From assembly GCA_014896295.1 (NCBI GenBank), contig JADBKR010000008.1, positions 558,001 to 622,000 of the forward strand: a stretch of 64,000 bases of DNA, in the 5' to 3' direction. The DNA comes from Limnochordaceae bacterium (GTDB lineage Bacteria; Bacillota; Limnochordia; Limnochordales; Geochordaceae). Positions 1 to 64,000 of this stretch are shown in pieces (position 1 is the first letter of the stretch; every line of letters starts with the position of its first letter). The notes beneath the pieces were generated by a model, which was given only the letters and a program-made list of their open reading frames with translations, searched no databases and was not told where the DNA came from. A program made the position numbers and the translations under genes.

Positions 1-402
1 CCCGCTGATCCCCAGGGAGATGCCCAGGCTGGCCAGCGTGGCCACGATCCCGGCGCCCGTCGCCACCCAGAGCGTGGTACGAGGCGACCACTTGCGATGC
101 AAGGAGACGCCGAGCCCGAGCGACAAGAGGCCTGCCGGCACCAGCATCAGGACGGAGCCGATGCCCCCGCCCAGCACGCCGCTCAACAGGGCGGTGACGA
201 CCCACGCCATGACGCCGGTGCCGGGCCCGTACCGGAAGATGAGCAAGGTGATGGGCGCCGGCAAGACCATCGCCAGGAAGGGCACGTACAGCGATAGCCA
301 CGCCAGTACCACGGTGACGGCCGCCAGCACGCCACCTTCGGTGAGTCGCCGGACGCGATGGCGCGCCTCGCCTTCGCGGGAAACCGGGGTCCGAACGCCT
401 AT
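1..402 (-). CDS. DUF2232 (YybS-like) membrane protein, 3' end outside window
   Basis: The frame is open to the window edge, so the C-terminus is missing. After a short basic N-terminus the protein has hydrophobic segments resembling the YybS/DUF2232 family (LTEGGVLAAV, then VPFLAMVLPAPITLLIF). Its place downstream of rpsF-ssb-rpsR and a MazG-like gene is the usual one for this family in Bacillota. No ATG, GTG or TTG lies near the natural N-terminus. An ATA at 402-400 overlaps the TAG stop of the upstream gene and follows a GGTGGAGG ribosome-binding sequence; the next conventional start is a GTG at 330. The family's function is unknown; a membrane or transport role is inferred. Confidence 0.72.
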   Translation of the reverse strand, partial: MGVRTPVSREGEARHRVRRLTEGGVLAAVTVVLAWLSLYVPFLAMVLPAPITLLIFRYGPGTGVMAWVVTALLSGVLGGGIGSVLMLVPAGLLSLGLGVSLHRKWSPRTTLWVATGAGIVATLASLGISLGISG

Positions 403-734
403 GGCCGACCTCCACCCTGGAAATGGCGATATAGTGCGCTGAAGTCGCCGTACCACTGCTCGAGCTCGTGCCCTTGCTCGGTCATGGCGCGCAGCCGGCT
501 CTCCGCTTTCATGTCGAGGCGGGTAGGGCTGATGCCGAGCCGGCGGCCCAGCAGGTAAGCCGTGACCACCAGGGTCGCCAGCGCGTCGGCGATGCCCTCG
601 TCGCTCGCCCTCAGTACCGCCCGGTAGACGCCGGCCAGCGCCGCGGCCAGTTCAGCCTTGACGTGCTCGATGGCACGCAGGTTACGGGCCAGGTCGGTCT
701 CCGGCGGCTTGCCGGCCGCCGCGCTCTCTTGCAT
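399..734 (-). CDS. MazG-like family protein
   Basis: About 111 residues when started at the ATG at 734. All-alpha and rich in Ala, Leu and Glu, with a pattern (NLRAIEHVKAEL, IADALATLVVTAYLLGRRLG) resembling the short MazG-like proteins found beside rpsR in Bacillota. The acidic metal-binding set of true MazG pyrophosphatases is not evident, so enzyme activity is unproven. Upstream in-frame starts exist at 797 (ATG after AGAGGGG) and 839 (TTG). It lies between rpsR and the DUF2232 gene, and its stop overlaps the presumed start of the latter. Confidence 0.68.
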   Translation of the reverse strand: MQESAAAGKPPETDLARNLRAIEHVKAELAAALAGVYRAVLRASDEGIADALATLVVTAYLLGRRLGISPTRLDMKAESRLRAMTEQGHELEQWYGDFSALYRHFQGGGRP

Positions 735-845
735 GCTCGATCCGGCCACCCCCGTGCCGTGGAGCCCGGCCGTCGCCGGACCCACGAGGGCGGGCATGCG
801 CCCGCCCCTCTTGCACCTCGGCCCGCCGCTCGGCGGCAAGCCGCC

Positions 846-1073
846 TCAGTCGGCCACGAACGGGAGCAGCGCCAGGTGCCGGGCGCGCTTCATGGCCACC
901 GTCAGCTGGCGCTGGTGGCGGGCGCAGTTACCCGAGATCCTCCGGGGGAGGATCTTGGCTCGCTCCGTCATGTACTTGCGCAGCCGGTTGACGTCCTTGT
1001 AGTCGACCCACTGGATCTTGTCCACGCAGAAGGCGCACACCTTGCGGCGGCGCTTGGAACGCTCTTTGGGCAC
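846..1073 (-). CDS. rpsR: 30S ribosomal protein S18
   Basis: 75 residues, normal S18 length. The N-terminus has the CxxC pair (KVCAFCVDK) seen in many zinc-type S18 proteins, followed by the conserved core [19 protein letters not shown] and a [10 protein letters not shown] segment. S18 binds S6 on the platform of the small subunit. The start is GTG at 1073; a stop codon just upstream in frame excludes a longer form. It is third in the rpsF-ssb-rpsR operon. Confidence 0.97.
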
Positions 1074-1125
1074 GCGTACATCCCGAGCCTTTCATGTGCC
1101 GATCCGGGCCCCCTTTGCGGAGGGC

Positions 1126-1545
1126 TCAAAAGGGAGTCTCGTCGGCAGCAGGCAGGTCCTCGGCTCCCTCGCTGGCGAACTCGTCGCCGGCCTCCGGGGC
1201 GGGCCCGCCCTCGTCCGTGCCCTTGGGACGGGGCTCCAGGAAAGCCACCCGGTCAGCCACCACTTCCGCGGCGATCCGGCGTATACCGTTTTGGTCGTCG
1301 TAGCTGCGGATCTGGAGCCGGCCGTCGACCCCCACGAGGCGGCCCTTGCGCACGTAGGCGCCAACCGTCTCGGCCAGCTTGCGCCAGCAGACGACGTCGA
1401 TGAAATCCGTCTCCCGCTGGCCCTGCTGGTTGGTGAACGGGCGATCCACCGCGATGCGGAAGCGGGTCACCGCCGCTCCTGCTCCGGTGTACCGCAACTC
1501 CGCGTCCTTGACGGCCCGTCCCACGAGCACGATGCGGTTGACCAT
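1126..1545 (-). CDS. ssb: single-stranded DNA-binding protein
   Basis: 139 residues. An OB fold begins at the N-terminus (MVNRIVLVGR, then RFRIAVDRPF and DFIDVVCWRKLAE), followed by a disordered linker and an acidic tip ending DETPF, the C-terminal hook that recruits replication and repair partners. It lies 9 bases after rpsF and before rpsR, the classical arrangement that ties SSB to S6/S18 synthesis. Confidence 0.97.
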   Translation of the reverse strand: MVNRIVLVGRAVKDAELRYTGAGAAVTRFRIAVDRPFTNQQGQRETDFIDVVCWRKLAETVGAYVRKGRLVGVDGRLQIRSYDDQNGIRRIAAEVVADRVAFLEPRPKGTDEGGPAPEAGDEFASEGAEDLPAADETPF

Positions 1546-1554
1546 GGGAAGCCC

Positions 1555-1884
1555 TCACCCCTCACCGACTGGTGCAGTCTGGGTCTGCGTCTGGCGCCTG
1601 ACGACCAGGTGCCGCAAGACTGCGTCGGTGATGCGCAGGACCCGCTCAAGCTCCCGCGAAACGGAGGGCTCGGCGTCGAAATGGAGCAGGACGTAATAGC
1701 CCTCGTTCTGGCGCTTGATGGGATAGGCCAGGCGACGCCTCCCCCACCGCTCGACGTTGACGACCGAGCCGCCGCCGTCGGTGATGATCTTCTGCAGGCG
1801 GCCGACCGCGGCCTCGATGGCCTCGTCGCTGTCGAGCTGGGGGCTCAGCACCACCACAGCCTCGTACGGGCGCACCACTGGCAC
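1555..1884 (-). CDS. rpsF: 30S ribosomal protein S6
   Basis: 109 residues. Typical S6 features are the opening RPYEAVVVLSP, the central WGRRRLAYPIKRQNEGYYVLLHF and the C-terminal RVLRITDAVLRHLVV. The start is GTG at 1884 preceded by a strong GGGAGGAGGTGG ribosome-binding sequence. It is first in the operon with ssb and rpsR. A hairpin lies over the leader immediately upstream. Confidence 0.97.
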   Translation of the reverse strand: MPVVRPYEAVVVLSPQLDSDEAIEAAVGRLQKIITDGGGSVVNVERWGRRRLAYPIKRQNEGYYVLLHFDAEPSVSRELERVLRITDAVLRHLVVRRQTQTQTAPVGEG

Positions 1885-1894
1885 CCACCTCCTC

Positions 1895-1930
1895 CCTGTG
1901 GACGACCGGCACCCCGGGAACCTTCACAGG
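1895..1930 (-). promoter_or_regulatory. candidate rpsF leader hairpin (possible S6:S18 autoregulatory site)
   Basis: In the leader of rpsF, CCTGTG and CACAGG pair around a GC-rich internal region, and the 3' arm runs into the ribosome-binding sequence. Many bacteria carry a structured rpsF leader bound by the S6:S18 complex that represses the operon. The position fits that idea, but I could not align the family consensus, so only the hairpin itself is directly seen. Confidence 0.35.
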
Positions 1931-1956
1931 CCCGGGGGCAGGGGGGTAGCGCGGCC

Positions 1957-1962
1957 ATTATA
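1957..1962 (-). promoter_or_regulatory. extended -10 promoter for rpsF-ssb-rpsR
   Basis: The minus strand reads TGATATAAT here, a perfect TATAAT preceded by the extended TGN element, with no good -35 hexamer at 17 bases. It overlaps the stop codon of bkdB, so the ribosomal operon would start from inside the 3' end of the bkd operon, about 70 bases before rpsF. Confidence 0.6.
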
Positions 1963-3198
1963 TCACGCCAGCGGTGTCCCGGGGCCCAACGCCTCCAGCC
2001 GCCGCTTGACGGCGTTGAGGAAGCGGAGCGCGTGCACCCCGTCGGCCACCCGGTGATCGAAGGAGAGGCAGAGGTTCATCACCGACCGGATGGCGATCTG
2101 ATCGTCCTTGAGCACCACCAGCCGCTTGGTGACGGCCTCCGTGGTCAGGATCGCCGCCTGCGGCGGGTTGATGATGGGAGCCGACAGGATCGACCCCAGC
2201 GCCCCCGTGTTGTTGACCGTGAACGTGCCCCCGGACGTCTCGTCGGCCGAAAGCCGCCCTTCCCGGGCACGCCGCACCAGGTCGTGCAGGGCCCGAGCGA
2301 TGCCCGTGAGGCTGAGCCGGTCCGCCTCACGCAGCACCGGTACGAGGAGGGCCTCCTCCAGGCCCACCGCGACCCCCACGTGGATCTGGCGGTGGCGGAC
2401 CACCTTGCCGTCCTGCCAGGAGGCATTGAGGTCAGGCCATTCCTGCAGGGCCTCGACCACGGCCTTGATGGCGAAGGGGAGGAAGGTGAGCTCGAAGCCT
2501 TCCCGCTCCACGAAAGCCTGGCGCACCTGCTCCCTCAGGGCCACGAGGGACGTCACGTCGGCCTCCACCACGGTCCAGGCGTGAGGGATGGAGGTCCAGC
2601 TCTCGGTCATCCGCCGGGCGATGACCTCCCGGATGGCAGCCGCAGCACCGCTCCTGGCGGCCGGCGCAGGAGCCGGCGCCACGGTGCCGGGCAGGACCGG
2701 CCGGCCCGCCGCCGGTTTCTCGACGTCCGAAGGAGCAGCCGTCACCACCGCCGGCGCGCCGGGAACGGTCGCCGGGGCCCGGCGCCCGGCCTCGCCTTGC
2801 GCCTGCCTCTCCCGGGCCACGCGAAGGACGTCTTCCCGCGTCACCCGGCCGGCCTCGCCGGTGCCCTTCACCTGAGCGAGATCGATGCCGTACTCTTTCG
2901 CCAGCCGGCGCACGGCCGGGGAGTACTCGCCTCTGCCGCTCCCGTCGGGAGAGACCGCCGCGCCCTGCTCGGTGTCGAGCACCGCGATGACCGTGCCGAC
3001 CGCAACGGTGCTCCCTTCGGCCGCCTTGACCTCCAACAGGGTGCCCTCCGCGGGAGACGGCACCTCCACGGTGACCTTGTCCGTGAGCACCTCCACCAGG
3101 GGCTCGAAGCGGCCCACCTTCTCCCCCGGCGCCTTGAGCCATCGCACGATCTGGCCCTCGGTGACGCTCTCTCCCAGCTGCGGCATCACGACCTCCAT
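1963..3198 (-). CDS. bkdB: branched-chain 2-oxoacid dehydrogenase E2 (dihydrolipoyl acyltransferase)
   Basis: About 411 residues. Domains in order: a lipoyl domain with the lipoylated lysine in VLTDKVTVEVPSP; an Ala/Gly-rich linker; a peripheral subunit-binding domain (YSPAVRRLAKEYGIDL...GRVTREDVL); a second Ala/Pro-rich linker; and a catalytic acyltransferase domain ending with the active-site motif SFDHRVADG. It transfers the acyl group from E1 to CoA. The substrate class is taken from the strongly Bkd-like E1 subunits upstream. No E3 (lpd) gene is in the window. The start is uncertain: ATG at 3198 or at 3213; a GAGGGGG lies just before the latter. Confidence 0.93.
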   Translation of the reverse strand: MEVVMPQLGESVTEGQIVRWLKAPGEKVGRFEPLVEVLTDKVTVEVPSPAEGTLLEVKAAEGSTVAVGTVIAVLDTEQGAAVSPDGSGRGEYSPAVRRLAKEYGIDLAQVKGTGEAGRVTREDVLRVARERQAQGEAGRRAPATVPGAPAVVTAAPSDVEKPAAGRPVLPGTVAPAPAPAARSGAAAAIREVIARRMTESWTSIPHAWTVVEADVTSLVALREQVRQAFVEREGFELTFLPFAIKAVVEALQEWPDLNASWQDGKVVRHRQIHVGVAVGLEEALLVPVLREADRLSLTGIARALHDLVRRAREGRLSADETSGGTFTVNNTGALGSILSAPIINPPQAAILTTEAVTKRLVVLKDDQIAIRSVMNLCLSFDHRVADGVHALRFLNAVKRRLEALGPGTPLA

Positions 3199-3229
3199 TG
3201 CCAAGACCCGCATGCCCCCTCGCGGCGCG

Positions 3230-4213
3230 TCAAACTCTCGCCAGTTCTCGCATCGCCTGCGCGATCGTATCCACGTTGGGCAGGACGGCGTCCTCCAGCA
3301 CCGCGGCGTACGGCGTGGCCGGCACGTCCGGCATGGCGACCCTCCGCACCGGCGCGTCGAGATGGAAGAGGGCCTCCTCCGCCAGGATCGCCGCGACCTC
3401 GGCTCCCATCCCCAGGGTGCGGTTGTCTTCGTAGACGACCAGCGCCCGTCCGGTCTTCTTCACCGACTCCACGATCGTGGCCCGGTCGAGGGGCGCGAGC
3501 GTCCGGAGATCCACGACCTCCACGGACACCCCTTCGCGCTCCAGCCGTTCGGCGGCCTGCATGGTCAGGTGGAGCATCATACCGTACGCGATGGCGGTGA
3601 GGTGTTCTCCTTCCCTGGCGATACGGGCCGGCCCGATCGGCACCACGTGGTCGCCTTCGGGCACCTCGCCCTGGATGGCCCGGTAGCCGCGTTTGGGTTC
3701 GAGGAAGATGACCGGGTCGTCGTCCCGGATGGCCGCCTTCAACAGCCCCTTGGCGTCCGCCGGGTTGGAGGGGATGACCACTTTGAGGCCCGGCACGTGG
3801 GCGAAGAAGCTCTCCACCGACTGCGAGTGGTACAGCCCCCCGCGTACGCCCGCGCCGTACGGCGCCCGCACCACCAGCGGGCACTGCCACTCCCCGTTGG
3901 AACGGTACCGGATGCGGGCCGCCTCGCTGATGATCTGATCCATGGCCGGGTAGATGAAGTCGGCGAACTGGATCTCCGCCACGGGGCGCAGCCCGTTCAT
4001 GGCGGCACCGATGGCCACCCCCACGATGCCCGACTCCGCCAGCGGGGTATCGATGACCCGCTCGGGGCCGTACCGGTCGATCAGGCCTTTGGTGGCGACG
4101 AAGACGCCGCCCTTGACCCCCACGTCCTCGCCCATGACGATGACGCTCTCGTCCCGGGCCATCTCTTCGTCCAGGGCTTCGCGGATGGCGTCGATCATGC
4201 GCTTGACCGCCAT
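3230..4213 (-). CDS. bkdAB: branched-chain 2-oxoacid dehydrogenase E1 beta
   Basis: 327 residues, family length. It contains the transketolase pyrimidine-binding segment (VIVMGEDVGVKGGVF, DTPLAESGIVGVAIG, EIQFADFIYPAMDQI) and the C-terminal transketolase domain. The sequence follows Bacillus BkdAB closely, including IRYRSNGEWQCPLVVRAPYG. The ATG at 4213 has a GGGAAAGGACGG ribosome-binding sequence and overlaps the end of the E1 alpha gene by 19 bases, so the two subunits are translationally coupled. Confidence 0.95.
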   Translation of the reverse strand: MAVKRMIDAIREALDEEMARDESVIVMGEDVGVKGGVFVATKGLIDRYGPERVIDTPLAESGIVGVAIGAAMNGLRPVAEIQFADFIYPAMDQIISEAARIRYRSNGEWQCPLVVRAPYGAGVRGGLYHSQSVESFFAHVPGLKVVIPSNPADAKGLLKAAIRDDDPVIFLEPKRGYRAIQGEVPEGDHVVPIGPARIAREGEHLTAIAYGMMLHLTMQAAERLEREGVSVEVVDLRTLAPLDRATIVESVKKTGRALVVYEDNRTLGMGAEVAAILAEEALFHLDAPVRRVAMPDVPATPYAAVLEDAVLPNVDTIAQAMRELARV

Positions 4214-5253
4214 GGCTGACCGTCCTTTCCCGAGGAGGCGAAGACGTGTCGCATCACGGTGGCCGGATCCGGCTGGGGAGAGCGCTCGGCGTGGTCGGCC
4301 GCATCGTCGACCGTGGCCGCCACCTCCTGGCGCAGGCGCTCTTCTCTCGCCCCGTCCCACAGTCCGGCCGCTTCGAGGCGCTCGCGAAAGGCCGGGATGG
4401 GATCGCGCCGGCGCATCTCGGCCATCTCGTCGGCGCTCCGGTAGATGCGGTCGTCGTCGTCGCTCGAGTGGGGCACGAACCGGTAGGTGAGCGCCTCGAC
4501 GATGGTGGGCCCTTCGCCGCGGCGCCCTCGCTCCGCGGCTTCGGCCACGGCCCGGTAGACCGCCAGCAGGTCCTGCCCGTCCACGGCGACGCCGGCGATG
4601 CCGTAGCCGGCGGCCCGGCGCGCGACGCCCTCGACGCTCATCTGGCGGCGCGACGGCACCGATATGGCCCACCCGTTGTTCTCGCAGAAGAAGACGACCG
4701 GCAACCGGTGGATGGCCGCGAAGTTGACCCCTTCATGGAAGTCGCCCTCGCTCGACGCCCCCTCGCCGAACGACACCAGCACGACGCTGTCCTCTCCTCG
4801 CAGCCGGCTGGCGAGGGCGGCCCCGGCCGCGTGCGGGATCTGGGTGCCCACCGGGCTCGAGCCCGTCAGGATCCGAAGCTTTCGGGAACTGAAGTGGTTG
4901 GGCATCTGCCGGCCGCCGCTGTTGGGGTCCGCCGCCCGTGCGAACGCGCTGAGCATCAGCTCTCGCGGGCTCATGCCGAGGGCGAGTACCAGGGCGATGT
5001 CGCGGTAGTAGGGCAGCACGATGTCGTGCCCCGCGCGAAGCGCGAGGGCTGCCCCGACCTGGGCGGCCTCCTGGCCCTGGCCCGTGATCACGAACGGGAC
5101 CTTGCCCTGGCGCTGCAGGATCCACATCCGCTCGTCGAGTGCCCTGGCCAGCACCATCAGGCGGTACGCCTCCACGAGCTTCTCGGGCTCCAAGAGTGCA
5201 AGGTCGGGATCCGCCGTCGCCGCAGGCGATCGAGGCGCCATCGAGTCGGCCAT
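4195..5253 (-). CDS. bkdAA: branched-chain 2-oxoacid dehydrogenase E1 alpha
   Basis: 352 residues. It has the thiamine-diphosphate site (GEGASSEGDFHEGVNFA ending in ENN) and the segment SGGRQMPNHFSSRKLRILTG characteristic of branched-chain rather than pyruvate E1 alpha; TGSSPVGTQIPHAAG also matches BkdAA. It decarboxylates 2-oxoacids derived from Val, Leu and Ile. The start is ATG at 5253 after GGAAGAAGG. It is first gene of the operon, and two cre-like operators lie 53-99 bases upstream. Confidence 0.94.
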   Translation of the reverse strand: MADSMAPRSPAATADPDLALLEPEKLVEAYRLMVLARALDERMWILQRQGKVPFVITGQGQEAAQVGAALALRAGHDIVLPYYRDIALVLALGMSPRELMLSAFARAADPNSGGRQMPNHFSSRKLRILTGSSPVGTQIPHAAGAALASRLRGEDSVVLVSFGEGASSEGDFHEGVNFAAIHRLPVVFFCENNGWAISVPSRRQMSVEGVARRAAGYGIAGVAVDGQDLLAVYRAVAEAAERGRRGEGPTIVEALTYRFVPHSSDDDDRIYRSADEMAEMRRRDPIPAFRERLEAAGLWDGAREERLRQEVAATVDDAADHAERSPQPDPATVMRHVFASSGKDGQPWRSSA

Positions 5254-5305
5254 GCCTTCTTCCAACCCCCTGCTGCCTGCAGCCCGGGTGAGCCGCAGGC
5301 CGTCG

Positions 5306-5319
5306 TGAAAGCGGTTACC
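5306..5319. promoter_or_regulatory. cre-like operator 1 upstream of bkdAA
   Basis: TGAAAGCGGTTACC fits the LacI/CcpA-family pattern TGNAANCGNTNNCA at every fixed position except the last (C for A). It lies 53 bases before the bkdAA start and is repeated exactly 33 bases away. CcpA or another LacI-family protein is the likely binder; which one is inference. Confidence 0.5.
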
Positions 5320-5338
5320 CATTCTCCCCTGCCCAGTC

Positions 5339-5352
5339 TGGAAGCGGTTACC
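5339..5352. promoter_or_regulatory. cre-like operator 2 upstream of bkdAA
   Basis: TGGAAGCGGTTACC is a second copy of the same 14-base element, in the same orientation and 33 bases (about three helical turns) from the first. The shared core GGTTACC and the regular spacing argue against chance. The pair sits between bkdAA and the divergent QueT-like gene and could act on either. Confidence 0.5.
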
Positions 5353-5483
5353 CCGTACTTTCTCCCACCATGTCTGCCTTCTTGATAATGCATCTTTTTC
5401 GGTTCTGTTGCCAGTCCCCGGGACCCTGCCCGGCGTCCGCCGCATTGCATGACGGTGACGGGCGTGGCATGCTAAGGCCAGCC

Positions 5484-6041
5484 ATGCCACCACCTTCCCG
5501 GCCACCTCTACGCGCAGGCCCGGTCTCCACGGGCCGTCTCGCTCGAGCGGGGGCCATCGCCGCGGCTTACGTCGCGGCAGCCGCAGCCCTCGGCCCGCTG
5601 AGCTTCGGCGTGCCGTTGGGGCCGGTGCTCGTGCAGTTCAGAGCAGCAGAGGCGTTGTCGGTGCTCCCCATCTTGTACCCGGAGGCGATCCCCGGCCTGT
5701 TCGTGGGAGTGTGGCTGGCCAACGTGCTGGGCGGTCTGGGCCCGTGGGACGTGTGGGGGGGAAGCCTCGTCAGCCTGCTGGCGGCCTGCGCAACGTGGCT
5801 GGACCGCCGCTCGTGGCGGGCCTACCTCTGGCCGGTGGCGGCCAACGGGGTGCTCATCAGCCTCTATCTCAGCGTCATCTTCGGGCTGCCGTACTGGAGC
5901 ACGGCGCTCGGCATCACCCTGAGCGAGGCGCTGGTGGTAGGGGCGCTGGGTGTACCCCTCGTGCGCGTGCTCCGGCGCTTCAGCCCCCGGCCGAGCCGGC
6001 CGGAGGAGGCTCCTCGATCGCCCGGTGCAACAGGCGCTTGA
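5484..6041 (+). CDS. QueT-family transporter (ECF S component)
   Basis: 185 residues, mostly membrane-embedded. The conserved block [35 protein letters not shown] (read in parts) is the hallmark of the QueT/YkoE-like family, thought to be substrate-binding subunits of ECF transporters for queuosine precursors. Start ATG at 5484 after TAAGG. I saw no preQ1 riboswitch in the leader. Its last 62 bases overlap the end of the convergent DUF951 gene. Confidence 0.85.
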
Positions 6042-6204
6042 CGGCGCGCTCGAAACGCCGGCGCGGCAGCAGCACGATGTGCCCGCACCCCAGGCAGCGG
6101 ATGCGAATGTCCATCCCCGTCCGGATGACTTCCCACCGGTCCGAGCCGCACGGGTGGGGTTTGCGGGTCTGGACGATGTCGCCGAGGTAGAGCTTCATCG
6201 GCAT
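5980..6204 (-). CDS. DUF951 family protein
   Basis: 74 residues. It matches the small DUF951 family: [21 protein letters not shown], then [21 protein letters not shown]. The conserved cysteines (CG, CLGC) look like a zinc site. Function unknown; in Bacillota it is often found near the origin. Start ATG at 6204, with a second ATG two codons on. The much longer upstream extension of this frame is antisense to the foldase gene and not coding. Confidence 0.88.
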
Positions 6205-6387
6205 GGCTGCTCTCTTTATACACCCGGCGGGGCTTCCCGGCCAGCCGGGCCATGGAGCTGGCTCGCAAGCCTGGCCCTGGACCTCCCGTTCGAAAATGGC
6301 CCGGCTGCCCTCCATTTCCGGAAGGGGAAGGTTCGCTGCGTCCGGAATCGGGCGCTGAGGATGGAAACGAAAAGAGGGTGGATTTCG

Positions 6388-7419
6388 GTGAGTTTGTCGC
6401 ATACCCGCGAGCGGCGAGTCCCGTGGCTCGCAGGCCTCGTCGGGTTGGCCATCGCCCTGGGGCTGTTCGCCGCCGGGTACTTCACCTATGCGACCCTGGC
6501 CGCGCCCGGCAAGGACGTCGTGGCCCGGGTCAACGGCGACCCCATCACCAGGGAGCAGTTGACCTCCGAGCTGGAGCGCCAGGCGGGCAGTAGCATCCTC
6601 CAGCAGATGATCGGGCGGCGTCTGGTCCTGCAGGAGATGTCCCGCCGGGGCGTCCAGGTGGGGAAGGCCGAGATCGACGCGGAGATGGGGCGGATCCGGG
6701 ATCAGTTCCCTTCTGCACAGGCCTATGAGGACGCGCTCAAGCGCTACGGCGTGACCGAGGAGGAGCTTCGCCAGGAGGTGGAGCTCAACCTCGGCGTGCG
6801 CGCGCTGGGGCGGTTGGGTGTGAGCGTGAGCGACGCCGAGGTGCGCCAGTACTTCGACGCCAACAAGGAGAGCCTGGGCCAGCCCGAGCAGGTGCGGGTC
6901 CGCCACATCCTGGTGGGGACGCGCAAGGAGGCCGATGACCTGCTCAAGCAACTCAAGTCCGGGGCCGCCTTCGACCAGCTGGCCAGGGAGCACTCGCTCG
7001 ACCAGGCCAGCGCGGCCGAGGGCGGGGACCTGGGGTTCATCAGCCGGGGCGTGACCGTCGAACCCTTCGAGACCGTCGCGTTCAAGCTGAAGAAGGGCGA
7101 GTACGCCATCGCCCAGACCCCTTACGGGTTCCACGTGCTGCAGGTGACGGACCGGCGGGAGGCCAAGCCCGCGCAGTTCGAACAGGTGAAGGATCAGATC
7201 CGGGAACGCCTGCTCGAGCAAAAGGCCCGCACCCCCGAGGAGATCCTGGGCGAGCTCACGCAGAAGGCGTCCATCGAGGTCTACGAGCCGCGCTACGAGT
7301 CGCTGGCGAAAAAGCCGCAGGACGGCCAGGGCTCCGGCAGCGGCAACGGAGCGCCTTCGGGCCGACCGCCCGCAGCCGCGCCCGGGCAGACCGCTCCGGC
7401 GCCGGTTCCTTCTCCGTGA
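6388..7419 (+). CDS. membrane-anchored peptidylprolyl isomerase / foldase (PrsA/SurA type)
   Basis: 343 residues from GTG 6388 (AGAGGGTGG seven bases upstream); ATG 6361 is an alternative with a poorly spaced site. One N-terminal membrane helix ([20 protein letters not shown]), no lipobox, then a SurA-N-like helical part ([15 protein letters not shown]...) and a parvulin domain ([48 protein letters not shown]). A Gly/Pro-rich tail follows. Expected to fold exported proteins at the outer face of the membrane. It lacks the lipoprotein anchor of Bacillus PrsA. Confidence 0.9.
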
Positions 7420-7471
7420 CGGCCCCGCGGTAGACCGGCGGCGTTGTGCAGCTGCAGGGCCGCAGGGTCGA

Positions 7472-8335
7472 TCACCGAGCGCGGGCCCCCTGGCGGGCGG
7501 CGGCAAACAGGTGCGCCTGTGCGAGCCCGGCCAGCGGGCCCCAGCGCTCGCGGGCGAAGGTGCGCAGGCGGGGCGGCGCGGCCGGCCGACCCCCGAAAAA
7601 CCTCCTCTCCAGTGCCCGCCGCACCCAGCGGTCGACGGGAAAGGCGTCCCACCGGCCGTATCCGAAGAGCGCCACACACTCGGCCACCTTGGGCCCGACC
7701 CCCGGTAGCTGCATGAGGTGCTCCACCAGCTCCGGGGTCTTCATGGCGTGCCCCCGTTCCAGCCAAGCGGGTTGCTCGGCCAGCCGGGCAGCGGTGGCCG
7801 CAAGGTAGGCGGCCCGGTAGCCGAGGCCGAGGGACCGCAGGTGCTGCTCCCCGAGCGCCGCCAGTTGCTCCGGACGGGGCATCCCGTCGGGACCCGGCTC
7901 CCCTTGCTGGCAGACGGCCTGGACCATCCGCTTGATCCTGGCGATGTGGGTGTGAGAAGAGAGCAAGAACGAGAGCAGGGCCTCCCAGGGCGACACGCGG
8001 GAGATACGCAGCCCTCGCGTCGTTTCCACCACGTCGGCCAGGTCGGGATCGCGGCGGACCAGGTCGGCGTCGAGCGCCGCGTAGTTCCGCCCGAGGTCGA
8101 GCAGGTCCCGCACTGCCCCTGCCGCCTCCGGCGGCTCGCCGGCGACGGTGCCCGGGGGTAATGCCGGGTCGCGGACGAGCCGGACGTGCCAGGGCCCCGC
8201 GAATCCCTCCAGCGCGTCCGCCGACTCGACCCACCAGCGGAAGGTCTGGCCTCCGTCCAGGGTGGCCACGAGGTCCACCGGGTAGCCCCATGCGTCGACC
8301 TCGCCGACGCGCACCAGGGGCAGGTCCGCGCTCAC
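7472..8335 (-). CDS. OGG1/AlkA-type HhH-GPD DNA glycosylase
   Basis: 287 residues. An N-terminal domain (GGQTFRWW) resembles the 8-oxoguanine glycosylase N-domain. The helix-hairpin-helix [18 protein letters not shown] carries the catalytic-type lysine, followed by the FPVD aspartate of bifunctional OGG enzymes. Predicted to excise 8-oxoguanine. The start is taken as GTG at 8335 because it overlaps the upstream stop in a GTGA; no stronger ribosome-binding site is visible. Confidence 0.88.
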
Positions 8336-10818
8336 GCGGCCGAGCGGGGCACCTCGACCGGCACCGCCGGAGCCGCCCGCTCCTCCTCCACCACCCGGCG
8401 AGTCGTCCGGTCGATCACCAGCCGCCATCCCTCGCCGGGCAGCAGTGCTCCCGCCCAGACGGGGGCGCCGGCGGGCGCCTCGCTTCCCGCGAGGCCAACG
8501 GCCACGCCCGCGGGCGCCCCGGCGCTTTCCACTTCCCCCGCCTGGGAGCTCACACCCTCCCGCAGGACGAAGAGGACGATGCGCTGCTCTTGCTCGAACG
8601 CAACCCACATCACGCGGCCTTCGGGGCTACGGACGACCCGCCCGCCCCGGGCGCCGGGGGCAAGGTCCGGAGGCAGGCCTGTGCCCTGTTCTGGCCGGAC
8701 GACGACGTCGGCCGCCTCCCGGGGATAGACCTGGACCCTGTCGGAGCTCTCCGCGGGCAGGCTGGTATGCGACCGTGCCCTTCCACCAGACGATCGACCC
8801 GCTGCCGCTCGCGAAGGAAAGATCTCGCGCCGCCATCCAGCTCCACCCGGGGGAGGCAGCCGGTTCCACGGCGAGCCCGCTGAGCGACGGCTGCACCCCC
8901 AGCAACCCGGACACGGTCAGCCAGAGGTAAGTGGGCGGCATCCAGGGGCTCAAGACCATGCCCCGGCTCACCCCGGTCTCGCCGTGGAGCCGTTCGGGGA
9001 ACTGGCCCGGCACCACGTGGCCCAGCGCGGCCGGCACGTCCGCCTCCGAGATGCGGTAAACGAGCTCGAGGGCCTGGGCCACCCGGCCCGGCACGTCGTG
9101 CCGGACGGCGTAGGCGATCCAGGCGGTGAGGTTGGGCCATACCCCTCCGAGAAGCTGGTAGCCCGCGTCCGGGTCGTACTCGACCTGATCGTCCGGCACG
9201 GTCCGGGCTCCGTAGGAGGTCCAGAAAGCCGGCTGCAGCAGCCGCTCGACCACTTTCCGGCGCACCTCGCCGGACGCTGCACCGAAGAGAACCGGAAACA
9301 CCATGTCGGCACTCAGGGATTCCAGGGGCTCCCCCTGTTGAGTGAGCGCGAGCAGGTAAAGCCCGGTCGCCCGAGAGACCAGACGCTCGTTCATGGCCGC
9401 CCGGATCCTGGCCGCCCCGTCCCGCCAGCGGGCGGCGTCCGCCGCATGGCCCAGCCGCTCCGCCATCTCTGCTGCGACCTGCAGCGCGGCGTAGCACTCG
9501 GCGTTGAGCTCGGTGACCGCGCCGCTCAGGTTGTACGACGGGATGATGTTACGCCAGCTGGCGATGCCATGCACGTTGGTGGAGCGGGCCGTGCACACCA
9601 CCAGGTCGTCGACGGTCTGGCTGAGGATGTACTGCGCCGCTCGCCGCACGACCGGGTAGACCCGGCGGACGAACGCCTCGTCCCGGGTGACGGCCGCGTG
9701 GTGGTGCAGCGCCAGCAAGAAGAGCGGGGTGTCGTCGTTGATGTTGAGGCCGTAGTCGTCTCGAGACGGAGGGTCCTCCGCCACCCGGATGAACTCCGTG
9801 AACTTGCCGTGCGGCTCCACGCCCTCCCGCACGATGAGGTCGATCATTTCCCGGGAAAACTCCGGGGTGAAGAAGTCGTTGCCGAAGATGAACCAGGCGG
9901 CGTCCCGGATCACCAGGATGTCCTGCGGAGGATCGTTGGTGAAGGCGCATCCGGCCGGGTAGCGTGTTTGGGTGCGCAGGATATTGACCTTGGCCCAGTC
10001 CACGCCCCGGTTGATGACCGGCGACGGTGTGAGCACGCGTACACGGCTCAACCGCTCCTCGAAAGCGTCCAGCGTCCGCTCGTACAGCTCAGAGGGATCC
10101 GGCAGGGTGTGCCACATCCGCCGCGCCTCGGCTTCCCCCTGCGGCGTGGTCAGCAGCCCGAGCGTGAGCCGCCGGTTGGTGGCCGGCGCAAGAGGCACCT
10201 GGTAGGTGAGCCGCGTCGTGCCGGGCTGGGCAAAGGTGTAGCCGGCCGGTATGGCCGCATGCGGGCCGAGCATGCCCAGGACGCGCACTTCGTCCCATCG
10301 CCGGGAGGCCGGGTCGATGGTCTGCACGACCACGATCCCGTCGTCGAACCGGCAGTGCACCCGCTTCTCTTGCTGCTGGGGCTCTGCCCGGCGCAGCCCT
10401 TCGTCCTCGATGATGGGGGGCCAGACCGAGTCGACGCGCAGCTGAACGTCAACGGGCTCCGACCCCGGGTTGGCCAGGTCGAGGAACCAGATGACGACCC
10501 GGTCCTGCTCCGTGCCGTAGGGCAGCCAGACCTCTTTGCGCAGGGTGACGGACGACCCTCCAGCCACGTCACCTGCGCGTGGGGGAGCAGAGTCGTCTCC
10601 TTCGCCCGCAACGGCCGGCCGCCCGCGGAGGCGAGGATCCGCACGCGCCCGGCGTACCACTGGTCTTCGCTGGCCCATAGCCCGAGGAGGTTGGATTCGC
10701 GGTCCGTCCGAACGAAGAGCGACAGATTGGCCAGGGAAGCGCCGAGGCCCAGATGGTCGACAGGGTACGTGTAGTACAATGGGAGCCGGTCCTGGATGCC
10801 TGGTTGCCGCGTGGCCAT
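8332..10818 (-). pseudogene. six-hairpin glycosidase (glycogen-debranching/GH15-like), frame broken twice
   Basis: Three frames together make one protein of about 828 residues. Part 1 starts at ATG 10818 (MATRQPGIQDRL) and ends near 10556; part 2 covers 10556 to about 8757 and holds the catalytic alpha/alpha barrel (FTNDPPQDILVIRDAAWFIFGN, FTEFIRVAEDPPSRDDYGLN, DPDAGYQLLGGVWPN); part 3 runs from there to the stop at 8332. Third-position GC moves from frame to frame exactly at the joins: GGAGGGTCG near 10556 and GCCCGCGG near 8757. It acts on alpha-glucans by family inference. The gene end overlaps the DNA glycosylase start. The 93-residue stretch at 8332-8613 could alternatively be a separate small gene. 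Confidence 0.75.
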
Positions 10819-10940
10819 GGCGGGCAGCCGCCCACTCCTTTGCGTGCACGGGAATCCCGATCGGAGAGCATAGGAGCACCCCGGTGCCTCGTCAATAGCC
10901 GGGAGCACGGGGCGGCGGGATCGTGGGAAGGGATGCGCAG

Positions 10941-11255
10941 ATGCAGCAGATCGAGATGATGGAGTCCCAGCAGCCCGAGGTCGCCGGCCAGCCCCCGGCA
11001 CCGCGCTCGTTCCGGTGGCAGGGCCGGACGTTCACGGTGAGTGCGGTGCTGCGCCGCTGGCAGGACCACCCCTCCAGGGCCAGGGGAGCGCTGAAGGGGA
11101 GGCAGGTACCCTTCGGGGCTGCAACCGAGACGGGCGCTCGCACGTACTTCAGGGTGAGGACCGAAGACGGGTCTGTGTTCGACCTGGCGTACGACCCGCA
11201 GGCGAGCACGTGGGGGCTGCTGCGCCAGCTCGCCAGCGGCGCCGGCGGCCGCTGA
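10941..11255 (+). CDS. DUF6504 family protein
   Basis: 104 residues from ATG 10941 (GGGAAGGGA upstream). The pattern PRSFRWQGRTFTVSAVLRRW, then ARTYFRVRTEDGSVFDLAYD, matches the DUF6504 family of small proteins whose function is unknown. It is divergent from the glycosidase and stands alone; no membrane segment or signal peptide. Confidence 0.75.
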   Translation: MQQIEMMESQQPEVAGQPPAPRSFRWQGRTFTVSAVLRRWQDHPSRARGALKGRQVPFGAATETGARTYFRVRTEDGSVFDLAYDPQASTWGLLRQLASGAGGR

Positions 11256-11266
11256 CGCGGCACCCG

Positions 11267-12133
11267 CTACGGGCTCGCCGGACCTCCCCACGCCGGGTCG
11301 CACGGGTAGCTCCCCAGCAGCCGGAGGTAGCCCGTGAGCCGCCGGACCGAGGCCAGGGCTTCCGCCACGCCGGGGTCGGTGGCGTGGCCTTCCATGTCCA
11401 TGAGGAAGAGGTAGCGCCCCAGCCCTTCTCGGGAAGGGCGCGATTCGATGCGGGTCAGGTTGAGGCCGCGGCGGGCCAGCACGTCCAGGATGTCGCGCAA
11501 CAGCCCCGGCCGGTCTTCCAGGCTTCCCACGACCAGGGTCGTCCGATCCCGGCCGGTCCGCGCGGGGCTCTGCCAGCCCAGGATACCGAACCGGGTGACG
11601 TTGGCGCCGCCGTCCTCCATGGGGCCCAGGATCGGTTCGAGGCCCCACCGGCGGGCCGCCTCCAGGCTTCCGACCGCCGCCCACCGTTCCTGGGCCGCCT
11701 GCGCGACGAGCCGCGCCGCCTCGGCGGTGCTCGAAGCCGGCACCTGGGGGACGCCGGCAAGCACGGAGGTGATCGTGCGGCGGCATTGGGCCAGGGCGTG
11801 GGGATGAGAGAGCACACGGGTAACCGAGCGCATGGGCACGCCCGGGCGCACGAGCAGCCACTGCTGCACCGGCAGCACGACCTCCCCCACCTGTCGGAGC
11901 GTGCTCTCGTGCAGCCACAGGTCCAGCACCAGGGCCACCGAACCCTCGAGGGAGTTTTCCAGCGGGCAGACGATCTGATCCAGCCTTCCCCGCTCGGCCG
12001 ACGCGAACAGGGCAGCGAGGTCGCCGGCCGGCACCAGGGGCAACGAGCACCCCGATATTGCCAGCCACCGCCGGGCTGCCTGGTGGCTGAAGCTCCCCTC
12101 CGGCCCCAGGTAGCCAAGTCCTCCGGTGCTCAC
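11267..12133 (-). CDS. pheA: prephenate dehydratase
   Basis: 288 residues: catalytic PDT domain (LGYLGPEGSFSHQAA, VCPLENSLEGSVALVLDLW, active-site Thr in NVTRF) followed by a C-terminal ACT domain (TTLVVGSLEDRPGLLRDIL with the ESRPS motif that binds Phe for feedback inhibition). It converts prephenate to phenylpyruvate. GTG start at 12133 overlaps the lipM stop (GTGA), so it is coupled to the lipM gene at the end of the gcv operon. Confidence 0.95.
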   Translation of the reverse strand: MSTGGLGYLGPEGSFSHQAARRWLAISGCSLPLVPAGDLAALFASAERGRLDQIVCPLENSLEGSVALVLDLWLHESTLRQVGEVVLPVQQWLLVRPGVPMRSVTRVLSHPHALAQCRRTITSVLAGVPQVPASSTAEAARLVAQAAQERWAAVGSLEAARRWGLEPILGPMEDGGANVTRFGILGWQSPARTGRDRTTLVVGSLEDRPGLLRDILDVLARRGLNLTRIESRPSREGLGRYLFLMDMEGHATDPGVAEALASVRRLTGYLRLLGSYPCDPAWGGPASP

Positions 12134-12993
12134 GAGACGTCTCCGGCTGCCGCCCGCACGCGAGAGGAAGGCCGCAGGCGGTTCCACTCCGGGTTGCCGT
12201 AGCGCTCGGCCACGAGGGAGCCGGCCCTGGCTCGTTCGCCAGGAGTGAGGTCTTGTTGCTCCAGGTCGACCCGGAGGGCCACGCCGAGCCCTTCGACCAG
12301 CGCCTGCACGACCTCGTCCCATCCCGGCTCCCGCCCGAGCGCCTGGCTCAGGTCGCCCGCCCGCTGGCCGAGCAACAGCGCGAGCAACCCCTCGCCCCGC
12401 CCTCCGGGAGCGAGCAGGTGGGCCGTCAGCCGGGGGTCGAGGCGGATCGGGATGCTCCCGTGCTGGAGGACGGCGCCGCTCGCCCGCCGGACCTGTGCGC
12501 TCCCCACGAGCTTGCGCCCGCGCCACTCGAGCTCGTAGCGGGAGGCGGAGTCGAAACAGGCGCCGGCCAGCGCTTCCCGCCCCTGCCCCGCAGGTGCGGC
12601 CGGCCTGGCGAGCTCTGCCTCGACGCCGAGCAGCCGCAGTCCCTCCCGCAAAGCCTCGCTGATCCGCCGGTAGCCGTCCATGACGGCCAGGCCGGCCACG
12701 GGGTGTCCCGGCGGGAGCATGACGGCGTACGTCACCTCGACATGGTGGAAGACCGCCCGGCCTCCGGTCGGGCGCCGCACCACGTCGACGCCTGCCTGCC
12801 TGCAGGCGTTCTCGTTGACCGCCCGCTGCCATTCCTGGAAGTACCCCAGGGAGACCGCCGGAGGTGCCCACCGGTAGAAGCGCACCGTTGGAGGCGCCGC
12901 CTCATGCTCCACGCTCTCGAGGACGGCCTCGTCCACCGCCATGTTCCAGGAGGCCCGCCCGGGCCCGTCGACGAGCAGTCGCCAGCGTTCCAT
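12130..12993 (-). CDS. lipM: octanoyltransferase LipM (lipoate biosynthesis)
   Basis: 287 residues of the lipoate ligase/biotin ligase fold. The [19 protein letters not shown] motif and the active-site cysteine segment [22 protein letters not shown] match LipM, which moves octanoyl from ACP to GcvH. It sits 25 bases after gcvPB, in the same operon as its expected acceptor gcvH. A lipoyl synthase gene is not in the window. Confidence 0.9.
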
Positions 12994-13018
12994 GGGCTTC
13001 GCCCCAGTGCGGACTCTC

Positions 13019-14537
13019 TCAGCTCGCCGGGAAGCAGAGCTTCGGCTCCCGGGCGGCCGTCACCTCGTCGAGGCGGCGCACGGGCGTCCGGTGGGGCGCG
13101 CTCGTCACGATCTCGGGCTCTTCCTCGGCCTCCCTGGCGATCTGGCGCATCACGGCGGCGAACCGGTCGAGCGTCTGCTTGGTCTCCGTCTCGGTGGGCT
13201 CGATCATGAGCGCCTCCTCGACGATGAGCGGGAAGTAGACGGTCGGGGCGTGCATCCCGAAGTCGAGGATGCGCTTGGCGATGTCGCCGGCCCGGACTCC
13301 CTTCGCCTTCTGGCGGACCGCCGACACCACGAACTCGTGCTTGCAGTGGCGGTCGTAGGGCAGGTGATACTCGTCGGCGAGCAGCCGCATCAGATAGTTG
13401 GCGTTGAGGACGGCCGCCTCGCTGACTCGCCGTAGCCCCTCGGGGCCAAGCGCCCGGATGTAGGCGTACGCCTTGACCAGCACCCCGAAGTTGCCGTAGA
13501 AGCTCCGGACCCTTCCGATGCTCTTGGGAACGTCGTAATCCAGGAAGTAGCGTTCCCCGTCGAACTCCACCAGCGGCACCGGCAAGAAGGGGACGAGGAA
13601 CTCCCGGACCGCGATGGGCCCCGCCCCCGGCCCGCCCCCGCCGTGCGGCGTGGAGAAGGTCTTGTGGAGATTGAAGTGCACGATGTCGAAGCCCATGTCG
13701 CCCGGCCGGGAGATGCCCAGGATGGCGTTGGCGTTGGCGCCGTCGTAATAGAGGAGCCCCCCGGCCTGGTGCACGATCTCCGCAATCTCCAGGATGTTCT
13801 CGTCGAACAACCCGAGGGTATTGGGGTTGGTCAACATCAGCCCGGCCGTCTGGGGTCCCACGAGCCGTCGCAGCGCCGCCACGTCGACGCCGCCCCGCGT
13901 CCGAGGGCACCTGCACCATCCGGTACCCGCTCATGGTAACGCTCGCCGGGTTGGTGCCATGCGCCGAATCCGGGACCACGATCTCCCGCCGCTGCTCATG
14001 CTCGCCCCGGTCCCGGTGGTACGCCTTGATGAGCAACAACCCGGTCAGCTCCCCGTGGGCGCCCGCTGCCGGTTGCAAAGTGGCTCGGGACAGCCCCGCG
14101 ATCTCGCACAGGTACCGCTCGAGCCGCCACATGAGCTCGAGCGCTCCTTGCACCGTCTCCTCGGGCTGGTACGGGTGAATGCGGCTGAAGCCCGGGAGGG
14201 CCGCCGCTTCTTCGTTGACTTTGGGGTTGTACTTCATGGTGCAGGAGCCGAGCGGGTAAAAGCCGACGTCCACGGCGTGGTTGCGCCGGGAAAGCCCGGT
14301 GAAGTGCCGGATCACCTCGACCTCCGACAGCTCCGGCAGCTCCACGGGCCGGCGCCTCAAGCTCGAGGCCGGCAGGAGGTCCGTGAGCGGGCGTTCCGGC
14401 ACGTCCAGAGCGGGCAGCTGGTAGCCCTGCCGCCCCGGCGCCCCCTGCTCGAAGAGAAGAGGTGGATCTTCGGTTTCGAGACGGGTCCTGGCCTGTGGCG
14501 TGGCCCCTGCAGGCCCGGTCGGTCGTACGCCCTCCAC
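13019..14537 (-). pseudogene. gcvPB: glycine dehydrogenase (decarboxylating) subunit 2, one frameshift
   Basis: About 505 residues if the frame is restored. The first part ([51 protein letters not shown]) changes frame near 13896, in GCGGGGCGGC, to the second ([19 protein letters not shown], and the PLP lysine in [18 protein letters not shown]). One surplus G explains it. The start is GTG at 14537 with GGGGGAG seven bases ahead. Subunit 2 carries PLP and works with GcvPA. Because the glycine cleavage operon is otherwise intact, a sequencing error is more likely than loss of function. Confidence 0.88.
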
Positions 14538-14574
14538 TTGGGTGCTCCCCCGCCTTCTTGGGTCCTCGAAGCCG

Positions 14575-15921
14575 TCACGCGATGGCTTTGAGCGCCAGCA
14601 CCAGACGGTCGATCTCTTCACGGGTGCGCGCCTCGGTCACGCACCACAGGACGCCGCGGTCCAGCCCCTGGTAAGAGCCGGCCAGCGGCAGTCCCCCGAG
14701 GATGTTGTAATCCTGCCAGAGCCGGGTGAGCAGCTCGCCGACCTCGCCGTCCACCTCCACGACGAACTCCTTGAAGAACGGCGCGTCCCACATGGGCCGA
14801 ATGCCCGGCACCTCGGCCACCAGGGAGTCGAACGCGTAATGGGCCTTTTGCAAGGAGAGCTCGGCGACCCTCCGAACGCCCTTCGGCCCCAGCATGGCCA
14901 GGTAGACCGTAGCCGCCAGAGCGTTGAGGGCCTGGTTGGTGCAGATGTTGGACGTCGCCCGCTCTCGCCGGATGTGCTGCTCCCGGGTCTGCAGGGTCAG
15001 CACGAAGCCCCGGCGCCCGTCGACGTCCTTCGTCAACCCCACGATCCTCCCCGGCATCCGCCGTACCAGCTCCCGCCGGGCTGCGAAGAAGCCCAGGTAC
15101 GGCCCGCCGAAGCTGATGGCGTTGCCCAACCCCTGCCCCTCGCCGACGGCGACGTCGGCCTCGTACTCTCCAGGCGGCGCCAGGATCCCCAGCGAGATGG
15201 GGTCGACGATCGCCACGAACAGCGCGCCCACCCCATGGGCCATCGCCGACGCCGCGGCCATCTCCTCCACCGAACCAAAGAAGTTGGGGTTTTGGAGCAC
15301 GACGGCGGCCACGTCCTGCGCCAGCGCGTGCTGGAGAGCGTCCAGGTTGGTGACGCCCATGCGCCAGGGGATCGTGTCGAGCAGCACGTCCTGGTTGCCC
15401 AGGTAGGTGGCCATCACCTGCCGATACTCGGGGTGCACGGCAGCCGACACCAGCACCCGGCGCCGGCCCGTATGGGCGACCGCCATGAGCGCGGCCTCGG
15501 CCGCAGCCGACGCCCCGTCGTACATGGAGGCGTTGGCGACGTCCAGGCCCGTGAGGCGGCAGACCAGGGTCTGGTACTCGAAAATGGTCTGCAGCACCCC
15601 CTGGCTCACCTCGGCCTGGTATGGGGTGTACGCGGTGTAAAACTCCGACCGGGCCAGGATGTGCCGGACCGCGGCCGGCACCAGGTGATCGTAGGCCCCT
15701 CCCCCCAGGAACGAGGGGTACTGGTCGAGGTGGGCGTTCTTGGCCGCCAGGGACCGCATGTGCGCGGCGAGCTCCGCCTCGCTCATCCCGTTCGGGAGGT
15801 CGAGAGGGCGGTCGAGGCGGGCTTTGGGGGGGATGTCCGAGAAGAGCTCCTCGATGCTCTTGACCCCGATGCGGGCCAGCATCTGCTCCCGCTCTGCGTC
15901 CGTCAACGGGACGAAGTCCAC
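14575..15921 (-). CDS. gcvPA: glycine dehydrogenase (decarboxylating) subunit 1
   Basis: 448 residues, normal for the split P-protein. Conserved stretches include [38 protein letters not shown], and [19 protein letters not shown]. Together with GcvPB it decarboxylates glycine and loads aminomethyl onto GcvH. It begins 13 bases after the gcvH stop. Confidence 0.95.
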
Positions 15922-15933
15922 AGGCCCACCCCC

Positions 15934-16314
15934 CTACTGGGCGCCGATCAGGGCCTTGTAATCGGCCGCGGACAAAAGCTGGCCCAACTCCTCCGGCCGG
16001 GCGACCTCGACCACGCAGATCCACCCGTCGCCGTACGGATCCTTGTTGACCCGCTCCGGCTCGTCCGCCAGCGCCTCGTTGACCTCCGCCACCGTGCCGG
16101 AGACCGGGGCGTAGACGTCCGAGACTGCCTTGACGGACTCGATGACGGCCATGCGCTTACCCTGCTCCACGGCCGCCCCCTTCTTGGGGAGCTCTACGAA
16201 GACCACGTCTCCGAGCTCCTTTTGGGCGTAGAACGTGACGCCGACTTTCGCCTTGCGGCCGTCCACGGCCACCCACTCGTGCTCCTTGGTGTACTTGAGG
16301 TGCTCCGGATACAC
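15934..16314 (-). CDS. gcvH: glycine cleavage system H protein
   Basis: 126 residues. Lipoyl-carrier beta-sandwich with YTKEHEWVAVDG at the N-terminus and the lipoylation lysine in VIESVKAVSDVYAPVSG. It shuttles the aminomethyl group between P, T and L proteins and is also the first octanoyl acceptor for LipM encoded downstream. Confidence 0.97.
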   Translation of the reverse strand: MYPEHLKYTKEHEWVAVDGRKAKVGVTFYAQKELGDVVFVELPKKGAAVEQGKRMAVIESVKAVSDVYAPVSGTVAEVNEALADEPERVNKDPYGDGWICVVEVARPEELGQLLSAADYKALIGAQ

Positions 16315-16353
16315 TGCAGCTAGCCCCTTTCGCTCGGCTCGACCCCAGGGCGC

Positions 16354-17508
16354 TCATGGCGCGCTCTTCTGAGTGCGACCTCGGGTCCGGATGGGTACGA
16401 AGCTCCCTTTGACGACCCGCGCCGGGTGGAGCCGGTCGCGGATCGCGACCGCCAGGGCCGTCCCCGGAGCGGCCCGGTCCACCGGCACGTATCCGAGCCC
16501 GATGCCCTGCTGAAGCACCGGGGAAAGAGTGCCGCTGGTCACCTGGCCGATGGGAGCGCCGCCTTGCGGGTCCACCAGTGCGTACCCGTGCCGCGGCACG
16601 CCCCTGTCCTCCAGGACGAAACCCACCAGACGGCGCAACACCCCGCGCTCTTTTTGCTGCAAGAGCGCGTGCCGCCCCACGAAGTTGCCCTTCGCGAAGT
16701 CCACCACCCAGCCCAGCCCCGCCTCGAGGGGCGTGGTGGTCTCGTCGATATCCTGGCCGTACAGCGCGTATCGCGCCTCCAGGCGCAGCGTATCCCGGGC
16801 CCCGAGGCCCACGGGCACCGCGCCGGCGGGTCCGGCCACCTGCATGATCGCCTCCCACAGGGCGACGGCCTTGCCGGCCTCGACGAAGAGCTCGAAGCCG
16901 TCCTCTCCAGTGTAGCCGGTGCGGGAAACGGTCGTGGGGATCCCGGCCACGGTGGCCTCGGTGAACCGGTAAAAGCCCAGCGCGTCCAGATCGGCGCCTT
17001 CTACCACGGGAGAGAGGAGGGCCTGCGCCTGCGGCCCCTGCACGGCGATCAGAGCCAGCTCCTGCGTCCGATCCCGGACCGTCACGGAAGTGCCGGCGAG
17101 ATGCTGCTCGATCCAGGCGAGGTCTTTGTCGTGGCAGGCCGCGTTGACCACCAGCATGAAGCGCTCGGGCGCCTCGCGGTACACGACGAGGTCGTCGATG
17201 ATCCCGCCGCCGGGCAGGCACATCACCCCGTACCGGGCTTGCCCCACCTCGAGCGTCGCCAGGTTGCAGGTCACCAGGGCGTCGAGAGCGGCGGCGGCGC
17301 CCGGCCCCTCGACCACCAGCTCTCCCATGTGTGAAAGGTCGAAGATCCCCGCGCGCTCCCGGACGGCCCGGTGCTCCTCCACGATCCCGCTGTACTGGAC
17401 GGGCATCCACCATCCGGCGAACTCGATCATGCGCGCGCCAAGCCGCTCGTGGAGCCCGCTCAAGGGGGTCCGGGTGAGCTGCCGGCCAGCGGGCGACGCC
17501 TCTGGCAT
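16354..17508 (-). CDS. gcvT: glycine cleavage system T protein (aminomethyltransferase)
   Basis: 384 residues. Conserved N-terminal LHERLGARMIEFAGWWMPVQY, FDLSHMGELVVEGP, the folate-site SRTGYTGEDGFELFV, and a C-terminal GCV_T domain. Transfers the methylene to tetrahydrofolate and releases ammonia. First gene of gcvT-H-PA-PB-lipM-pheA; the 238 bases upstream hold no recognizable glycine riboswitch. Confidence 0.96.
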   Translation of the reverse strand: MPEASPAGRQLTRTPLSGLHERLGARMIEFAGWWMPVQYSGIVEEHRAVRERAGIFDLSHMGELVVEGPGAAAALDALVTCNLATLEVGQARYGVMCLPGGGIIDDLVVYREAPERFMLVVNAACHDKDLAWIEQHLAGTSVTVRDRTQELALIAVQGPQAQALLSPVVEGADLDALGFYRFTEATVAGIPTTVSRTGYTGEDGFELFVEAGKAVALWEAIMQVAGPAGAVPVGLGARDTLRLEARYALYGQDIDETTTPLEAGLGWVVDFAKGNFVGRHALLQQKERGVLRRLVGFVLEDRGVPRHGYALVDPQGGAPIGQVTSGTLSPVLQQGIGLGYVPVDRAAPGTALAVAIRDRLHPARVVKGSFVPIRTRGRTQKSAP

Positions 17509-17746
17509 GGGACCTCGCCTCCCCCTGGAACTTAGCGGCGGCGCCGTGCGATTCCTGCCAGCCCGCCTCGCCGCACCGCCGCGGGCCGCGGTGCATAGTA
17601 TGCCGCCCGGGAGGCTGACGAAGGAGCATGCTGCGCCGCCTGGCCCTGATCCACCTGACTCGTCTCATCTGGCGCCGGCGCGCCATCGTCTGGTGGGTCG
17701 CCCCCGGTCGCTAGGTTCGGCCCACCTCCCGGCGCCGGGCTCCGGC
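17509..17746. other. intergenic region between sucD and gcvT
   Basis: This 238-base gap separates two minus-strand operons and should hold the gcv promoter. A GC-rich inverted repeat (GCACCGC...GCGGTGC, 17572-17594) is visible without a T tract. A plus-strand reading frame of 28 codons lies at 17628-17714 and is listed separately. I see no clear -35/-10 pair and no glycine riboswitch. Confidence 0.4.
17628..17714 (+). CDS. possible Trp/Arg-rich 28-residue peptide
   Basis: ATG at 17628 directly after AAGGAGC opens a 28-codon frame rich in Arg and Trp (MLRRLALIHLTRLIWRRR, then AIVWWV) with GC-rich third positions. The ribosome-binding sequence is only about one base from the ATG, which is too close. 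Antisense in orientation to both neighbours. It could be a small membrane-associated peptide or chance. Confidence 0.2.
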   Translation: MLRRLALIHLTRLIWRRRAIVWWVAPGR

Positions 17747-18637
<891 letters not shown>

Positions 18638-18688
18638 GTCGTACTCGCCCCCGTCCGTAAGCTCGAAGGCTATCCGCCTGCCGGGCGC

Positions 18689-19840
18689 TCAGGCTCCGGC
18701 GGCCAGCTCCACCACCCGCCGGGCCGCTTGCTGGAAAGTGGGCGCGGTCTCGATGCCGCGGCCCGCCTGTGCGAGGAGCGCTCGCCCCTCCTCCGCCCGG
18801 GTGCCGGCAAGCCGTACCACGATCGGGACGGAGCGCCTCTCCAGCTGGCCCAGTGCCTGCAGCATGCCGCGAGCGACCTCGTCCCCCCGGGTGATGCCTC
18901 CGAAGACGTTGATCAGCACGGACTTCACGTCGGGGTCGCTCAGCACGATGCGCAGGGCCCGCTCCACGACGTCGGCCCGCGCTCCCCCGCCGATGTCGAG
19001 GAAGTTGGCCGGGCGTCCCCCCTCCCGCTGCACCATGTCGAGGGTGGCCATGACCAATCCGGCACCGTTGCCGATGATGCCCACGTTACCGTCCAGTTTC
19101 ACGTAGGCCAGGTGTTGTTCACGCGCCGCCCGCTCGAGCGGATGGTCCCCCTCCACCTCTCGCATGGCGGCCAGGTCAGGGTGGCGGAAGAGCGCGTTAT
19201 CGTCGATCTCCACCTTGCCGTCGAGAGCGAGGAGCGTGCCGTCCTGCAGCTGGGCCAGCGGGTTGATCTCGACCAGTTGGGCGTCGTGGCGGCGAAAGAG
19301 CTCGTAAAGGATCCGGGCGAAACGCGCCAGCTCCTTGCGCACCTCGGCGGGAGCTCCGCCCTCCTCGAAAAGCCGCCGCACCTGGAAGTCGCGCAGCCCC
19401 AGGAGCGGATCGGCCCACTCCTTGGCGACCAGGTGGGGAGTCTTCTCCGCTACCTCCTCGATGTCCATGCCGCCGGCCGTGGAGAAGATGGCCACCGCGG
19501 CCTGGCGGGATCGGTCGACGGTCACGCTCAGGTAGTACTCGCGCTGGACCGCCGCCGCCCGCTCCACCAGCACCTGACGGACCTCATAGCCCCGGATCCG
19601 TGCGCCGATGAGCTCGGATGCCGCCCTGGCGGCATCGTCCGGAGTAGCGGCGATCCGGATGCCCCCGGCTTTGCCCCGGCCCCCGATCGGGATCTGCACC
19701 TTGACTGCCACGCGGCCCCCGAGCTCGCCGGCGATCTGGCGCACCTCGTCAGGAGAGGAGGCCACCCGCCCATCGGGCACGGGAAGGCCCCCGTCCCGAA
19801 AGATGGCCTTGGACTGCGCTTCGGTGAGCCGCATCGTCAC
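18689..19840 (-). CDS. sucC: succinate-CoA ligase (ADP-forming) subunit beta
   Basis: 383 residues, family length. ATP-grasp nucleotide-binding domain (AVKVQIPIGGRGKAGGI), metal-binding LVEINPLAQ, and the C-terminal ligase domain (NFLDIGGGARADVV, VLINVFGGITRGDEVA). The GTG start at 19840 overlaps the ilvE stop (GTGA); ATG at 19834 is equally possible. The coupling to ilvE is unusual for a citric-acid-cycle enzyme. Confidence 0.95.
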   Translation of the reverse strand: MTMRLTEAQSKAIFRDGGLPVPDGRVASSPDEVRQIAGELGGRVAVKVQIPIGGRGKAGGIRIAATPDDAARAASELIGARIRGYEVRQVLVERAAAVQREYYLSVTVDRSRQAAVAIFSTAGGMDIEEVAEKTPHLVAKEWADPLLGLRDFQVRRLFEEGGAPAEVRKELARFARILYELFRRHDAQLVEINPLAQLQDGTLLALDGKVEIDDNALFRHPDLAAMREVEGDHPLERAAREQHLAYVKLDGNVGIIGNGAGLVMATLDMVQREGGRPANFLDIGGGARADVVERALRIVLSDPDVKSVLINVFGGITRGDEVARGMLQALGQLERRSVPIVVRLAGTRAEEGRALLAQAGRGIETAPTFQQAARRVVELAAGA

Positions 19841-20763
19841 TTCCCCTCCTGGTACACCGGCGTGAGCCAGTGCCGGTACTCGGGAACGTTGCCTTTGACT
19901 ACGTCGAAATAGAGCCGCTGGATGCGGCGGGTGATCGGCCCCATCGCCCCGTCACCCACCGGCCTGTGATCGATCTCGCCGACGGCGCTGACCTGGGCGC
20001 CCGTTCCTACCAGGAAGACCTCGTCGGCGACGTATAGCTCGGTCCGGTCGATGGGGCGCTCCTCGACGGGGAGATGGAGCTGCTCTGTGGCGAGCTGCAG
20101 GATGGTCGCTCGGGTAATGCCTTCCAGGATGTCGGCGTAAACGGGCGTCGTGATCAACCGGCCGTTACGGACGAGGAAGAGGTTTTCGGCGCTGCCCTCC
20201 GACACGTGGCCGTCCTCGGTCAGGAAAATGGCCTCGTCGTATCCGTCCTCGGCCGCCTCCGACTTGGCCAGGGCCGCGTTGACGTACGAGCCCGAGATCT
20301 TGGCCCGCATCGGGATGACGTTGTCACCGACGTGCCGCCACGACGACACCCGGGCCCGGATCGGCTTCTCGACGTCCAGGTACGGGCCGAAGGGCACGGC
20401 GAAAAGGGTGAAGTCGTCGGAGAGGCCGTGCAGGCGTACCCCGATGGCCCGCTCGCTCTTGTAAAAGAGGGGGCGCACGTACACGTCCTCCCGGTCGCCG
20501 TTACGCCGGAGGATGTCCAGCGTCACCTCGACGAGCTGATCCAGGGTCAGAGGCGAGCGGATGCGCAGGATCTTCGCGGAGTTGAGCATCCGCTGGTAGT
20601 GCTCCCGCACCCGGAAGAGGTAGAGTTGCCGGCGCTCCTCGTTCCAGTACGCCCGGATCCCTTCGAAACAGGCCGTGCCGTAGTTGAAAGCGTGGGTCAT
20701 GACGCTGATCCGGGCGTCCTCCAGGTCGACGACCCGCCCCTCGAAGTACGCGTACCGTGCCAT
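19837..20763 (-). CDS. ilvE: branched-chain amino acid aminotransferase
   Basis: 308 residues, PLP fold type IV. Conserved THAFNYGTACFEGIRAYW, VYVRPLFYKSE, the catalytic lysine in PMRAKISGSYVNAALAKSEA, and DGHVSEGSAENLFLV. Interconverts Val, Leu and Ile with their 2-oxoacids. ATG at 20763 with GGGAGG nine bases ahead. Precedes sucC; its products are substrates of the Bkd complex encoded 15 kb away. Confidence 0.95.
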   Translation of the reverse strand: MARYAYFEGRVVDLEDARISVMTHAFNYGTACFEGIRAYWNEERRQLYLFRVREHYQRMLNSAKILRIRSPLTLDQLVEVTLDILRRNGDREDVYVRPLFYKSERAIGVRLHGLSDDFTLFAVPFGPYLDVEKPIRARVSSWRHVGDNVIPMRAKISGSYVNAALAKSEAAEDGYDEAIFLTEDGHVSEGSAENLFLVRNGRLITTPVYADILEGITRATILQLATEQLHLPVEERPIDRTELYVADEVFLVGTGAQVSAVGEIDHRPVGDGAMGPITRRIQRLYFDVVKGNVPEYRHWLTPVYQEGK

Positions 20764-20795
20764 TGAAGGTTCGCCTCCCGTGCAGACCCTCTGGT

Positions 20796-22712
20796 TCAGG
20801 AGTTGGGAACCGGTGCATGCGCGTCCATGTTCACCGGCGCCTCGGTCTTTCCTTCCTCGGAGGCCGGTGCCGCGGCAGCGGGGTACGGCCGGTACACCGA
20901 CCGGTTGATCTGCTGGCGCCACGCCCAAGGGCCGTAGAGGGGCAACTCCCGCCACAGGGTGGCCACGTAGCCGGTCCGGGCGGCGTTCGGCTGCGCGGTG
21001 GCCTCGGCCTGGCCGGCCGCAGGAGGCAGGCCCGCCGGGATCGCCCGTTCGACCAGCGTGCGCAGGCGCCAGGGCAGCGGCTGCGCCTCCGGCGGCCCCC
21101 AGAGGGCCACCTGCAGCCGGCCACCTTCCACGCGTGCCGAGACGGCCAGGTAGTCGCCGGTAGGGTTGACGAGCCGCAGGTCGATCAACCCGTAGGCGAC
21201 CGTCGCGTCCCGCGCCAGCGGCACGTACCAAACAGGGATGGAGTGCGGGGCGCGCCGGCGAGCCTCCAACCCGGCCAAGAGCGCGGCGTTGTACAGGGTC
21301 GAGGAGACCTGGCACACGCCCCCGCCCACGTCGGGCACGAGCTGGCCGTCCAGGATGACCGGCGCCGTCCGGTAGCCTCGCTCGGTGATGCGAGGCCCGA
21401 CCGCCTCGTTGAAAGAAAACGTCGCGCCCGGCTTCAGCACCATGCCGTCCAGGGCGGCCGCGGCAATGGCGATGTTGGCCGTCCGCTCTTCTGCGGCGGG
21501 GTCGAACCGGGTCTGGTAGCTCGCGAGCAGCCGCGGGCGGCGCAGCGCCTGCAGGTCCTCGACGCTCGGGGCAGGCGGGACCGCCCGCAGCGGCACGTCC
21601 GCCGCCCTCAACTTCAGCGCCGCCGACGCTCCGATGAGCGCCCGCTCGAGGCCCTCCCTGTCGATCCGGCGTCCGGACCTCCCCGGGACGATCTCCGCCT
21701 CGCCGTCCCGTCGCACGTACACTCGGGGAGGTTCAGGGGCGACCTCGAGCTGCCGCGCGAGGCTCTGGACGAGCGCTGCCCATTCCCGGGTGGTCGGCCG
21801 CCGTAGCTCCAGGCCCACCACGGCCCGACGGCCCTCCAGCGCGGCCGAGAGAGCTTTGCCCAGCATGAGCTCGACGTCCGGCTCGATCCCCACCTGGGCC
21901 GGCACGACCTCCCACCGGGCGCCGGGTGCCCGGAGCACCACGGGTTGCCGGAGCAAAGAGGAGGCGAACGTCTGCAGGGAAGCGCGCGCCTCCTCCACGG
22001 TCAGGCTCGCCACGTCCACGCCTGCGAGGCTGATGCCCTCAGGGAAGCGCCACACCCGCCGGGTCTCGGCCGGCTCCGACCCCGCCGCCTCGGCTCGGGC
22101 CGGGGCGCCGGCCGAGGCGAGCAGCATCCCGCCGGCGATCAGGAGGCCCGCCACCGTCTTGAGGCCGTGGCGGGACAGCCAGTACAGGAGGATGACGACA
22201 CCGAGGCCCGCGTACAAGAGCCACCGCGTGGCCTCCCTCGGGCGGCTCTGCCTGGGCAGCTCTTGCTCGAGGCGTACGGCTTCCTTCAGGTGACGCACCG
22301 CTTCGTCGAGGCGACCCATGCGCTTGAGGGCCGCTGCCAGGTTGCGGTGGGCCTGGGCGTAGGACGGGTCGAGCTGCAGGGCGTGGCGGTAGGCGTCCTC
22401 CGCCTCCTGCAGCCTCCCTCGCTCCAGGTAGACGTTACCGAGGTTGCTCCAGGCCGGCGCAAAGGATGGGTCGAGCTCGGCGGCCTCCCGAAAGCGCGCC
22501 TCTGCCTCTTCCAGCCGACCCATCCGGGCCAGGCAGACTCCCATCTTGTTGGACAGGGGCGCCGAGCGGGCATGGGCGCTTTCGAGTGCGGTCAGGCGCA
22601 GGAGCGCCTCCCCGACCTTGCCGGCATCGAGGAGGGACTGCGCGACTGCCAGTTGCTGAGAAAGCGATCCCTCAGCGCCCGGCGAGGCCGCCTCCGTGGA
22701 CTCCGAAGGCAT
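20796..22712 (-). CDS. TPR - membrane - VanW-like fusion protein
   Basis: 638 residues. Three tetratricopeptide repeats at about 52-154 (MGRLEEAEARFREAAELDP, GRLQEAEDAYRHALQLDP, MGRLDEAVRHLKEAVRLE) are followed by two hydrophobic stretches (about 165-206), a putative peptidoglycan-binding domain (about 230-400) and a VanW domain with VPDVGGGVCQVSSTLYNAAL (about 445-540). The TPR part would be cytoplasmic and the rest extracellular. The VanW role is unknown; a cell-wall link is inferred. ATG at 22712 after GGTGGAGG; overlaps thiI by 41 bases. Confidence 0.85.
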   Translation of the reverse strand: MPSESTEAASPGAEGSLSQQLAVAQSLLDAGKVGEALLRLTALESAHARSAPLSNKMGVCLARMGRLEEAEARFREAAELDPSFAPAWSNLGNVYLERGRLQEAEDAYRHALQLDPSYAQAHRNLAAALKRMGRLDEAVRHLKEAVRLEQELPRQSRPREATRWLLYAGLGVVILLYWLSRHGLKTVAGLLIAGGMLLASAGAPARAEAAGSEPAETRRVWRFPEGISLAGVDVASLTVEEARASLQTFASSLLRQPVVLRAPGARWEVVPAQVGIEPDVELMLGKALSAALEGRRAVVGLELRRPTTREWAALVQSLARQLEVAPEPPRVYVRRDGEAEIVPGRSGRRIDREGLERALIGASAALKLRAADVPLRAVPPAPSVEDLQALRRPRLLASYQTRFDPAAEERTANIAIAAAALDGMVLKPGATFSFNEAVGPRITERGYRTAPVILDGQLVPDVGGGVCQVSSTLYNAALLAGLEARRRAPHSIPVWYVPLARDATVAYGLIDLRLVNPTGDYLAVSARVEGGRLQVALWGPPEAQPLPWRLRTLVERAIPAGLPPAAGQAEATAQPNAARTGYVATLWRELPLYGPWAWRQQINRSVYRPYPAAAAPASEEGKTEAPVNMDAHAPVPNS

Positions 22713-23916
22713 CCGACGCCTCCACCACTTCGGTTTGCTCCAGTGCCTGCTCCACCAGGCCGTCCACGTCGAGCTTCGACTCCGCTTCCTCGACGCGGTC
22801 GAGCCGGGGTCTCGTCTGCGGGTGGCGGGCCACGAAGAGGGTGCAGCAATCCTCGTAAGGCTCGATGGATGTCTCGTACGTGCCGATGCGCCGCGCCACG
22901 TCCACGATCTCCGACTTGTCCCAGGCGAGCAAGGGCCGCAGGATGATTCGCCCCGAGACCGCCTCGACGACGGCCATGCTCGGCACCGTCTGGCTCGCCA
23001 CCTGGCCGAGGCTTTCCCCGGTCACCAGGGCGTCGTAGCGGTGACGTTCCGCCAGGCGGGTGGCAATGCGCACCATCATCCGCCGCATCAGCAGCACGCC
23101 GAGGTCGGCCGGGCAGTTGGCGTAGATCGCCTTCTGCACCTCCGTGAAGCGGCTCACGAAGACCCGCATGCGCCCCTGCCAGCCGGCGAGAATGGAGACC
23201 AGCCGCAGCACCTTGAGCCGCGCCTGCTCGGAGGTGAAGGGCATGGCGTGGAAGTGGACCGCGTCCACGTACAGGCCCCTCTTCATGGCCATCCAGGAGG
23301 CCACCGGGCTGTCGATCCCGCCGGAAACGAGAGCGAGCGCTCGCCCGCTGACCCCGATCGGCAAGCCGCCGGGCCCCGCCTGCTCGTTGCCGTAGACGTA
23401 CGCCGCTTCGTCCCGGACCTCCACGTGCACGGTGAGCGCGGGACGATGAACGTCCACCTGGAGCCGCGCCCCGAGCAGCCGCAGCAAGTCGGCGCCGACG
23501 TCGCGGTTGATCTCCATGGAATCCATCGGAAACCGGCGGTTGGACCGCCGTGCCGAGACCTTGAAGGCAAGCGGGCCCCCCTGCGAGGAGGCAACCGCGG
23601 CCCGGACGAGCGCCCGGGCCGCTTCCCGGATCGCCTCGATGTCGAGAGGCGCCTCCCATGCGGCCACCGCCCCGACCACGCCGAAGACCCGAGCCGCCGC
23701 CGAGCTCATGGCGTCGAGCCCAGCGTCCGTGGCTACGGCCTCGGGCCGCACGAGCAGCCGCCCGTGAAGGTCCTCGACGTGGCAGGGGCCCACGTGCCGC
23801 AGCGCTCGCCGGAGGTTGCCGGCCAGGGTGCGCTCGAACCAGGCTCGGTTGCTCCCCTTGAGCCCTACCTCACCGTAGCGAACGAGCACGACCCTGGAGA
23901 GCTCAGGCCCGGGCAC
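22672..23916 (-). CDS. thiI: tRNA 4-thiouridine sulfurtransferase ThiI
   Basis: 414 residues. NFLD and THUMP RNA-binding domains (about 60-165) and a PP-loop ATPase with SGGIDSPVASWMAMKRG. It ends without a rhodanese domain, as usual in Bacillota, where sulfur is delivered by a dedicated cysteine desulfurase; that enzyme is encoded immediately upstream with a 14-base overlap. Makes s4U in tRNA and may supply sulfur for thiamine. Confidence 0.95.
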   Translation of the reverse strand: MPGPELSRVVLVRYGEVGLKGSNRAWFERTLAGNLRRALRHVGPCHVEDLHGRLLVRPEAVATDAGLDAMSSAAARVFGVVGAVAAWEAPLDIEAIREAARALVRAAVASSQGGPLAFKVSARRSNRRFPMDSMEINRDVGADLLRLLGARLQVDVHRPALTVHVEVRDEAAYVYGNEQAGPGGLPIGVSGRALALVSGGIDSPVASWMAMKRGLYVDAVHFHAMPFTSEQARLKVLRLVSILAGWQGRMRVFVSRFTEVQKAIYANCPADLGVLLMRRMMVRIATRLAERHRYDALVTGESLGQVASQTVPSMAVVEAVSGRIILRPLLAWDKSEIVDVARRIGTYETSIEPYEDCCTLFVARHPQTRPRLDRVEEAESKLDVDGLVEQALEQTEVVEASDAFGVHGGGLAGR

Positions 23917-25141
23917 CGCGCCGCCCCCCCGAAGAGAGGAAGGCTTTCAAGTCGCGCGCCGCGGATCCGATGCGGCGAATGGCCGCATCGACCTCCTCCT
24001 CGGTCGTCATCAGCCCCAGGCTGATGCGAACGGCGGACGCCGCCAGTGCCGGCGGCACCTCCATGGCTTCCAGTACGTGGCTCGTCCGCGTCTTGTGCGA
24101 GGAGCAGGCCGCACCGATGGAGACGGCCACCCCTTCCTGCTGGTCGAGGTGGGAGGCCAGCACCTCGGCCCTCAGCCCCGGGAACGCCGCCGCGAGGATG
24201 TGGGGCGCGCGTCGTGCCTCGTCCTGAGGCCCCAACAGCGCCACTTCCGGGTAGGCCTCACGGAGGCCCTCCCGCAGCCGCCTCATGAGGCCTCGCAGCC
24301 GCGCAACCGTCTCCGGCAGGGCGGCGCGGGCGATCGCCGCCGCCACGCCGAAGCCGGCGATAGCGGGGACGTTCTCCGTGCCGCTTCGCACGCCTCGCTC
24401 CTGGCCGCCGCCCCAAACGATCGGGCGCAACCGCACCCCGGTGCGCACGTACAGGGCACCGATGCCTTTGGGGCCGTGGAGCTTGTGGGCGCTCAGGGAG
24501 GCAAGATCGAGGCCCAGCGCCCGCACGTCCACGGGGAGCTTCCCGGCAGCCTGGACGATGTCCGAGTGCACGAGCGCGTGGGGGCGGTGGCCCGTACGGC
24601 GCGCACGATGGCCTCGACGGGCTGCACAGAGCCCACTTCGTTGTTGACGGTCATGACCGAGACCAGGATGGTATCCGGACGGAGAGCCGCCGCCACGTCG
24701 TCGGGAGAGACCACCCCATCCGGCCCGGGCCGGACCAGGGAGACTTCGAAGCCCTCCTGCTCCAGCGCCCGGAGTGGCTCCAGGACGGAAGGGTGCTCGA
24801 TGGCGGTCGCCACCAGGTGACGTCCCTGCCGGCGATGCTGGTAGGCGGTGCCCAGGATGGCCAGGTTATTGGCCTCGGTGGCGCTCCCCGTGAAGAAAAT
24901 GCAGGAGGGCGGCGCCCCTACCAGGGCGGCCACTTCGACCCCTTGCCTCTTCGACGGCCTCCATGGCCTGCGCGCCGAGGCGATGCCGGGACGAGGGGTT
25001 GCCGTAGTCGTCCCGCAGCATCCGCGTCATCGTCTCCAGGACCTGCGGCCAGACCCGGGTCGTGGAGGCGTTGTCCAGGTAGATGCACCGCGACTCCGTA
25101 GCGTCGGTTGCGCGTGATACTGCCAACGGTGTGCTTTTCAC
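23903..25141 (-). pseudogene. cysteine desulfurase (NifS/IscS family), frame broken twice
   Basis: Three frames together make one enzyme of about 412 residues. Part 1 (IYLDNASTTRVWPQVLETM, YGNPSSRHRLG) ends near 24943; part 2 (FFTGSATEANNLAILG, MTVNNEVGSVQPV) ends near 24594; part 3 carries HSDIVQAAGKLPVD, the PLP lysine in SLSAHKLHGPKG and the catalytic cysteine in GAACSSHKTRTSH. The joins fall in AAGGGG and in TACGGGCC. All active residues survive, favouring sequence error. It should supply sulfur to ThiI. GTG at 25141 is the likely start; spacing to its ribosome site is short. Confidence 0.88.
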
Positions 25142-25174
25142 GTCCTTCGAAGAGCGGCGAGGGCCGATGTACCT

Positions 25175-26240
25175 CTAGTATAGGCGGCGGCGTAGCCAGC
25201 TTGCAAAGCCGGCCCTCAGCGCCAGCACGGTCAGGGCCATCCACCCGGCGGCAGGATAGAGGCGGGCTACGGTCTCGGCAAACCCCGCCAGCGCGACCGG
25301 CACGGCCGAAAGGATCCACCATCCGGCCTGCCTGGTGACCGCTCCCATGGGCCCGCTCGCCCGTCCTCTCCCGGAGCTCCCCAGCGAGACGGCCGCGGCC
25401 ACCCCGGTCGTGTAGATAGCAGCGAAGAGCACCCCGAGGTGAAGGCCCAGGGCGACCGGGTGGAGCGCGGCCGACGCCGAGGCGAGGGGCATCGCCGCCT
25501 CGTGGGTGCCGGAGCGCGCAATGATGGCGAGACCCGCGGCGGCTACGGTGCCCACCATCACTCCCCCGAGCACCGAAGCGACGCGCAGGGCGGGGAGGCG
25601 AAGCCCGAGTCCCTGTGCCACCGGCAGCACGGCGCCGCGGGCGAACAGGGCGTTGGCCGCGGCGTACGAGAGGAGATTCCAGACACAAGCCGGGCCAGGG
25701 CGGGCGGCCCCCGGCGGCGGGGCTGCCAGGGACCCCCAGCACCCGCCAGGCGAGCGCTTCCAGCGTCATGATGACGACCACGGGCGGGCCCAACCAGGAG
25801 GCGATGCGGGCCAGGCCTTGCTGCGCGGGTAAGGCCGCGCCCGCCCAGATCAGCCCTGCTCCTGCCAGCGTAGCCAGCACCCGATGGCGTCCTGCCGGGT
25901 CAAAGAGGTGCCCCAGACCGGCCAGCATGGCAGCCAGGCTGACCCAGGACAGCCAGACGATGGTGACGCGTTCGAGGAGGCGCGGTAGCTCGCCGGCCCC
26001 CGAAGAGCCGGGCGGCGCAGGGCGCGCGTCGGGTTCGCCCCAGCCTGCGACCACGCCGGCCAGCATCCCGGCCACGATCGCCGCCGGAATGGACTGGGGA
26101 TGGCAGGGATGGAAGAAGACAACGAGTTCCCGGCCGCTGGCATACCCCGCCCCCACGATGGCGCTGAAGATGGTCCACGCCACGGCGGCGCTACCCGGCG
26201 GGAGAAGGGATCCGGGGAGGCGGCCCCTGGCTCTGGGCAA
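25175..26240 (-). pseudogene. YkvI-like membrane permease, one frameshift
   Basis: About 354 residues over two frames, joined near 25687. The N-terminal part has the family-like opening WTIFSAIVGAGYASGRELVVFF and several membrane helices; the second part (NLLSYAAANALFARGAVLPV, then LRVASVLGGVMVGTVAAAGL) holds the rest. The YkvI family belongs to the APC-like transporters; substrate unknown. Start taken as TTG 26240 after GGTGAAG; GTG 26183 is another option. Confidence 0.65.
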
Positions 26241-26402
26241 GTCGCTTCACCCAGCGGTGTATACGTCCGGGCGCCGCTACATATAACGTCAACGGAGCGC
26301 GGGGCCGTCCTACCGTTCCAGTGACTGGGGCCCTTCCCTTCCTTGCTCGAGGGCTTCCCACGGGCGTGCCCCCGATAGTCCGCCGGGCAAGGGGAGCGAC
26401 CG

Positions 26403-27050
26403 GTGAAACCACGCACCTGGCATCCGAATGGGCCGGTCGTCCGTGACGACGGGGAGCCCGACGTCGTCCTGAGAGTGCGCTACCAGCAGCCGGAGGCGTG
26501 TGGCCTCCTGGCTCGGCTCCTGTTGGAGGTCGTCGGGGCGTCCCCTGAGGCCTGGGACGACGCCGCGGTGGTATGCATCGGCACCGACCGGTCGACAGGC
26601 GACTCCCTGGGCCCGCTCGTAGGCTCGCACCTGGCGCGCCTGGTTCCGCGGCTGAGGGTGTACGGCACGCTGGAAGAGCCGGTCCACGCCACCAACCTCG
26701 GCGATACCCTGGTTCGCCTGGCGGCCCGCCCGCCCTCGTTCACGCTGGCGGTGGACGCCTGCCTCGGGCGGGCGGAAAACGTCGGCAGCCTCACGCTGCG
26801 GATGGGCCCTCTGCGCCCTGGGACCGGGGTGCGCAAGACGCTCCCGGAAGTAGGCAACGCGCACATCGTGGGGGTCGTCAACGTGGGCGGCTTCATGGAG
26901 TACCTGGTGCTCCAAAACACCCGCCTCGGGGTGGTCTGGCAGATGGCCCAGGTCATTGCGGGGGGCATCGCGCAGGCGGCCGCTACGGCCTGGTCGAGGC
27001 AGGGTGCGGCCGGCCCTGAGTTGGGGCCACCGTGCGCCCTACCCCGGTAA
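26403..27050 (+). CDS. yyaC: YyaC family spore protein (putative protease)
   Basis: 215 residues. Contains VVCIGTDRSTGDSLGPLVGS, LEEPVHATNLGDTL, AVDACLGRAENVGSL and VVNVGGFMEYLVLQNTRLG, matching YyaC, a sporulation protein related to the GPR germination protease fold. GTG at 26403 with AAGGGGAG six bases ahead. It is strong support for an endospore-forming ancestry. Only plus-strand gene in this part of the left arm. Confidence 0.9.
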   Translation: MKPRTWHPNGPVVRDDGEPDVVLRVRYQQPEACGLLARLLLEVVGASPEAWDDAAVVCIGTDRSTGDSLGPLVGSHLARLVPRLRVYGTLEEPVHATNLGDTLVRLAARPPSFTLAVDACLGRAENVGSLTLRMGPLRPGTGVRKTLPEVGNAHIVGVVNVGGFMEYLVLQNTRLGVVWQMAQVIAGGIAQAAATAWSRQGAAGPELGPPCALPR

Positions 27051-27091
27051 CCGGCCGGCTCCCGTGTGGCCCCGGACGCGCGCTGGCGGGC

Positions 27092-27343
27092 TCAGCCGGC
27101 CACGCGGTTTCGCAGAGCCGCCACGATGTCGTCCGCGCCCATCCCGGACGCCTCGATGACCGGCGCGTCCGACAGACGTCGCTCGCTGCCGAGAAGGTTG
27201 TCGTCCATGCCGCTCAGTACCACGGCCGCAACCTGCCGGAGATCGGCCTCGTGGAGCGGCACCACGCGGTAGCCCGCTGCCTCGATCGCGTCGCGCATCC
27301 GCATGATGTCGTCGTCGCAGGCAATGATTTTGGGCTCTCCCAT
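27092..27343 (-). CDS. YkuS family protein (UPF0180)
   Basis: 83 residues. Short alpha/beta protein with an acidic N-terminus (IIACDDDIMRMRDAIEAAGY), a central AAVVLSGMDDNLLG and a GADDIVAALRNRV tail, the layout of YkuS. Function unknown; Bacillota-specific. ATG at 27343. Confidence 0.75.
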   Translation of the reverse strand: MGEPKIIACDDDIMRMRDAIEAAGYRVVPLHEADLRQVAAVVLSGMDDNLLGSERRLSDAPVIEASGMGADDIVAALRNRVAG

Positions 27344-27390
27344 GGCCGGGCCATCCCTCCGGGCCTTAGGCTGGCCCTGCGCCCGGGGAC

Positions 27391-28038
27391 TCATGCGCCC
27401 GGGCCGGCCTGGGGATCCTCCGGCCGCAGCAGTTGCAGCACGTGTTGGTCGTCCACCGGGCGGAAGTCGTCGTACCACTGCCCGACCGACTCGAGCTCAT
27501 CCGTCAGCGTCACGGCGACTACCTTGCGGCACTCTGTGGCCACCATCCGGGCACTGGATCTGGCGGCTACCGGCACGGCTACGGTGACGCTCTCCGCCCC
27601 GTGGCGGGTGGCGTATCGCACGGCGGCGATGGCCGTGTAGCCCGTCGCCAGGCCGTCGTCGACGATCAACACCTGGCGGCCGGAGACGGCTCCGATCGGG
27701 CATCCATACGCCGCCTCCCGGCGCCTGGCCTCGTCGAGGGCTGCTTCCACGGCGAGTCGTAGCTCGTCGGGGCCGATCGATAGCGCTCGGACGGCCTCCT
27801 CGTTGAGGAGCTCCGTACCGTCGGCGGCGACGGCTCCCACGGCCAGCTCGGGGTTGAAGGGACAAGGGACCTTCTTGACCGACACGGCGCCGAGGGTCAG
27901 CCCAAGGCGCTTTGCCACGCGCGACGCTACCACGACGCCCCCCCGAGGGATTCCGAGGGCGAGCGCACCCGTACCGCGGAACTCCTCCAGGAGTGCCGCC
28001 AGGCGGTCCCCCGCGTTCTCCCGGTCGGCAAAGCGCAC
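27391..28038 (-). CDS. phosphoribosyltransferase family protein
   Basis: 215 residues. The PRPP loop VLIVDDGLATGYTAIAA is clear, as is an N-terminal FADRENAGDRLAALL segment and IPRGGVVVASRVAKRL, typical of the COG1926-type predicted phosphoribosyltransferases. Substrate unknown. Starts 31 bases after the bactofilin stop. Confidence 0.85.
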   Translation of the reverse strand: MRFADRENAGDRLAALLEEFRGTGALALGIPRGGVVVASRVAKRLGLTLGAVSVKKVPCPFNPELAVGAVAADGTELLNEEAVRALSIGPDELRLAVEAALDEARRREAAYGCPIGAVSGRQVLIVDDGLATGYTAIAAVRYATRHGAESVTVAVPVAARSSARMVATECRKVVAVTLTDELESVGQWYDDFRPVDDQHVLQLLRPEDPQAGPGA

Positions 28039-28069
28039 GGCCGGCCTCCTTTGGGCGGGCCAGGCTCCG

Positions 28070-28517
28070 TCATTCCTTGTGGTCGCTCGAGGCTGCAGCC
28101 TCCCACGCCGGTGCGGCGGCTGCCGTGGCTCCGAACGCGACGGCCGACCTGTCGCCGGCGGTCATGGTGCACTTGCCGTCGAGGTGGCCGCCTTCGTTGA
28201 CCACCAGGACGGGAGTCTCGACGTCTCCGCGGATCCTCCCGGAGCTGGTGATTTCGAGGCGCGCGGTTGCCCGTACCTGACCCTGGATTTCGCCGGCAAC
28301 CAGGATGGAAGCGGCCTGGGCGTTGGCGATCAAGAGGCCGCCCTCTCCCACGATGAGGTCGGCGCTGGTCTCCACGGACCCCTCGAGCTTGCCGTCCACC
28401 CGGACGGAAGCCGAGCTCTTGAGGTTGCCTTTCAGCCTCGGTCCCCTTACCCACGATGGTGGAAACCGCTCCGGGGTCCGGCGGTGCCGCCGCGCCCTCT
28501 CGACGAGATCGAATCAC
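28070..28517 (-). pseudogene. bactofilin (polymer-forming cytoskeletal protein), one frameshift
   Basis: About 148 residues after repair. The N-terminal part from GTG 28517 (MIRSRREG...GAVSTIVGKGT, good GAAGGAGG site) joins near 28440 to the beta-helical core (RLKGNLKSSASVRVDGKLEG, DLIVGEGGLLIANAQAA, GRIRGDVETPVLVV). The join is at ACCGAGGCTG, one base too long. Without the repair the core would start at an internal GTG (28399), losing its first strands. Bactofilins form membrane-associated filaments and are often encoded beside M23 peptidases, as here. Confidence 0.85.
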
Positions 28518-28541
28518 GTACCCCAGCCTCCTTCGGGCAGC

Positions 28542-29493
28542 TCACGGAAGGTAGTGAAAGGGATTGACCGGCCGGCCGTTGAGGTGCACCTCGTAGTGGA
28601 GATGGGGCCCCGTGCTCAACCCCGTCGAACCCATGGCAGCCGATCTGTTGCCCCTTCGCTACCCTCTGGCCCACCCTCACCAGGATTCTCGACAGGTGAC
28701 CGTACAGGGTGCGCAGTCCGTAGCCGTGGTCGACCATGATGGTCAGCCCGTAGCCGCCCTTGCGGCCTGCCATGACGACGGTGCCATCCGCGGCGGCGAG
28801 CACGGGTGTCCCGGTCATGCCCGCCACGTCCACCGCGTAGTGGTAGTCCGGCTCTCCGGTCACAGGATGGCGCCGCGGTCCGAAAGTGGAGCTGATGTAG
28901 CCATCGGCTGGCCAGATGGACGGCGTGTGAGCGCGCCGGCGAACGTACTCCAGGGTCGTGGAGCGCAGGGAGCGGACGTGGTCATCGAACGCTGCCAGCT
29001 GGTCGTCGGCGTATTTGAGCGTCGCGGTGACGACCTGAATGACCTCGCGATGCCCTGCAGGGCCACCTCGGCCGACCTGCGCGTCTTCAGCCGCCACCTG
29101 CCGGACGGGCGGAAGAGGCGGTGGAGGCACCGCGTCCGCATTGAGGAGCATCTGCCGGAGCTCCCGAGTCGAGGTAGCGAGGCTTGCCAGGTCTTTCTGG
29201 ATGGTGAGCGCCTGGGAGAGCAGTCCCTCGTAGCGCGTCTCGCTCTCGAGGTACGCCCGCTCGAGCCGCGCGTACTGGCGGAGCTGCAGATCCAGGTGAG
29301 CTCGGAGCTTGCCGGCCATATCGCGGGCGTCGAAGAAAGAGGATGCAAACAGGAGCGTGGCAACGACGAGAGCGCCGGCGAGACCCTTGAGCGCGTCGTA
29401 AACCGGGCGGCTGACTCGGATGGTGTGGGTCCGCTGCCCGTCGTGGGGGACGATCGTGATGGTTATGTGTTCGCGTGGCCGTCGCTGGGCCAT
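28542..29493 (-). pseudogene. M23 family metallopeptidase, one frameshift near its end
   Basis: About 317 residues after repair. One N-terminal membrane helix (about 38-52), a coiled-coil stalk (about 60-120), then the LytM domain: YISSTFGPRRHPVTGE, YHYAVDVAG (first zinc ligands), and AADGTVVMAGRKGGYG. Near 28634 the frame breaks at GCTGCCATGGG; in the other frame the end reads GLSTGPHLHYEVHLNGRPVN, the HxH zinc motif, then stops at 28542. Active residues are complete after the join. Expected to cut peptidoglycan peptides. ATG 29493 with GGAGGT. Confidence 0.87.
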
Positions 29494-29621
29494 TGTACCG
29501 GTCTACCTCCGGTTCTCTGGCCCCCACCCCGTACCGGGGAGGTTCGACGGCTCTACTGTAGACTCCTGCCGACTGCTGCCATGTCCGGGAATAGGCTCCA
29601 GGGCGTCGAGCGCCTCGCTAC

Positions 29622-29635
29622 GTTCCACGTGGAAC
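29622..29635. promoter_or_regulatory. parS centromere site
   Basis: GTTCCACGTGGAAC is a perfect 14-base palindrome matching the parS consensus TGTTNCACGTGAAACA at all but two fixed positions in its 16-base frame. It lies 15 bases beyond the parB stop codon, next to the gene of the protein expected to bind it. Confidence 0.8.
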
Positions 29636-29649
29636 AGTGTCGACGCTCG

Positions 29650-30573
29650 CTATCCTCCCAATCCCTCGCCCGCCTCCGCACGCGCCTCCACCTGCCCCAG
29701 CAACTCCACCAGCCGCACCAGCTCTTCCTCCCCGTAAAACTCGATCTCGATCCGGCCTTTGCGCCGCCCCTCCCGGATCACCACCCGGGTGCCCAGCGCG
29801 CGCTCCAGCGCCGCCGCCACCTCCCCCCACCGGGAACTTCCCGGGTCCCTCTTGCGAGCCTGCTCCCTCCCGCCCTTCTCCTCCCGCCCCTCCACCATCC
29901 GCCGCACCAGCTCCTCCGTTTCGCGCACGGAGAGCTGGCCCTCCGCAGCCTTCCTTGCGACCTGCACGCGCTCGGGCCCCGCCGGCAACCCAAGCAACGC
30001 TTTGCCGTGCCCCGCGCTCAGCGATCCTGCCTCGATCCACCCCTGGATCTCCGGCTCGAGCTCCAGGAGCCGCAAGGCGTTGGCCACCGTCGGCCGCTTC
30101 CGCCCCACCGCCTGGGCGACCGCCTCCTGGCTCATCCCGAACTCCTCGACCAGCCGCCGGTACGCCTCGGCCTCCTCGAGAGGGCTCAAGTCCTCGCGCT
30201 GGAGGTTTTCGACCAACGCCATCTGCAACATCTGGCGGTCGTCGACCGCCCGCACCACCGCCGGCACCGCCTCCAGGCCCGCCATCCGGGCGGCCCGCCA
30301 CCGCCGCTCCCCAATCACGATCTGGTAGCGGGCCCCATCGCCTTCGCGACCCGCCGGCCGCACCACGATGGGCTCCAGCACTCCGTGGGCGCGGATCGAC
30401 TCCGCCAGCTCCTGTAGGGATGCCTCGGAAAACTGCCGCCTCGGCTGGAAGGGGTTGGCTTCGACCTCCGCGACCCGGATCTCCCGCACTCCCTCCTCCG
30501 GGCCCCCTCCCACGCCGCTCACCACCTCAGGAATCAGCGCCCGCAGCCCTCTGCCGAGCGCCTGCCGGCTCAT
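29650..30573 (-). CDS. parB: chromosome partitioning protein ParB (Spo0J)
   Basis: 307 residues. N-terminal CTPase/ParB domain with NPFQPRRQFSEASLQELAESI and GERRWRAARMAG, central helix-turn-helix (FGMSQEAVAQAVGRKRPTVANALRLLEL), and a C-terminal dimerization domain (GRIEIEFYGEEELVRLVELL). It loads at parS, spreads as a CTP-gated clamp and recruits SMC. Overlaps parA by 47 bases. Confidence 0.96.
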   Translation of the reverse strand: MSRQALGRGLRALIPEVVSGVGGGPEEGVREIRVAEVEANPFQPRRQFSEASLQELAESIRAHGVLEPIVVRPAGREGDGARYQIVIGERRWRAARMAGLEAVPAVVRAVDDRQMLQMALVENLQREDLSPLEEAEAYRRLVEEFGMSQEAVAQAVGRKRPTVANALRLLELEPEIQGWIEAGSLSAGHGKALLGLPAGPERVQVARKAAEGQLSVRETEELVRRMVEGREEKGGREQARKRDPGSSRWGEVAAALERALGTRVVIREGRRKGRIEIEFYGEEELVRLVELLGQVEARAEAGEGLGG

Positions 30574-31333
30574 AGCGCATCACCTCCTCCGCCAGCTCTC
30601 GATACGCCTCCGCCCCTCGGCAGCCCGGGTCATACAGGGCGATCGGCTTTCCGTGGCTGGGCGCTTCGGTCAGGCGGACGTTACGGGGGATCACCGTCTC
30701 GAAGACCCGTACTTTCCCGGCGAAGAAGGACCGAACGTCCTCCACCACCTGCTGCGACAGATTGGTCCGAGCGTCGTACATGGTGAGCACCACCCCGCCC
30801 ACCACCAGGTCGGGGTTGAGGTGCTCCCTCACCATCTCGATGGTTCGCATCAGCTGGCTGAGGCCCTCGAGCGCGTAGAACTCGCACTGGATCGGCACCA
30901 GCGCCTCGTCGGCGGCCGCAAGCCCGTTGAGCGTCAACAGCCCCAGCGACGGGGGCGAGTCGACCAGCACGTAGTCGTACACCGAGCGTACCGGCTCCAG
31001 GGCCCGCTTCAACCGGAACTCCCGGGACAGGGCGCTCACCAGCTCGATCTCGGCTCCGGCCAGGTCTATGGTGGCCGGCGCCAGATCCAGTCCCGCTATC
31101 TCCGTTGCCCGGATCACGGCGGCCATCGGGCGCTCGTTCATGAGCACGTGGTATACGCACCCCTCGAGCTCCCGCTTGTTGACTCCCACGCCCGTGGTCG
31201 CGTTGCCCTGAGGATCCCCGTCCACCAGCAGGACCTTCCGCCCGGCGAGCGCCATGTATGCCGCCAGGTTGACGGCCGTGGTGCTCTTGCCCACCCCGCC
31301 CTTTTGATTCACGATGGCTATGACGCGCCCCAC
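30527..31333 (-). CDS. parA: chromosome partitioning ATPase ParA (Soj)
   Basis: 268 residues. Deviant Walker A KGGVGKSTTAVNLA with the signature lysine, Walker A' DYVLVDSPPSLG and the ParA-type DGDPQGNATTG. GTG at 31333 with GGGGAAGGGAG about eight bases ahead; overlaps the end of noc by 16 bases. In Bacillus this protein also controls DnaA. Confidence 0.96.
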   Translation of the reverse strand: MGRVIAIVNQKGGVGKSTTAVNLAAYMALAGRKVLLVDGDPQGNATTGVGVNKRELEGCVYHVLMNERPMAAVIRATEIAGLDLAPATIDLAGAEIELVSALSREFRLKRALEPVRSVYDYVLVDSPPSLGLLTLNGLAAADEALVPIQCEFYALEGLSQLMRTIEMVREHLNPDLVVGGVVLTMYDARTNLSQQVVEDVRSFFAGKVRVFETVIPRNVRLTEAPSHGKPIALYDPGCRGAEAYRELAEEVMRYEPAGARQRAAGADS

Positions 31334-32220
31334 CGCCGGTCTCCCTTCCCCCTCTCGCCCCGCTCGAGCACCCGCCGCCCCAGCTTCACCACGAACGTCC
31401 ACCCGTCGCCGTCCTCTTCCTCTGACAGGCTTGCCTCGATCCCCGCCTGACGAGCCTGTCGAACCACCTGCCGCAGCCCGTTGACGAAGATCCGCGCGTC
31501 CCCGTACGCCCCCCGCACCGTCCGGCGTTTCCGCTTACCCTGTACCGCCTGCTCCACGAGCCGCTCGCTCGCCTCCGCGCCCAGCCCCTCCTCCGCCATC
31601 CGTCGGGCCAGCTTCAGCTGCTGCTCCGGGTCCTGCACCCTTAGCAGGGCCCGGCTCTGCCTCTCCCCGAGCTTCTGCTCCCGGATGAACGCCTGCACCT
31701 CAGGCGGCAACTTCAGCAGGCGAATCTTGTTGGCCACGGCGGCCTGGCTGCACCCTAACACCCTGGCCATCTCTTCCTGCGTGAGCCCGAACCGCTCCAT
31801 GATCCGCCGGTAGCCGTCGGCCTCCTCCAGGAAGTGCAGCCCCGAGCGCTGCAAGTTCTCGATGAGGCCCCACTCCGCGGCCGTCCGGTCATCGCTCTCG
31901 CGCACGATGGCCGGCACCCGCTCCAGGCCCGCGAGCTGAGCGGCTCTCCACCGCCGCTCCCCGGCAATCAGCTCGTACCCTTGCTCCACCGGGCGCACCA
32001 CGATCGGCTGGATGAGCCCGTGCTCCCGGATGGACTGAGCGAGACCCTCCAGCTCCTCCTGGGGGATCCCCTGCCGCGCCTGGTACGGGCTCGGGTGGAT
32101 ACGTCCTACCTCGATCCACCGCACGTCTACGGCCGGAGCCTCATCGATCCCCGCCTGGCGCGCGACCCGGGGCCCCCCAGCCGTCCTTCCCCGAAGTAAT
32201 TCGCCAAGCCGCACGGCCAA
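31318..32220 (-). CDS. noc: nucleoid occlusion protein Noc (ParB paralogue)
   Basis: About 300 residues from TTG 32220. ParB/CTPase domain with PYQARQGIPQEELEGLAQSI and GERRWRAAQLAG, a helix-turn-helix (FGLTQEEMARVLGCSQAAVANKIRLLKL), and a C-terminal domain (ARIFVNGLRQVVRQARQAGI) that follows Bacillus Noc rather than ParB. TTG 32220 has AGGAGG five bases ahead and gives an N-terminus MAVRLGELLRGR, a possible amphipathic membrane-targeting helix as in Noc; an upstream ATG at 32307 would bury it behind an acidic leader. Confidence 0.88.
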   Translation of the reverse strand: MAVRLGELLRGRTAGGPRVARQAGIDEAPAVDVRWIEVGRIHPSPYQARQGIPQEELEGLAQSIREHGLIQPIVVRPVEQGYELIAGERRWRAAQLAGLERVPAIVRESDDRTAAEWGLIENLQRSGLHFLEEADGYRRIMERFGLTQEEMARVLGCSQAAVANKIRLLKLPPEVQAFIREQKLGERQSRALLRVQDPEQQLKLARRMAEEGLGAEASERLVEQAVQGKRKRRTVRGAYGDARIFVNGLRQVVRQARQAGIEASLSEEEDGDGWTFVVKLGRRVLERGERGKGDRRWGAS

Positions 32221-32311
32221 GCGCCCCTCCTCCCCATCGCCTTCCCCCGCGCCTAACACGGCTCCCTGGCGGCATTCTTCAACGCGCTCCTCGTTCCTCT
32301 CCCCCATCCCC

Positions 32312-33043
32312 TCACCCCGGGCGCCCCCACCGCCCGGGACGTCGCGGGAAACGGCCGGGAGTCGTTCGAACCTTCTCCGCCATCACCAGGACCCTGCGAT
32401 CCCCCCCGGGGAGAGTCAGCGCCTCCTGCCTCAGCGGCCCCAACCCCACGGCCACCGCCACCTGCTGCCCGGCTTCCCACTCTTCGGCCACCGCCGGCCC
32501 TTTCATGATCAGCACCCGACCGCCTACCCGCACCAGGGGGGCGCACAGCTCGACGCTTACCGCCAGCGACCCGAGCGCCCGCGCCAGCGCACCGTCTAGG
32601 CTCTCTCTCCAGCGCTCCTGACGCGCCAGCACCTCCGCCCGCTCCCGGACCACCTGTACATTTCCAAGCCCCAGGGCTCGCACCGCCTGCTCGAGGAACT
32701 CCACCTTGCGCAGCACCGACTCGATCAGCACGACCTGCAGCCTCGGGCGCGCGATCGCCAGCGGCAGCCCGGGAAACCCGGCGCCGCTTCCCACGTCTGC
32801 CCAGCTCCCTGCCTCCTGGGCTCCAATCCACCGCACCACCGAGAGCGAGTCGAGGTGGTGCTTGACGAGGATCTGCCCCGGGTCGGTGATCGCCGTGAGG
32901 CTCGCCCGCCGCGTACCCTGCACGAGCAGCTCCGTCAGCCGCAAGAGGGCGTCGGCTTGCTCCTCCCCCAGCTCCACCCCCAGAGCCCTCGCCCCGCCGA
33001 TCAGCCACTCCACCTGCCGCTCCCGCCCGGCGCTCCCAGCCAC
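32312..33043 (-). CDS. rsmG: 16S rRNA (guanine527-N7)-methyltransferase RsmG
   Basis: 243 residues from GTG 33043, with GGGGAGGAG five to six bases ahead; TTG 33061 is a weaker alternative. Conserved LVKHHLDSLSVVRW, the SAM-binding WADVGSGAGFPGLPLAI, and VLIESVLRKVEFLEQ. It normally follows mnmE-mnmG; here both are absent and jag is the direct upstream neighbour, with a terminator between. Confidence 0.95.
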   Translation of the reverse strand: MAGSAGRERQVEWLIGGARALGVELGEEQADALLRLTELLVQGTRRASLTAITDPGQILVKHHLDSLSVVRWIGAQEAGSWADVGSGAGFPGLPLAIARPRLQVVLIESVLRKVEFLEQAVRALGLGNVQVVRERAEVLARQERWRESLDGALARALGSLAVSVELCAPLVRVGGRVLIMKGPAVAEEWEAGQQVAVAVGLGPLRQEALTLPGGDRRVLVMAEKVRTTPGRFPRRPGRWGRPG

Positions 33044-33052
33044 CGGCTCCTC

Positions 33053-33087
33053 CCCAAACAAAGGGACGGCCGCGAGGCGGCCGTCCC
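33053..33087 (-). terminator. rho-independent terminator after jag
   Basis: On the minus strand, GGGACGGCCGC and GCGGCCGTCCC form a perfect 11-base-pair stem with a 3-base loop, followed by TTTGTTT. It ends the rpmH-jag operon. The T tract runs straight into the ribosome-binding sequence of rsmG, so read-through may feed rsmG-noc-parA-parB. Confidence 0.85.
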
Positions 33088-33128
33088 TCCTTCCTTTCGC
33101 TCCGCTTTCCCTCGTCGAGCGTTCGCTC

Positions 33129-33959
33129 TCAGGACTGGCCGTCTCCTCCTGCCCGCGGCGAGCCGCCGTCGTCAGCCTGACCCGGCACCTTCAGGGCACC
33201 TTTCGGCCAGATGACCACCCGACGGTTGGGCTCCTCCCCCTCCGACCGCGTCTCCACGTGCGGATCATCCTTCAGCGCCATGTGCACGATCCGCCGTTCC
33301 AGCGCGTTCATCGGATCGAGCGCCACGCGCCGGCGCTCCACCCGCACCTTGCGCGCCGCCCTGAGCGCAAGGCTCCTAAGCGTGCTCTCTCGCCGGCCCC
33401 GGTAGTCGCCCGCGTCCACGACGAACCGGATCCACGGTCCCTCATGGGCCCGGTTGGCCACCAGGTTGGTCAACAACTGCAAGGCGTTGAGGGTCTCCCC
33501 GTGGCGCCCGATGAGCAGTGCGGCCCGCTGTGACACCACGTTGAGGGTGAAGAGGTCGGGAGCGGTCCGCCGCGTCTCCACCATGGCGTCCGCCCCTATC
33601 AGCCGCACCACGTCCCTCAGGAACGTCCGCGCAGCTCCCAGTGCCCTCTCCACGGCACTCGGGTCTGGCCCGGCAGCCTCGCCCTCTCCCCTCTGCCCCT
33701 CCCGCTCCTCCTGCTCCTCCCGGCCGTTGACCGCCGGCCGTGCACGAGAAGCCCGCGCCGGCGCTCCCCTCTCCGATCCTCGCACGGTGACCCGGATCCG
33801 GGCCAGCCGGCCGCCCAGCCATCCCAGCAGGCCGCGGTTGGATTCCTCCAGCACCTCGACCTCCACGTCGTCCCGACCCACCCCGAGCTCGTCCAGGGCC
33901 GCCTCCAGGGCCTCTTCCACGCTGCGCCCGGACTTGACGACCGACCGCGGGCCACTCAT
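33129..33959 (-). CDS. jag: RNA-binding protein Jag (KhpB)
   Basis: 276 residues. Jag_N domain (residues 1-55, SVVKSGRSVEEALEAALDEL and GLLGWLGGR), a charged linker, a KH domain with GRHGETLNALQLLTNLVANR, and an R3H domain (RRESTLRSLALRAARKV). Binds RNA; in Gram-positive bacteria it works with KhpA in cell elongation control. ATG at 33959 overlaps the yidC stop (ATGA). Confidence 0.94.
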   Translation of the reverse strand: MSGPRSVVKSGRSVEEALEAALDELGVGRDDVEVEVLEESNRGLLGWLGGRLARIRVTVRGSERGAPARASRARPAVNGREEQEEREGQRGEGEAAGPDPSAVERALGAARTFLRDVVRLIGADAMVETRRTAPDLFTLNVVSQRAALLIGRHGETLNALQLLTNLVANRAHEGPWIRFVVDAGDYRGRRESTLRSLALRAARKVRVERRRVALDPMNALERRIVHMALKDDPHVETRSEGEEPNRRVVIWPKGALKVPGQADDGGSPRAGGDGQS

Positions 33960-34576
33960 GTCGCGCGCACGCCTCCCTCTGCGGTCCCGAGCCGCCGCTG
34001 GAAAAACCAGTACTGCCCGAAGGTGAGCACGTTGCTGACCGTCCAGTACAGCGCCAGCCCCGAGGGGAAAGTCGCGGCGAACAAGCCGGTCATGGCGGAC
34101 ATCATCCAAATCATGCTGCTCTGCTTCGGATCCGTCATGGTCGGCTTCATGGACAGGTATTGGGTGAGGGCTGCGAGGATCGGCCATACGAACATACGAT
34201 CGGGTCTCCCGAGGTCCCACAGCAAGAAAAGGCTGCCCTCGGGCAGGCGGCGCAACGCGAGCCACAGCGCCCACAGGATGGGAAGCTGCACCAGCGACGG
34301 AAGGCACCCGCTGAAGGGGTTGAGGCGTTCTTCCCGGTACAGCTCCATCATGCGCCGCTGAAGCTCTTGTGGCTTTTCGCGGTACTTTTTCTGCAGCTCT
34401 TGCAGCTTCGGCTGCAGCCGCTTCTGGCCTTCCATTGCCCTCAACTGGGCGAAGCCCAACGGCAGCAGCAGGGCCCGCACGACCAGCGTCAGCCCGATGA
34501 CGGCCAGCCCGTAGCTACCGGTCAACCCCCGAAACTGCTCCAGCACCCACCACATGCCGTTGGCGAGCTCTGTCAA
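33956..34576 (-). CDS. yidC: membrane protein insertase YidC/OxaI
   Basis: 206 residues: the short Gram-positive form. TTG at 34576 has GGAGG seven bases ahead. The core has SYGLAVIGLTLVVRALLLPL with the conserved groove arginine, a cytoplasmic coiled hairpin (QKRLQPKLQELQKKYREKP), LNPFSGCLPSLVQLPILWAL and further helices. No lipobox signal sequence is apparent. Inserts membrane proteins with or without SecYEG. Confidence 0.93.
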   Translation of the reverse strand: MTELANGMWWVLEQFRGLTGSYGLAVIGLTLVVRALLLPLGFAQLRAMEGQKRLQPKLQELQKKYREKPQELQRRMMELYREERLNPFSGCLPSLVQLPILWALWLALRRLPEGSLFLLWDLGRPDRMFVWPILAALTQYLSMKPTMTDPKQSSMIWMMSAMTGLFAATFPSGLALYWTVSNVLTFGQYWFFQRRLGTAEGGVRAT

Positions 34577-34620
34577 GTCTCTGCCTCCGTCTCTCGCGCC
34601 GGCCTGCGCCCGATGCCCTC

Positions 34621-34836
34621 TCACGGGACGGGATCGTACCCTCCCGGGTGGAACGGGTGGCAGCGCAAAAGCCGCCTTACCGCCAGCCATCCTCCCTTGA
34701 CCGCCCCGTGCTTGAGCAGCGCCTCCTCGGCGTAGGCCGAGCACGAGGGATAGAACCGGCACGTAGGTGGGGTATAGGGCGAAATCCACCGCCGGTACGC
34801 GCCGATCGCCCACGCCAGCGCCCGCGCGGGCGTCAC
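34621..34836 (-). CDS. yidD: membrane protein insertion efficiency factor YidD
   Basis: 71 residues. Conserved [23 protein letters not shown] (read in parts), [37 protein letters not shown] with its three cysteines. The GTG at 34836 overlaps the rnpA stop (GTGA); an ATG at 34879 would lie inside rnpA. Confidence 0.94.
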
Positions 34837-35207
34837 CGCGCCCGTCCGGCCTCCTGCGTCGTCGCCTCGTCCAGCCATGCCCCTGCTCTCTTCAACGCCG
34901 ACCGGAGCGCCTCCCGAAGGCGCTCGAACGGCACCTCGACGCACGCAGCCGAGGGCGTAATCACCAGGTCGACCCCGCCGGGCAGACGCGCGACCCAACT
35001 CCGCAAGGCCTCCCGCACGCGCCTCCGGATCCGGTTTCTCGCCACGGCGCCCCCTACCTTGTGCCCGATCACGAACCCGACCCGCACTTCTTCGCGCCCT
35101 GTGCGAACGGCGCGCACCAGCAAGAGATCGCTTCGCCCGCGCCGCCCCTCCCGGAACACCCGATCGAAGTCGGAGTGGCGTGTCAGCCGGCCCAACCGCG
35201 CGCCCAC
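34833..35207 (-). CDS. rnpA: ribonuclease P protein component
   Basis: 124 residues. RNR motif [15 protein letters not shown]-terminal [15 protein letters not shown] and [12 protein letters not shown]. Binds the RNase P RNA and the pre-tRNA 5' leader. GTG at 35207, 17 bases after the rpmH stop. Confidence 0.95.
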
Positions 35208-35224
35208 CTCGCCACCCGGCCGCC

Positions 35225-35362
35225 TCAGTCGACGGTAAGGCGATACCGCCCCTTGGCACGCCGCCGCTTCAGCACGCGGCGCCCACCGGGCGACGACATG
35301 CGCCGCAGGAAGCCGTGTACTCGATACCTCCGGCGACGCTTCGGTTGCAGCGTCCTCTTCAT
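35225..35362 (-). CDS. rpmH: 50S ribosomal protein L34
   Basis: 45 residues, normal length: [36 protein letters not shown] and a final RLTVD. Too short for most gene finders' default cut-offs but unmistakable. First gene of rpmH-rnpA-yidD-yidC-jag. Confidence 0.96.
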
Positions 35363-35482
35363 CGCGTCGATCTACACGCTCTCTTTCCTTGGTGGCCCCA
35401 ACCTTTCCTCCACGGGCGCGACCCCGTAGTGACGCGCACCGGGAATGGAAAGGGTCTTCTTGCCCAGAAAGCGGCAGGTTCG

Positions 35483-35512
35483 ATTATAGCCTCGCCGCAA
35501 TTTTGGCGTCAA
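35483..35512 (-). promoter_or_regulatory. sigma-A promoter of the rpmH operon
   Basis: On the minus strand TTGACG (35512-35507) and TATAAT (35488-35483) are separated by 18 bases. This is the best -35/-10 pair in the window, about 120 bases before the rpmH start, at the left edge of the origin region. Confidence 0.8.
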
Positions 35513-35609
35513 CGGACGCCCCTGCGTGCCGGCCCCACTCCAGCACCTTGCCCTCCGGCGGGCAGTCCCCTTAGACTTCCCCTTGCGCGGCCACCGCGCA
35601 CCGGGGGAG

Positions 35610-35847
35610 TTCTCCACAGGCTGTGGACAACCTGTGGAACGCGTGCGCGAAAACGGGGCCCGCCACCTGGAGAACGGGAGGGTGCCGCTCGATGGCTCGC
35701 CTGCTTTCACGCTTTCCCCACCTTTTCGCCGGTCTTCGCGAGAAGCGGCTACCGCTCCCGGCTGCCTTCCGGCTGCACGCTTTCCCCTCCGGTTTCCCTG
35801 CCACGTGCCAAAAGGGCCTGTGGATAACCTGGGGATACTGTGGATAT
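35610..35847. other. origin of replication, left DnaA-box cluster
   Basis: At least five 9-base DnaA-box-like sites: TTCTCCACA (35610), TGTGGACAA (35622), TGTGGAACG (35633), a perfect TGTGGATAA (35819) and TGTGGATAT (35839). They lie in the roughly 570-base gene-free stretch between rpmH and the plus-strand gene at 35959, like the incAB cluster of Bacillus. Nothing else is recognizable in that gap apart from the rpmH promoter. Confidence 0.85.
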
Positions 35848-35958
35848 GACCGGCTCCGCCTCCCGGCTCCGACGGCTTTTCACGCACTTTTCGTCACCCC
35901 GGAAACCCTTCCGGCTGCTTGAAGAGGACGCCTATGGCCGTAGAGTCGACGCCTTCGC

Positions 35959-36819
35959 GTGGCGCTGCGATCTTTCGTCTTCGCCCGGATGGGCAGCGGG
36001 CGACGCGGCCGGGTCCGCCTGACGCCCTTCGGACCTGCAGCCCGGGAGCCGTCGGAGCCCGAAGCGGCGCCTCAGCTCCAGGTCCGCCTCGCCGTCTACT
36101 CCGCCTCCCACCTCCCCGCGGTGTATGACCTCTTCGCGGAGGATCCCGGGGATCTCCTGGCCGAGGCGTGCGACCGGGCGCTCACCCTGGCTCGCCAGCA
36201 GCACAGCCCTGTCCCATCCGCCGCGGTGGTGGCGGTCATAGAAAACCTCATCCACGCTCGCTTCCACATGGCGACCGTCTCCCTGGGAGCAGACGGCTCC
36301 GTCACCGTCTCCGACCAGGGCCCGGGCATCGAGGACAAGACACGGGCGCTACTGCCCGGCTTCACCACGGCCACCCCGGATCTACGCCGCTACATCCGCG
36401 GCGTCGGGTCCGGGCTGCCCGTGGCACAGCAACTGATGCAGGAGATCCGCGGCGAGTTGCGTATCGAGGACAACCTTGCCGGGGGCACCGTCGTGACGCT
36501 GGCACCTCCTTCCGGGGCGCTCAGCGCTCCGGGCGGATCGCCCGTCTTGCGGCCTGCCCCGAGGGCACAGACGCGCTCCCTCACTCCTCGCCAGCAGCGC
36601 CTCGTCTTGCTCCTGGCAGACGCGGGCGAGATGGGGCCGAGCGCCGTCTCCCAACACCTGGGCGTGAGCCTGACCACAGCGTTTCGGGAGCTGGTGGCGC
36701 TCGAGGGGTACGGACTCGTGGCCGCTCGCGCCTCGGGTAAGCGCGCGCTCACGGCCCGCGGGATCGAGATGGCCGAGTGCATCGCCGGAGAGGAGATGGG
36801 GGGCTCTCCGCGACCGTGA
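35959..36819 (+). CDS. GHKL-type ATPase fused to a winged-helix domain
   Basis: 286 residues; I do not know a named family for it. An N-terminal region (about 40-90) is followed by a histidine-kinase-like ATP-binding domain: N box VIENLIHARFH (94-104), G1 box DQGPGIED (119-126), a GFTTATPDLRRYIRGVGSGLP lid (134-154) and GGTVVTLAPP (175-184). No phosphoacceptor or dimerization histidine helix is seen. A C-terminal winged helix (about 205-275, QQRLVLLLADAGEMGPSAVS, TTAFRELVALEGYGLV) should bind DNA. It lies between the two origin clusters, 150 bases before dnaA. The start is uncertain: GTG 35959, or a different-frame ATG at 35934 with a better ribosome site. Confidence 0.75.
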   Translation: MALRSFVFARMGSGRRGRVRLTPFGPAAREPSEPEAAPQLQVRLAVYSASHLPAVYDLFAEDPGDLLAEACDRALTLARQQHSPVPSAAVVAVIENLIHARFHMATVSLGADGSVTVSDQGPGIEDKTRALLPGFTTATPDLRRYIRGVGSGLPVAQQLMQEIRGELRIEDNLAGGTVVTLAPPSGALSAPGGSPVLRPAPRAQTRSLTPRQQRLVLLLADAGEMGPSAVSQHLGVSLTTAFRELVALEGYGLVAARASGKRALTARGIEMAECIAGEEMGGSPRP

Positions 36820-36969
36820 CGATCGGCGCCGGGGTGCGCCGCAGCCGCTGCATATGGGATCAGCGGGGCCCGGCTTGGTCTTGGGGCTGGCCGCGCTGCT
36901 CGCAGGGAGCGCTCTTGCGCGGCGCTATCCTCCCGTCGAGCAAGCGCCCGAGGACCGGGAGGTCTTGTC

Positions 36970-38352
36970 ATGCAGTCATGGTCTGAACTATGGAACGCCA
37001 CGGTGTCGATGCTCCGGGAGCGGGAGGGCATGAGCCCGGGCTTCGACACCTGGTTACGCGCTTCCCGCCCTGTCGGACTCGACGGGGAGACGCTCGTGGT
37101 CGAGGTACCCGACGCTTTCACCAGGGATTGGGTGCGGGCGCGCTACGGGCCTGCCATGGAAGCCCTTCTTACCGGGCTCGCCGGGCACCCGTGCTCGGTG
37201 GTCCTCGTCGCGCCGGGCGAGCCCACCCCTTCGCGCGCCCGCCCTTTTCCGTCGTCGGATCCGCCCCAGCGGGGCGCGCCGCCTGCGCCGGACGTCGCCG
37301 CCGACGAGGACCCCTCTCATCCCACCGGTCCAGGGGGCCTCAATCCCCGCTACACGTTCGACACGTTCGTCGTCGGCGCGAGCAACCGCTTCGCCTACTC
37401 GGCGTGCCAGGGGGTCCTCAGCAACCCGGGCGGCCCGTACAACCCCCTTTTCCTGTACGGGGGCGTCGGCCTGGGAAAGACCCATCTGATGCAGGCGGTC
37501 GCCCACGAGTTCTTACGGCAGCGCTCGCACCTGCGCGTCCTTTACATCACCACGGAGACGTTCACCAACGACCTGGTCGACTCTCTCCAGCGGCGGAGCA
37601 TGCCCGAGTTTCGCAGCCGCTACCGCTCCCTGGACGTGCTGTTGCTGGACGACGTCCATTTCGCAGCGGGCAAGGAAAGCACGCAGGAGGAATTCTTCCA
37701 TACTTTCAACGCGCTGTATGAGGCCGGACGCCAGATCATCTTGTCGAGCGATCGGCCCCCGGTCGAGATCCCCAAGCTCGAGGAGCGCCTCCGTTCCCGC
37801 TTCGCCTGGGGCCTCCTGGCGGACATCCAACCCCCCGACTTCGAGACGCGCCTTGCCATCCTCCGGAAGCGGTGCGAGACCTCGGGTACCCCCGTCCCCG
37901 ACGAGGTGTTGCACTACATTGCCGAATCCATCCAGTCCAACATCCGGGTTCTCGAGGGGGCCTTGCGCAAGGTCGTCACCGCGGCGCGCCTGTCCGGCTC
38001 TCCTGCCACCCTCGACCTCGCGGCCGAGGTGCTCCGGGACCTCACCGAGTCCCAGCGACGCCCCCTCACCATCGATCGCATCCAGACCGTCGTTGCCCAG
38101 CACTTCGGCATCGAACCCGAGGAACTCAGGGGCAAGAGCCGCACCCGAGACGTGGCCTTCGCTCGCCAGATAGCCATGTTTCTCGCACGGGAGCTGACCC
38201 AGGCTTCGTTGCCCCACATCGGCGATCAATTCGGAGGGCGAGACCACTCCACGGTCCTCCATGCCATCGAAAGGGTACAAGCCGCCATGCGAGCCGATGG
38301 CGCCGTCAACGACCTGATCCGGCACCTGCGCCAGCGACTCAGCCGGACGTGA
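36970..38352 (+). CDS. dnaA: chromosomal replication initiator DnaA
   Basis: 460 residues. N-terminal DnaB-interaction domain, a Pro-rich variable domain II, AAA+ domain with Walker A GGVGLGKTHLM and Walker B LLLDDVHF, and the C-terminal DNA-binding signature GRDHSTVLHAIERV. Binds the DnaA boxes on both sides of the gene. Confidence 0.97.
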   Translation: MQSWSELWNATVSMLREREGMSPGFDTWLRASRPVGLDGETLVVEVPDAFTRDWVRARYGPAMEALLTGLAGHPCSVVLVAPGEPTPSRARPFPSSDPPQRGAPPAPDVAADEDPSHPTGPGGLNPRYTFDTFVVGASNRFAYSACQGVLSNPGGPYNPLFLYGGVGLGKTHLMQAVAHEFLRQRSHLRVLYITTETFTNDLVDSLQRRSMPEFRSRYRSLDVLLLDDVHFAAGKESTQEEFFHTFNALYEAGRQIILSSDRPPVEIPKLEERLRSRFAWGLLADIQPPDFETRLAILRKRCETSGTPVPDEVLHYIAESIQSNIRVLEGALRKVVTAARLSGSPATLDLAAEVLRDLTESQRRPLTIDRIQTVVAQHFGIEPEELRGKSRTRDVAFARQIAMFLARELTQASLPHIGDQFGGRDHSTVLHAIERVQAAMRADGAVNDLIRHLRQRLSRT

Positions 38353-38660
38353 ACCCTGTCGAAAAGGCCCTGAAAACCTGTGAAAACCGGTGGAAAGACC
38401 GTGGACAAGTCGGGCGTTTCCCCACAGCCCGCTGTTCGGGGACAGGAGGTCAGGCTGTTCGGTCGCCGGTTATCCCGATTGTGTCTCCCGTTCGTCCACA
38501 GCTTCGAACCGAGGGGGATTTTGACGGTCATGCGTCTGGCAGCCTTGTCCACATATCCACGGCTTCTACTCCCTCGACTGCATATCGTTAGTTCCTCCCT
38601 GGAGTAGCAGGAGGAGATGGCCTCGATCCAAGTCCAGGAAAAGGAGGACGCTACCCGCCC
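38353..38660. other. origin of replication, dnaA-dnaN intergenic cluster
   Basis: 308 gene-free bases with DnaA-box-like sites CGTGGACAA (38400), TTCCCCACA (38418), TCGTCCACA (38492), TTGTCCACA (38545) and overlapping ATATCCACG (38553). Just after the dnaA stop, GTGGAAAACC-like units recur at about 10-12-base steps (38358, 38370, 38380, 38390, 38401). This is the likely unwinding side of a bipartite origin. Confidence 0.85.
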
Positions 38661-39791
38661 ATGGAGATCACCTGTGCTCGCCAGCAACTGGCCGACGCTC
38701 TGGCCATCGTGGAGAGAGCTGCGGCCACCCGGGAGAACGTTCCCGTCCTCAACGGGATCCTCGTAGAGGCCTCTCCTTCCGGAATGAGCCTGCGGGCCAC
38801 GGACCTCGAGCTCAGCATTGCGGCTTTCGTCGAGGGACAACCGACGGAGCAAGGAGCGCGGGTCGTCGACGCGCGGCTTTTCTCCAGCCTCGTGCGGCGT
38901 CTTTCGGGAGAAACGGTACGAATCGCCACGATGAGCGGAGGTACTTCGGTCGTGGTGGAGTCCGGCGGGGCCCGCTTCTCCCTCGTCTCCGTCGACTCTC
39001 AGGAGTTTCCTGCCTTTCCGGAGCTGGCCGACGGCTGGAGGGTCGTCATGGGGGCCCAAGCACTCTATCGGGCCATTGCTCAGAGCCGCTTCGCGGCCGC
39101 CAGCTCGGACCAGCGGCCCGTCCTGAGCGGGGTCCTGGTGGAGGTGGAGGGGGAGAGCCTCCGATTGGTGGCGACCGATAGTTCCCGGTTGGCGTACCGG
39201 GAGGTGAGTGTCGACCGCACGGAGAGCTTTGGCAACGTGGGGCTGTTCGCTCCCCGGGTGATCCTGCCCGTCCGGGCGCTCGAGGAGATGCAGCGCATCT
39301 GCTCGGCGTTGGACGGAGGCGAGAGCGTGGCCCTCGAGCTGGGGGAGAGACTCGCGGTGTTGCGCTCTGGGGCAGTGGTACTGGTGAGCCGGCTCATCGA
39401 GGGCACTTTCCCTCCCTACCGGCAGGTGTTCGTCGAAAACCTGCCCAACAGGGTACGATTCCGCAGGCTCGAGCTGCTGGAAGCCGTGCAAAGGGCAGCC
39501 CTCCTCAGCCGGCGGGGACCGGCTGTGGTACAGTTATCCGTGGGCGAAGGGCGCCTGGTGGTCAAGAGCAAGGAGCAGGACGTGGCCCAGGGGGAAGAGG
39601 TGCTCGAGGCGTCGACCGAGGGAGAGGCGTTCGAGGCAGCCTATCAGGTGCGGTTCCTGGAGGACGTGCTGAAGGCCTTCGACGCGGAGGAGATGGCCAT
39701 CGAGGTCGGCGATCCGAGCCGCCAGGCGACTCTTCGCGTGCCCGGCGACGGGGGCTACCGGTACGTCCTGATGCCGGTCCGGCTGGGATGA
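38661..39791 (+). CDS. dnaN: DNA polymerase III beta sliding clamp
   Basis: 376 residues, three clamp folds. Typical N-terminus (MEITCARQQLADALAIVERAA), FAAASSDQRPVLSGVLVEVEG, and C-terminal YRYVLMPVRLG forming the partner-binding pocket. Starts 308 bases after dnaA. Confidence 0.97.
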   Translation: MEITCARQQLADALAIVERAAATRENVPVLNGILVEASPSGMSLRATDLELSIAAFVEGQPTEQGARVVDARLFSSLVRRLSGETVRIATMSGGTSVVVESGGARFSLVSVDSQEFPAFPELADGWRVVMGAQALYRAIAQSRFAAASSDQRPVLSGVLVEVEGESLRLVATDSSRLAYREVSVDRTESFGNVGLFAPRVILPVRALEEMQRICSALDGGESVALELGERLAVLRSGAVVLVSRLIEGTFPPYRQVFVENLPNRVRFRRLELLEAVQRAALLSRRGPAVVQLSVGEGRLVVKSKEQDVAQGEEVLEASTEGEAFEAAYQVRFLEDVLKAFDAEEMAIEVGDPSRQATLRVPGDGGYRYVLMPVRLG

Positions 39792-39857
39792 GCAGGGGCG
39801 AGGCTACCCTGTCCACGTGGGGGCCAGGGCGTACAGGCAGAGACGAAAGGACGAGGG

Positions 39858-40094
39858 ATGCCTGTAGTGGCGGCTGTGCCTGTGGGAATCCGGGAGGAGC
39901 CCATCGAGCTCCAGCAGTTCCTCAAGCTGAGCGGGGCGGCGCGTACCGGGGGAGAGGCGAAGGTGCTGATCGGCGCCGGGCGAGTGAGGGTCAACGGCCG
40001 GCCCGAGCTGCGCCGCAGCCGCAAGCTTCGACCCGGAGACGAGGTAGAGGTCGCCGGACGCGGGCTCTTCGTCGTCATCACCAGACTGGGCTGA
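39858..40094 (+). CDS. yaaA: S4-domain RNA-binding protein YaaA
   Basis: 78 residues: a lone S4 domain (IELQQFLKLSGAARTGGEAK, IGAGRVRVNGRPELRRSRKL, GDEVEVAG). Sits between dnaN and recF as in Bacillus. Thought to act in ribosome biogenesis. ATG preceded by GGACGAGGG. Confidence 0.9.
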   Translation: MPVVAAVPVGIREEPIELQQFLKLSGAARTGGEAKVLIGAGRVRVNGRPELRRSRKLRPGDEVEVAGRGLFVVITRLG

Positions 40095-40104
40095 GCCGTC
40101 GCCC

Positions 40105-41256
40105 GTGCGGGTCGATTTCCTTCGCCTCACCCATTACCGCAACTTCCGGGACGTCCTGGTCGAGGCCAGCCCGGGCCTCAATTTCCTGGTGGGACTCAAC
40201 GGGCAGGGCAAGACCAATCTGCTCGAAGCCCTCTGGGTACTGGCCGGCGCACGCTCGCCAAGGGCACGTGAGCCCGGAGACCTCGTCACGTACGGCGTCG
40301 AGCAAGGGCACGTCCATGCTCGGGTGAGCCAGGACGCGACCGGCGTGACCCGAGACGTCGAGGTCACCCTTGCAAGGGGAACGGCCCGCTCGTACCGCCT
40401 CAACGGCAAGCCGCTCCCCAGGGCGGCGGACGTCTTGGGAACGCTGGCGGTGCTGTGGTTTTCGCCCGACGAGGTCGATTTGATTCGAGGAGGCCCCGCG
40501 GACCGGCGGCGCTTCCTGGACGTGGTGCTGGCCCAAACGGACGGCACCTACCGCCGGCTCGTGCTCCAGTACGGGCGGATCCTGCTGCAGCGCAACCGGA
40601 CCCTGCAGCAGATCCGCGAGGGGCAGGCCGCGCCGTCGCTGCTCGACGCCTGGGACGAGCAGCTGGTCGCCGCCGGCTCCTATCTGACCGTCGCCCGCCA
40701 CGCACTGGTCGACGCCATCGCCGGGACGGCGGCGCAGACCTATCAGGCCATAGCCGGGAGCGCCTCGACCCTGGAAATGACGTACAAGGCCTCCGGGCCC
40801 GGGGCGGCCGATCGGGGAGCTGCGGATCCCCGTTCGCTCCAGCGGGCGTTCGCGGCCCATCTGGAGCGCCTGCGAGCGGCCGAGCTGGCACGGGGGGTGA
40901 CGCTGGCAGGCCCGCACCGGGACGATCTGGAGATCGGCCTGGACGGCGTGGAAGTGCGCCGCTTTGGGTCCAGGGGCCAGCAACGCACCGCTGCCGTGGC
41001 TCTCCACCTGGCCGCCTGGGAGTGGATGAGGGAGCGCAGCGGCGAAGGCCCCGTGCTGCTCCTCGACGACGTGGCGTCTGAGCTCGACGCCGGCCGCCGG
41101 GCACGGCTGATCCGGGCGCTACCCGAAACGGCGCAGGTATGGCTCAGCGCGACGGCGCTCGATCCGGAGTGGCTTTCTCCCCAACGGCAGGCCGTGCGTC
41201 CCGGGAGGGCATGGAGGGTTTCGGGCGGCACCCTGGAAATCCTCGCAGGTGCGTGA
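40105..41256 (+). CDS. recF: DNA replication and repair protein RecF
   Basis: 383 residues. SMC-like ATPase: Walker A GLNGQGKTNLLEALWVLAG, signature GSRGQQRTAAVALHLA and Walker B GPVLLLDDVASELDAGRR. Loads RecA at gaps with RecO and RecR. GTG start 10 bases after yaaA. Confidence 0.96.
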   Translation: MRVDFLRLTHYRNFRDVLVEASPGLNFLVGLNGQGKTNLLEALWVLAGARSPRAREPGDLVTYGVEQGHVHARVSQDATGVTRDVEVTLARGTARSYRLNGKPLPRAADVLGTLAVLWFSPDEVDLIRGGPADRRRFLDVVLAQTDGTYRRLVLQYGRILLQRNRTLQQIREGQAAPSLLDAWDEQLVAAGSYLTVARHALVDAIAGTAAQTYQAIAGSASTLEMTYKASGPGAADRGAADPRSLQRAFAAHLERLRAAELARGVTLAGPHRDDLEIGLDGVEVRRFGSRGQQRTAAVALHLAAWEWMRERSGEGPVLLLDDVASELDAGRRARLIRALPETAQVWLSATALDPEWLSPQRQAVRPGRAWRVSGGTLEILAGA

Positions 41257-41318
41257 CGGTGCCGCGTTGCGTGGGGCGGCCATGGGCAGGGCTACCGTTT
41301 CGAGAGGAGAGTGGCGGC

Positions 41319-41648
41319 GTGTACGTGCACCTCGGCGGGGACGTGGTCGTACGGGTCAGGGACGTCATCGCCATCGTGGACCTGGCCGCGACTCAGCGGC
41401 GGGGCCTCTCCGTCGCCGACATCATCGGGGGTAGGGCTTCGCCCCAGGGAGTGACCCGGGTGGGTGACGGGGCCGGCACCTCCCTGGTGGTCACGTCCGA
41501 TCACCTCTACATCTCCCCCATCTCCCCCCTCACTCTGCGCCGCAGGGCCCAGGCACCGTGGGCGGCCGACCGGGAGGATGAGGGGACCCCTTTGCTCTCG
41601 CCGCGGCGGCGACGCAAAGGAGCGAAGCGGGCACGCCGTCGCCTTTGA
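41319..41648 (+). CDS. remB: RemB/DUF370-like regulator (YaaB)
   Basis: 109 residues from GTG 41319 (GAGAGGAGAG ahead). YVHLGGDVVVRVRDVIAIVDL at the N-terminus and TSLVVTSDHLYISPISPLTL match YaaB/RemB, which in Bacillus regulates matrix genes and sits between recF and gyrB. A basic tail (RRRRKGAKRARRRL) extends beyond the family's usual end. Confidence 0.88.
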   Translation: MYVHLGGDVVVRVRDVIAIVDLAATQRRGLSVADIIGGRASPQGVTRVGDGAGTSLVVTSDHLYISPISPLTLRRRAQAPWAADREDEGTPLLSPRRRRKGAKRARRRL

Positions 41649-41671
41649 CAGAGCGCAAGGGTTATAATTAA

Positions 41672-43645
<1,974 letters not shown>

Positions 43646-43682
43646 GGACATCCTCCTCGCGGAGAGCTGGGAGCGCTGAGGC

Positions 43683-46145
43683 ATGGCCGTAGGCGGGCTG
43701 GGCAAGATCATCCCCATCGAACTCGAGCAGGAGATGCGCCGGTCGTACATCGACTACGCCATGAGCGTGATCGTGGACCGGGCGCTGCCCGACGTGCGCG
43801 ACGGGCTCAAACCCGTTCAGCGCCGCATCCTGCACGCGATGAGCGAGATGGGGCTCCGGCCCGACCGGCCGTTCCGCAAGTCGGCGGCGGTCGTCGGGGA
43901 AGTGGTCGGGAAGTACCATCCCCACGGCGATGCGCCCGTTTACGAAGCCATGGTGCGCATGGCCCAGGACTTCAACTACCGTTATCCTCTCGTGCAGGGT
44001 CATGGCAACTATGGTTCCATCGATGGCGATCCCCCGGCCGCGATGCGTTACACCGAGGCGCGGCTCTCCCGGATCGCCATGGAGATGCTGCGGGACATCG
44101 AGAAAGAGACCGTCGACTTCGTCCCCAACTACGACGGCACCCAGCAGCAGCCGGCGGTGCTACCTGCCCGCATCCCCAACCTGCTGATCAACGGGGCCTC
44201 GGGGATCGCGGTGGGCATGGCCACCAACATCCCGCCCCACAACCTGGGAGAGATCATCGACGCGCTGGTGCTGCTCATCGACCACCCCGACGCCTCCGAC
44301 GAGCAACTGCTCCGGATCGTCAAGGGGCCGGACTTTCCCGGCGGCGCCATCATCATGGGCACCGAGGGCATCAAAGAGGCCTACCTGACCGGCCGCGGGC
44401 ATATCCGGGTGCGGGCGCGCCTGTCGGCGGAGCCGATGGGCGGGGGCCGCACGCGCATCGTCGTGACCGAGCTGCCTTACATGGTCAACAAGGCGGCGCT
44501 CATCGCCAAGATTGCCGACCTGGTGCGGGAGCACCGGATCGAGGGCATCAGCGAAGTGCGGGACGAGTCAGACCGGGAGGGGCTTCGGATCGCCATCGAG
44601 CTGCGCCGCGACGCCCAGCCGCAAGTCGTGATCAACCGGCTGTTCAAGCACACGCAGCTGGAGGACACCTTCGGGGTCATCCTCCTGGCCCTGGTCAACG
44701 GCAAGCCCGAGGTGCTCACGCTGCGCCAGGCGCTCCGCCACTACCTCGACTTCCAGCTCGAGGTAGTCACCCGGCGCACCCGCTTCGATCTCGAAAAGGC
44801 GCGGGATCGCTTGCACATCGTGGAGGGCCTGCTCATCGCCCTCGACCACATCGACGAGATCATCGCCCTCATCCGCTCCTCCGAGGACGAAGGGGCGGCC
44901 CGCCAGGCCCTGATGGAGCGCTTCAGCCTCAGCGAGCAGCAGGCCAACGCGATCCTGGAGATGCAACTCCGCCGGCTGACGGGCCTCGAGCGGGGAAAGC
45001 TGGAGCAGGAGCGTGCGGAGCTGGTGAAGACGGTGGAGCGGCTCAGCGCCATCCTCGGCGACGTCGACGAGCTCTACCGGCTCATCAAGACGGAACTCCT
45101 GGAGATCCGCCAGCGCTTCGCCGACCCCCGGCGCACCGAGATCACCGAGGAGCAGCCCGAGGTGAGCGAGGACGACCTGGTGGCGCTGGAGGACATCGTC
45201 ATCACCCTTACCCACAACGGGTACATCAAGCGCCAGCCCACCTCGACCTACCGCAACCAGCGCAGGGGCGGCCGGGGCGTCACGGCCATGGCGACCCGCG
45301 ACGAGGACTTCGCCGAGCACCTGTTCGTCGCGACCACGCACACCCAGGTGCTCCTCTTCACCGACAGGGGCAAGATGTACCATCTCAAGGGGCGGGAGAT
45401 CCCGGAGGCGTCCCGAGGGGCACGGGGCACGTCCATCTACAACCTCCTGCCCATGCCGTCCGACGAGTCCGTGGCCGCCGCCATTGCCGTGACCGACTTC
45501 GACCAGGGGCGGTATCTGTTCATGGCGACTCGCAACGGCATCGTGAAGAAGACGCCGCTGTCGGAGTTCGCGACCAACCGGCAGGGGATCATCGCCTGCA
45601 ACCTCGACGATGACGACCGGCTGGTGGGAGTCATGCTGACCGAGGGCAGCCATGAGATCTTGCTGGTGACGCGCCGCGGGCAGGCCGCGCGCTTCAACGA
45701 GGCAGACGTGCGCCCGATGGGGCGGGCGGCCCGAGGCGTCATCGGCGTGCGCCTCGACGAGGGCGATTACGTGGTGGCGATGGATGCCGCCCGGCGCGGG
45801 GCCGACGTGCTCATCGTCACGGAGCGAGGGTACGGCAAGCGCACCCCGGTCGAGGAGTATCGCCTGACCCGGCGCGGCGGGAAAGGGGTCCGGGCCATCG
45901 GCCAGAGCCCGCGCAACGGCCCCGTGGCCGGGATGAAGGTCGTCGAGGACGACGACGAACTCATGGTAATCTCGGCCCGGGGGATCATGATCCGGCTGCG
46001 CGTCTCGGACGTCTCCCGCCAGGGACGCGGTGCCCGGGGCGTCGTCGTCATGCGTCTCGACGAGGGGGACCTCGTGGCGGCCCTGGCCCAGGTCGCGGCT
46101 TCCCGGGACGAGAACGGCGACGAGCCGGCCGAAGAGCCCGGGTGA
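43683..46145 (+). CDS. gyrA: DNA gyrase subunit A
   Basis: 820 residues. Catalytic tyrosine in [11 protein letters not shown]; quinolone region reads [13 protein letters not shown], with Ala-Pro where Ser-Ala is usual. The GyrA box QRRGGRG confirms gyrase rather than topoisomerase IV. The C-terminal beta-pinwheel is followed by an acidic tail ([11 protein letters not shown]). 37 bases after gyrB. Confidence 0.97.
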
Positions 46146-46187
46146 CGGCCGCAGCGCAGCGCCTGCGAGCAGCGTGAGGCCCCAGAG

Positions 46188-47624
46188 GTGAGCGACATGC
46201 CGCTGGATCTGGAGCCCCTCGGCCCCAACCGGTACGTGCTCAGGCGCCAGGGCCCCATGCGGGTCGACGCCGTCGTTTATCTCAACGCCGCGTTACGCCA
46301 GTCCTTCCGTGAAGAGACGGCGCTCCAACAGCTGGCCGACGCGGCCTCTCTCCCGGGGGTCGTCAGCCGGGTGGTCGGGATGCCCGACATCCACCAGGGA
46401 TTCGGGCTCCCCATCGGCGGGGTGGTGGCGACCGACGCTGACACGGGCGTGGTCTCTGCCGGAGCCGTCGGCTACGACATCAACTGCGGTGTCCGGCTGA
46501 TCCGCACGAACCTGACGCGCCTCGAGATGAACAGGGAGAGGCTCCAGAGGGTCATGCGGGCGGTCGAGGATCGGATCCCCGCCGGGGTGGGCAAGCAGTC
46601 CCGGCACAAGGAGCTGCTCCCCCGGCTGCCCGAGGTGCTCACCGGGGGTGCGGCCTACCTCGTCGAGGAGGGCTATGGCGTCCCGGAAGACGTGGAGGCG
46701 ACCGAAGAGTACGGGCGCGTCGAGGGAGCGGACCTTGCCGCGGTGAGCCAGGAAGCTTTGGAGCGGGCCGGGCAGCTGGCCACCATCGGCGGGGGCAACC
46801 ATTTCGTGGAGATCGGCTACGTGGAGGAAGTCTTCGACCGGTCCCTGGCCGGCGCGTTCGGGCTCGAGGAAGGCCAGGTCACGGTGCTCGTGCACTCGGG
46901 GAGCCGAGGGTTCGGACACCAGGTCTGCTCCGACTACGCCGCCTCGATGGCCGGCGCCGCTGCCCGCTACGGCATCGACCTTCCCTCGAAGGGCCTCGCC
47001 GCAGCTCCCATCGATTCCCCCCTCGGGCAGCGCTACCTGGGAGCCATGCACTGCGCCATCAACTTTGCGTTCGCCAACCGCCAGCTGATGACCCACGACA
47101 TCCGCCGGGCGTTCGAGGAAGCGATGGGGAGCTCGTGGGAAGCCTTGGGGATGGCGGTGGTCTACGATGTGGCCCACAACATCGCGAAGTTCGAACGCCA
47201 CTTCGGCCGCCGGGTGCTGGTGCACCGCAAGGGAGCGACCCGGGCGCTTCCGCCGGGCCATCCCGTCAATCCGCGCCGGTACCTCCACACCGGGCACCCC
47301 GTCCTGATCCCCGGCAGCATGGGGACGGCCTCCTACGTCGCGGTCGGGCAACCCGGGATCGAGGAGACGTTCACGTCGGCCAATCACGGCGCCGGGCGAG
47401 TGCTTTCCCGGGCGGCGGCCCGGCGGCAGGTGAGCCGGGAGGCCTTCCATGAAAGCCTTGGGGACGTGCTGACCAACGTGGCCAACTACCGGGCGATCGT
47501 CGACGAGGCGCCCCAGGCGTACAAGGACATCGACGCTGTCGTCGAGACGCTGGCCGAGATCGGGCTGACCCGCAAGGTCGCCCGCCTGCGGCCGCTGGCG
47601 GTCATCAAGGGGGAGGGGGATTGA
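46188..47624 (+). CDS. rtcB: RNA-splicing ligase RtcB
   Basis: 478 residues. GYDINCGVRLIRTNL with the Mn-binding cysteine, GGGNHFVEIG, LVHSGSRGFGHQV and the guanylated-histidine motif SANHGAGRVLSR. Joins RNA 2',3'-cyclic phosphate (or 3'-phosphate) to 5'-OH ends using GTP. No archease gene is adjacent. The ylbF-type gene starts one base after its stop. GTG 46188 or ATG 46197. Confidence 0.94.
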   Translation: MSDMPLDLEPLGPNRYVLRRQGPMRVDAVVYLNAALRQSFREETALQQLADAASLPGVVSRVVGMPDIHQGFGLPIGGVVATDADTGVVSAGAVGYDINCGVRLIRTNLTRLEMNRERLQRVMRAVEDRIPAGVGKQSRHKELLPRLPEVLTGGAAYLVEEGYGVPEDVEATEEYGRVEGADLAAVSQEALERAGQLATIGGGNHFVEIGYVEEVFDRSLAGAFGLEEGQVTVLVHSGSRGFGHQVCSDYAASMAGAAARYGIDLPSKGLAAAPIDSPLGQRYLGAMHCAINFAFANRQLMTHDIRRAFEEAMGSSWEALGMAVVYDVAHNIAKFERHFGRRVLVHRKGATRALPPGHPVNPRRYLHTGHPVLIPGSMGTASYVAVGQPGIEETFTSANHGAGRVLSRAAARRQVSREAFHESLGDVLTNVANYRAIVDEAPQAYKDIDAVVETLAEIGLTRKVARLRPLAVIKGEGD

Positions 47625-47625
47625 G

Positions 47626-48090
47626 ATGGCCGAGGGGAACGGGTGGGACCTTTCCCCGGACATACAGGAGGCGATCCGGAAACTGGCCGAAAGTCTGGCG
47701 GCCAGGGACGAGGTCAAGGAGCTCAAGGCCGCGAGGGCCGAGCTCGACCGCCACGAGGCGGCCCGCATCATGTTGCGGGATCTCCGCCAGCGGGAGCGCA
47801 GGCTCGCCGAGCGGCAGATGGCCGGCGAGAAGATCTCCGACCAGGAGCTCGAAGAGCTGCGGCAGGTGGCCGGCGTGGTCGGGTTCAACCCGTACGTCCG
47901 TGCCCTGTTGGAGGCCGAGTTACGCTACGCGACCCTGATGGCGGGGATCCAGCGGGCGCTCGAAGAGGCCCTCGGCTTTGCCTCGGAGCCGCCGGACGGC
48001 GAAGGGGATGCCTCGGGGCAGCAGGAGGCGGCGGGTCGGGGCAAGGTGGAGCCCGCGCGCTCCCGCCTTTGGGTGCCCGGTCAACCGTGA
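47626..48090 (+). CDS. YlbF/YmcA family regulator
   Basis: 154 residues. Helical Com_YlbF (DUF964) domain: LAESLAARDEVKELKAARAEL, ARIMLRDLRQRERRLAERQ, NPYVRALLEAELRYATLM. A disordered Gly/Glu-rich tail follows. In Bacillus the YlbF-YmcA-YaaT complex adjusts RNase Y cleavage, competence and sporulation. Coupled to rtcB. Confidence 0.85.
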   Translation: MAEGNGWDLSPDIQEAIRKLAESLAARDEVKELKAARAELDRHEAARIMLRDLRQRERRLAERQMAGEKISDQELEELRQVAGVVGFNPYVRALLEAELRYATLMAGIQRALEEALGFASEPPDGEGDASGQQEAAGRGKVEPARSRLWVPGQP

Positions 48091-48123
48091 CCACAAGACG
48101 CAGAAGGGCAGGCGACCCGGGTC

Positions 48124-49431
48124 GTGGCAGAACAGACGGCACCTCGCGTGGACGTAGACGATCTGGGGCAGTACGTGGGCAAGCCGGTGCAGGTGTGGGG
48201 GTGGCTCTTCAACTCGCGATCGAGCGGCCGCATCGTCTTCCTGCTGGTGAGAGACGGGACGGGGCTCGTGCAGGCGGTCGTGTCCCAGCGTGACGTGGAA
48301 GGGCGGGTCTGGGATCAGGCCCGGCGCCTGACCCAGGAGTCGTCCCTCAAGGTGACGGGCACGGTGCGCGCCGACGAGCGGGCTCCGGGAGGCTTCGAGC
48401 TCCTGGTGCAGGACCTGGAGCTCGTGCACCTCGCCGTGGACTACCCCATCACCCCCAAAGAGCACGGCGTCGACTTCCTGCTCGACCATCGCCACCTGTG
48501 GCTGCGGTCGCGGCGGCAACACGCGATCTTGCGCATCCGCAGCACCCTCGTCGGGGCGGTGCGGGAGTTTTTCGACCGGGAGGGATTCGTCCTGGTCGAC
48601 GCCCCGATCCTCACCCCGGCCGCGGTCGAAGGGACCACCACCCTCTTCCGTACCGACTACTTCGGCACGCCTGCCTACCTGAGCCAGAGCGGGCAGCTCT
48701 ACATGGAGGCCGCGGCGATGGCGTTCGGCCGGGCGTACTGCTTCGGGCCCACGTTCAGGGCCGAGCACTCGAAGACGCGCCGGCACCTGATGGAGTTCTG
48801 GATGGTCGAGCCGGAAGTGGCGTGGGCCGGGCTCGACGACATCTGCCGCCTGGCCGAGGGCCTGGTGTCTCACGTGGTGGGGCGGGTCCTGGAGCGGCAC
48901 CGCCCGGAGCTTGCCCTGCTCGAGCGCGACACGGCGCCGCTGGAGCGGGTCCGGCCGCCGTTCCCGCGCGTCACGTACGACGAGGCCATCGAGATCCTGC
49001 GGAAAAACGGAGCCGCCGTGGAGTGGGGAGCCGACTTCGGAGGTGACGAAGAGACGATCCTGTCCAACGCCTTCGACCGGCCCGTCTTCGTCACCCACTA
49101 CCCGGCTCACGTCAAGGCGTTTTACATGAAGCCGGCGCCCGACCGGCCGGAAGTGGTGCTGGGGGCCGACCTGCTGGCGCCCGAGGGCTACGGGGAGATC
49201 ATCGGCGGAGGACAGCGCATCGACGACCTGGAGCTCTTGATGCGGCGTATCGAGGAGCACCACCTCCCCAAAGAGGCCTACGAGTGGTACCTCGACCTGC
49301 GACGCTACGGTTCCGTGCCCCACGGCGGCTTCGGCATGGGCATCGAGCGGGTACTGGCCTGGATCTGCGGCCTTCCCCACGTACGGGAAACCATTCCCTT
49401 TCCCAGGACCCTGTACCGGCTCTACCCCTGA
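48124..49431 (+). CDS. asnS: asparaginyl-tRNA synthetase
   Basis: 435 residues. OB-fold anticodon-binding domain ([20 protein letters not shown]) and class II catalytic core: motif 2 [20 protein letters not shown], motif 3 [16 protein letters not shown]. The missing Asp-type insertions and [11 protein letters not shown] favour AsnRS over AspRS. GTG 48124. Confidence 0.93.
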
Positions 49432-49480
49432 TCGGCGCGCGGGCGCGGCCGGTGCACCTTGGCGCGCCGGGGCGCGGCTC

Positions 49481-49723
49481 TCATCGTTGCCACAGCGTCG
49501 CCAGGATGAGGGCGACCGCCACGGCCAGGGTACCCATGCGCAGCGGCGACAGCTTGCCTGCCAGCCCGGCGAGGCCGATGGCGGTCACGGAGGCGAGCAC
49601 CAGCGGCCCGACGACCCCGAGCAGGCCGTTGATGCGCATGGCGTCGGCGACCCGCCCGGAGCGCACCATGAGCACGGCGGCCATGATCTCGATGGTCGCC
49701 GATAACAGTCGCAGCAGCGCCAT
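49481..49723 (-). CDS. yqhV: YqhV family membrane protein (DUF2619)
   Basis: 80 residues from ATG 49723 (89 from GTG 49750). Three membrane helices: MALLRLLSATIEIMAAVLMV, INGLLGVVGPLVLASVTAIG, LAVAVALILATLW. The opening pattern and GLLGVVGPLVL match YqhV, a Bacillota protein encoded near sporulation genes in Bacillus; function unknown. Convergent with asnS. Confidence 0.8.
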   Translation of the reverse strand: MALLRLLSATIEIMAAVLMVRSGRVADAMRINGLLGVVGPLVLASVTAIGLAGLAGKLSPLRMGTLAVAVALILATLWQR

Positions 49724-49887
49724 GCCGGAGACGATTCGCTCCTCAGGCACCCGATCCGGAGCCGCCCCTCCGCCGGCGAGTTCCAGCCCTCTACCGTATG
49801 CCCGCTGCCTGACCGGGAATGCCTGGCGGCCCCCATGATGGCCTCCCGCCGAGCGAACCCATGCTAACAGGAGGGCGACAGGATGCC

Positions 49888-50166
49888 GTGAAGCCGAAAC
49901 ACGACCAACACCGCCCAGCCGCCGACCCCTTGCGCGGCCATACCGGCTCGGTGGGCGAGGGGCCCGTCGTGCTGTATGACGCCGGGGTCGCGGTGCTCGC
50001 CATGGTGGCCGTATTCGTGGGGCTGGCGGCGGTGATCCTGGACGGAGGGTCTCAGGGCGGGACGGCGAGCCCGGTGGCCCGGGAGCCGGGAGCGCGGCCG
50101 AGTCCCGAAGCGCCCCGCCGGCGGCTACCCCTCCGGCGCCCGCAGCGCACGGGCGGGGGTACGTGA
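49888..50166 (+). CDS. small single-pass membrane protein, possibly N-terminal part of a TM-PDZ protein
   Basis: 92 residues from GTG 49888 (GGAGGG 13 bases ahead). Basic cytoplasmic N-terminus, one helix (AGVAVLAMVAVFVGLAAVIL), then an Arg/Pro-rich end. From about 50090 the frame of the next gene has the better composition (SRSAPPAATPPAPAAHGRG, an Ala/Pro linker), so the two may be one membrane-anchored PDZ protein split by an indel. Otherwise the two genes overlap by GTGA. Confidence 0.5.
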   Translation: MKPKHDQHRPAADPLRGHTGSVGEGPVVLYDAGVAVLAMVAVFVGLAAVILDGGSQGGTASPVAREPGARPSPEAPRRRLPLRRPQRTGGGT

Positions 50167-50447
50167 AAGTCACGACGATGACGCCGGCCACGGCGACCCG
50201 GTACGGTGTCCGTTACCGCGAAGGCGTGCTGGTGATCGACGTCTCCGCCGCCCATGCGCCGCGCGGGACCACGCTCCTGTTGCGCCGGCTGGACCTCATC
50301 CTCACGGTCAACGGCCACACGGTCACGAACGAATTGCAGCTGCGCCAGCGCCTCGCGGCCTACCGGGGCAGCGACTGGGTCGAACTCATCGTGCTGCGCT
50401 CGGGGCGGCTCATTCCGGTGCCGGTGCCGGTCGATGCCTTCGATTAG
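50163..50447 (+). CDS. PDZ-like domain protein
   Basis: 94 residues. GVLVIDVSAAHAPRGTTLLL, RRLDLILTVNGHTVTNELQL, and VELIVLRSGRLIPVPV follow the PDZ pattern of HtrA-type proteins, without any protease domain. GTG 50163 overlaps the preceding stop. See the preceding entry: it may be the C-terminal part of that protein, facing outside the membrane. Confidence 0.6.
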   Translation: MKVTTMTPATATRYGVRYREGVLVIDVSAAHAPRGTTLLLRRLDLILTVNGHTVTNELQLRQRLAAYRGSDWVELIVLRSGRLIPVPVPVDAFD

Positions 50448-50450
50448 CCG

Positions 50451-51698
50451 CTAGCCGCGCGCCACGACCTGGTGATAGCTCTTCTTGCCTTTTCGCAGGA
50501 GCAGGCGGCCCTGGCGGAGCTGGTCGGCGGTGACCAGGAAGTCCGCGTCCGCGACCCGCACCTCGTTGAGGTAGATGCCGCCTTGCGCGATGAGGCGACG
50601 TGCCTCGCTGCGGGACGGCACGAGCCCGCACTGCACGAGGAGCTCCACGATCCCGATGCCGCCGCTGAGCTCTTCGAGCGCCACCTCCGTGCTGGGGGCG
50701 CCCTCGAGAGCCTCTTCCATCCCGCCCTGCGACTCGAACAGCGCCTCTGCGGCCTGGCGGGCCTCTTCCGCCGCCTGCTGCCCGTGGACGAGCCGGGTCA
50801 CCTCGAAGGCCAGCACCTTCTTGGCCCGGTTGATCGCCTGCCCCTCGAGCTCTGACAGGGCGCGTACCTCGTCCATCGGAAGCAGGGTGTAGATGGCGAG
50901 AAACGAAGAGACGTCCTTGTCGTCGACGCTCCGCCAGTATTGGAAGAAGTCGTACGGGCTCGTCTTCGACGCGTCGAGCCAGACCGCGCCGGCCGCGGTC
51001 TTCCCCATTTTCTGGCCCGATGCGGTGACCGCCAGCGGGCACGTGAGCCCATAGGCAGCATCGTGCTCGAGGCGCCGGATCAGGTCGATCCCGGCGAGGA
51101 TGTTGGACCACTGATCGTCGCCGCCCGCCTGGAGCCGGCAGCCGTACCGCCGGTAGAGGGTCAGGAAGTCGTACGCCTGCAGCACCATGTAGTTGAACTC
51201 GATGAACGATAGCCCGCGCTCCATCCGCGTGCGGAAGGCGTCGGCCGTCAGCATCTGGTTGACGGAGAACTGCGACCCGATCTCCCGCAAGAAGTCGATA
51301 TAGCGTAGCTCGAGCAGCCACTCGGAGTTGTCGAGCAGCAGCGCCCGCCCGTTGCTGAAGTCGAGGAAGCGGCCGAGCTGCTCCTTGAAGCGCTGCGCGT
51401 TGTAGGCGATGGTCTCCCGGGTGAGGATGGGGCGAGCCTCGGTCCTGCCGCTGGGATCCCCGATCATGGCCGTGCCGCCGCCCACCAGAGCGATGGGCCG
51501 ATGGCCGGCGCGCTGCAGGTGGACCAGCATCATGATGGACCGCAGGTGACCGACGTGCAGGCTGTCAGCCGTCGGGTCGAATCCCACGTACACCGTGACG
51601 GGTTGGGTGTCGAGCAACCGCGCCAGCTCGTCTTCGCGGGTCACCTGAGCGACCAGGCCTCGCTCCCGCAGGAACGAGAGGACCCCTTTTGCGACCAC
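50451..51698 (-). CDS. tyrS: tyrosyl-tRNA synthetase
   Basis: 415 residues. Class I motifs HVGH (in DSLHVGHLRS) and KMGKT (KMSKS position), MIGDPSGRTE, and the tyrosine-site NYMVLQAYDF and QAGGDDQWSNI. A C-terminal S4 domain (PSRSEARRLIAQGGIYLNEV). No T-box leader was found upstream. Confidence 0.96.
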   Translation of the reverse strand: MVAKGVLSFLRERGLVAQVTREDELARLLDTQPVTVYVGFDPTADSLHVGHLRSIMMLVHLQRAGHRPIALVGGGTAMIGDPSGRTEARPILTRETIAYNAQRFKEQLGRFLDFSNGRALLLDNSEWLLELRYIDFLREIGSQFSVNQMLTADAFRTRMERGLSFIEFNYMVLQAYDFLTLYRRYGCRLQAGGDDQWSNILAGIDLIRRLEHDAAYGLTCPLAVTASGQKMGKTAAGAVWLDASKTSPYDFFQYWRSVDDKDVSSFLAIYTLLPMDEVRALSELEGQAINRAKKVLAFEVTRLVHGQQAAEEARQAAEALFESQGGMEEALEGAPSTEVALEELSGGIGIVELLVQCGLVPSRSEARRLIAQGGIYLNEVRVADADFLVTADQLRQGRLLLRKGKKSYHQVVARG

Positions 51699-51890
51699 CG
51701 TCGTCCCTCCCGGCTGTCAGCCGTCACGTATCACGTGCGCCGGGCGCTGTCAAGCCGGGCTGCCGCGGCCGGGCACGCTCGGGGAAGGGGCTGGGCCCGT
51801 CGCGGCGTATCCTGAGCGGAGACGATGACGTCAGCGCGCTCTTCGCGTACCTCCACGCGGACATGCCACCCGGGTGAGCGGGCAGGCCCC
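51699..51890. other. intergenic region upstream of tyrS
   Basis: 192 bases between two minus-strand genes. No TGGNACCGCG T-box core and no clear promoter pair are visible. A plus-strand frame ending at 51877 (DDDVSALFAYLHADMPPG) looks protein-like at its end but has no plausible start. Confidence 0.3.
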
Positions 51891-52883
51891 TCACCACTGG
51901 GACCGGATGGCCTGCCGCCCGGTCAGGTAACGCTCCGCCGCCATGGCAGCGAGCGCCCCGTCGGCGGCGGCGATGACCGCCTGCCGGACTCGGCGGCACA
52001 ACACGTCGCCGGCCGCGAAGACCCCCGGCACGGAGGTCTGCATCTCGGTATCCACGACGACGCACCCTTCCGGAGTCGTGCGGACGGCTCCGTGCAAGAA
52101 GTCGACGGCGGGGCGGTTGCCCTGCAGGTAGACGAAGACCCCCCGCACGGGGAGCACCGCTTCCCCGCCGGTGCGCCGGGCGAGGCGAATCCCCTCGACC
52201 CGGCCGTTCCCGAAGATCTCCGATACCCTGTACGAACTCAACACCCGGACGTTGGGCGAGCGGATCAGGTGCTCCACCAGCGCCGGCTCGGCCTTGAACC
52301 TGGCGGAGGGCGTCACCACGTGCACCGTGGAGGCGAAGCGGGTGAGGTGCAGCGCCTCCTCGACCGCCTCGTCGTTTTCACCGACCACGGCCACTTCCTG
52401 CCCCTTGAAGAAAGCGGCATCGCAGGTAGCGCAGTAGCTGACCCCGCGCCCCACGTACGCCTCTTCGCCCGGCACGGGCCGGCTCTTGGCCATGGCGCCG
52501 GTGGCCACGACCACCGTCCGGGCCCGGTAGGTGCCGGTGGAGGCGATGACCTCCTTGGGATCGACCCGCACATCGGCGGAAAGCACCTGGGCGGTCACCA
52601 CCTCGGCTCCGAAGCTAGCCGCCTGCTGGCGGAAGCGCTCCAGCAATTCGAGCCCGGTGGTGACGCCGGGCACTCCGGGATAGTTTTCGATGTGGCCGGT
52701 CATCCCCAAGGCGCTGGCCCGCGGGTTTTTGTCCAGGACTACGGTCTTGAGGCCGGCCCGGGCTGCGTACATCGCGGCAGCGAGCCCGGCGGGCCCGCCC
52801 CCGATGATCGCTACGTCGTAAGTGGCCTCCAAAGGAGAGGCCCCGTCGGTTGCCATACCGTCCAAGCCGAGGTGCAGCTCCAT
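51891..52883 (-). CDS. thioredoxin-reductase-like flavoprotein lacking NADPH motifs
   Basis: 330 residues. FAD site IIGGGPAGLAAAMYAARAG, redox pair CATC in SYCATCDAAFF, and the C-terminal FAD motif VFAAGDVLCRRVRQAVIAAADG. The NADPH-binding GGGDSA is replaced by GENDEA, and the HRRxxxR that holds the 2'-phosphate by TPSARFK. It may use ferredoxin or NADH, as in ferredoxin-dependent flavin thioredoxin reductases; that is inference. Start ATG 52883; alternatives at 52898 (TTG) and 52856. Confidence 0.85.
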   Translation of the reverse strand: MELHLGLDGMATDGASPLEATYDVAIIGGGPAGLAAAMYAARAGLKTVVLDKNPRASALGMTGHIENYPGVPGVTTGLELLERFRQQAASFGAEVVTAQVLSADVRVDPKEVIASTGTYRARTVVVATGAMAKSRPVPGEEAYVGRGVSYCATCDAAFFKGQEVAVVGENDEAVEEALHLTRFASTVHVVTPSARFKAEPALVEHLIRSPNVRVLSSYRVSEIFGNGRVEGIRLARRTGGEAVLPVRGVFVYLQGNRPAVDFLHGAVRTTPEGCVVVDTEMQTSVPGVFAAGDVLCRRVRQAVIAAADGALAAMAAERYLTGRQAIRSQW

Positions 52884-53017
52884 GGGTACCGTGACCAACC
52901 TCCCCGAACATGTGGACGCGGCGGCGGGTGAGACTGAGCCACCGCGCCACGGTTGATGATACCCGTGGGGGTAGGGGTATGTCAACCGAGGGGCTCGCAG
53001 CAAGAGGGGGCTGGGCC

Positions 53018-53572
53018 ATGCATTCAAGAGGATGGAGGCTGTGGATCTTCGCTGGGGTGGCGGCAGTGGTGGCGGCCGCAGCCTACGCAGGTGTCGCCGG
53101 GAGGCGGCCGCCACGCTCGATTCCGGAGACCGCCGCGCCCCAGGCAACGGCCGCCCAGGTGGCGCGGCTGTTGGAGAAGGTGCCGGAGTCGTACCTGCAG
53201 ATGCAGGTGCCCCCGGCCGTGGCCAGCGATCAGACGGCCGAGAGGCGGGCGCCGGCGCAGTACCGTCTTTACTGCGCCTCCTGTCATGGCGAGCGCGGCG
53301 ATGGCACGGGGGCAGGCGGCGTGGCGCTCCACCCGCGCCCGATCGACTTCACCGATCCCGCCTTCCGGGACAGCCCGCCCGGTGCCGCCTACTACATCAT
53401 CGCTCATGGGAGCCAGGGCACGGGCATGGCTCCCTGGCGGGGTGCGCTGTCGGATGCCGACATCTGGGCGCTCGTGCGCTACATCTACCGCGAGTTCGCG
53501 GGCCGGGACGTGGCCGCGGCGGTCGCGGGGCCCGACCCGGCGCCGGATCCGGAAGGCGTCACCGCCAGGTAG
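53018..53572 (+). CDS. membrane-anchored monohaem cytochrome c
   Basis: 184 residues. N-terminal signal anchor (LWIFAGVAAVVAAAAYAGVA), haem motif CASCH in YRLYCASCHGERGDG, and the axial methionine in GSQGTGMAPWRG. Carries electrons outside the membrane. ATG 53018 with AAGAGGGGG eight bases ahead; ATG 52979 would add 13 residues. It overlaps the convergent CtaG-CuA gene by 88 bases. Confidence 0.88.
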   Translation: MHSRGWRLWIFAGVAAVVAAAAYAGVAGRRPPRSIPETAAPQATAAQVARLLEKVPESYLQMQVPPAVASDQTAERRAPAQYRLYCASCHGERGDGTGAGGVALHPRPIDFTDPAFRDSPPGAAYYIIAHGSQGTGMAPWRGALSDADIWALVRYIYREFAGRDVAAAVAGPDPAPDPEGVTAR

Positions 53573-55005
53573 CTCGCCATGGGCTCTCGGTCCATCCCGC
53601 ACAGCTGGGTGCAGACGATGGGCAACCGGCCGCGCCCGGGCGCTCGGAAGACCACGCTCTCCCATCGGTCCGGCATCAGCAGCCGGTCGAGCCCGATCTC
53701 CGGTATCGCGAAGCTATGCACGGTATCCAGCGACGTGGCCCGTACCTCGACCCGGACTCCCGGCGGCACGACCAGGTGCCCCAGGACGAGGTCGTCCCGG
53801 CCCGCCGGGTCCGAGGGGTCCAGCCCGGCCGGGTTGCCGGGCCCTGCTGCGGCCGCGTCGATCCGCCCGAACCGGCCGTCGGAGCCCGGGTACACGAAGT
53901 ACCAGGTAAGGCCCGCCGCTACGGCCTCGACCCTCACCGAAGGCACTGCACGGCCGGGCAGACTCCCCGTCACCACTCCGTGTGCGAAAGCTACCGCCAG
54001 CGCGCCTGCCGCCGCCAGGGTGAGCGCCGGCCCCCACGGTCTTCCCCGGCCCCTGTGCAGCGCCTCCAGGGTTGCCGGCCGCCGCGTGCGAACGGAGGAG
54101 GGGGCCTCGGCTGCACCGTCGGGCACCCGGGCCCGCGCCGCCTCCCGGCGCAGGTAGCGGGAGAGCAGGGAGCCGATGGCCACGGCGTAGACTGTGTTGT
54201 CCGCGACCCACATGAGGCCTCCGCCCAGCGCGAGGTCGGCCTCAGGGCTCAAGCCCCACAGCCGGGGCGCGGCGGCGTACGTGGGGTAGAGCGGCCGCCC
54301 GGCCAGGGCGATGGCGAAACTCACCAGCCAGTCGACGATGCTCGAGGCCACCAGGCCTGCGAGGCGAGCAGGGGGCGTCGCCCTGACGGCGTGGGCGGGG
54401 GCCATCACCACGCTCCACATCCCCAAGGCCGTGACGAGGAACAGCAGGTGCTGCGCGGCATGGACGGCGTCGCTTCGCAGCCCCGCCTCGTACAGGGCCG
54501 GAAGGTGCCATGCGACCAGGTTGAGGTTGTAGGCCACGAAGGCAGGGGCACCCGTTCCGATCCACCGCAAGACGGAGCCCACGAACGGCAAGCCGCGGGC
54601 TCTTCCCCACGCCCGTTCGGGGATCGCGGAGGCGAGCAGCGGCGCGGCGACCATGATGAGCAAGAAATGCTGGGCCATGTGCAGAGTGAACAGGAAATGG
54701 TCGGCGCCGCGGTCCAGCGGCGACTCCAGCGCGACGTAGACGACGGCGACGCCGAGCGCCCACCGCCCCGCCTGGCGGCGCGTCCCGCCGAAAAGCCGGT
54801 GGATACGGGCGTACGCGAGGCAGGCGAGGACGGACACGACGAGGACTCCGGGCTCCACGTGCCAGTCCGTCCAGCGCAGCACGGCTTCCGGATGGGGGTC
54901 TCCGCCATGGGCCCGGGCCACGGCGGCCCACGCGAGCACGGCCAGGGCTCCGGCCGCCCCCCGAGCTGCGCCCCGCACCATGCCTTGCCCGTGTACGCGA
55001 CGCAT
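53485..55005 (-). CDS. CtaG-like membrane protein fused to a cytochrome oxidase CuA-type domain
   Basis: 506 residues. Signal-like N-terminus (cleavage near VARAHGG), then seven or so helices of caa3_CtaG type with histidine clusters (FTLHMAQHFLLIMVAAPLL, HAAQHLLFLVTALG), ending near 300. After a linker and a helix (about 325-345) comes a COX2-like cupredoxin: VRVEAVAAGLTWYFVYPG, TVHSFAIPEIGLDRLL, PIVCTQLCGMDREPM. Of the CuA ligands the first His, both Cys and the Met remain, but the His after the second Cys is absent. CtaG proteins assist cytochrome oxidase assembly. Confidence 0.87.
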   Translation of the reverse strand: MRRVHGQGMVRGAARGAAGALAVLAWAAVARAHGGDPHPEAVLRWTDWHVEPGVLVVSVLACLAYARIHRLFGGTRRQAGRWALGVAVVYVALESPLDRGADHFLFTLHMAQHFLLIMVAAPLLASAIPERAWGRARGLPFVGSVLRWIGTGAPAFVAYNLNLVAWHLPALYEAGLRSDAVHAAQHLLFLVTALGMWSVVMAPAHAVRATPPARLAGLVASSIVDWLVSFAIALAGRPLYPTYAAAPRLWGLSPEADLALGGGLMWVADNTVYAVAIGSLLSRYLRREAARARVPDGAAEAPSSVRTRRPATLEALHRGRGRPWGPALTLAAAGALAVAFAHGVVTGSLPGRAVPSVRVEAVAAGLTWYFVYPGSDGRFGRIDAAAAGPGNPAGLDPSDPAGRDDLVLGHLVVPPGVRVEVRATSLDTVHSFAIPEIGLDRLLMPDRWESVVFRAPGRGRLPIVCTQLCGMDREPMASYLAVTPSGSGAGSGPATAAATSRPANSR

Positions 55006-55089
55006 CGTACTGATACCTTACCGTATCGCGCACCAGGATGCAGCCGTGCCCCGGCCGGGCAGCGCCTCCGTCCCGGGCGGGTGCGGCGC

Positions 55090-55980
55090 TCACTCTACCC
55101 AGTACCCCACTCCCACGATCCCGGGCCCGGCGTGAGCGCCCATGGCGGGCGTGAACGGGGCCACGTGCCATTCGGCCACGTCGACTTCGGCCCGTACGGC
55201 ATCGAGCAGCCACCGGGCGTCTTCGGGCGCGTCCGACTCCAGCACTGCCAGGTGTAGCCGCCCGCGCCGCCCGTCCCGGCGCACCTCTTCGATGATCCGC
55301 TGCAGGGCGGCCGCTTTGCTGCGGGTGATGGCCAGGGGCTCCACCCTGCCGTCGCCCTCGATCGCCAGGATGGGGATGACTCCCAGCGCCGCACCCAGGC
55401 GGGCCAGCGCCTGCACGACCCGCCCCCCGCGCCGCAGGTAGCCGAGTTCGGGTACGAGGGCGTACACCTTGGTCCGAGGCCGGACCTCCTCGATCCGGCG
55501 AGCGATCGCCTCCACGCCCGCCCCCCTCGAGGCCGCTCGGGCCGCCTCGATGGCGATCCACCCCTGCGCGCTCGCTGCCGTACGAGAATCGATGACCGTG
55601 ACCGGCACGGGGCTCTCCTCGGCCGCGAGCCGGGCGTTGTTGAACACCCCGCTGAACTCGCGGGCCAGGGTCACCGCCACGATCTGGCGAGCCCCCTCGC
55701 GGGCGAGGCGCTCGAAGGCTTGCAGGAAGTCGCCCACGGAGGGGGCCGACGTGGTGATCGCGTTGCCCTCCCGCAGCTTGCGGTAGACCGCGCGCGGCTC
55801 GATGTCGAGGCCGTCCCGGTACTGCTCTCCCCCGACCTGGATCCAGAGGGGGACGATCTCCAGCCCGACGGCGCGGGCGATGGCCAGAGGCACGCACGCC
55901 ACGGAGTCCGTCACGACCCGTACCGCACCCGGCCGGGCCGGGCTCGCACGCCCGGAAGCTACCCCAGCTGTCGCGCTCAC
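55090..55980 (-). CDS. DegV family fatty-acid-binding protein (FakB-like)
   Basis: 296 residues. N-terminal VRVVTDSVACVPLAIARAVG, TSAPSVGDFLQAF, VTLAREFSGVFNNARLAAE, and VIDSRTAASAQGW match DegV/FakB, which presents fatty acids to the kinase FakA. GTG 55980 overlaps the plsY stop (GTGA). The partner FakA is not in the window. Confidence 0.92.
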   Translation of the reverse strand: MSATAGVASGRASPARPGAVRVVTDSVACVPLAIARAVGLEIVPLWIQVGGEQYRDGLDIEPRAVYRKLREGNAITTSAPSVGDFLQAFERLAREGARQIVAVTLAREFSGVFNNARLAAEESPVPVTVIDSRTAASAQGWIAIEAARAASRGAGVEAIARRIEEVRPRTKVYALVPELGYLRRGGRVVQALARLGAALGVIPILAIEGDGRVEPLAITRSKAAALQRIIEEVRRDGRRGRLHLAVLESDAPEDARWLLDAVRAEVDVAEWHVAPFTPAMGAHAGPGIVGVGYWVE

Positions 55981-56561
55981 GGGCGAGAGAGCAGGATGGG
56001 TTGCCCGGCTCGAATCCGGGCCTTCACCCACGACGCTTGCCGAAGGGCGACGAGCAGCATGACGGCCAGGGCTGCCTGGATCTTGAGCGCCGGAGCGCCG
56101 CCTGCCCACATGGTGAGCAGGCCGACGGGGAAGGCCACCACTCCCACCATCGGCACCCAGCCCCGCCTCCACGCGGCGATGGCCCCCAGCACGTAGCCGG
56201 GAAGCACATGGGCCAGATCGAGGCAGAAGAGCGCCCCCGTGGCGGCGGCCAGGCCCCTTCCCCCCCGCCACCGCCGGTACCAGGGCCAGTTGTGGCCAGC
56301 CACCGGAGCGGCGGCGGCCGCTATCATCCAGGCGCCGGTCATGCCCACCTTTTGCGCCAGGGCGACGGGAATGGCCCCTTTGACGAGGTCGAAGGCCGTG
56401 ACCAGGACACCGGCGGCCGGCCCGGCGAGCCGCCAGGTGCCCGCGCCTCCCGGGTTGTCGTCCTGCTCGTCGGCGCTCAGACCGGTGCGGCGGCGCACGA
56501 TCCAGTCGCCGGGCAAGAGCGAGCCCAACAGATACCCCCCGATGACGACGAGCCAGTGCAT
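55977..56561 (-). CDS. plsY: PlsY-like glycerol-3-phosphate acyltransferase
   Basis: 194 residues, five or so helices. Family motifs present in altered form: GYLLGSLLPGDWIV, NPGGAGTWRLAGPAAGV (usually NPGATNVLR), and GHNWPWYRRWRGGRGLA (usually GHxFPxFxxFKGGKG). PlsY transfers acyl from acyl-phosphate to glycerol-3-phosphate. The changed motifs suggest a divergent or specialized member. Confidence 0.82.
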   Translation of the reverse strand: MHWLVVIGGYLLGSLLPGDWIVRRRTGLSADEQDDNPGGAGTWRLAGPAAGVLVTAFDLVKGAIPVALAQKVGMTGAWMIAAAAAPVAGHNWPWYRRWRGGRGLAAATGALFCLDLAHVLPGYVLGAIAAWRRGWVPMVGVVAFPVGLLTMWAGGAPALKIQAALAVMLLVALRQASWVKARIRAGQPILLSRP

Positions 56562-56640
56562 GGCACCGCCCCGCTTTCGTCGCTCCCAGGGTATTAGTTA
56601 TAGCAGGCACCCTACCCAAAACCCTCTGGGGGTGAGGCGT

Positions 56641-57018
56641 GTGGCGCTCCGCCTCAAGCGGGTCTACGACGCCATCGAGCCGGACGACGGGATACGCGTG
56701 CTCGTCACCTATTACTGGCCCCGGGGCATCCCCAAGACGAGCGTGGACCGGTGGTACCGGGCCCTCGGCACGCCTCCCGCCCTGCTCAAGCCCTGGCAGC
56801 AAGGGAAGGTCCCCCGAGACCGGTTCGTCTCCCTCTACCGGACGGCCGTGGAGACGGAAGAGGCCCGGGGTCTCATCCGGGAACTCGCCGCTCTGGCCCG
56901 GGAGCAGACCGTGACGCTCCTGACCAGCTTTCGCGACCTGGAACACTCCCACCTGCCGATCCTCCGCCAGCTGATCGAAGAGGAGGCTTCCCGCCTGGCG
57001 CCGAAGCCGCCCTCTTGA
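56641..57018 (+). CDS. DUF488 family protein
   Basis: 125 residues from GTG 56641. KRVYDAIEPDDGIRVLVTYY, WPRGIPKTSVDRWYRALGTP and TLLTSFRDLEHSHLPILRQL match DUF488 (YeaO-like), whose function is unknown. A GGGGGTGAGG ribosome site is three bases ahead. Ends three bases before the MFS gene, so the two are likely co-transcribed. Confidence 0.85.
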   Translation: MALRLKRVYDAIEPDDGIRVLVTYYWPRGIPKTSVDRWYRALGTPPALLKPWQQGKVPRDRFVSLYRTAVETEEARGLIRELAALAREQTVTLLTSFRDLEHSHLPILRQLIEEEASRLAPKPPS

Positions 57019-57021
57019 GGC

Positions 57022-58740
57022 ATGAGCCAGATCCTGCTGCCATCGGCGCCGGAGTTTCGGCAGCTACCACCGCCGGCCATCCGAAGCCTGCGAGCCTCGG
57101 TCCTCGATGGAGCGTTCGCCCAGCTGATGGCCAGCCTGACCAGCGGCTTCCTGCTGACGGGCTTCGCCGTCGAGCTCGGGATGCGAGAGGCGCAGATCGG
57201 GCTTCTGGCGGCGCTTCCCGCATTCGGTAACCTTTCCCAGCTCCTGGGCCCCGCACTGGTGGCCCGCTGGGGCTCGCGCAAGGCGATGGCCGTGCGGCTG
57301 GCAGCTGCCGCGCGTCTTCTGTGGCTCGTCATGCTCTTTCTCCCGTTCGTCTCGCTGCCGGCTGCCGTCCTGTTCTTGGGCGCCATCGCCCTCAACAGCC
57401 TGCTGGGCGCGCTCTCCGGGGTGGCCTGGATGGCCTGGATGGCGGAGGTGGTGCCGGAGCAGGTACGGGGCAGGTTCTTCGGCCATCGCAACATGGTCGC
57501 CGGCCTCGTGGGCATGGTAGGAGCCTGGAGCGGCGGCCAGTTCATCGACTACTGGCGCGCCCGTCTTGTGCCCGCGGCCGCCGGCTGGCCCACTGCCGTC
57601 GCGACCCTGGTGACCCGGCCGGGGGCGGAGTTCTCGGTCGTCTACGCCGTGGCCCTGGGCGCGGGGCTCGCCTCCCTTGCGTTCCTCAGCCGGGTGGCGG
57701 AGCCCTCGGCGGCCGCCGGGGCGGCAGCGATGCCCGAGGGTCCGGACGGCGTGGCGCGCGCCGAAGTCTCCGCCATGGCCGAGCCGGCCGTGGGGAGCCC
57801 GGGAGCCGTCCTGGCCACCGTCTTTTCGGACCCCCCTTTTCGCAAGCTCCTCACCTTCGGTGTGGTGTGGGCCTTTGCCGTCGGCATCGGCGGGCCGTTC
57901 ATCGACCTCTACCAGGTGCGCAACCTGGGGCTACCCTTCGGCGTGCTGGCGCTGCTGGGCGTGGTCAATGGCCTTTTCAACATCCTCGGGATGCGAATCT
58001 GGGGGGAGTTCAGCGACCGGTGGGGCACGCTGCCCGCGCTGGCCATCTCCTCGGCCGGCGCAGCCGTGTTGCCGCTGCTCTGGGTCTTCGCGACGCCCGG
58101 TGCCTGGGGGATCCTGTGGCCGGCCAACGCCCTGTCGGGGTTGTCGTGGGCCGGAGTCGGCCTGGTTTCCTCCACCCTGCTGATGAAGATGGCCCCACGT
58201 GAAAAGAGCGCGGCGTACTTCGGTACGTACGCCGCCCTCACGGGCCTTGCAGGGGCCGTGGCTCCGGCAGTCGGAGGCTACCTGGGGTCCCTCTTGTCTT
58301 CCGCACGGCTCACGTTCGGGGGGCGGGAGCTCGAGGGGCTGCAGATCCTGTTCCTCATCACCGCCGTGGCCCGCATGCTGTCCCTTGCGCTGCTGCGAGG
58401 CGTGCGGCCGCCCAGGGAGCCGTCGCCGGAGCAACTGCTCGAGGCGCTCCAGAGCGCGCGCATCCGCGTCGTGCAGCCTGCCGTGCTGGCCGCGGGGCAG
58501 TGGGCCCAGTACGGGATGGCGACCGCCGAGAACCTGAGCGCCGCCGTCTCCCGCGGCAGCCTCGCCATGGAGGCGCAAGTCGAGAGCCTGGTGCAACTGG
58601 GCGAACGGATGGTGGCCCGCGCCGACCGCGCGTGGAGCCGCTGGGTCGAGCGCAGCGAACGTCTCTGCGCGAGGTGGATCAACGGGGTGTTCGATCGCAT
58701 GGAGCAAGCGCTGGCACGCTTGCGGAGGTGGTGGGAATGA
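57022..58740 (+). CDS. MFS transporter with helical C-terminal extension
   Basis: 572 residues, against about 400-450 usual. Twelve hydrophobic segments with a loop motif WMAEVVPEQVRGRFFGHRN typical of a Bacillota MFS group, a 50-residue Ala-rich central loop, and a 100-residue amphipathic extension after about 470 (MEAQVESLVQLGERMVARAD, ...FDRMEQALARLRRWWE). Substrate unknown. Its stop overlaps the next start (ATGA). Confidence 0.85.
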   Translation: MSQILLPSAPEFRQLPPPAIRSLRASVLDGAFAQLMASLTSGFLLTGFAVELGMREAQIGLLAALPAFGNLSQLLGPALVARWGSRKAMAVRLAAAARLLWLVMLFLPFVSLPAAVLFLGAIALNSLLGALSGVAWMAWMAEVVPEQVRGRFFGHRNMVAGLVGMVGAWSGGQFIDYWRARLVPAAAGWPTAVATLVTRPGAEFSVVYAVALGAGLASLAFLSRVAEPSAAAGAAAMPEGPDGVARAEVSAMAEPAVGSPGAVLATVFSDPPFRKLLTFGVVWAFAVGIGGPFIDLYQVRNLGLPFGVLALLGVVNGLFNILGMRIWGEFSDRWGTLPALAISSAGAAVLPLLWVFATPGAWGILWPANALSGLSWAGVGLVSSTLLMKMAPREKSAAYFGTYAALTGLAGAVAPAVGGYLGSLLSSARLTFGGRELEGLQILFLITAVARMLSLALLRGVRPPREPSPEQLLEALQSARIRVVQPAVLAAGQWAQYGMATAENLSAAVSRGSLAMEAQVESLVQLGERMVARADRAWSRWVERSERLCARWINGVFDRMEQALARLRRWWE

Positions 58741-59633
58741 TGGGAGCAGCGGGCCCGGCGTCGCCGCAAAGCCTGTGGCAGGCGCTCGTCGTGCAGCCGG
58801 TGGAGGCCCTGGGCGCGGCCTTGTATGCCTACCTGCCCCGGGTCGGCGGCGCCATCCTGGTCCTGGCCGCCGGCCGCATCGCGGCGGGCGTGCTCCGGCG
58901 GCTGGCACGGGACGTCCTTCGAGCGACGGGCTTCGACGTGGTGATGCAGCGGCTGGGGCTGAGCGCCCTCTTGCAGCGCGGGAGCATCGCCAAGCGCCCC
59001 TCGGAGCTGGCGGCGCAAGGGATTTTCTGGCTCGTCATCGTCTCGGCGGTCATGCTGGCCTTCGAAGTGGTCGGGCTCGACACCGCCGCCGTGCTCGTAC
59101 GGCAGCTGGTCGACTTCCTGCCGCGGCTGTTGGCGGCGCTGGCGCTGGTCGCGTTGGGCTTGTGGGCGGCGGACGCCTCGGGACGGTTCATGGAACAGGC
59201 GGCCGGGGCGACGGGGCTGCCGGGACCCGGCATGTGGGGCCAGCTGGTACGCTGGGGGGTGCTGGGCTTTGCGATCGTGGCGGTGCTCGAACAGCTCCAG
59301 ATCGCCTCGGCCACGCTGCGGGCCGGGCTGCTGGCGCTGCTCGCCGCAGGCCCCGTCGGGGTTGCGATTGCGATGGGGCTGGGCGGGCAGGGCGTCGCCC
59401 GGGAACTCATCGCAGGCCAGGCCGTCCGCAGCATGCTGCGCCCCGGAGAGCGGGTGGAGCTAAAGCTCGACGGCCGGCGCCTGAGAGGCCGGGTCGAACG
59501 CTTCGACCTCACGGCGACCTGGATCCGGCCAGACACGGAAGAGGAAGGGGCCGGCGAGGAAAGCCAACTGGTGGGCGTGCCCCACTCCTACCTCACGTCG
59601 CAGGCCGTGAGCATCGTCAGACCGGCTCCCTGA
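58737..59633 (+). CDS. MscS-like small-conductance channel family protein
   Basis: 298 residues. Five hydrophobic segments, among them LPRVGGAILVLAAGRIAAGVL and LLAALALVALGLWAADAS, a glycine-rich pore-lining helix (GPVGVAIAMGLGGQGVAREL), then a small beta domain (ERVELKLDGRRLRGRVERFDL, VGVPHSYLTSQAV) resembling the MscS collar. Related to the conserved-TM-helix/MscS group. ATG 58737 with GGAGG eight bases ahead. Confidence 0.8.
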   Translation: MMGAAGPASPQSLWQALVVQPVEALGAALYAYLPRVGGAILVLAAGRIAAGVLRRLARDVLRATGFDVVMQRLGLSALLQRGSIAKRPSELAAQGIFWLVIVSAVMLAFEVVGLDTAAVLVRQLVDFLPRLLAALALVALGLWAADASGRFMEQAAGATGLPGPGMWGQLVRWGVLGFAIVAVLEQLQIASATLRAGLLALLAAGPVGVAIAMGLGGQGVARELIAGQAVRSMLRPGERVELKLDGRRLRGRVERFDLTATWIRPDTEEEGAGEESQLVGVPHSYLTSQAVSIVRPAP

Positions 59634-59648
59634 ACGAGCCACGACCGG

Positions 59649-60330
59649 CTAGCTCCGCAGCAAGAACGGGTTGGTGGTGCGCTCCCGGCCGATGGTCGTC
59701 GCAGGGCCGTGCCCGGGATAGACGGGTGTCGCGTCGTCGAGGGAGAGCAGTTGCTCGCGGATGGAGCGGTGCAGCGCCTCGGGGTCGCCGCCGGGCATGT
59801 CCGTACGCCCTACGCTGCCGGCGAACAGGGTGTCGCCGGAGAAGACGGCCGGGGTGGGGCGGGTCATCACGAAGACCACGCTGCCGGGGCTGTGGCCCGG
59901 GGTGTGCCGGACCTGCAGCTCCACGCTGGCGACGGCGATCCGTTGCCCGTGCTCGAGGGGCGCGTCGGGAGCGGGCGGCTGCGGCACCGGCTCGCCCGTG
60001 AAGAGCACCGCCGCGTCGGGTGCCATGTGCCAGCATGTCCCGGTCGGCCGGGTGAGCCAGGATCGGGGCCCGGGTCGCCTCCTTCAGCGGCGCGAGCGCG
60101 CCCACGTGGTCGAAATGCCCGTGCGTCAGCAGGAGATGGGTCACGTGACGGGAGCCGATGGCCTCGAGGATGCGGGAGGCGTCGGCTCCCGGGTCGATCA
60201 CCACGACCGTGCCGGATGCCTCGTCGATCAGCAGGTAGCAGTTGGCCTCGAGCATCCCGACGGGGAGGGTGACCACCCGGAGCCCGTGGGCGGGCGGGCC
60301 GGACGTGACGCCGTGCGTGGGATCCGTCAT
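59649..60330 (-). pseudogene. metallo-beta-lactamase-fold hydrolase (glyoxalase II-like), one frameshift
   Basis: About 227 residues over two frames joined near 60025. Part 1 (LEANCYLLIDEASGTVVVID, THGHFDHVGALAPL with the HxHxDH zinc motif) ends at DMLAH; part 2 starts MAPDAAVLFTGEPVP and carries VRHTPGHSPGSVVF, FSGDTLFAGSVGRTD and YPGHGPATTIG. The join GCACATGG is short by two bases or long by one. All metal ligands are present across the parts. Confidence 0.87.
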
Positions 60331-60495
60331 GTTGCTCGCTCCTCAGGTCGAGCCGTGGCCGGGCCCGGAAGGACCGGCAGGAAGGTGGCTTCCCTGGTCG
60401 AAAGGCTAGCGTCAAGCCGTCCTGCACGCAAGGGGTCCCCCTGCGCCCGGGGCGCAGACGAGCCCAGGTGAGACGAGAGAGAGGAGAGACGAGCG

Positions 60496-61896
60496 ATGCC
60501 TTCTCATGGAGTACGCCCTTCTCCCACCGGTTCCGTGGCGAGGCGAGTCGACCTCCCGGAGGACGCGATCCCCACCCGCTGGTACAACATCATGGCCGAC
60601 ATGGAGCACCTGCCTGCTCCCCCGCTCCATCCCGCAACGGGGCGGCCGGTTGCCCCGGAGGACCTCGCCCCCATCTTCCCCAGGGCCCTCATCGAGCAGG
60701 AGATGTCCGCCGAGCGATGGGTGGAGATACCCGCTCCGGTACGCGAGGTGTACCGGACGTGGCGGCCTACTCCTCTGTACCGGGCCTTGGGACTCGAGCG
60801 AGCGCTCGGGACACCCGCCCGCATCTACTACAAGTACGAGGGGACCAGCCCTGCTGGCAGCCACAAGCCCAACACAGCCGTGGCCCAGGCGTACTACAAC
60901 GTGCAGGCCGGGGTTCGGCGGCTCGCCACCGAGACGGGAGCCGGCCAATGGGGTTCGGCCCTGGCCTTTGCGTGCAGCCAGTTCGGCCTGGCCTGTACGG
61001 TGTACATGGTGCGGGTGAGCTACGAGCAAAAGCCATACCGGCGTTCGCTGATGCAGGTGTGGGGAGCGGAGGTCTACGCGAGCCCCAGCCGCCGCACGGC
61101 GGCCGGGCGAGAGGTGCTGGAGACGTCGCCCGACTCGCCCGGCAGCCTCGGCATCGCCATCAGCGAAGCGGTGGAGGACGCTGCCACCCACGCGGATACC
61201 AACTACTCTCTCGGCAGTGTCCTCAACCACGTGCTGTTGCACCAGACGGTCATCGGGCTCGAAGCCAAGCAGCAAATGGCGCTGGTGGGCGAGTACCCCG
61301 ACGTGGTGATCGGCTGCATCGGCGGGGGCAGCAATTTCGGCGGGATCAGCTTCCCGTTCTTGATGGACAGGCTGCAGGGGCGGCGGATGGTGCGAGCCCT
61401 GGCGGTGGAGCCCACGGCGTGCCCGACGCTCACCAAGGGGGCCCTGCGGTACGACTTCGGAGACGTGGCCGGGCTCACGCCCCTGCTCCACATGTACACC
61501 CTGGGGCATGACTTCGTGCCGCCGGGCATCCACGCCGGCGGGCTGCGCTACCACGGGGACTCGCCGCTGGTCTCGAGGCTGTACGAGGACGGGCTGGTCG
61601 AGGCGAAGGCCTACGGGCAGCTCGGGGTTTTCGAGGCCGCCGTGCAGTTCGCACGGGCCGAGGGGTTCCTGCCCGCCCCCGAGTCGGCCCATGCGGTGAA
61701 GGCCGCCATCGACGAGGCGCTGGCAGCGAAGGAGCAGGGCAAAGAGCGGGTCATCCTGTTCAACTTGAGCGGGCACGGCAGCTTCGACCTGGCGGCGTAC
61801 GACGCATACCTGGCGGGCAAGCTGGAGGACTACGAGTATCCGGAGCAGCTCGTGGCGGCTGCACTGGAGCGGCTGCCGAAGGTGCCCGGACGATAG
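60496..61896 (+). CDS. trpB: TrpB-like PLP-dependent enzyme (TrpB2)
   Basis: 466 residues, longer than TrpB1 and with the TrpB2 features: [19 protein letters not shown] lysine in [31 protein letters not shown], and a long N-terminus. Makes Trp from indole and serine; TrpB2 proteins often work without TrpA, and no trpA is nearby. ATG 60496 after GAGGAGAG; a terminator follows. Confidence 0.9.
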
Positions 61897-61964
61897 GAGC
61901 AGTGCGGCGCTCCGTCCGGGGAGCGGCGGCGGGGCGCCGCTTGGCACCGTCGTTAGCTTCGAAA

Positions 61965-61995
61965 GGGGCGGGCGTTGGGGACGCCCGCCCCTTCT
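61965..61995 (+). terminator. terminator after trpB2
   Basis: GGGGCGGGCGT and ACGCCCGCCCC form a perfect 11-base-pair stem with a 5-base loop, followed by TTCT. The T tract is short, so efficiency is uncertain. Confidence 0.65.
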
Positions 61996-62010
61996 GCCGC
62001 TCCACGTCCT

Positions 62011-62020
62011 GTGCTATAGT
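62011..62020 (+). promoter_or_regulatory. extended -10 promoter for glyA
   Basis: GTGCTATAGT contains TGN followed by TATAGT, an extended -10 box, 38 bases before the TTG start of glyA. No good -35 hexamer is visible at the proper distance. Confidence 0.5.
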
Positions 62021-62057
62021 GGGGAACGGCAACGGACGGTAGGGGGCGAGTTGGGCC

Positions 62058-63350
62058 TTGGAGCGCGAGGGCCGGCTGGCGATGACCACGACGGAGGACC
62101 TCGACCCGGTGATCGGCGAGGTGGACCCCGAGATCGCGCAGGCCCTTCGCGACGAGTTGCGACGGCAAGAGGATGGCCTGGAGCTCATCGCCTCCGAAAA
62201 CTACGCGAGCCCCGCCGTCATGCGGGCCCAGGGTAGCGTGCTCACCAACAAGTACGCGGAGGGGCTGCCGGGGCGGCGCTATTACGGCGGGTGCGAGTTC
62301 GTCGACGTGGCCGAGCGGCTGGCCATCGAGCGGGCGAAGGCTCTCTTCGGAGCCGATCACGTCAACGTCCAGCCCCACTCCGGGGCACAGGCCAACGCGG
62401 CGGTCTACTTCGCAGCGCTCAAGCCCGGGGACACGGTGCTCGGGATGAGCCTGGCCCACGGCGGGCACCTCACCCACGGGAGCCCCATCAACCTGTCGGG
62501 GGCCTGGTTCCGGTTCGTGCATTACGGCGTTTCTCCGCAAACGGAGCGCCTCGACTACGACGAGATCGGCACCCTGGCCCGCCAGCACCGGCCCAAGATG
62601 ATCGTGGCCGGCGCGAGCGCCTACCCGAGGGTCATCGACTTCGCGGCGCTGAGGGCCATCGCCGACGAGGTCGGGGCCGTGTTGATGGTCGACATGGCCC
62701 ACATCGCCGGGCTGGTGGCGGCGGGGCTGCACCCGAGCCCCATCCCGGTCTCCCAGTACGTCACCACCACCACCCACAAGACCTTGCGGGGGCCGCGAGG
62801 TGGGCTCATCTTCTGCCAGGCGGAGTACGCCAAGGCCGTCGACCGGGCGGTCTTCCCCGGCATGCAGGGCGGGCCTCTGATGCACGTCATCGCGGCCAAG
62901 GCGGTGGCGCTCAAAGAGGCGCTGGCGCCGGAGTTCAAGGCATACCAGCGTCAGGTCGTGGCCAACGCGGCGGCGCTGGCGGACGCGTTGATGGAGCGGG
63001 GGTACCGGTTGGTCTCGGGCGGGACGGACAACCACCTGATGCTGGTCGACGTGCAGCGCTCTCGAGGCCTCACGGGCAAGGATGCCGAGCGGCTGCTGGA
63101 GGAGGCCGGCCTTACCGTCAACAAGAACGCCATACCGTTCGATCCGCAGCCGCCGGCGGTAGCGAGCGGGATCCGCATCGGCACGCCGGCGGTCACGACG
63201 AGAGGCCTCAGGCAAGCCGAGATGGCGCAGATCGCGGTCTGGATCGACGAGGTCTTGAGCCATCCCGGCGACGAGGCGGTGCGCAGGCGGGTTCGCGGCG
63301 AGGTGCGCGAGCTTTGCCGGGCGTTTCCGGTGTACCGCAGCGGGTTGTAG
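62058..63350 (+). CDS. glyA: serine hydroxymethyltransferase
   Basis: 430 residues from TTG 62058 (GGGGGCGAG ahead) or 422 from ATG 62082. [40 protein letters not shown], and the PLP lysine in [14 protein letters not shown]. Interconverts serine and glycine with the one-carbon folate that glycine cleavage also makes. Confidence 0.96.
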
Positions 63351-63403
63351 CGGGAGAAGCGGTGGTGGGGTCAGGAGCACGCGGGGTAAGGCCAACGACG
63401 GGA

Positions 63404-63427
63404 GGGCGCAGGAGGGCGCCCCTTTTT
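63404..63427 (+). terminator. rho-independent terminator after glyA
   Basis: GGGCGC and GCGCCC pair around a 6-base loop, followed by C and five T residues, 54 bases after the glyA stop. Confidence 0.8.
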
Positions 63428-63437
63428 ATGGGAAGCT

Positions 63438-63455
63438 TTGTGAACGGTTTCACAA
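63438..63455. promoter_or_regulatory. Rex-type operator
   Basis: The 18 bases read TTGTGAA-CGGT-TTCACAA, a perfect match to the Rex consensus TTGTGAANNNNTTCACAA. A TATAAA at 63467 could be the -10 box, putting the operator over the -35 region of the following oxidoreductase gene. Rex senses the NADH/NAD ratio. Confidence 0.8.
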
Positions 63456-63573
63456 TGTAGCAACAGTATAAACCCGAGCCCGATGGCGGCATGGGGAGCC
63501 GGTACCCGCGAGGAGCGGAGCCCGGCAGGGCTGCTACCGTCCGGGATCGGTACGGGGAGGAGTTGGCTGGTAG

Positions 63574-64000
63574 ATGCTCGAGATCCGCTGGCACGGCCGG
63601 GGCGGGCAGGGTGCCAAGACGGCCGCCTTCCTGCTGGGGGAGGCGCTGGCCACCACCGGCAAGTACGTGCAGGCCTTTCCGGAGTACGGGCCGGAGCGGA
63701 CCGGTGCGCCGGTGGTCGCTTACGACCGGGTGTCGGACGAGCCCATCCGGGTTCACTCGCCGGTTACCACCCCGCGCTACGTCGTGGTGCTGGACCTGAC
63801 GCTGGCCGCAGCCGTCGACCTGGCGGCAGGGGTGCCGGACGACGGGATGATCCTGGTCAACACCGGCAAGGCGCCGGACGAGGTGCGCCGCACGCTCAAG
63901 CTGGACGGGCGCCCCATCCGGGTGCTGACCGTGGATGCCCACCGCATCTCGCTCCAGACCCTCAAACGCTCCATTCCCAACACGCCCATGCTGGGCGCGC
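63574..64000 (+). CDS. 2-oxoacid:ferredoxin oxidoreductase gamma subunit, 3' end outside window
   Basis: The first 142 residues are visible. IRWHGRGGQGAKTAAFLLGE, VQAFPEYGPERTGAPVVAY, and DLTLAAAVDLAAGVPDDGMILVN match the gamma domain of pyruvate or 2-oxoisovalerate:ferredoxin oxidoreductases. The alpha, beta and delta subunits should follow beyond the edge. ATG 63574 with GGGAGGAG upstream; it has its own Rex-type operator. Confidence 0.9.
   Translation, partial: MLEIRWHGRGGQGAKTAAFLLGEALATTGKYVQAFPEYGPERTGAPVVAYDRVSDEPIRVHSPVTTPRYVVVLDLTLAAAVDLAAGVPDDGMILVNTGKAPDEVRRTLKLDGRPIRVLTVDAHRISLQTLKRSIPNTPMLGA

Follow-up and report, generated by a model that had tools for sequence, protein, structure and literature searches.

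A gene encoding a GHKL ATPase-winged-helix protein lies directly 5' of dnaA, and on the same strand, in 75 of the 76 loci where a homologue could be followed to dnaA. This placement makes it a strong candidate for a regulator of chromosome replication that has so far been overlooked. The gene was identified in a stretch of 64,000 nucleotides from a Limnochordaceae bacterium (here, the window), and the family to which it belongs, as delimited by protein similarity, is spread over at least three bacterial phyla. Control of DnaA is known in detail for just a few model bacteria. Many bacteria, as one paper notes, are without identified homologues of helicase loaders or of DnaA regulators (PMC5720831). 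Here, one gene is fixed at the locus where a DnaA regulator would be expected, unnamed by family models, and it is present in the cultured gut genera Collinsella, Olsenella, Raoultibacter, and Adlercreutzia.

The gene and the replication origin that surrounds it

The GC skew of the window has its minimum at about 36 to 38 kb, indicating that the locus is the replication origin. The features of the region are listed in Table 1. An earlier first-pass annotation of the same DNA had described a plus-strand gene of about 286 codons between DnaA boxes and dnaA, extending from 35934 to 36819 and ending 150 bases before dnaA in the same direction. The gene, its stop codon, and its spacing and orientation relative to dnaA were borne out; the start was not, since the ATG at 35934 is out of frame with the gene in the window by one base. 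In-frame starts are available at GTG 35959 or ATG 35989. In a sister genome (G072), which belongs to the same species and is 97.1% identical over 4.8 kb, one base near window position 36005 is absent, and the equivalent ATG opens the frame of the gene. The extra base in the window reflects either a sequence error or a frameshift that arose recently in the unstructured N-terminal tail; in both cases the shift is confined to that tail and leaves the GHKL and winged-helix domains unaffected. Single-base insertions relative to this 97%-identical genome were observed at 36000 to 36010 and at 35391, and these could be polymorphisms or assembly errors. For the intact part of the gene, pN/pS against the sister genome was 0.13 (16 differences only; dnaA, 0.04), suggesting, within these small counts, that the gene is under purifying selection. 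Given this ratio and the conservation of the protein across phyla, the open reading frame is not a chance frame.

Table 1. Coordinates of the gene, its encoded domains and motifs, and neighboring origin features in the window
Feature	Position	Strand	Details
DnaA-box-like cluster, 5' of gene	35610..35847		TTCTCCACA at 35610; TGTGGACAA and TGTGGAA near 35622-35638; TGTGGATAA at 35819; TGTGGATAT at 35839
ATG with good Shine-Dalgarno sequence	35934..35936	+	In frame in sister genome; out of frame in window through one extra base near 36005
Gene for GHKL ATPase-winged-helix protein	35959..36819	+	Stop included; 286 codons; GTG start in window
GHKL ATP-binding domain with N-terminal beta-hairpin, aa 40-182	36076..36504	+	PF02518; AlphaFold2 models; fold matches
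N box AVIENLIHA, aa 92-100	36232..36258	+	Asn96 and His99 in 48/48 members; Glu at -4 (44/48 members) is Ala here
G1 box DQGPGI, aa 119-124	36313..36330	+	D119, G121, G123, and I124 in 48/48
G2 box GVGSGL, aa 148-153	36400..36417	+	G148, G150, and G152 in 48/48
C-terminal winged helix, MarR/IclR/TrmB type, aa 207-280	36577..36798	+	Profile matches; AlphaFold2 model; fold matches
Spacer between gene and dnaA	36820..36969		150 bases; no strict DnaA box
dnaA	36970..38352	+	ATG at 36970; PF00308, PF08299, PF11638
dnaA-dnaN gap	38353..38660		DnaA boxes and TAGTAGTA words that resemble DnaA-trios are enriched here in relatives

Two groups of DnaA-box-like sequences precede the gene (35610 to 35639 and 35819 to 35847), with one exact TTATCCACA among them. 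Across gene-bearing loci, DnaA boxes occur at 3.3 per kb before the gene and 2.2 per kb in the dnaA-dnaN gap, compared with 0.3 per kb in the gene and the gene-dnaA gap and 0.05 to 0.13 per kb in the coding sequences of dnaA and gyrB. The TAGTAGTA-like words of the dnaA-dnaN gap are presumably DnaA-trios. Word enrichment over the three intergenic regions of gene-bearing origins recovered DnaA boxes, the trio-like words, and a noncanonical word, TTTTCAACA, and yielded no gene-specific operator motif. The noncanonical word is missing from 20 gene-less controls and also from most gene-bearing Bacillota, and it is interspersed among DnaA boxes; it is therefore not claimed as the binding site of the family protein. 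In several Coriobacteriales origins (L081, L085, L086, L106, and others), TTTTCAACA is repeated among TTTTCCACA sites both ahead of the gene and between it and dnaA, and it is possibly a lineage variant of the DnaA box.

Two further features of the window were noted. A short plus-strand frame (36853 to 37000) in the spacer overlaps the start of dnaA, encodes a signal-peptide-like hydrophobic stretch (MGSAGPGLVLGLAALLAGSALA), and is shared with the sister genome. On the minus strand near the origin (29650 to 32307), a ParA-like gene lies between two ParB-like genes, an arrangement resembling parAB with a Noc-like paralogue. No Rfam match was found within the window.

ATP site and winged helix of the encoded protein

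The protein was predicted at first pass to have a histidine-kinase-type ATP site, no kinase dimerization helix, and a C-terminal winged helix, and all three predictions hold. The HATPase_c family (PF02518) matches residues 94 to 184 above the Pfam cutoff (E = 1.7e-9), and it also matches every one of the 48 diverse members aligned for comparison (alignment A2). The N, G1, and G2 boxes are intact (Table 1), and H99, K127, G165, N172, and G176 are likewise invariant in 48/48 members. A domain profile search found no match to HisKA or another dimerization family in the window protein or in the 48 members, and the two-helix DHp is absent from the AlphaFold2 model of the window protein. Several winged-helix families match residues 211 to 272; HTH_IclR falls slightly under its cutoff in the window protein (E = 2e-4) and matches 33 of the 48 relatives (best E = 6e-9).

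The AlphaFold2 model (pLDDT of 86.8 for the whole protein; 91.2 for the GHKL domain modeled alone) comprises the GHKL domain and a MarR-like winged helix. Among solved structures, DIP2311 of Corynebacterium (3LMM; Z of 15.6, rmsd of 3.5, 150 residues) is closest in fold to the GHKL domain, followed by histidine-kinase CA domains and SpoIIAB (Z of about 11). The winged helix matches MarR-family structures at Z of 12 to 13 over 75 to 88 residues, several of them solved with operator DNA, and two plasmid centromere binders, AspA/pNOB8 and TubR, are also among its matches. PADLOC matches of the window protein correspond only to the winged helix of Csa3/CARF-type proteins, and a defense role was rejected. 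In several Coriobacteriales (L100, L102, and L107), the interdomain linker is lengthened to 100 residues or more, with Q, P, Y, and G abundant (YGQP-like), which hints at a low-complexity or condensate-forming segment.

The N box has the SpoIIAB-like ExxxN form in 44 of the 48 members; its Glu is replaced by Ala in the window protein and its family relative L002 and by Gln in two Eggerthellaceae. Since this Glu is not universal while the ATP-site residues are invariant, the motifs predict that ATP binding is to be expected throughout the family and that some lineages may do without hydrolysis. The same residues bear on whether the protein could be a Ser/Thr kinase like SpoIIAB or CapK, whose GHKL domain would phosphorylate a partner protein, possibly DnaA or a component of the replisome, with the winged helix merely positioning it at the origin or sensing DNA. 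The N box (Glu at -4, Asn, His) is closer to that of SpoIIAB than to that of histidine kinases, HisKA is missing, SpoIIAB structures align at the Z given above, and CapK, a kinase of HTH-STAS-GHKL architecture activated by single-stranded DNA, regulates its neighboring operon (PMC13373217). However, no STAS-type substrate gene is adjacent, the neighbors being rpmH/rnpA and dnaA, and the substitution of the N-box Glu by Ala in the window's own family and by Gln in two other members means that catalysis cannot be required everywhere. We regard a kinase as unlikely.

The fold matches also raise the possibility of a structural factor for the origin or for segregation, either a dimeric clamp worked by ATP or a centromere-like binder, which would organize origin DNA and have no role as a transcription regulator. 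Dimerizing GHKL ATPases such as GyrB and MutL work as ATP-operated clamps, which would fit such a role, as would the matches to AspA/pNOB8 and TubR and the placement of the gene at the DnaA-box region. We nonetheless consider it quite improbable: ordinary MarR repressors match at least as well as the centromere binders do, a ParA/ParB segregation system already adjoins in the window (30.5 to 32.3 kb) and parA is found near many homologues, and word enrichment of the intergenic regions revealed no repeat array specific to the gene.

Family distribution and linkage to dnaA

The family was built from a first search for relatives and then from a scan of the resulting alignment (A1) against one genome per species. 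The scan yielded 122 relatives; from these, 80 loci were retained, chosen by protein similarity alone. The relatives come from Bacillota MAGs, Coriobacteriia (Collinsella, Olsenella, Raoultibacter, Adlercreutzia, and Parvibacter), Hakubella, Thermoleophilia MAGs, and ANGP1/'Armatimonadota' MAGs. Within the class of the window, the gene was found in 18 of 73 genomes, covering all members of three families; within its phylum, Bacillota, it was found in 40 of 398 sampled genomes, two short SpoIIAB-like hits being set aside. In an evenly drawn sample of Actinomycetota, up to about 157 of 396 genomes (roughly 40%) carry it, as do 38 of 43 genomes in the phylum of L036 (ANGP1/'Armatimonadota' MAGs). 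Each of 15 wholly searched genomes holds exactly one strong copy (240 to 342 bits), with background GHKL proteins next at <47 bits. Weak hits to SpoIIAB-length proteins without a winged helix (L018 to L020, G333, and G413) were left out of the counts; dnaA is not near the one in G333 (L220). Given a family that spans at least three phyla, the label of lineage specific, attached to the gene at first pass, fails.

Linkage to dnaA was nearly complete. Seventy-six of the 80 loci reach dnaA, the contig ending first in the other 4, and the single exception to the co-directional arrangement (L096) is divergent from dnaA. In the 75 co-directional loci, the gene-dnaA gap has a median of 48 bp (quartiles, 16 and 89; range, 3 to 589) and is no longer than 20 bp in 22, usually short enough for a single gene-dnaA transcript. 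Some coriobacterial loci have gaps of 200 to 600 bp, and together with the divergent locus these indicate that one transcript for the gene and dnaA is not obligatory. More divergent members were tested further, mostly the lowest-scoring ones among the matches listed in whole-genome searches, and all 39 lie between rpmH/rnpA and dnaA; for 4 of them, the gene is the final one on a contig whose end agrees with numbering from dnaA. In the window's phylum, 19 of 19 drawn members occupy the same slot. Thus, homologues scattered away from dnaA, which the first-pass annotation had named as evidence against its proposal, did not emerge. Rearranged origins were observed in Eggerthellaceae and Parvibacter (L082, L088, L091, L093, L108, and L096).

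We weighed whether the gene is instead a passenger, an ordinary ATP-binding regulator of another target that stays beside dnaA because it is inherited vertically and the origin region is conserved in general. The dnaA region is indeed conserved in many bacteria, and the maximum-likelihood family tree mostly clusters by phylum (5 changes of phylum label versus a shuffled mean of 25), consistent with an old, mainly vertical descent with some losses or transfers. Against a passenger, the linkage persists at about 30 to 45% protein identity between phyla, and it survives inversions that break synteny with dnaN: in Eggerthellaceae-type loci (L082, L088, L091, L093, and L108), the gene-dnaA pair is intact though inverted relative to dnaN-recF-gyrB. 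Moreover, no strong copy away from dnaA was found in the genomes examined. On balance, a passenger appears improbable.

In the 20 gene-less relatives that were checked, about 620 bp with DnaA boxes separate rpmH from dnaA. The gene is thus a cassette, with the upstream DnaA boxes on one side and dnaA on the other. Many relatives whose dnaA loci are normal do without it, so it is not universally required; given its absence from many close relatives, the gene would either modulate initiation rather than enable it or be replaced there by something else. A general sporulation role, part of the first-pass proposal, was discarded because Spo0A is present in 72 of the 73 class genomes with or without the gene and went undetected in many gene-bearing genomes outside the class (14 of the 24 tested). 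Replacement of YabA was also rejected as an explanation, since YabA scored above its cutoff in none of the 73 class genomes, leaving no contrast to be drawn.

Proposed role and comparison with known systems

Control of dnaA or of initiation by the family protein is plausible from its architecture and position, although conserved position alone can mean coregulation without a role in initiation. Also speaking against such a role are the negative search for an operator motif, the long gaps and the divergent locus, the many relatives that lack the gene, and the tree distances, whose partial correlations gave no sign of coevolution with DnaA beyond shared ancestry (0.38 for DnaA versus 0.37 for DnaN). 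We propose, with confidence evenly poised, that the product is a regulator devoted to the dnaA locus whose DNA binding is gated by ATP and which acts on dnaA expression and/or origin firing. The winged helix, probably as a dimer, would bind the intergenic region 5' of its own gene, which would serve both as promoter of the gene-dnaA unit and as the upstream part of oriC. ATP or ADP in the GHKL domain would alter the dimer state or the domain arrangement and hence DNA binding, and dnaA expression and/or orisome assembly would in this way be tied to the nucleotide state or to the signal of a partner. A more far-reaching interpretation is more tentative and falls somewhat short of even confidence: an ancient, undescribed initiation-control protein, an ATP-switched origin binder encoded within a bipartite origin in Bacillota, Actinomycetota (notably Coriobacteriia), and ANGP1, could act with or on DnaA and set initiation in lineages that have no known regulator of DnaA.

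The protein is covered by neither a Pfam nor an NCBIfam model, no profile places it in a known family of unrelated function, and no description of the gene was found in the open-access literature. The first-pass annotation had recognized the two folds but not their combination. The two-fold architecture stands, but it is not unheard of: DIP2311-like proteins (COG2865; SLFN_AlbA_2-HATPase_c_4-winged helix; PDB 3LMM) share the GHKL fold subtype (Z of 15.6) followed by a winged helix. In the window's relatives, the HATPase_c_4 proteins consist of AlbA_2, a degenerate GHKL domain, and a winged helix, and those examined read NPGG in place of DxGxG, whereas the dnaA-linked family keeps the canonical DxGxG G1 box. 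Only about 40 residues precede the GHKL domain in the window protein, and SLFN_AlbA_2 matched neither it (E ≤ 1) nor the 48 members (25 families listed). HATPase_c_4 (PF13749) gave no score at this gene in the window genome and other gene-bearing genomes, compared with 60 to 78 bits for true members, and profile-profile comparison with HATPase_c_4-type proteins aligned through the winged helix only. Unlike those regulators, the window family is tied to dnaA.

With sensor histidine kinases, the family shares the CA-type ATP site (N, G1, and G2 boxes), but HisKA/DHp with its phosphorylatable His is missing. With the anti-sigma kinases SpoIIAB and RsbW, it shares a GHKL domain without HisKA, the ExxxN...H N box, and the fold (Z of about 11); however, it adds an N-terminal hairpin and a C-terminal winged helix, scores 22 bits against the SpoIIAB equivalog cutoff of 135 (window protein), and is flanked by rpmH/rnpA and dnaA rather than by an anti-anti-sigma partner gene. 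With transcription regulators of the MarR/IclR type, it shares a winged helix of that fold (MarR, Z of 12 to 13; HTH_IclR, 33/48).

The likeness to CapK/CapS is an analogy, not membership. There, too, GHKL and HTH modules are encoded just 5' of the operon under their control, as here relative to dnaA; however, repression through DNA binding falls to a separate STAS-wHTH protein, and the targets are immune operons (PMC13373217), not dnaA. DciA (DUF721) is a helicase operator encoded between recF and gyrB (PMC5109545; Rv0004 in PMC5720831). It acts in replication, and its position within the dnaA-dnaN-recF-gyrB cluster is likewise conserved, but it belongs to a different protein family.
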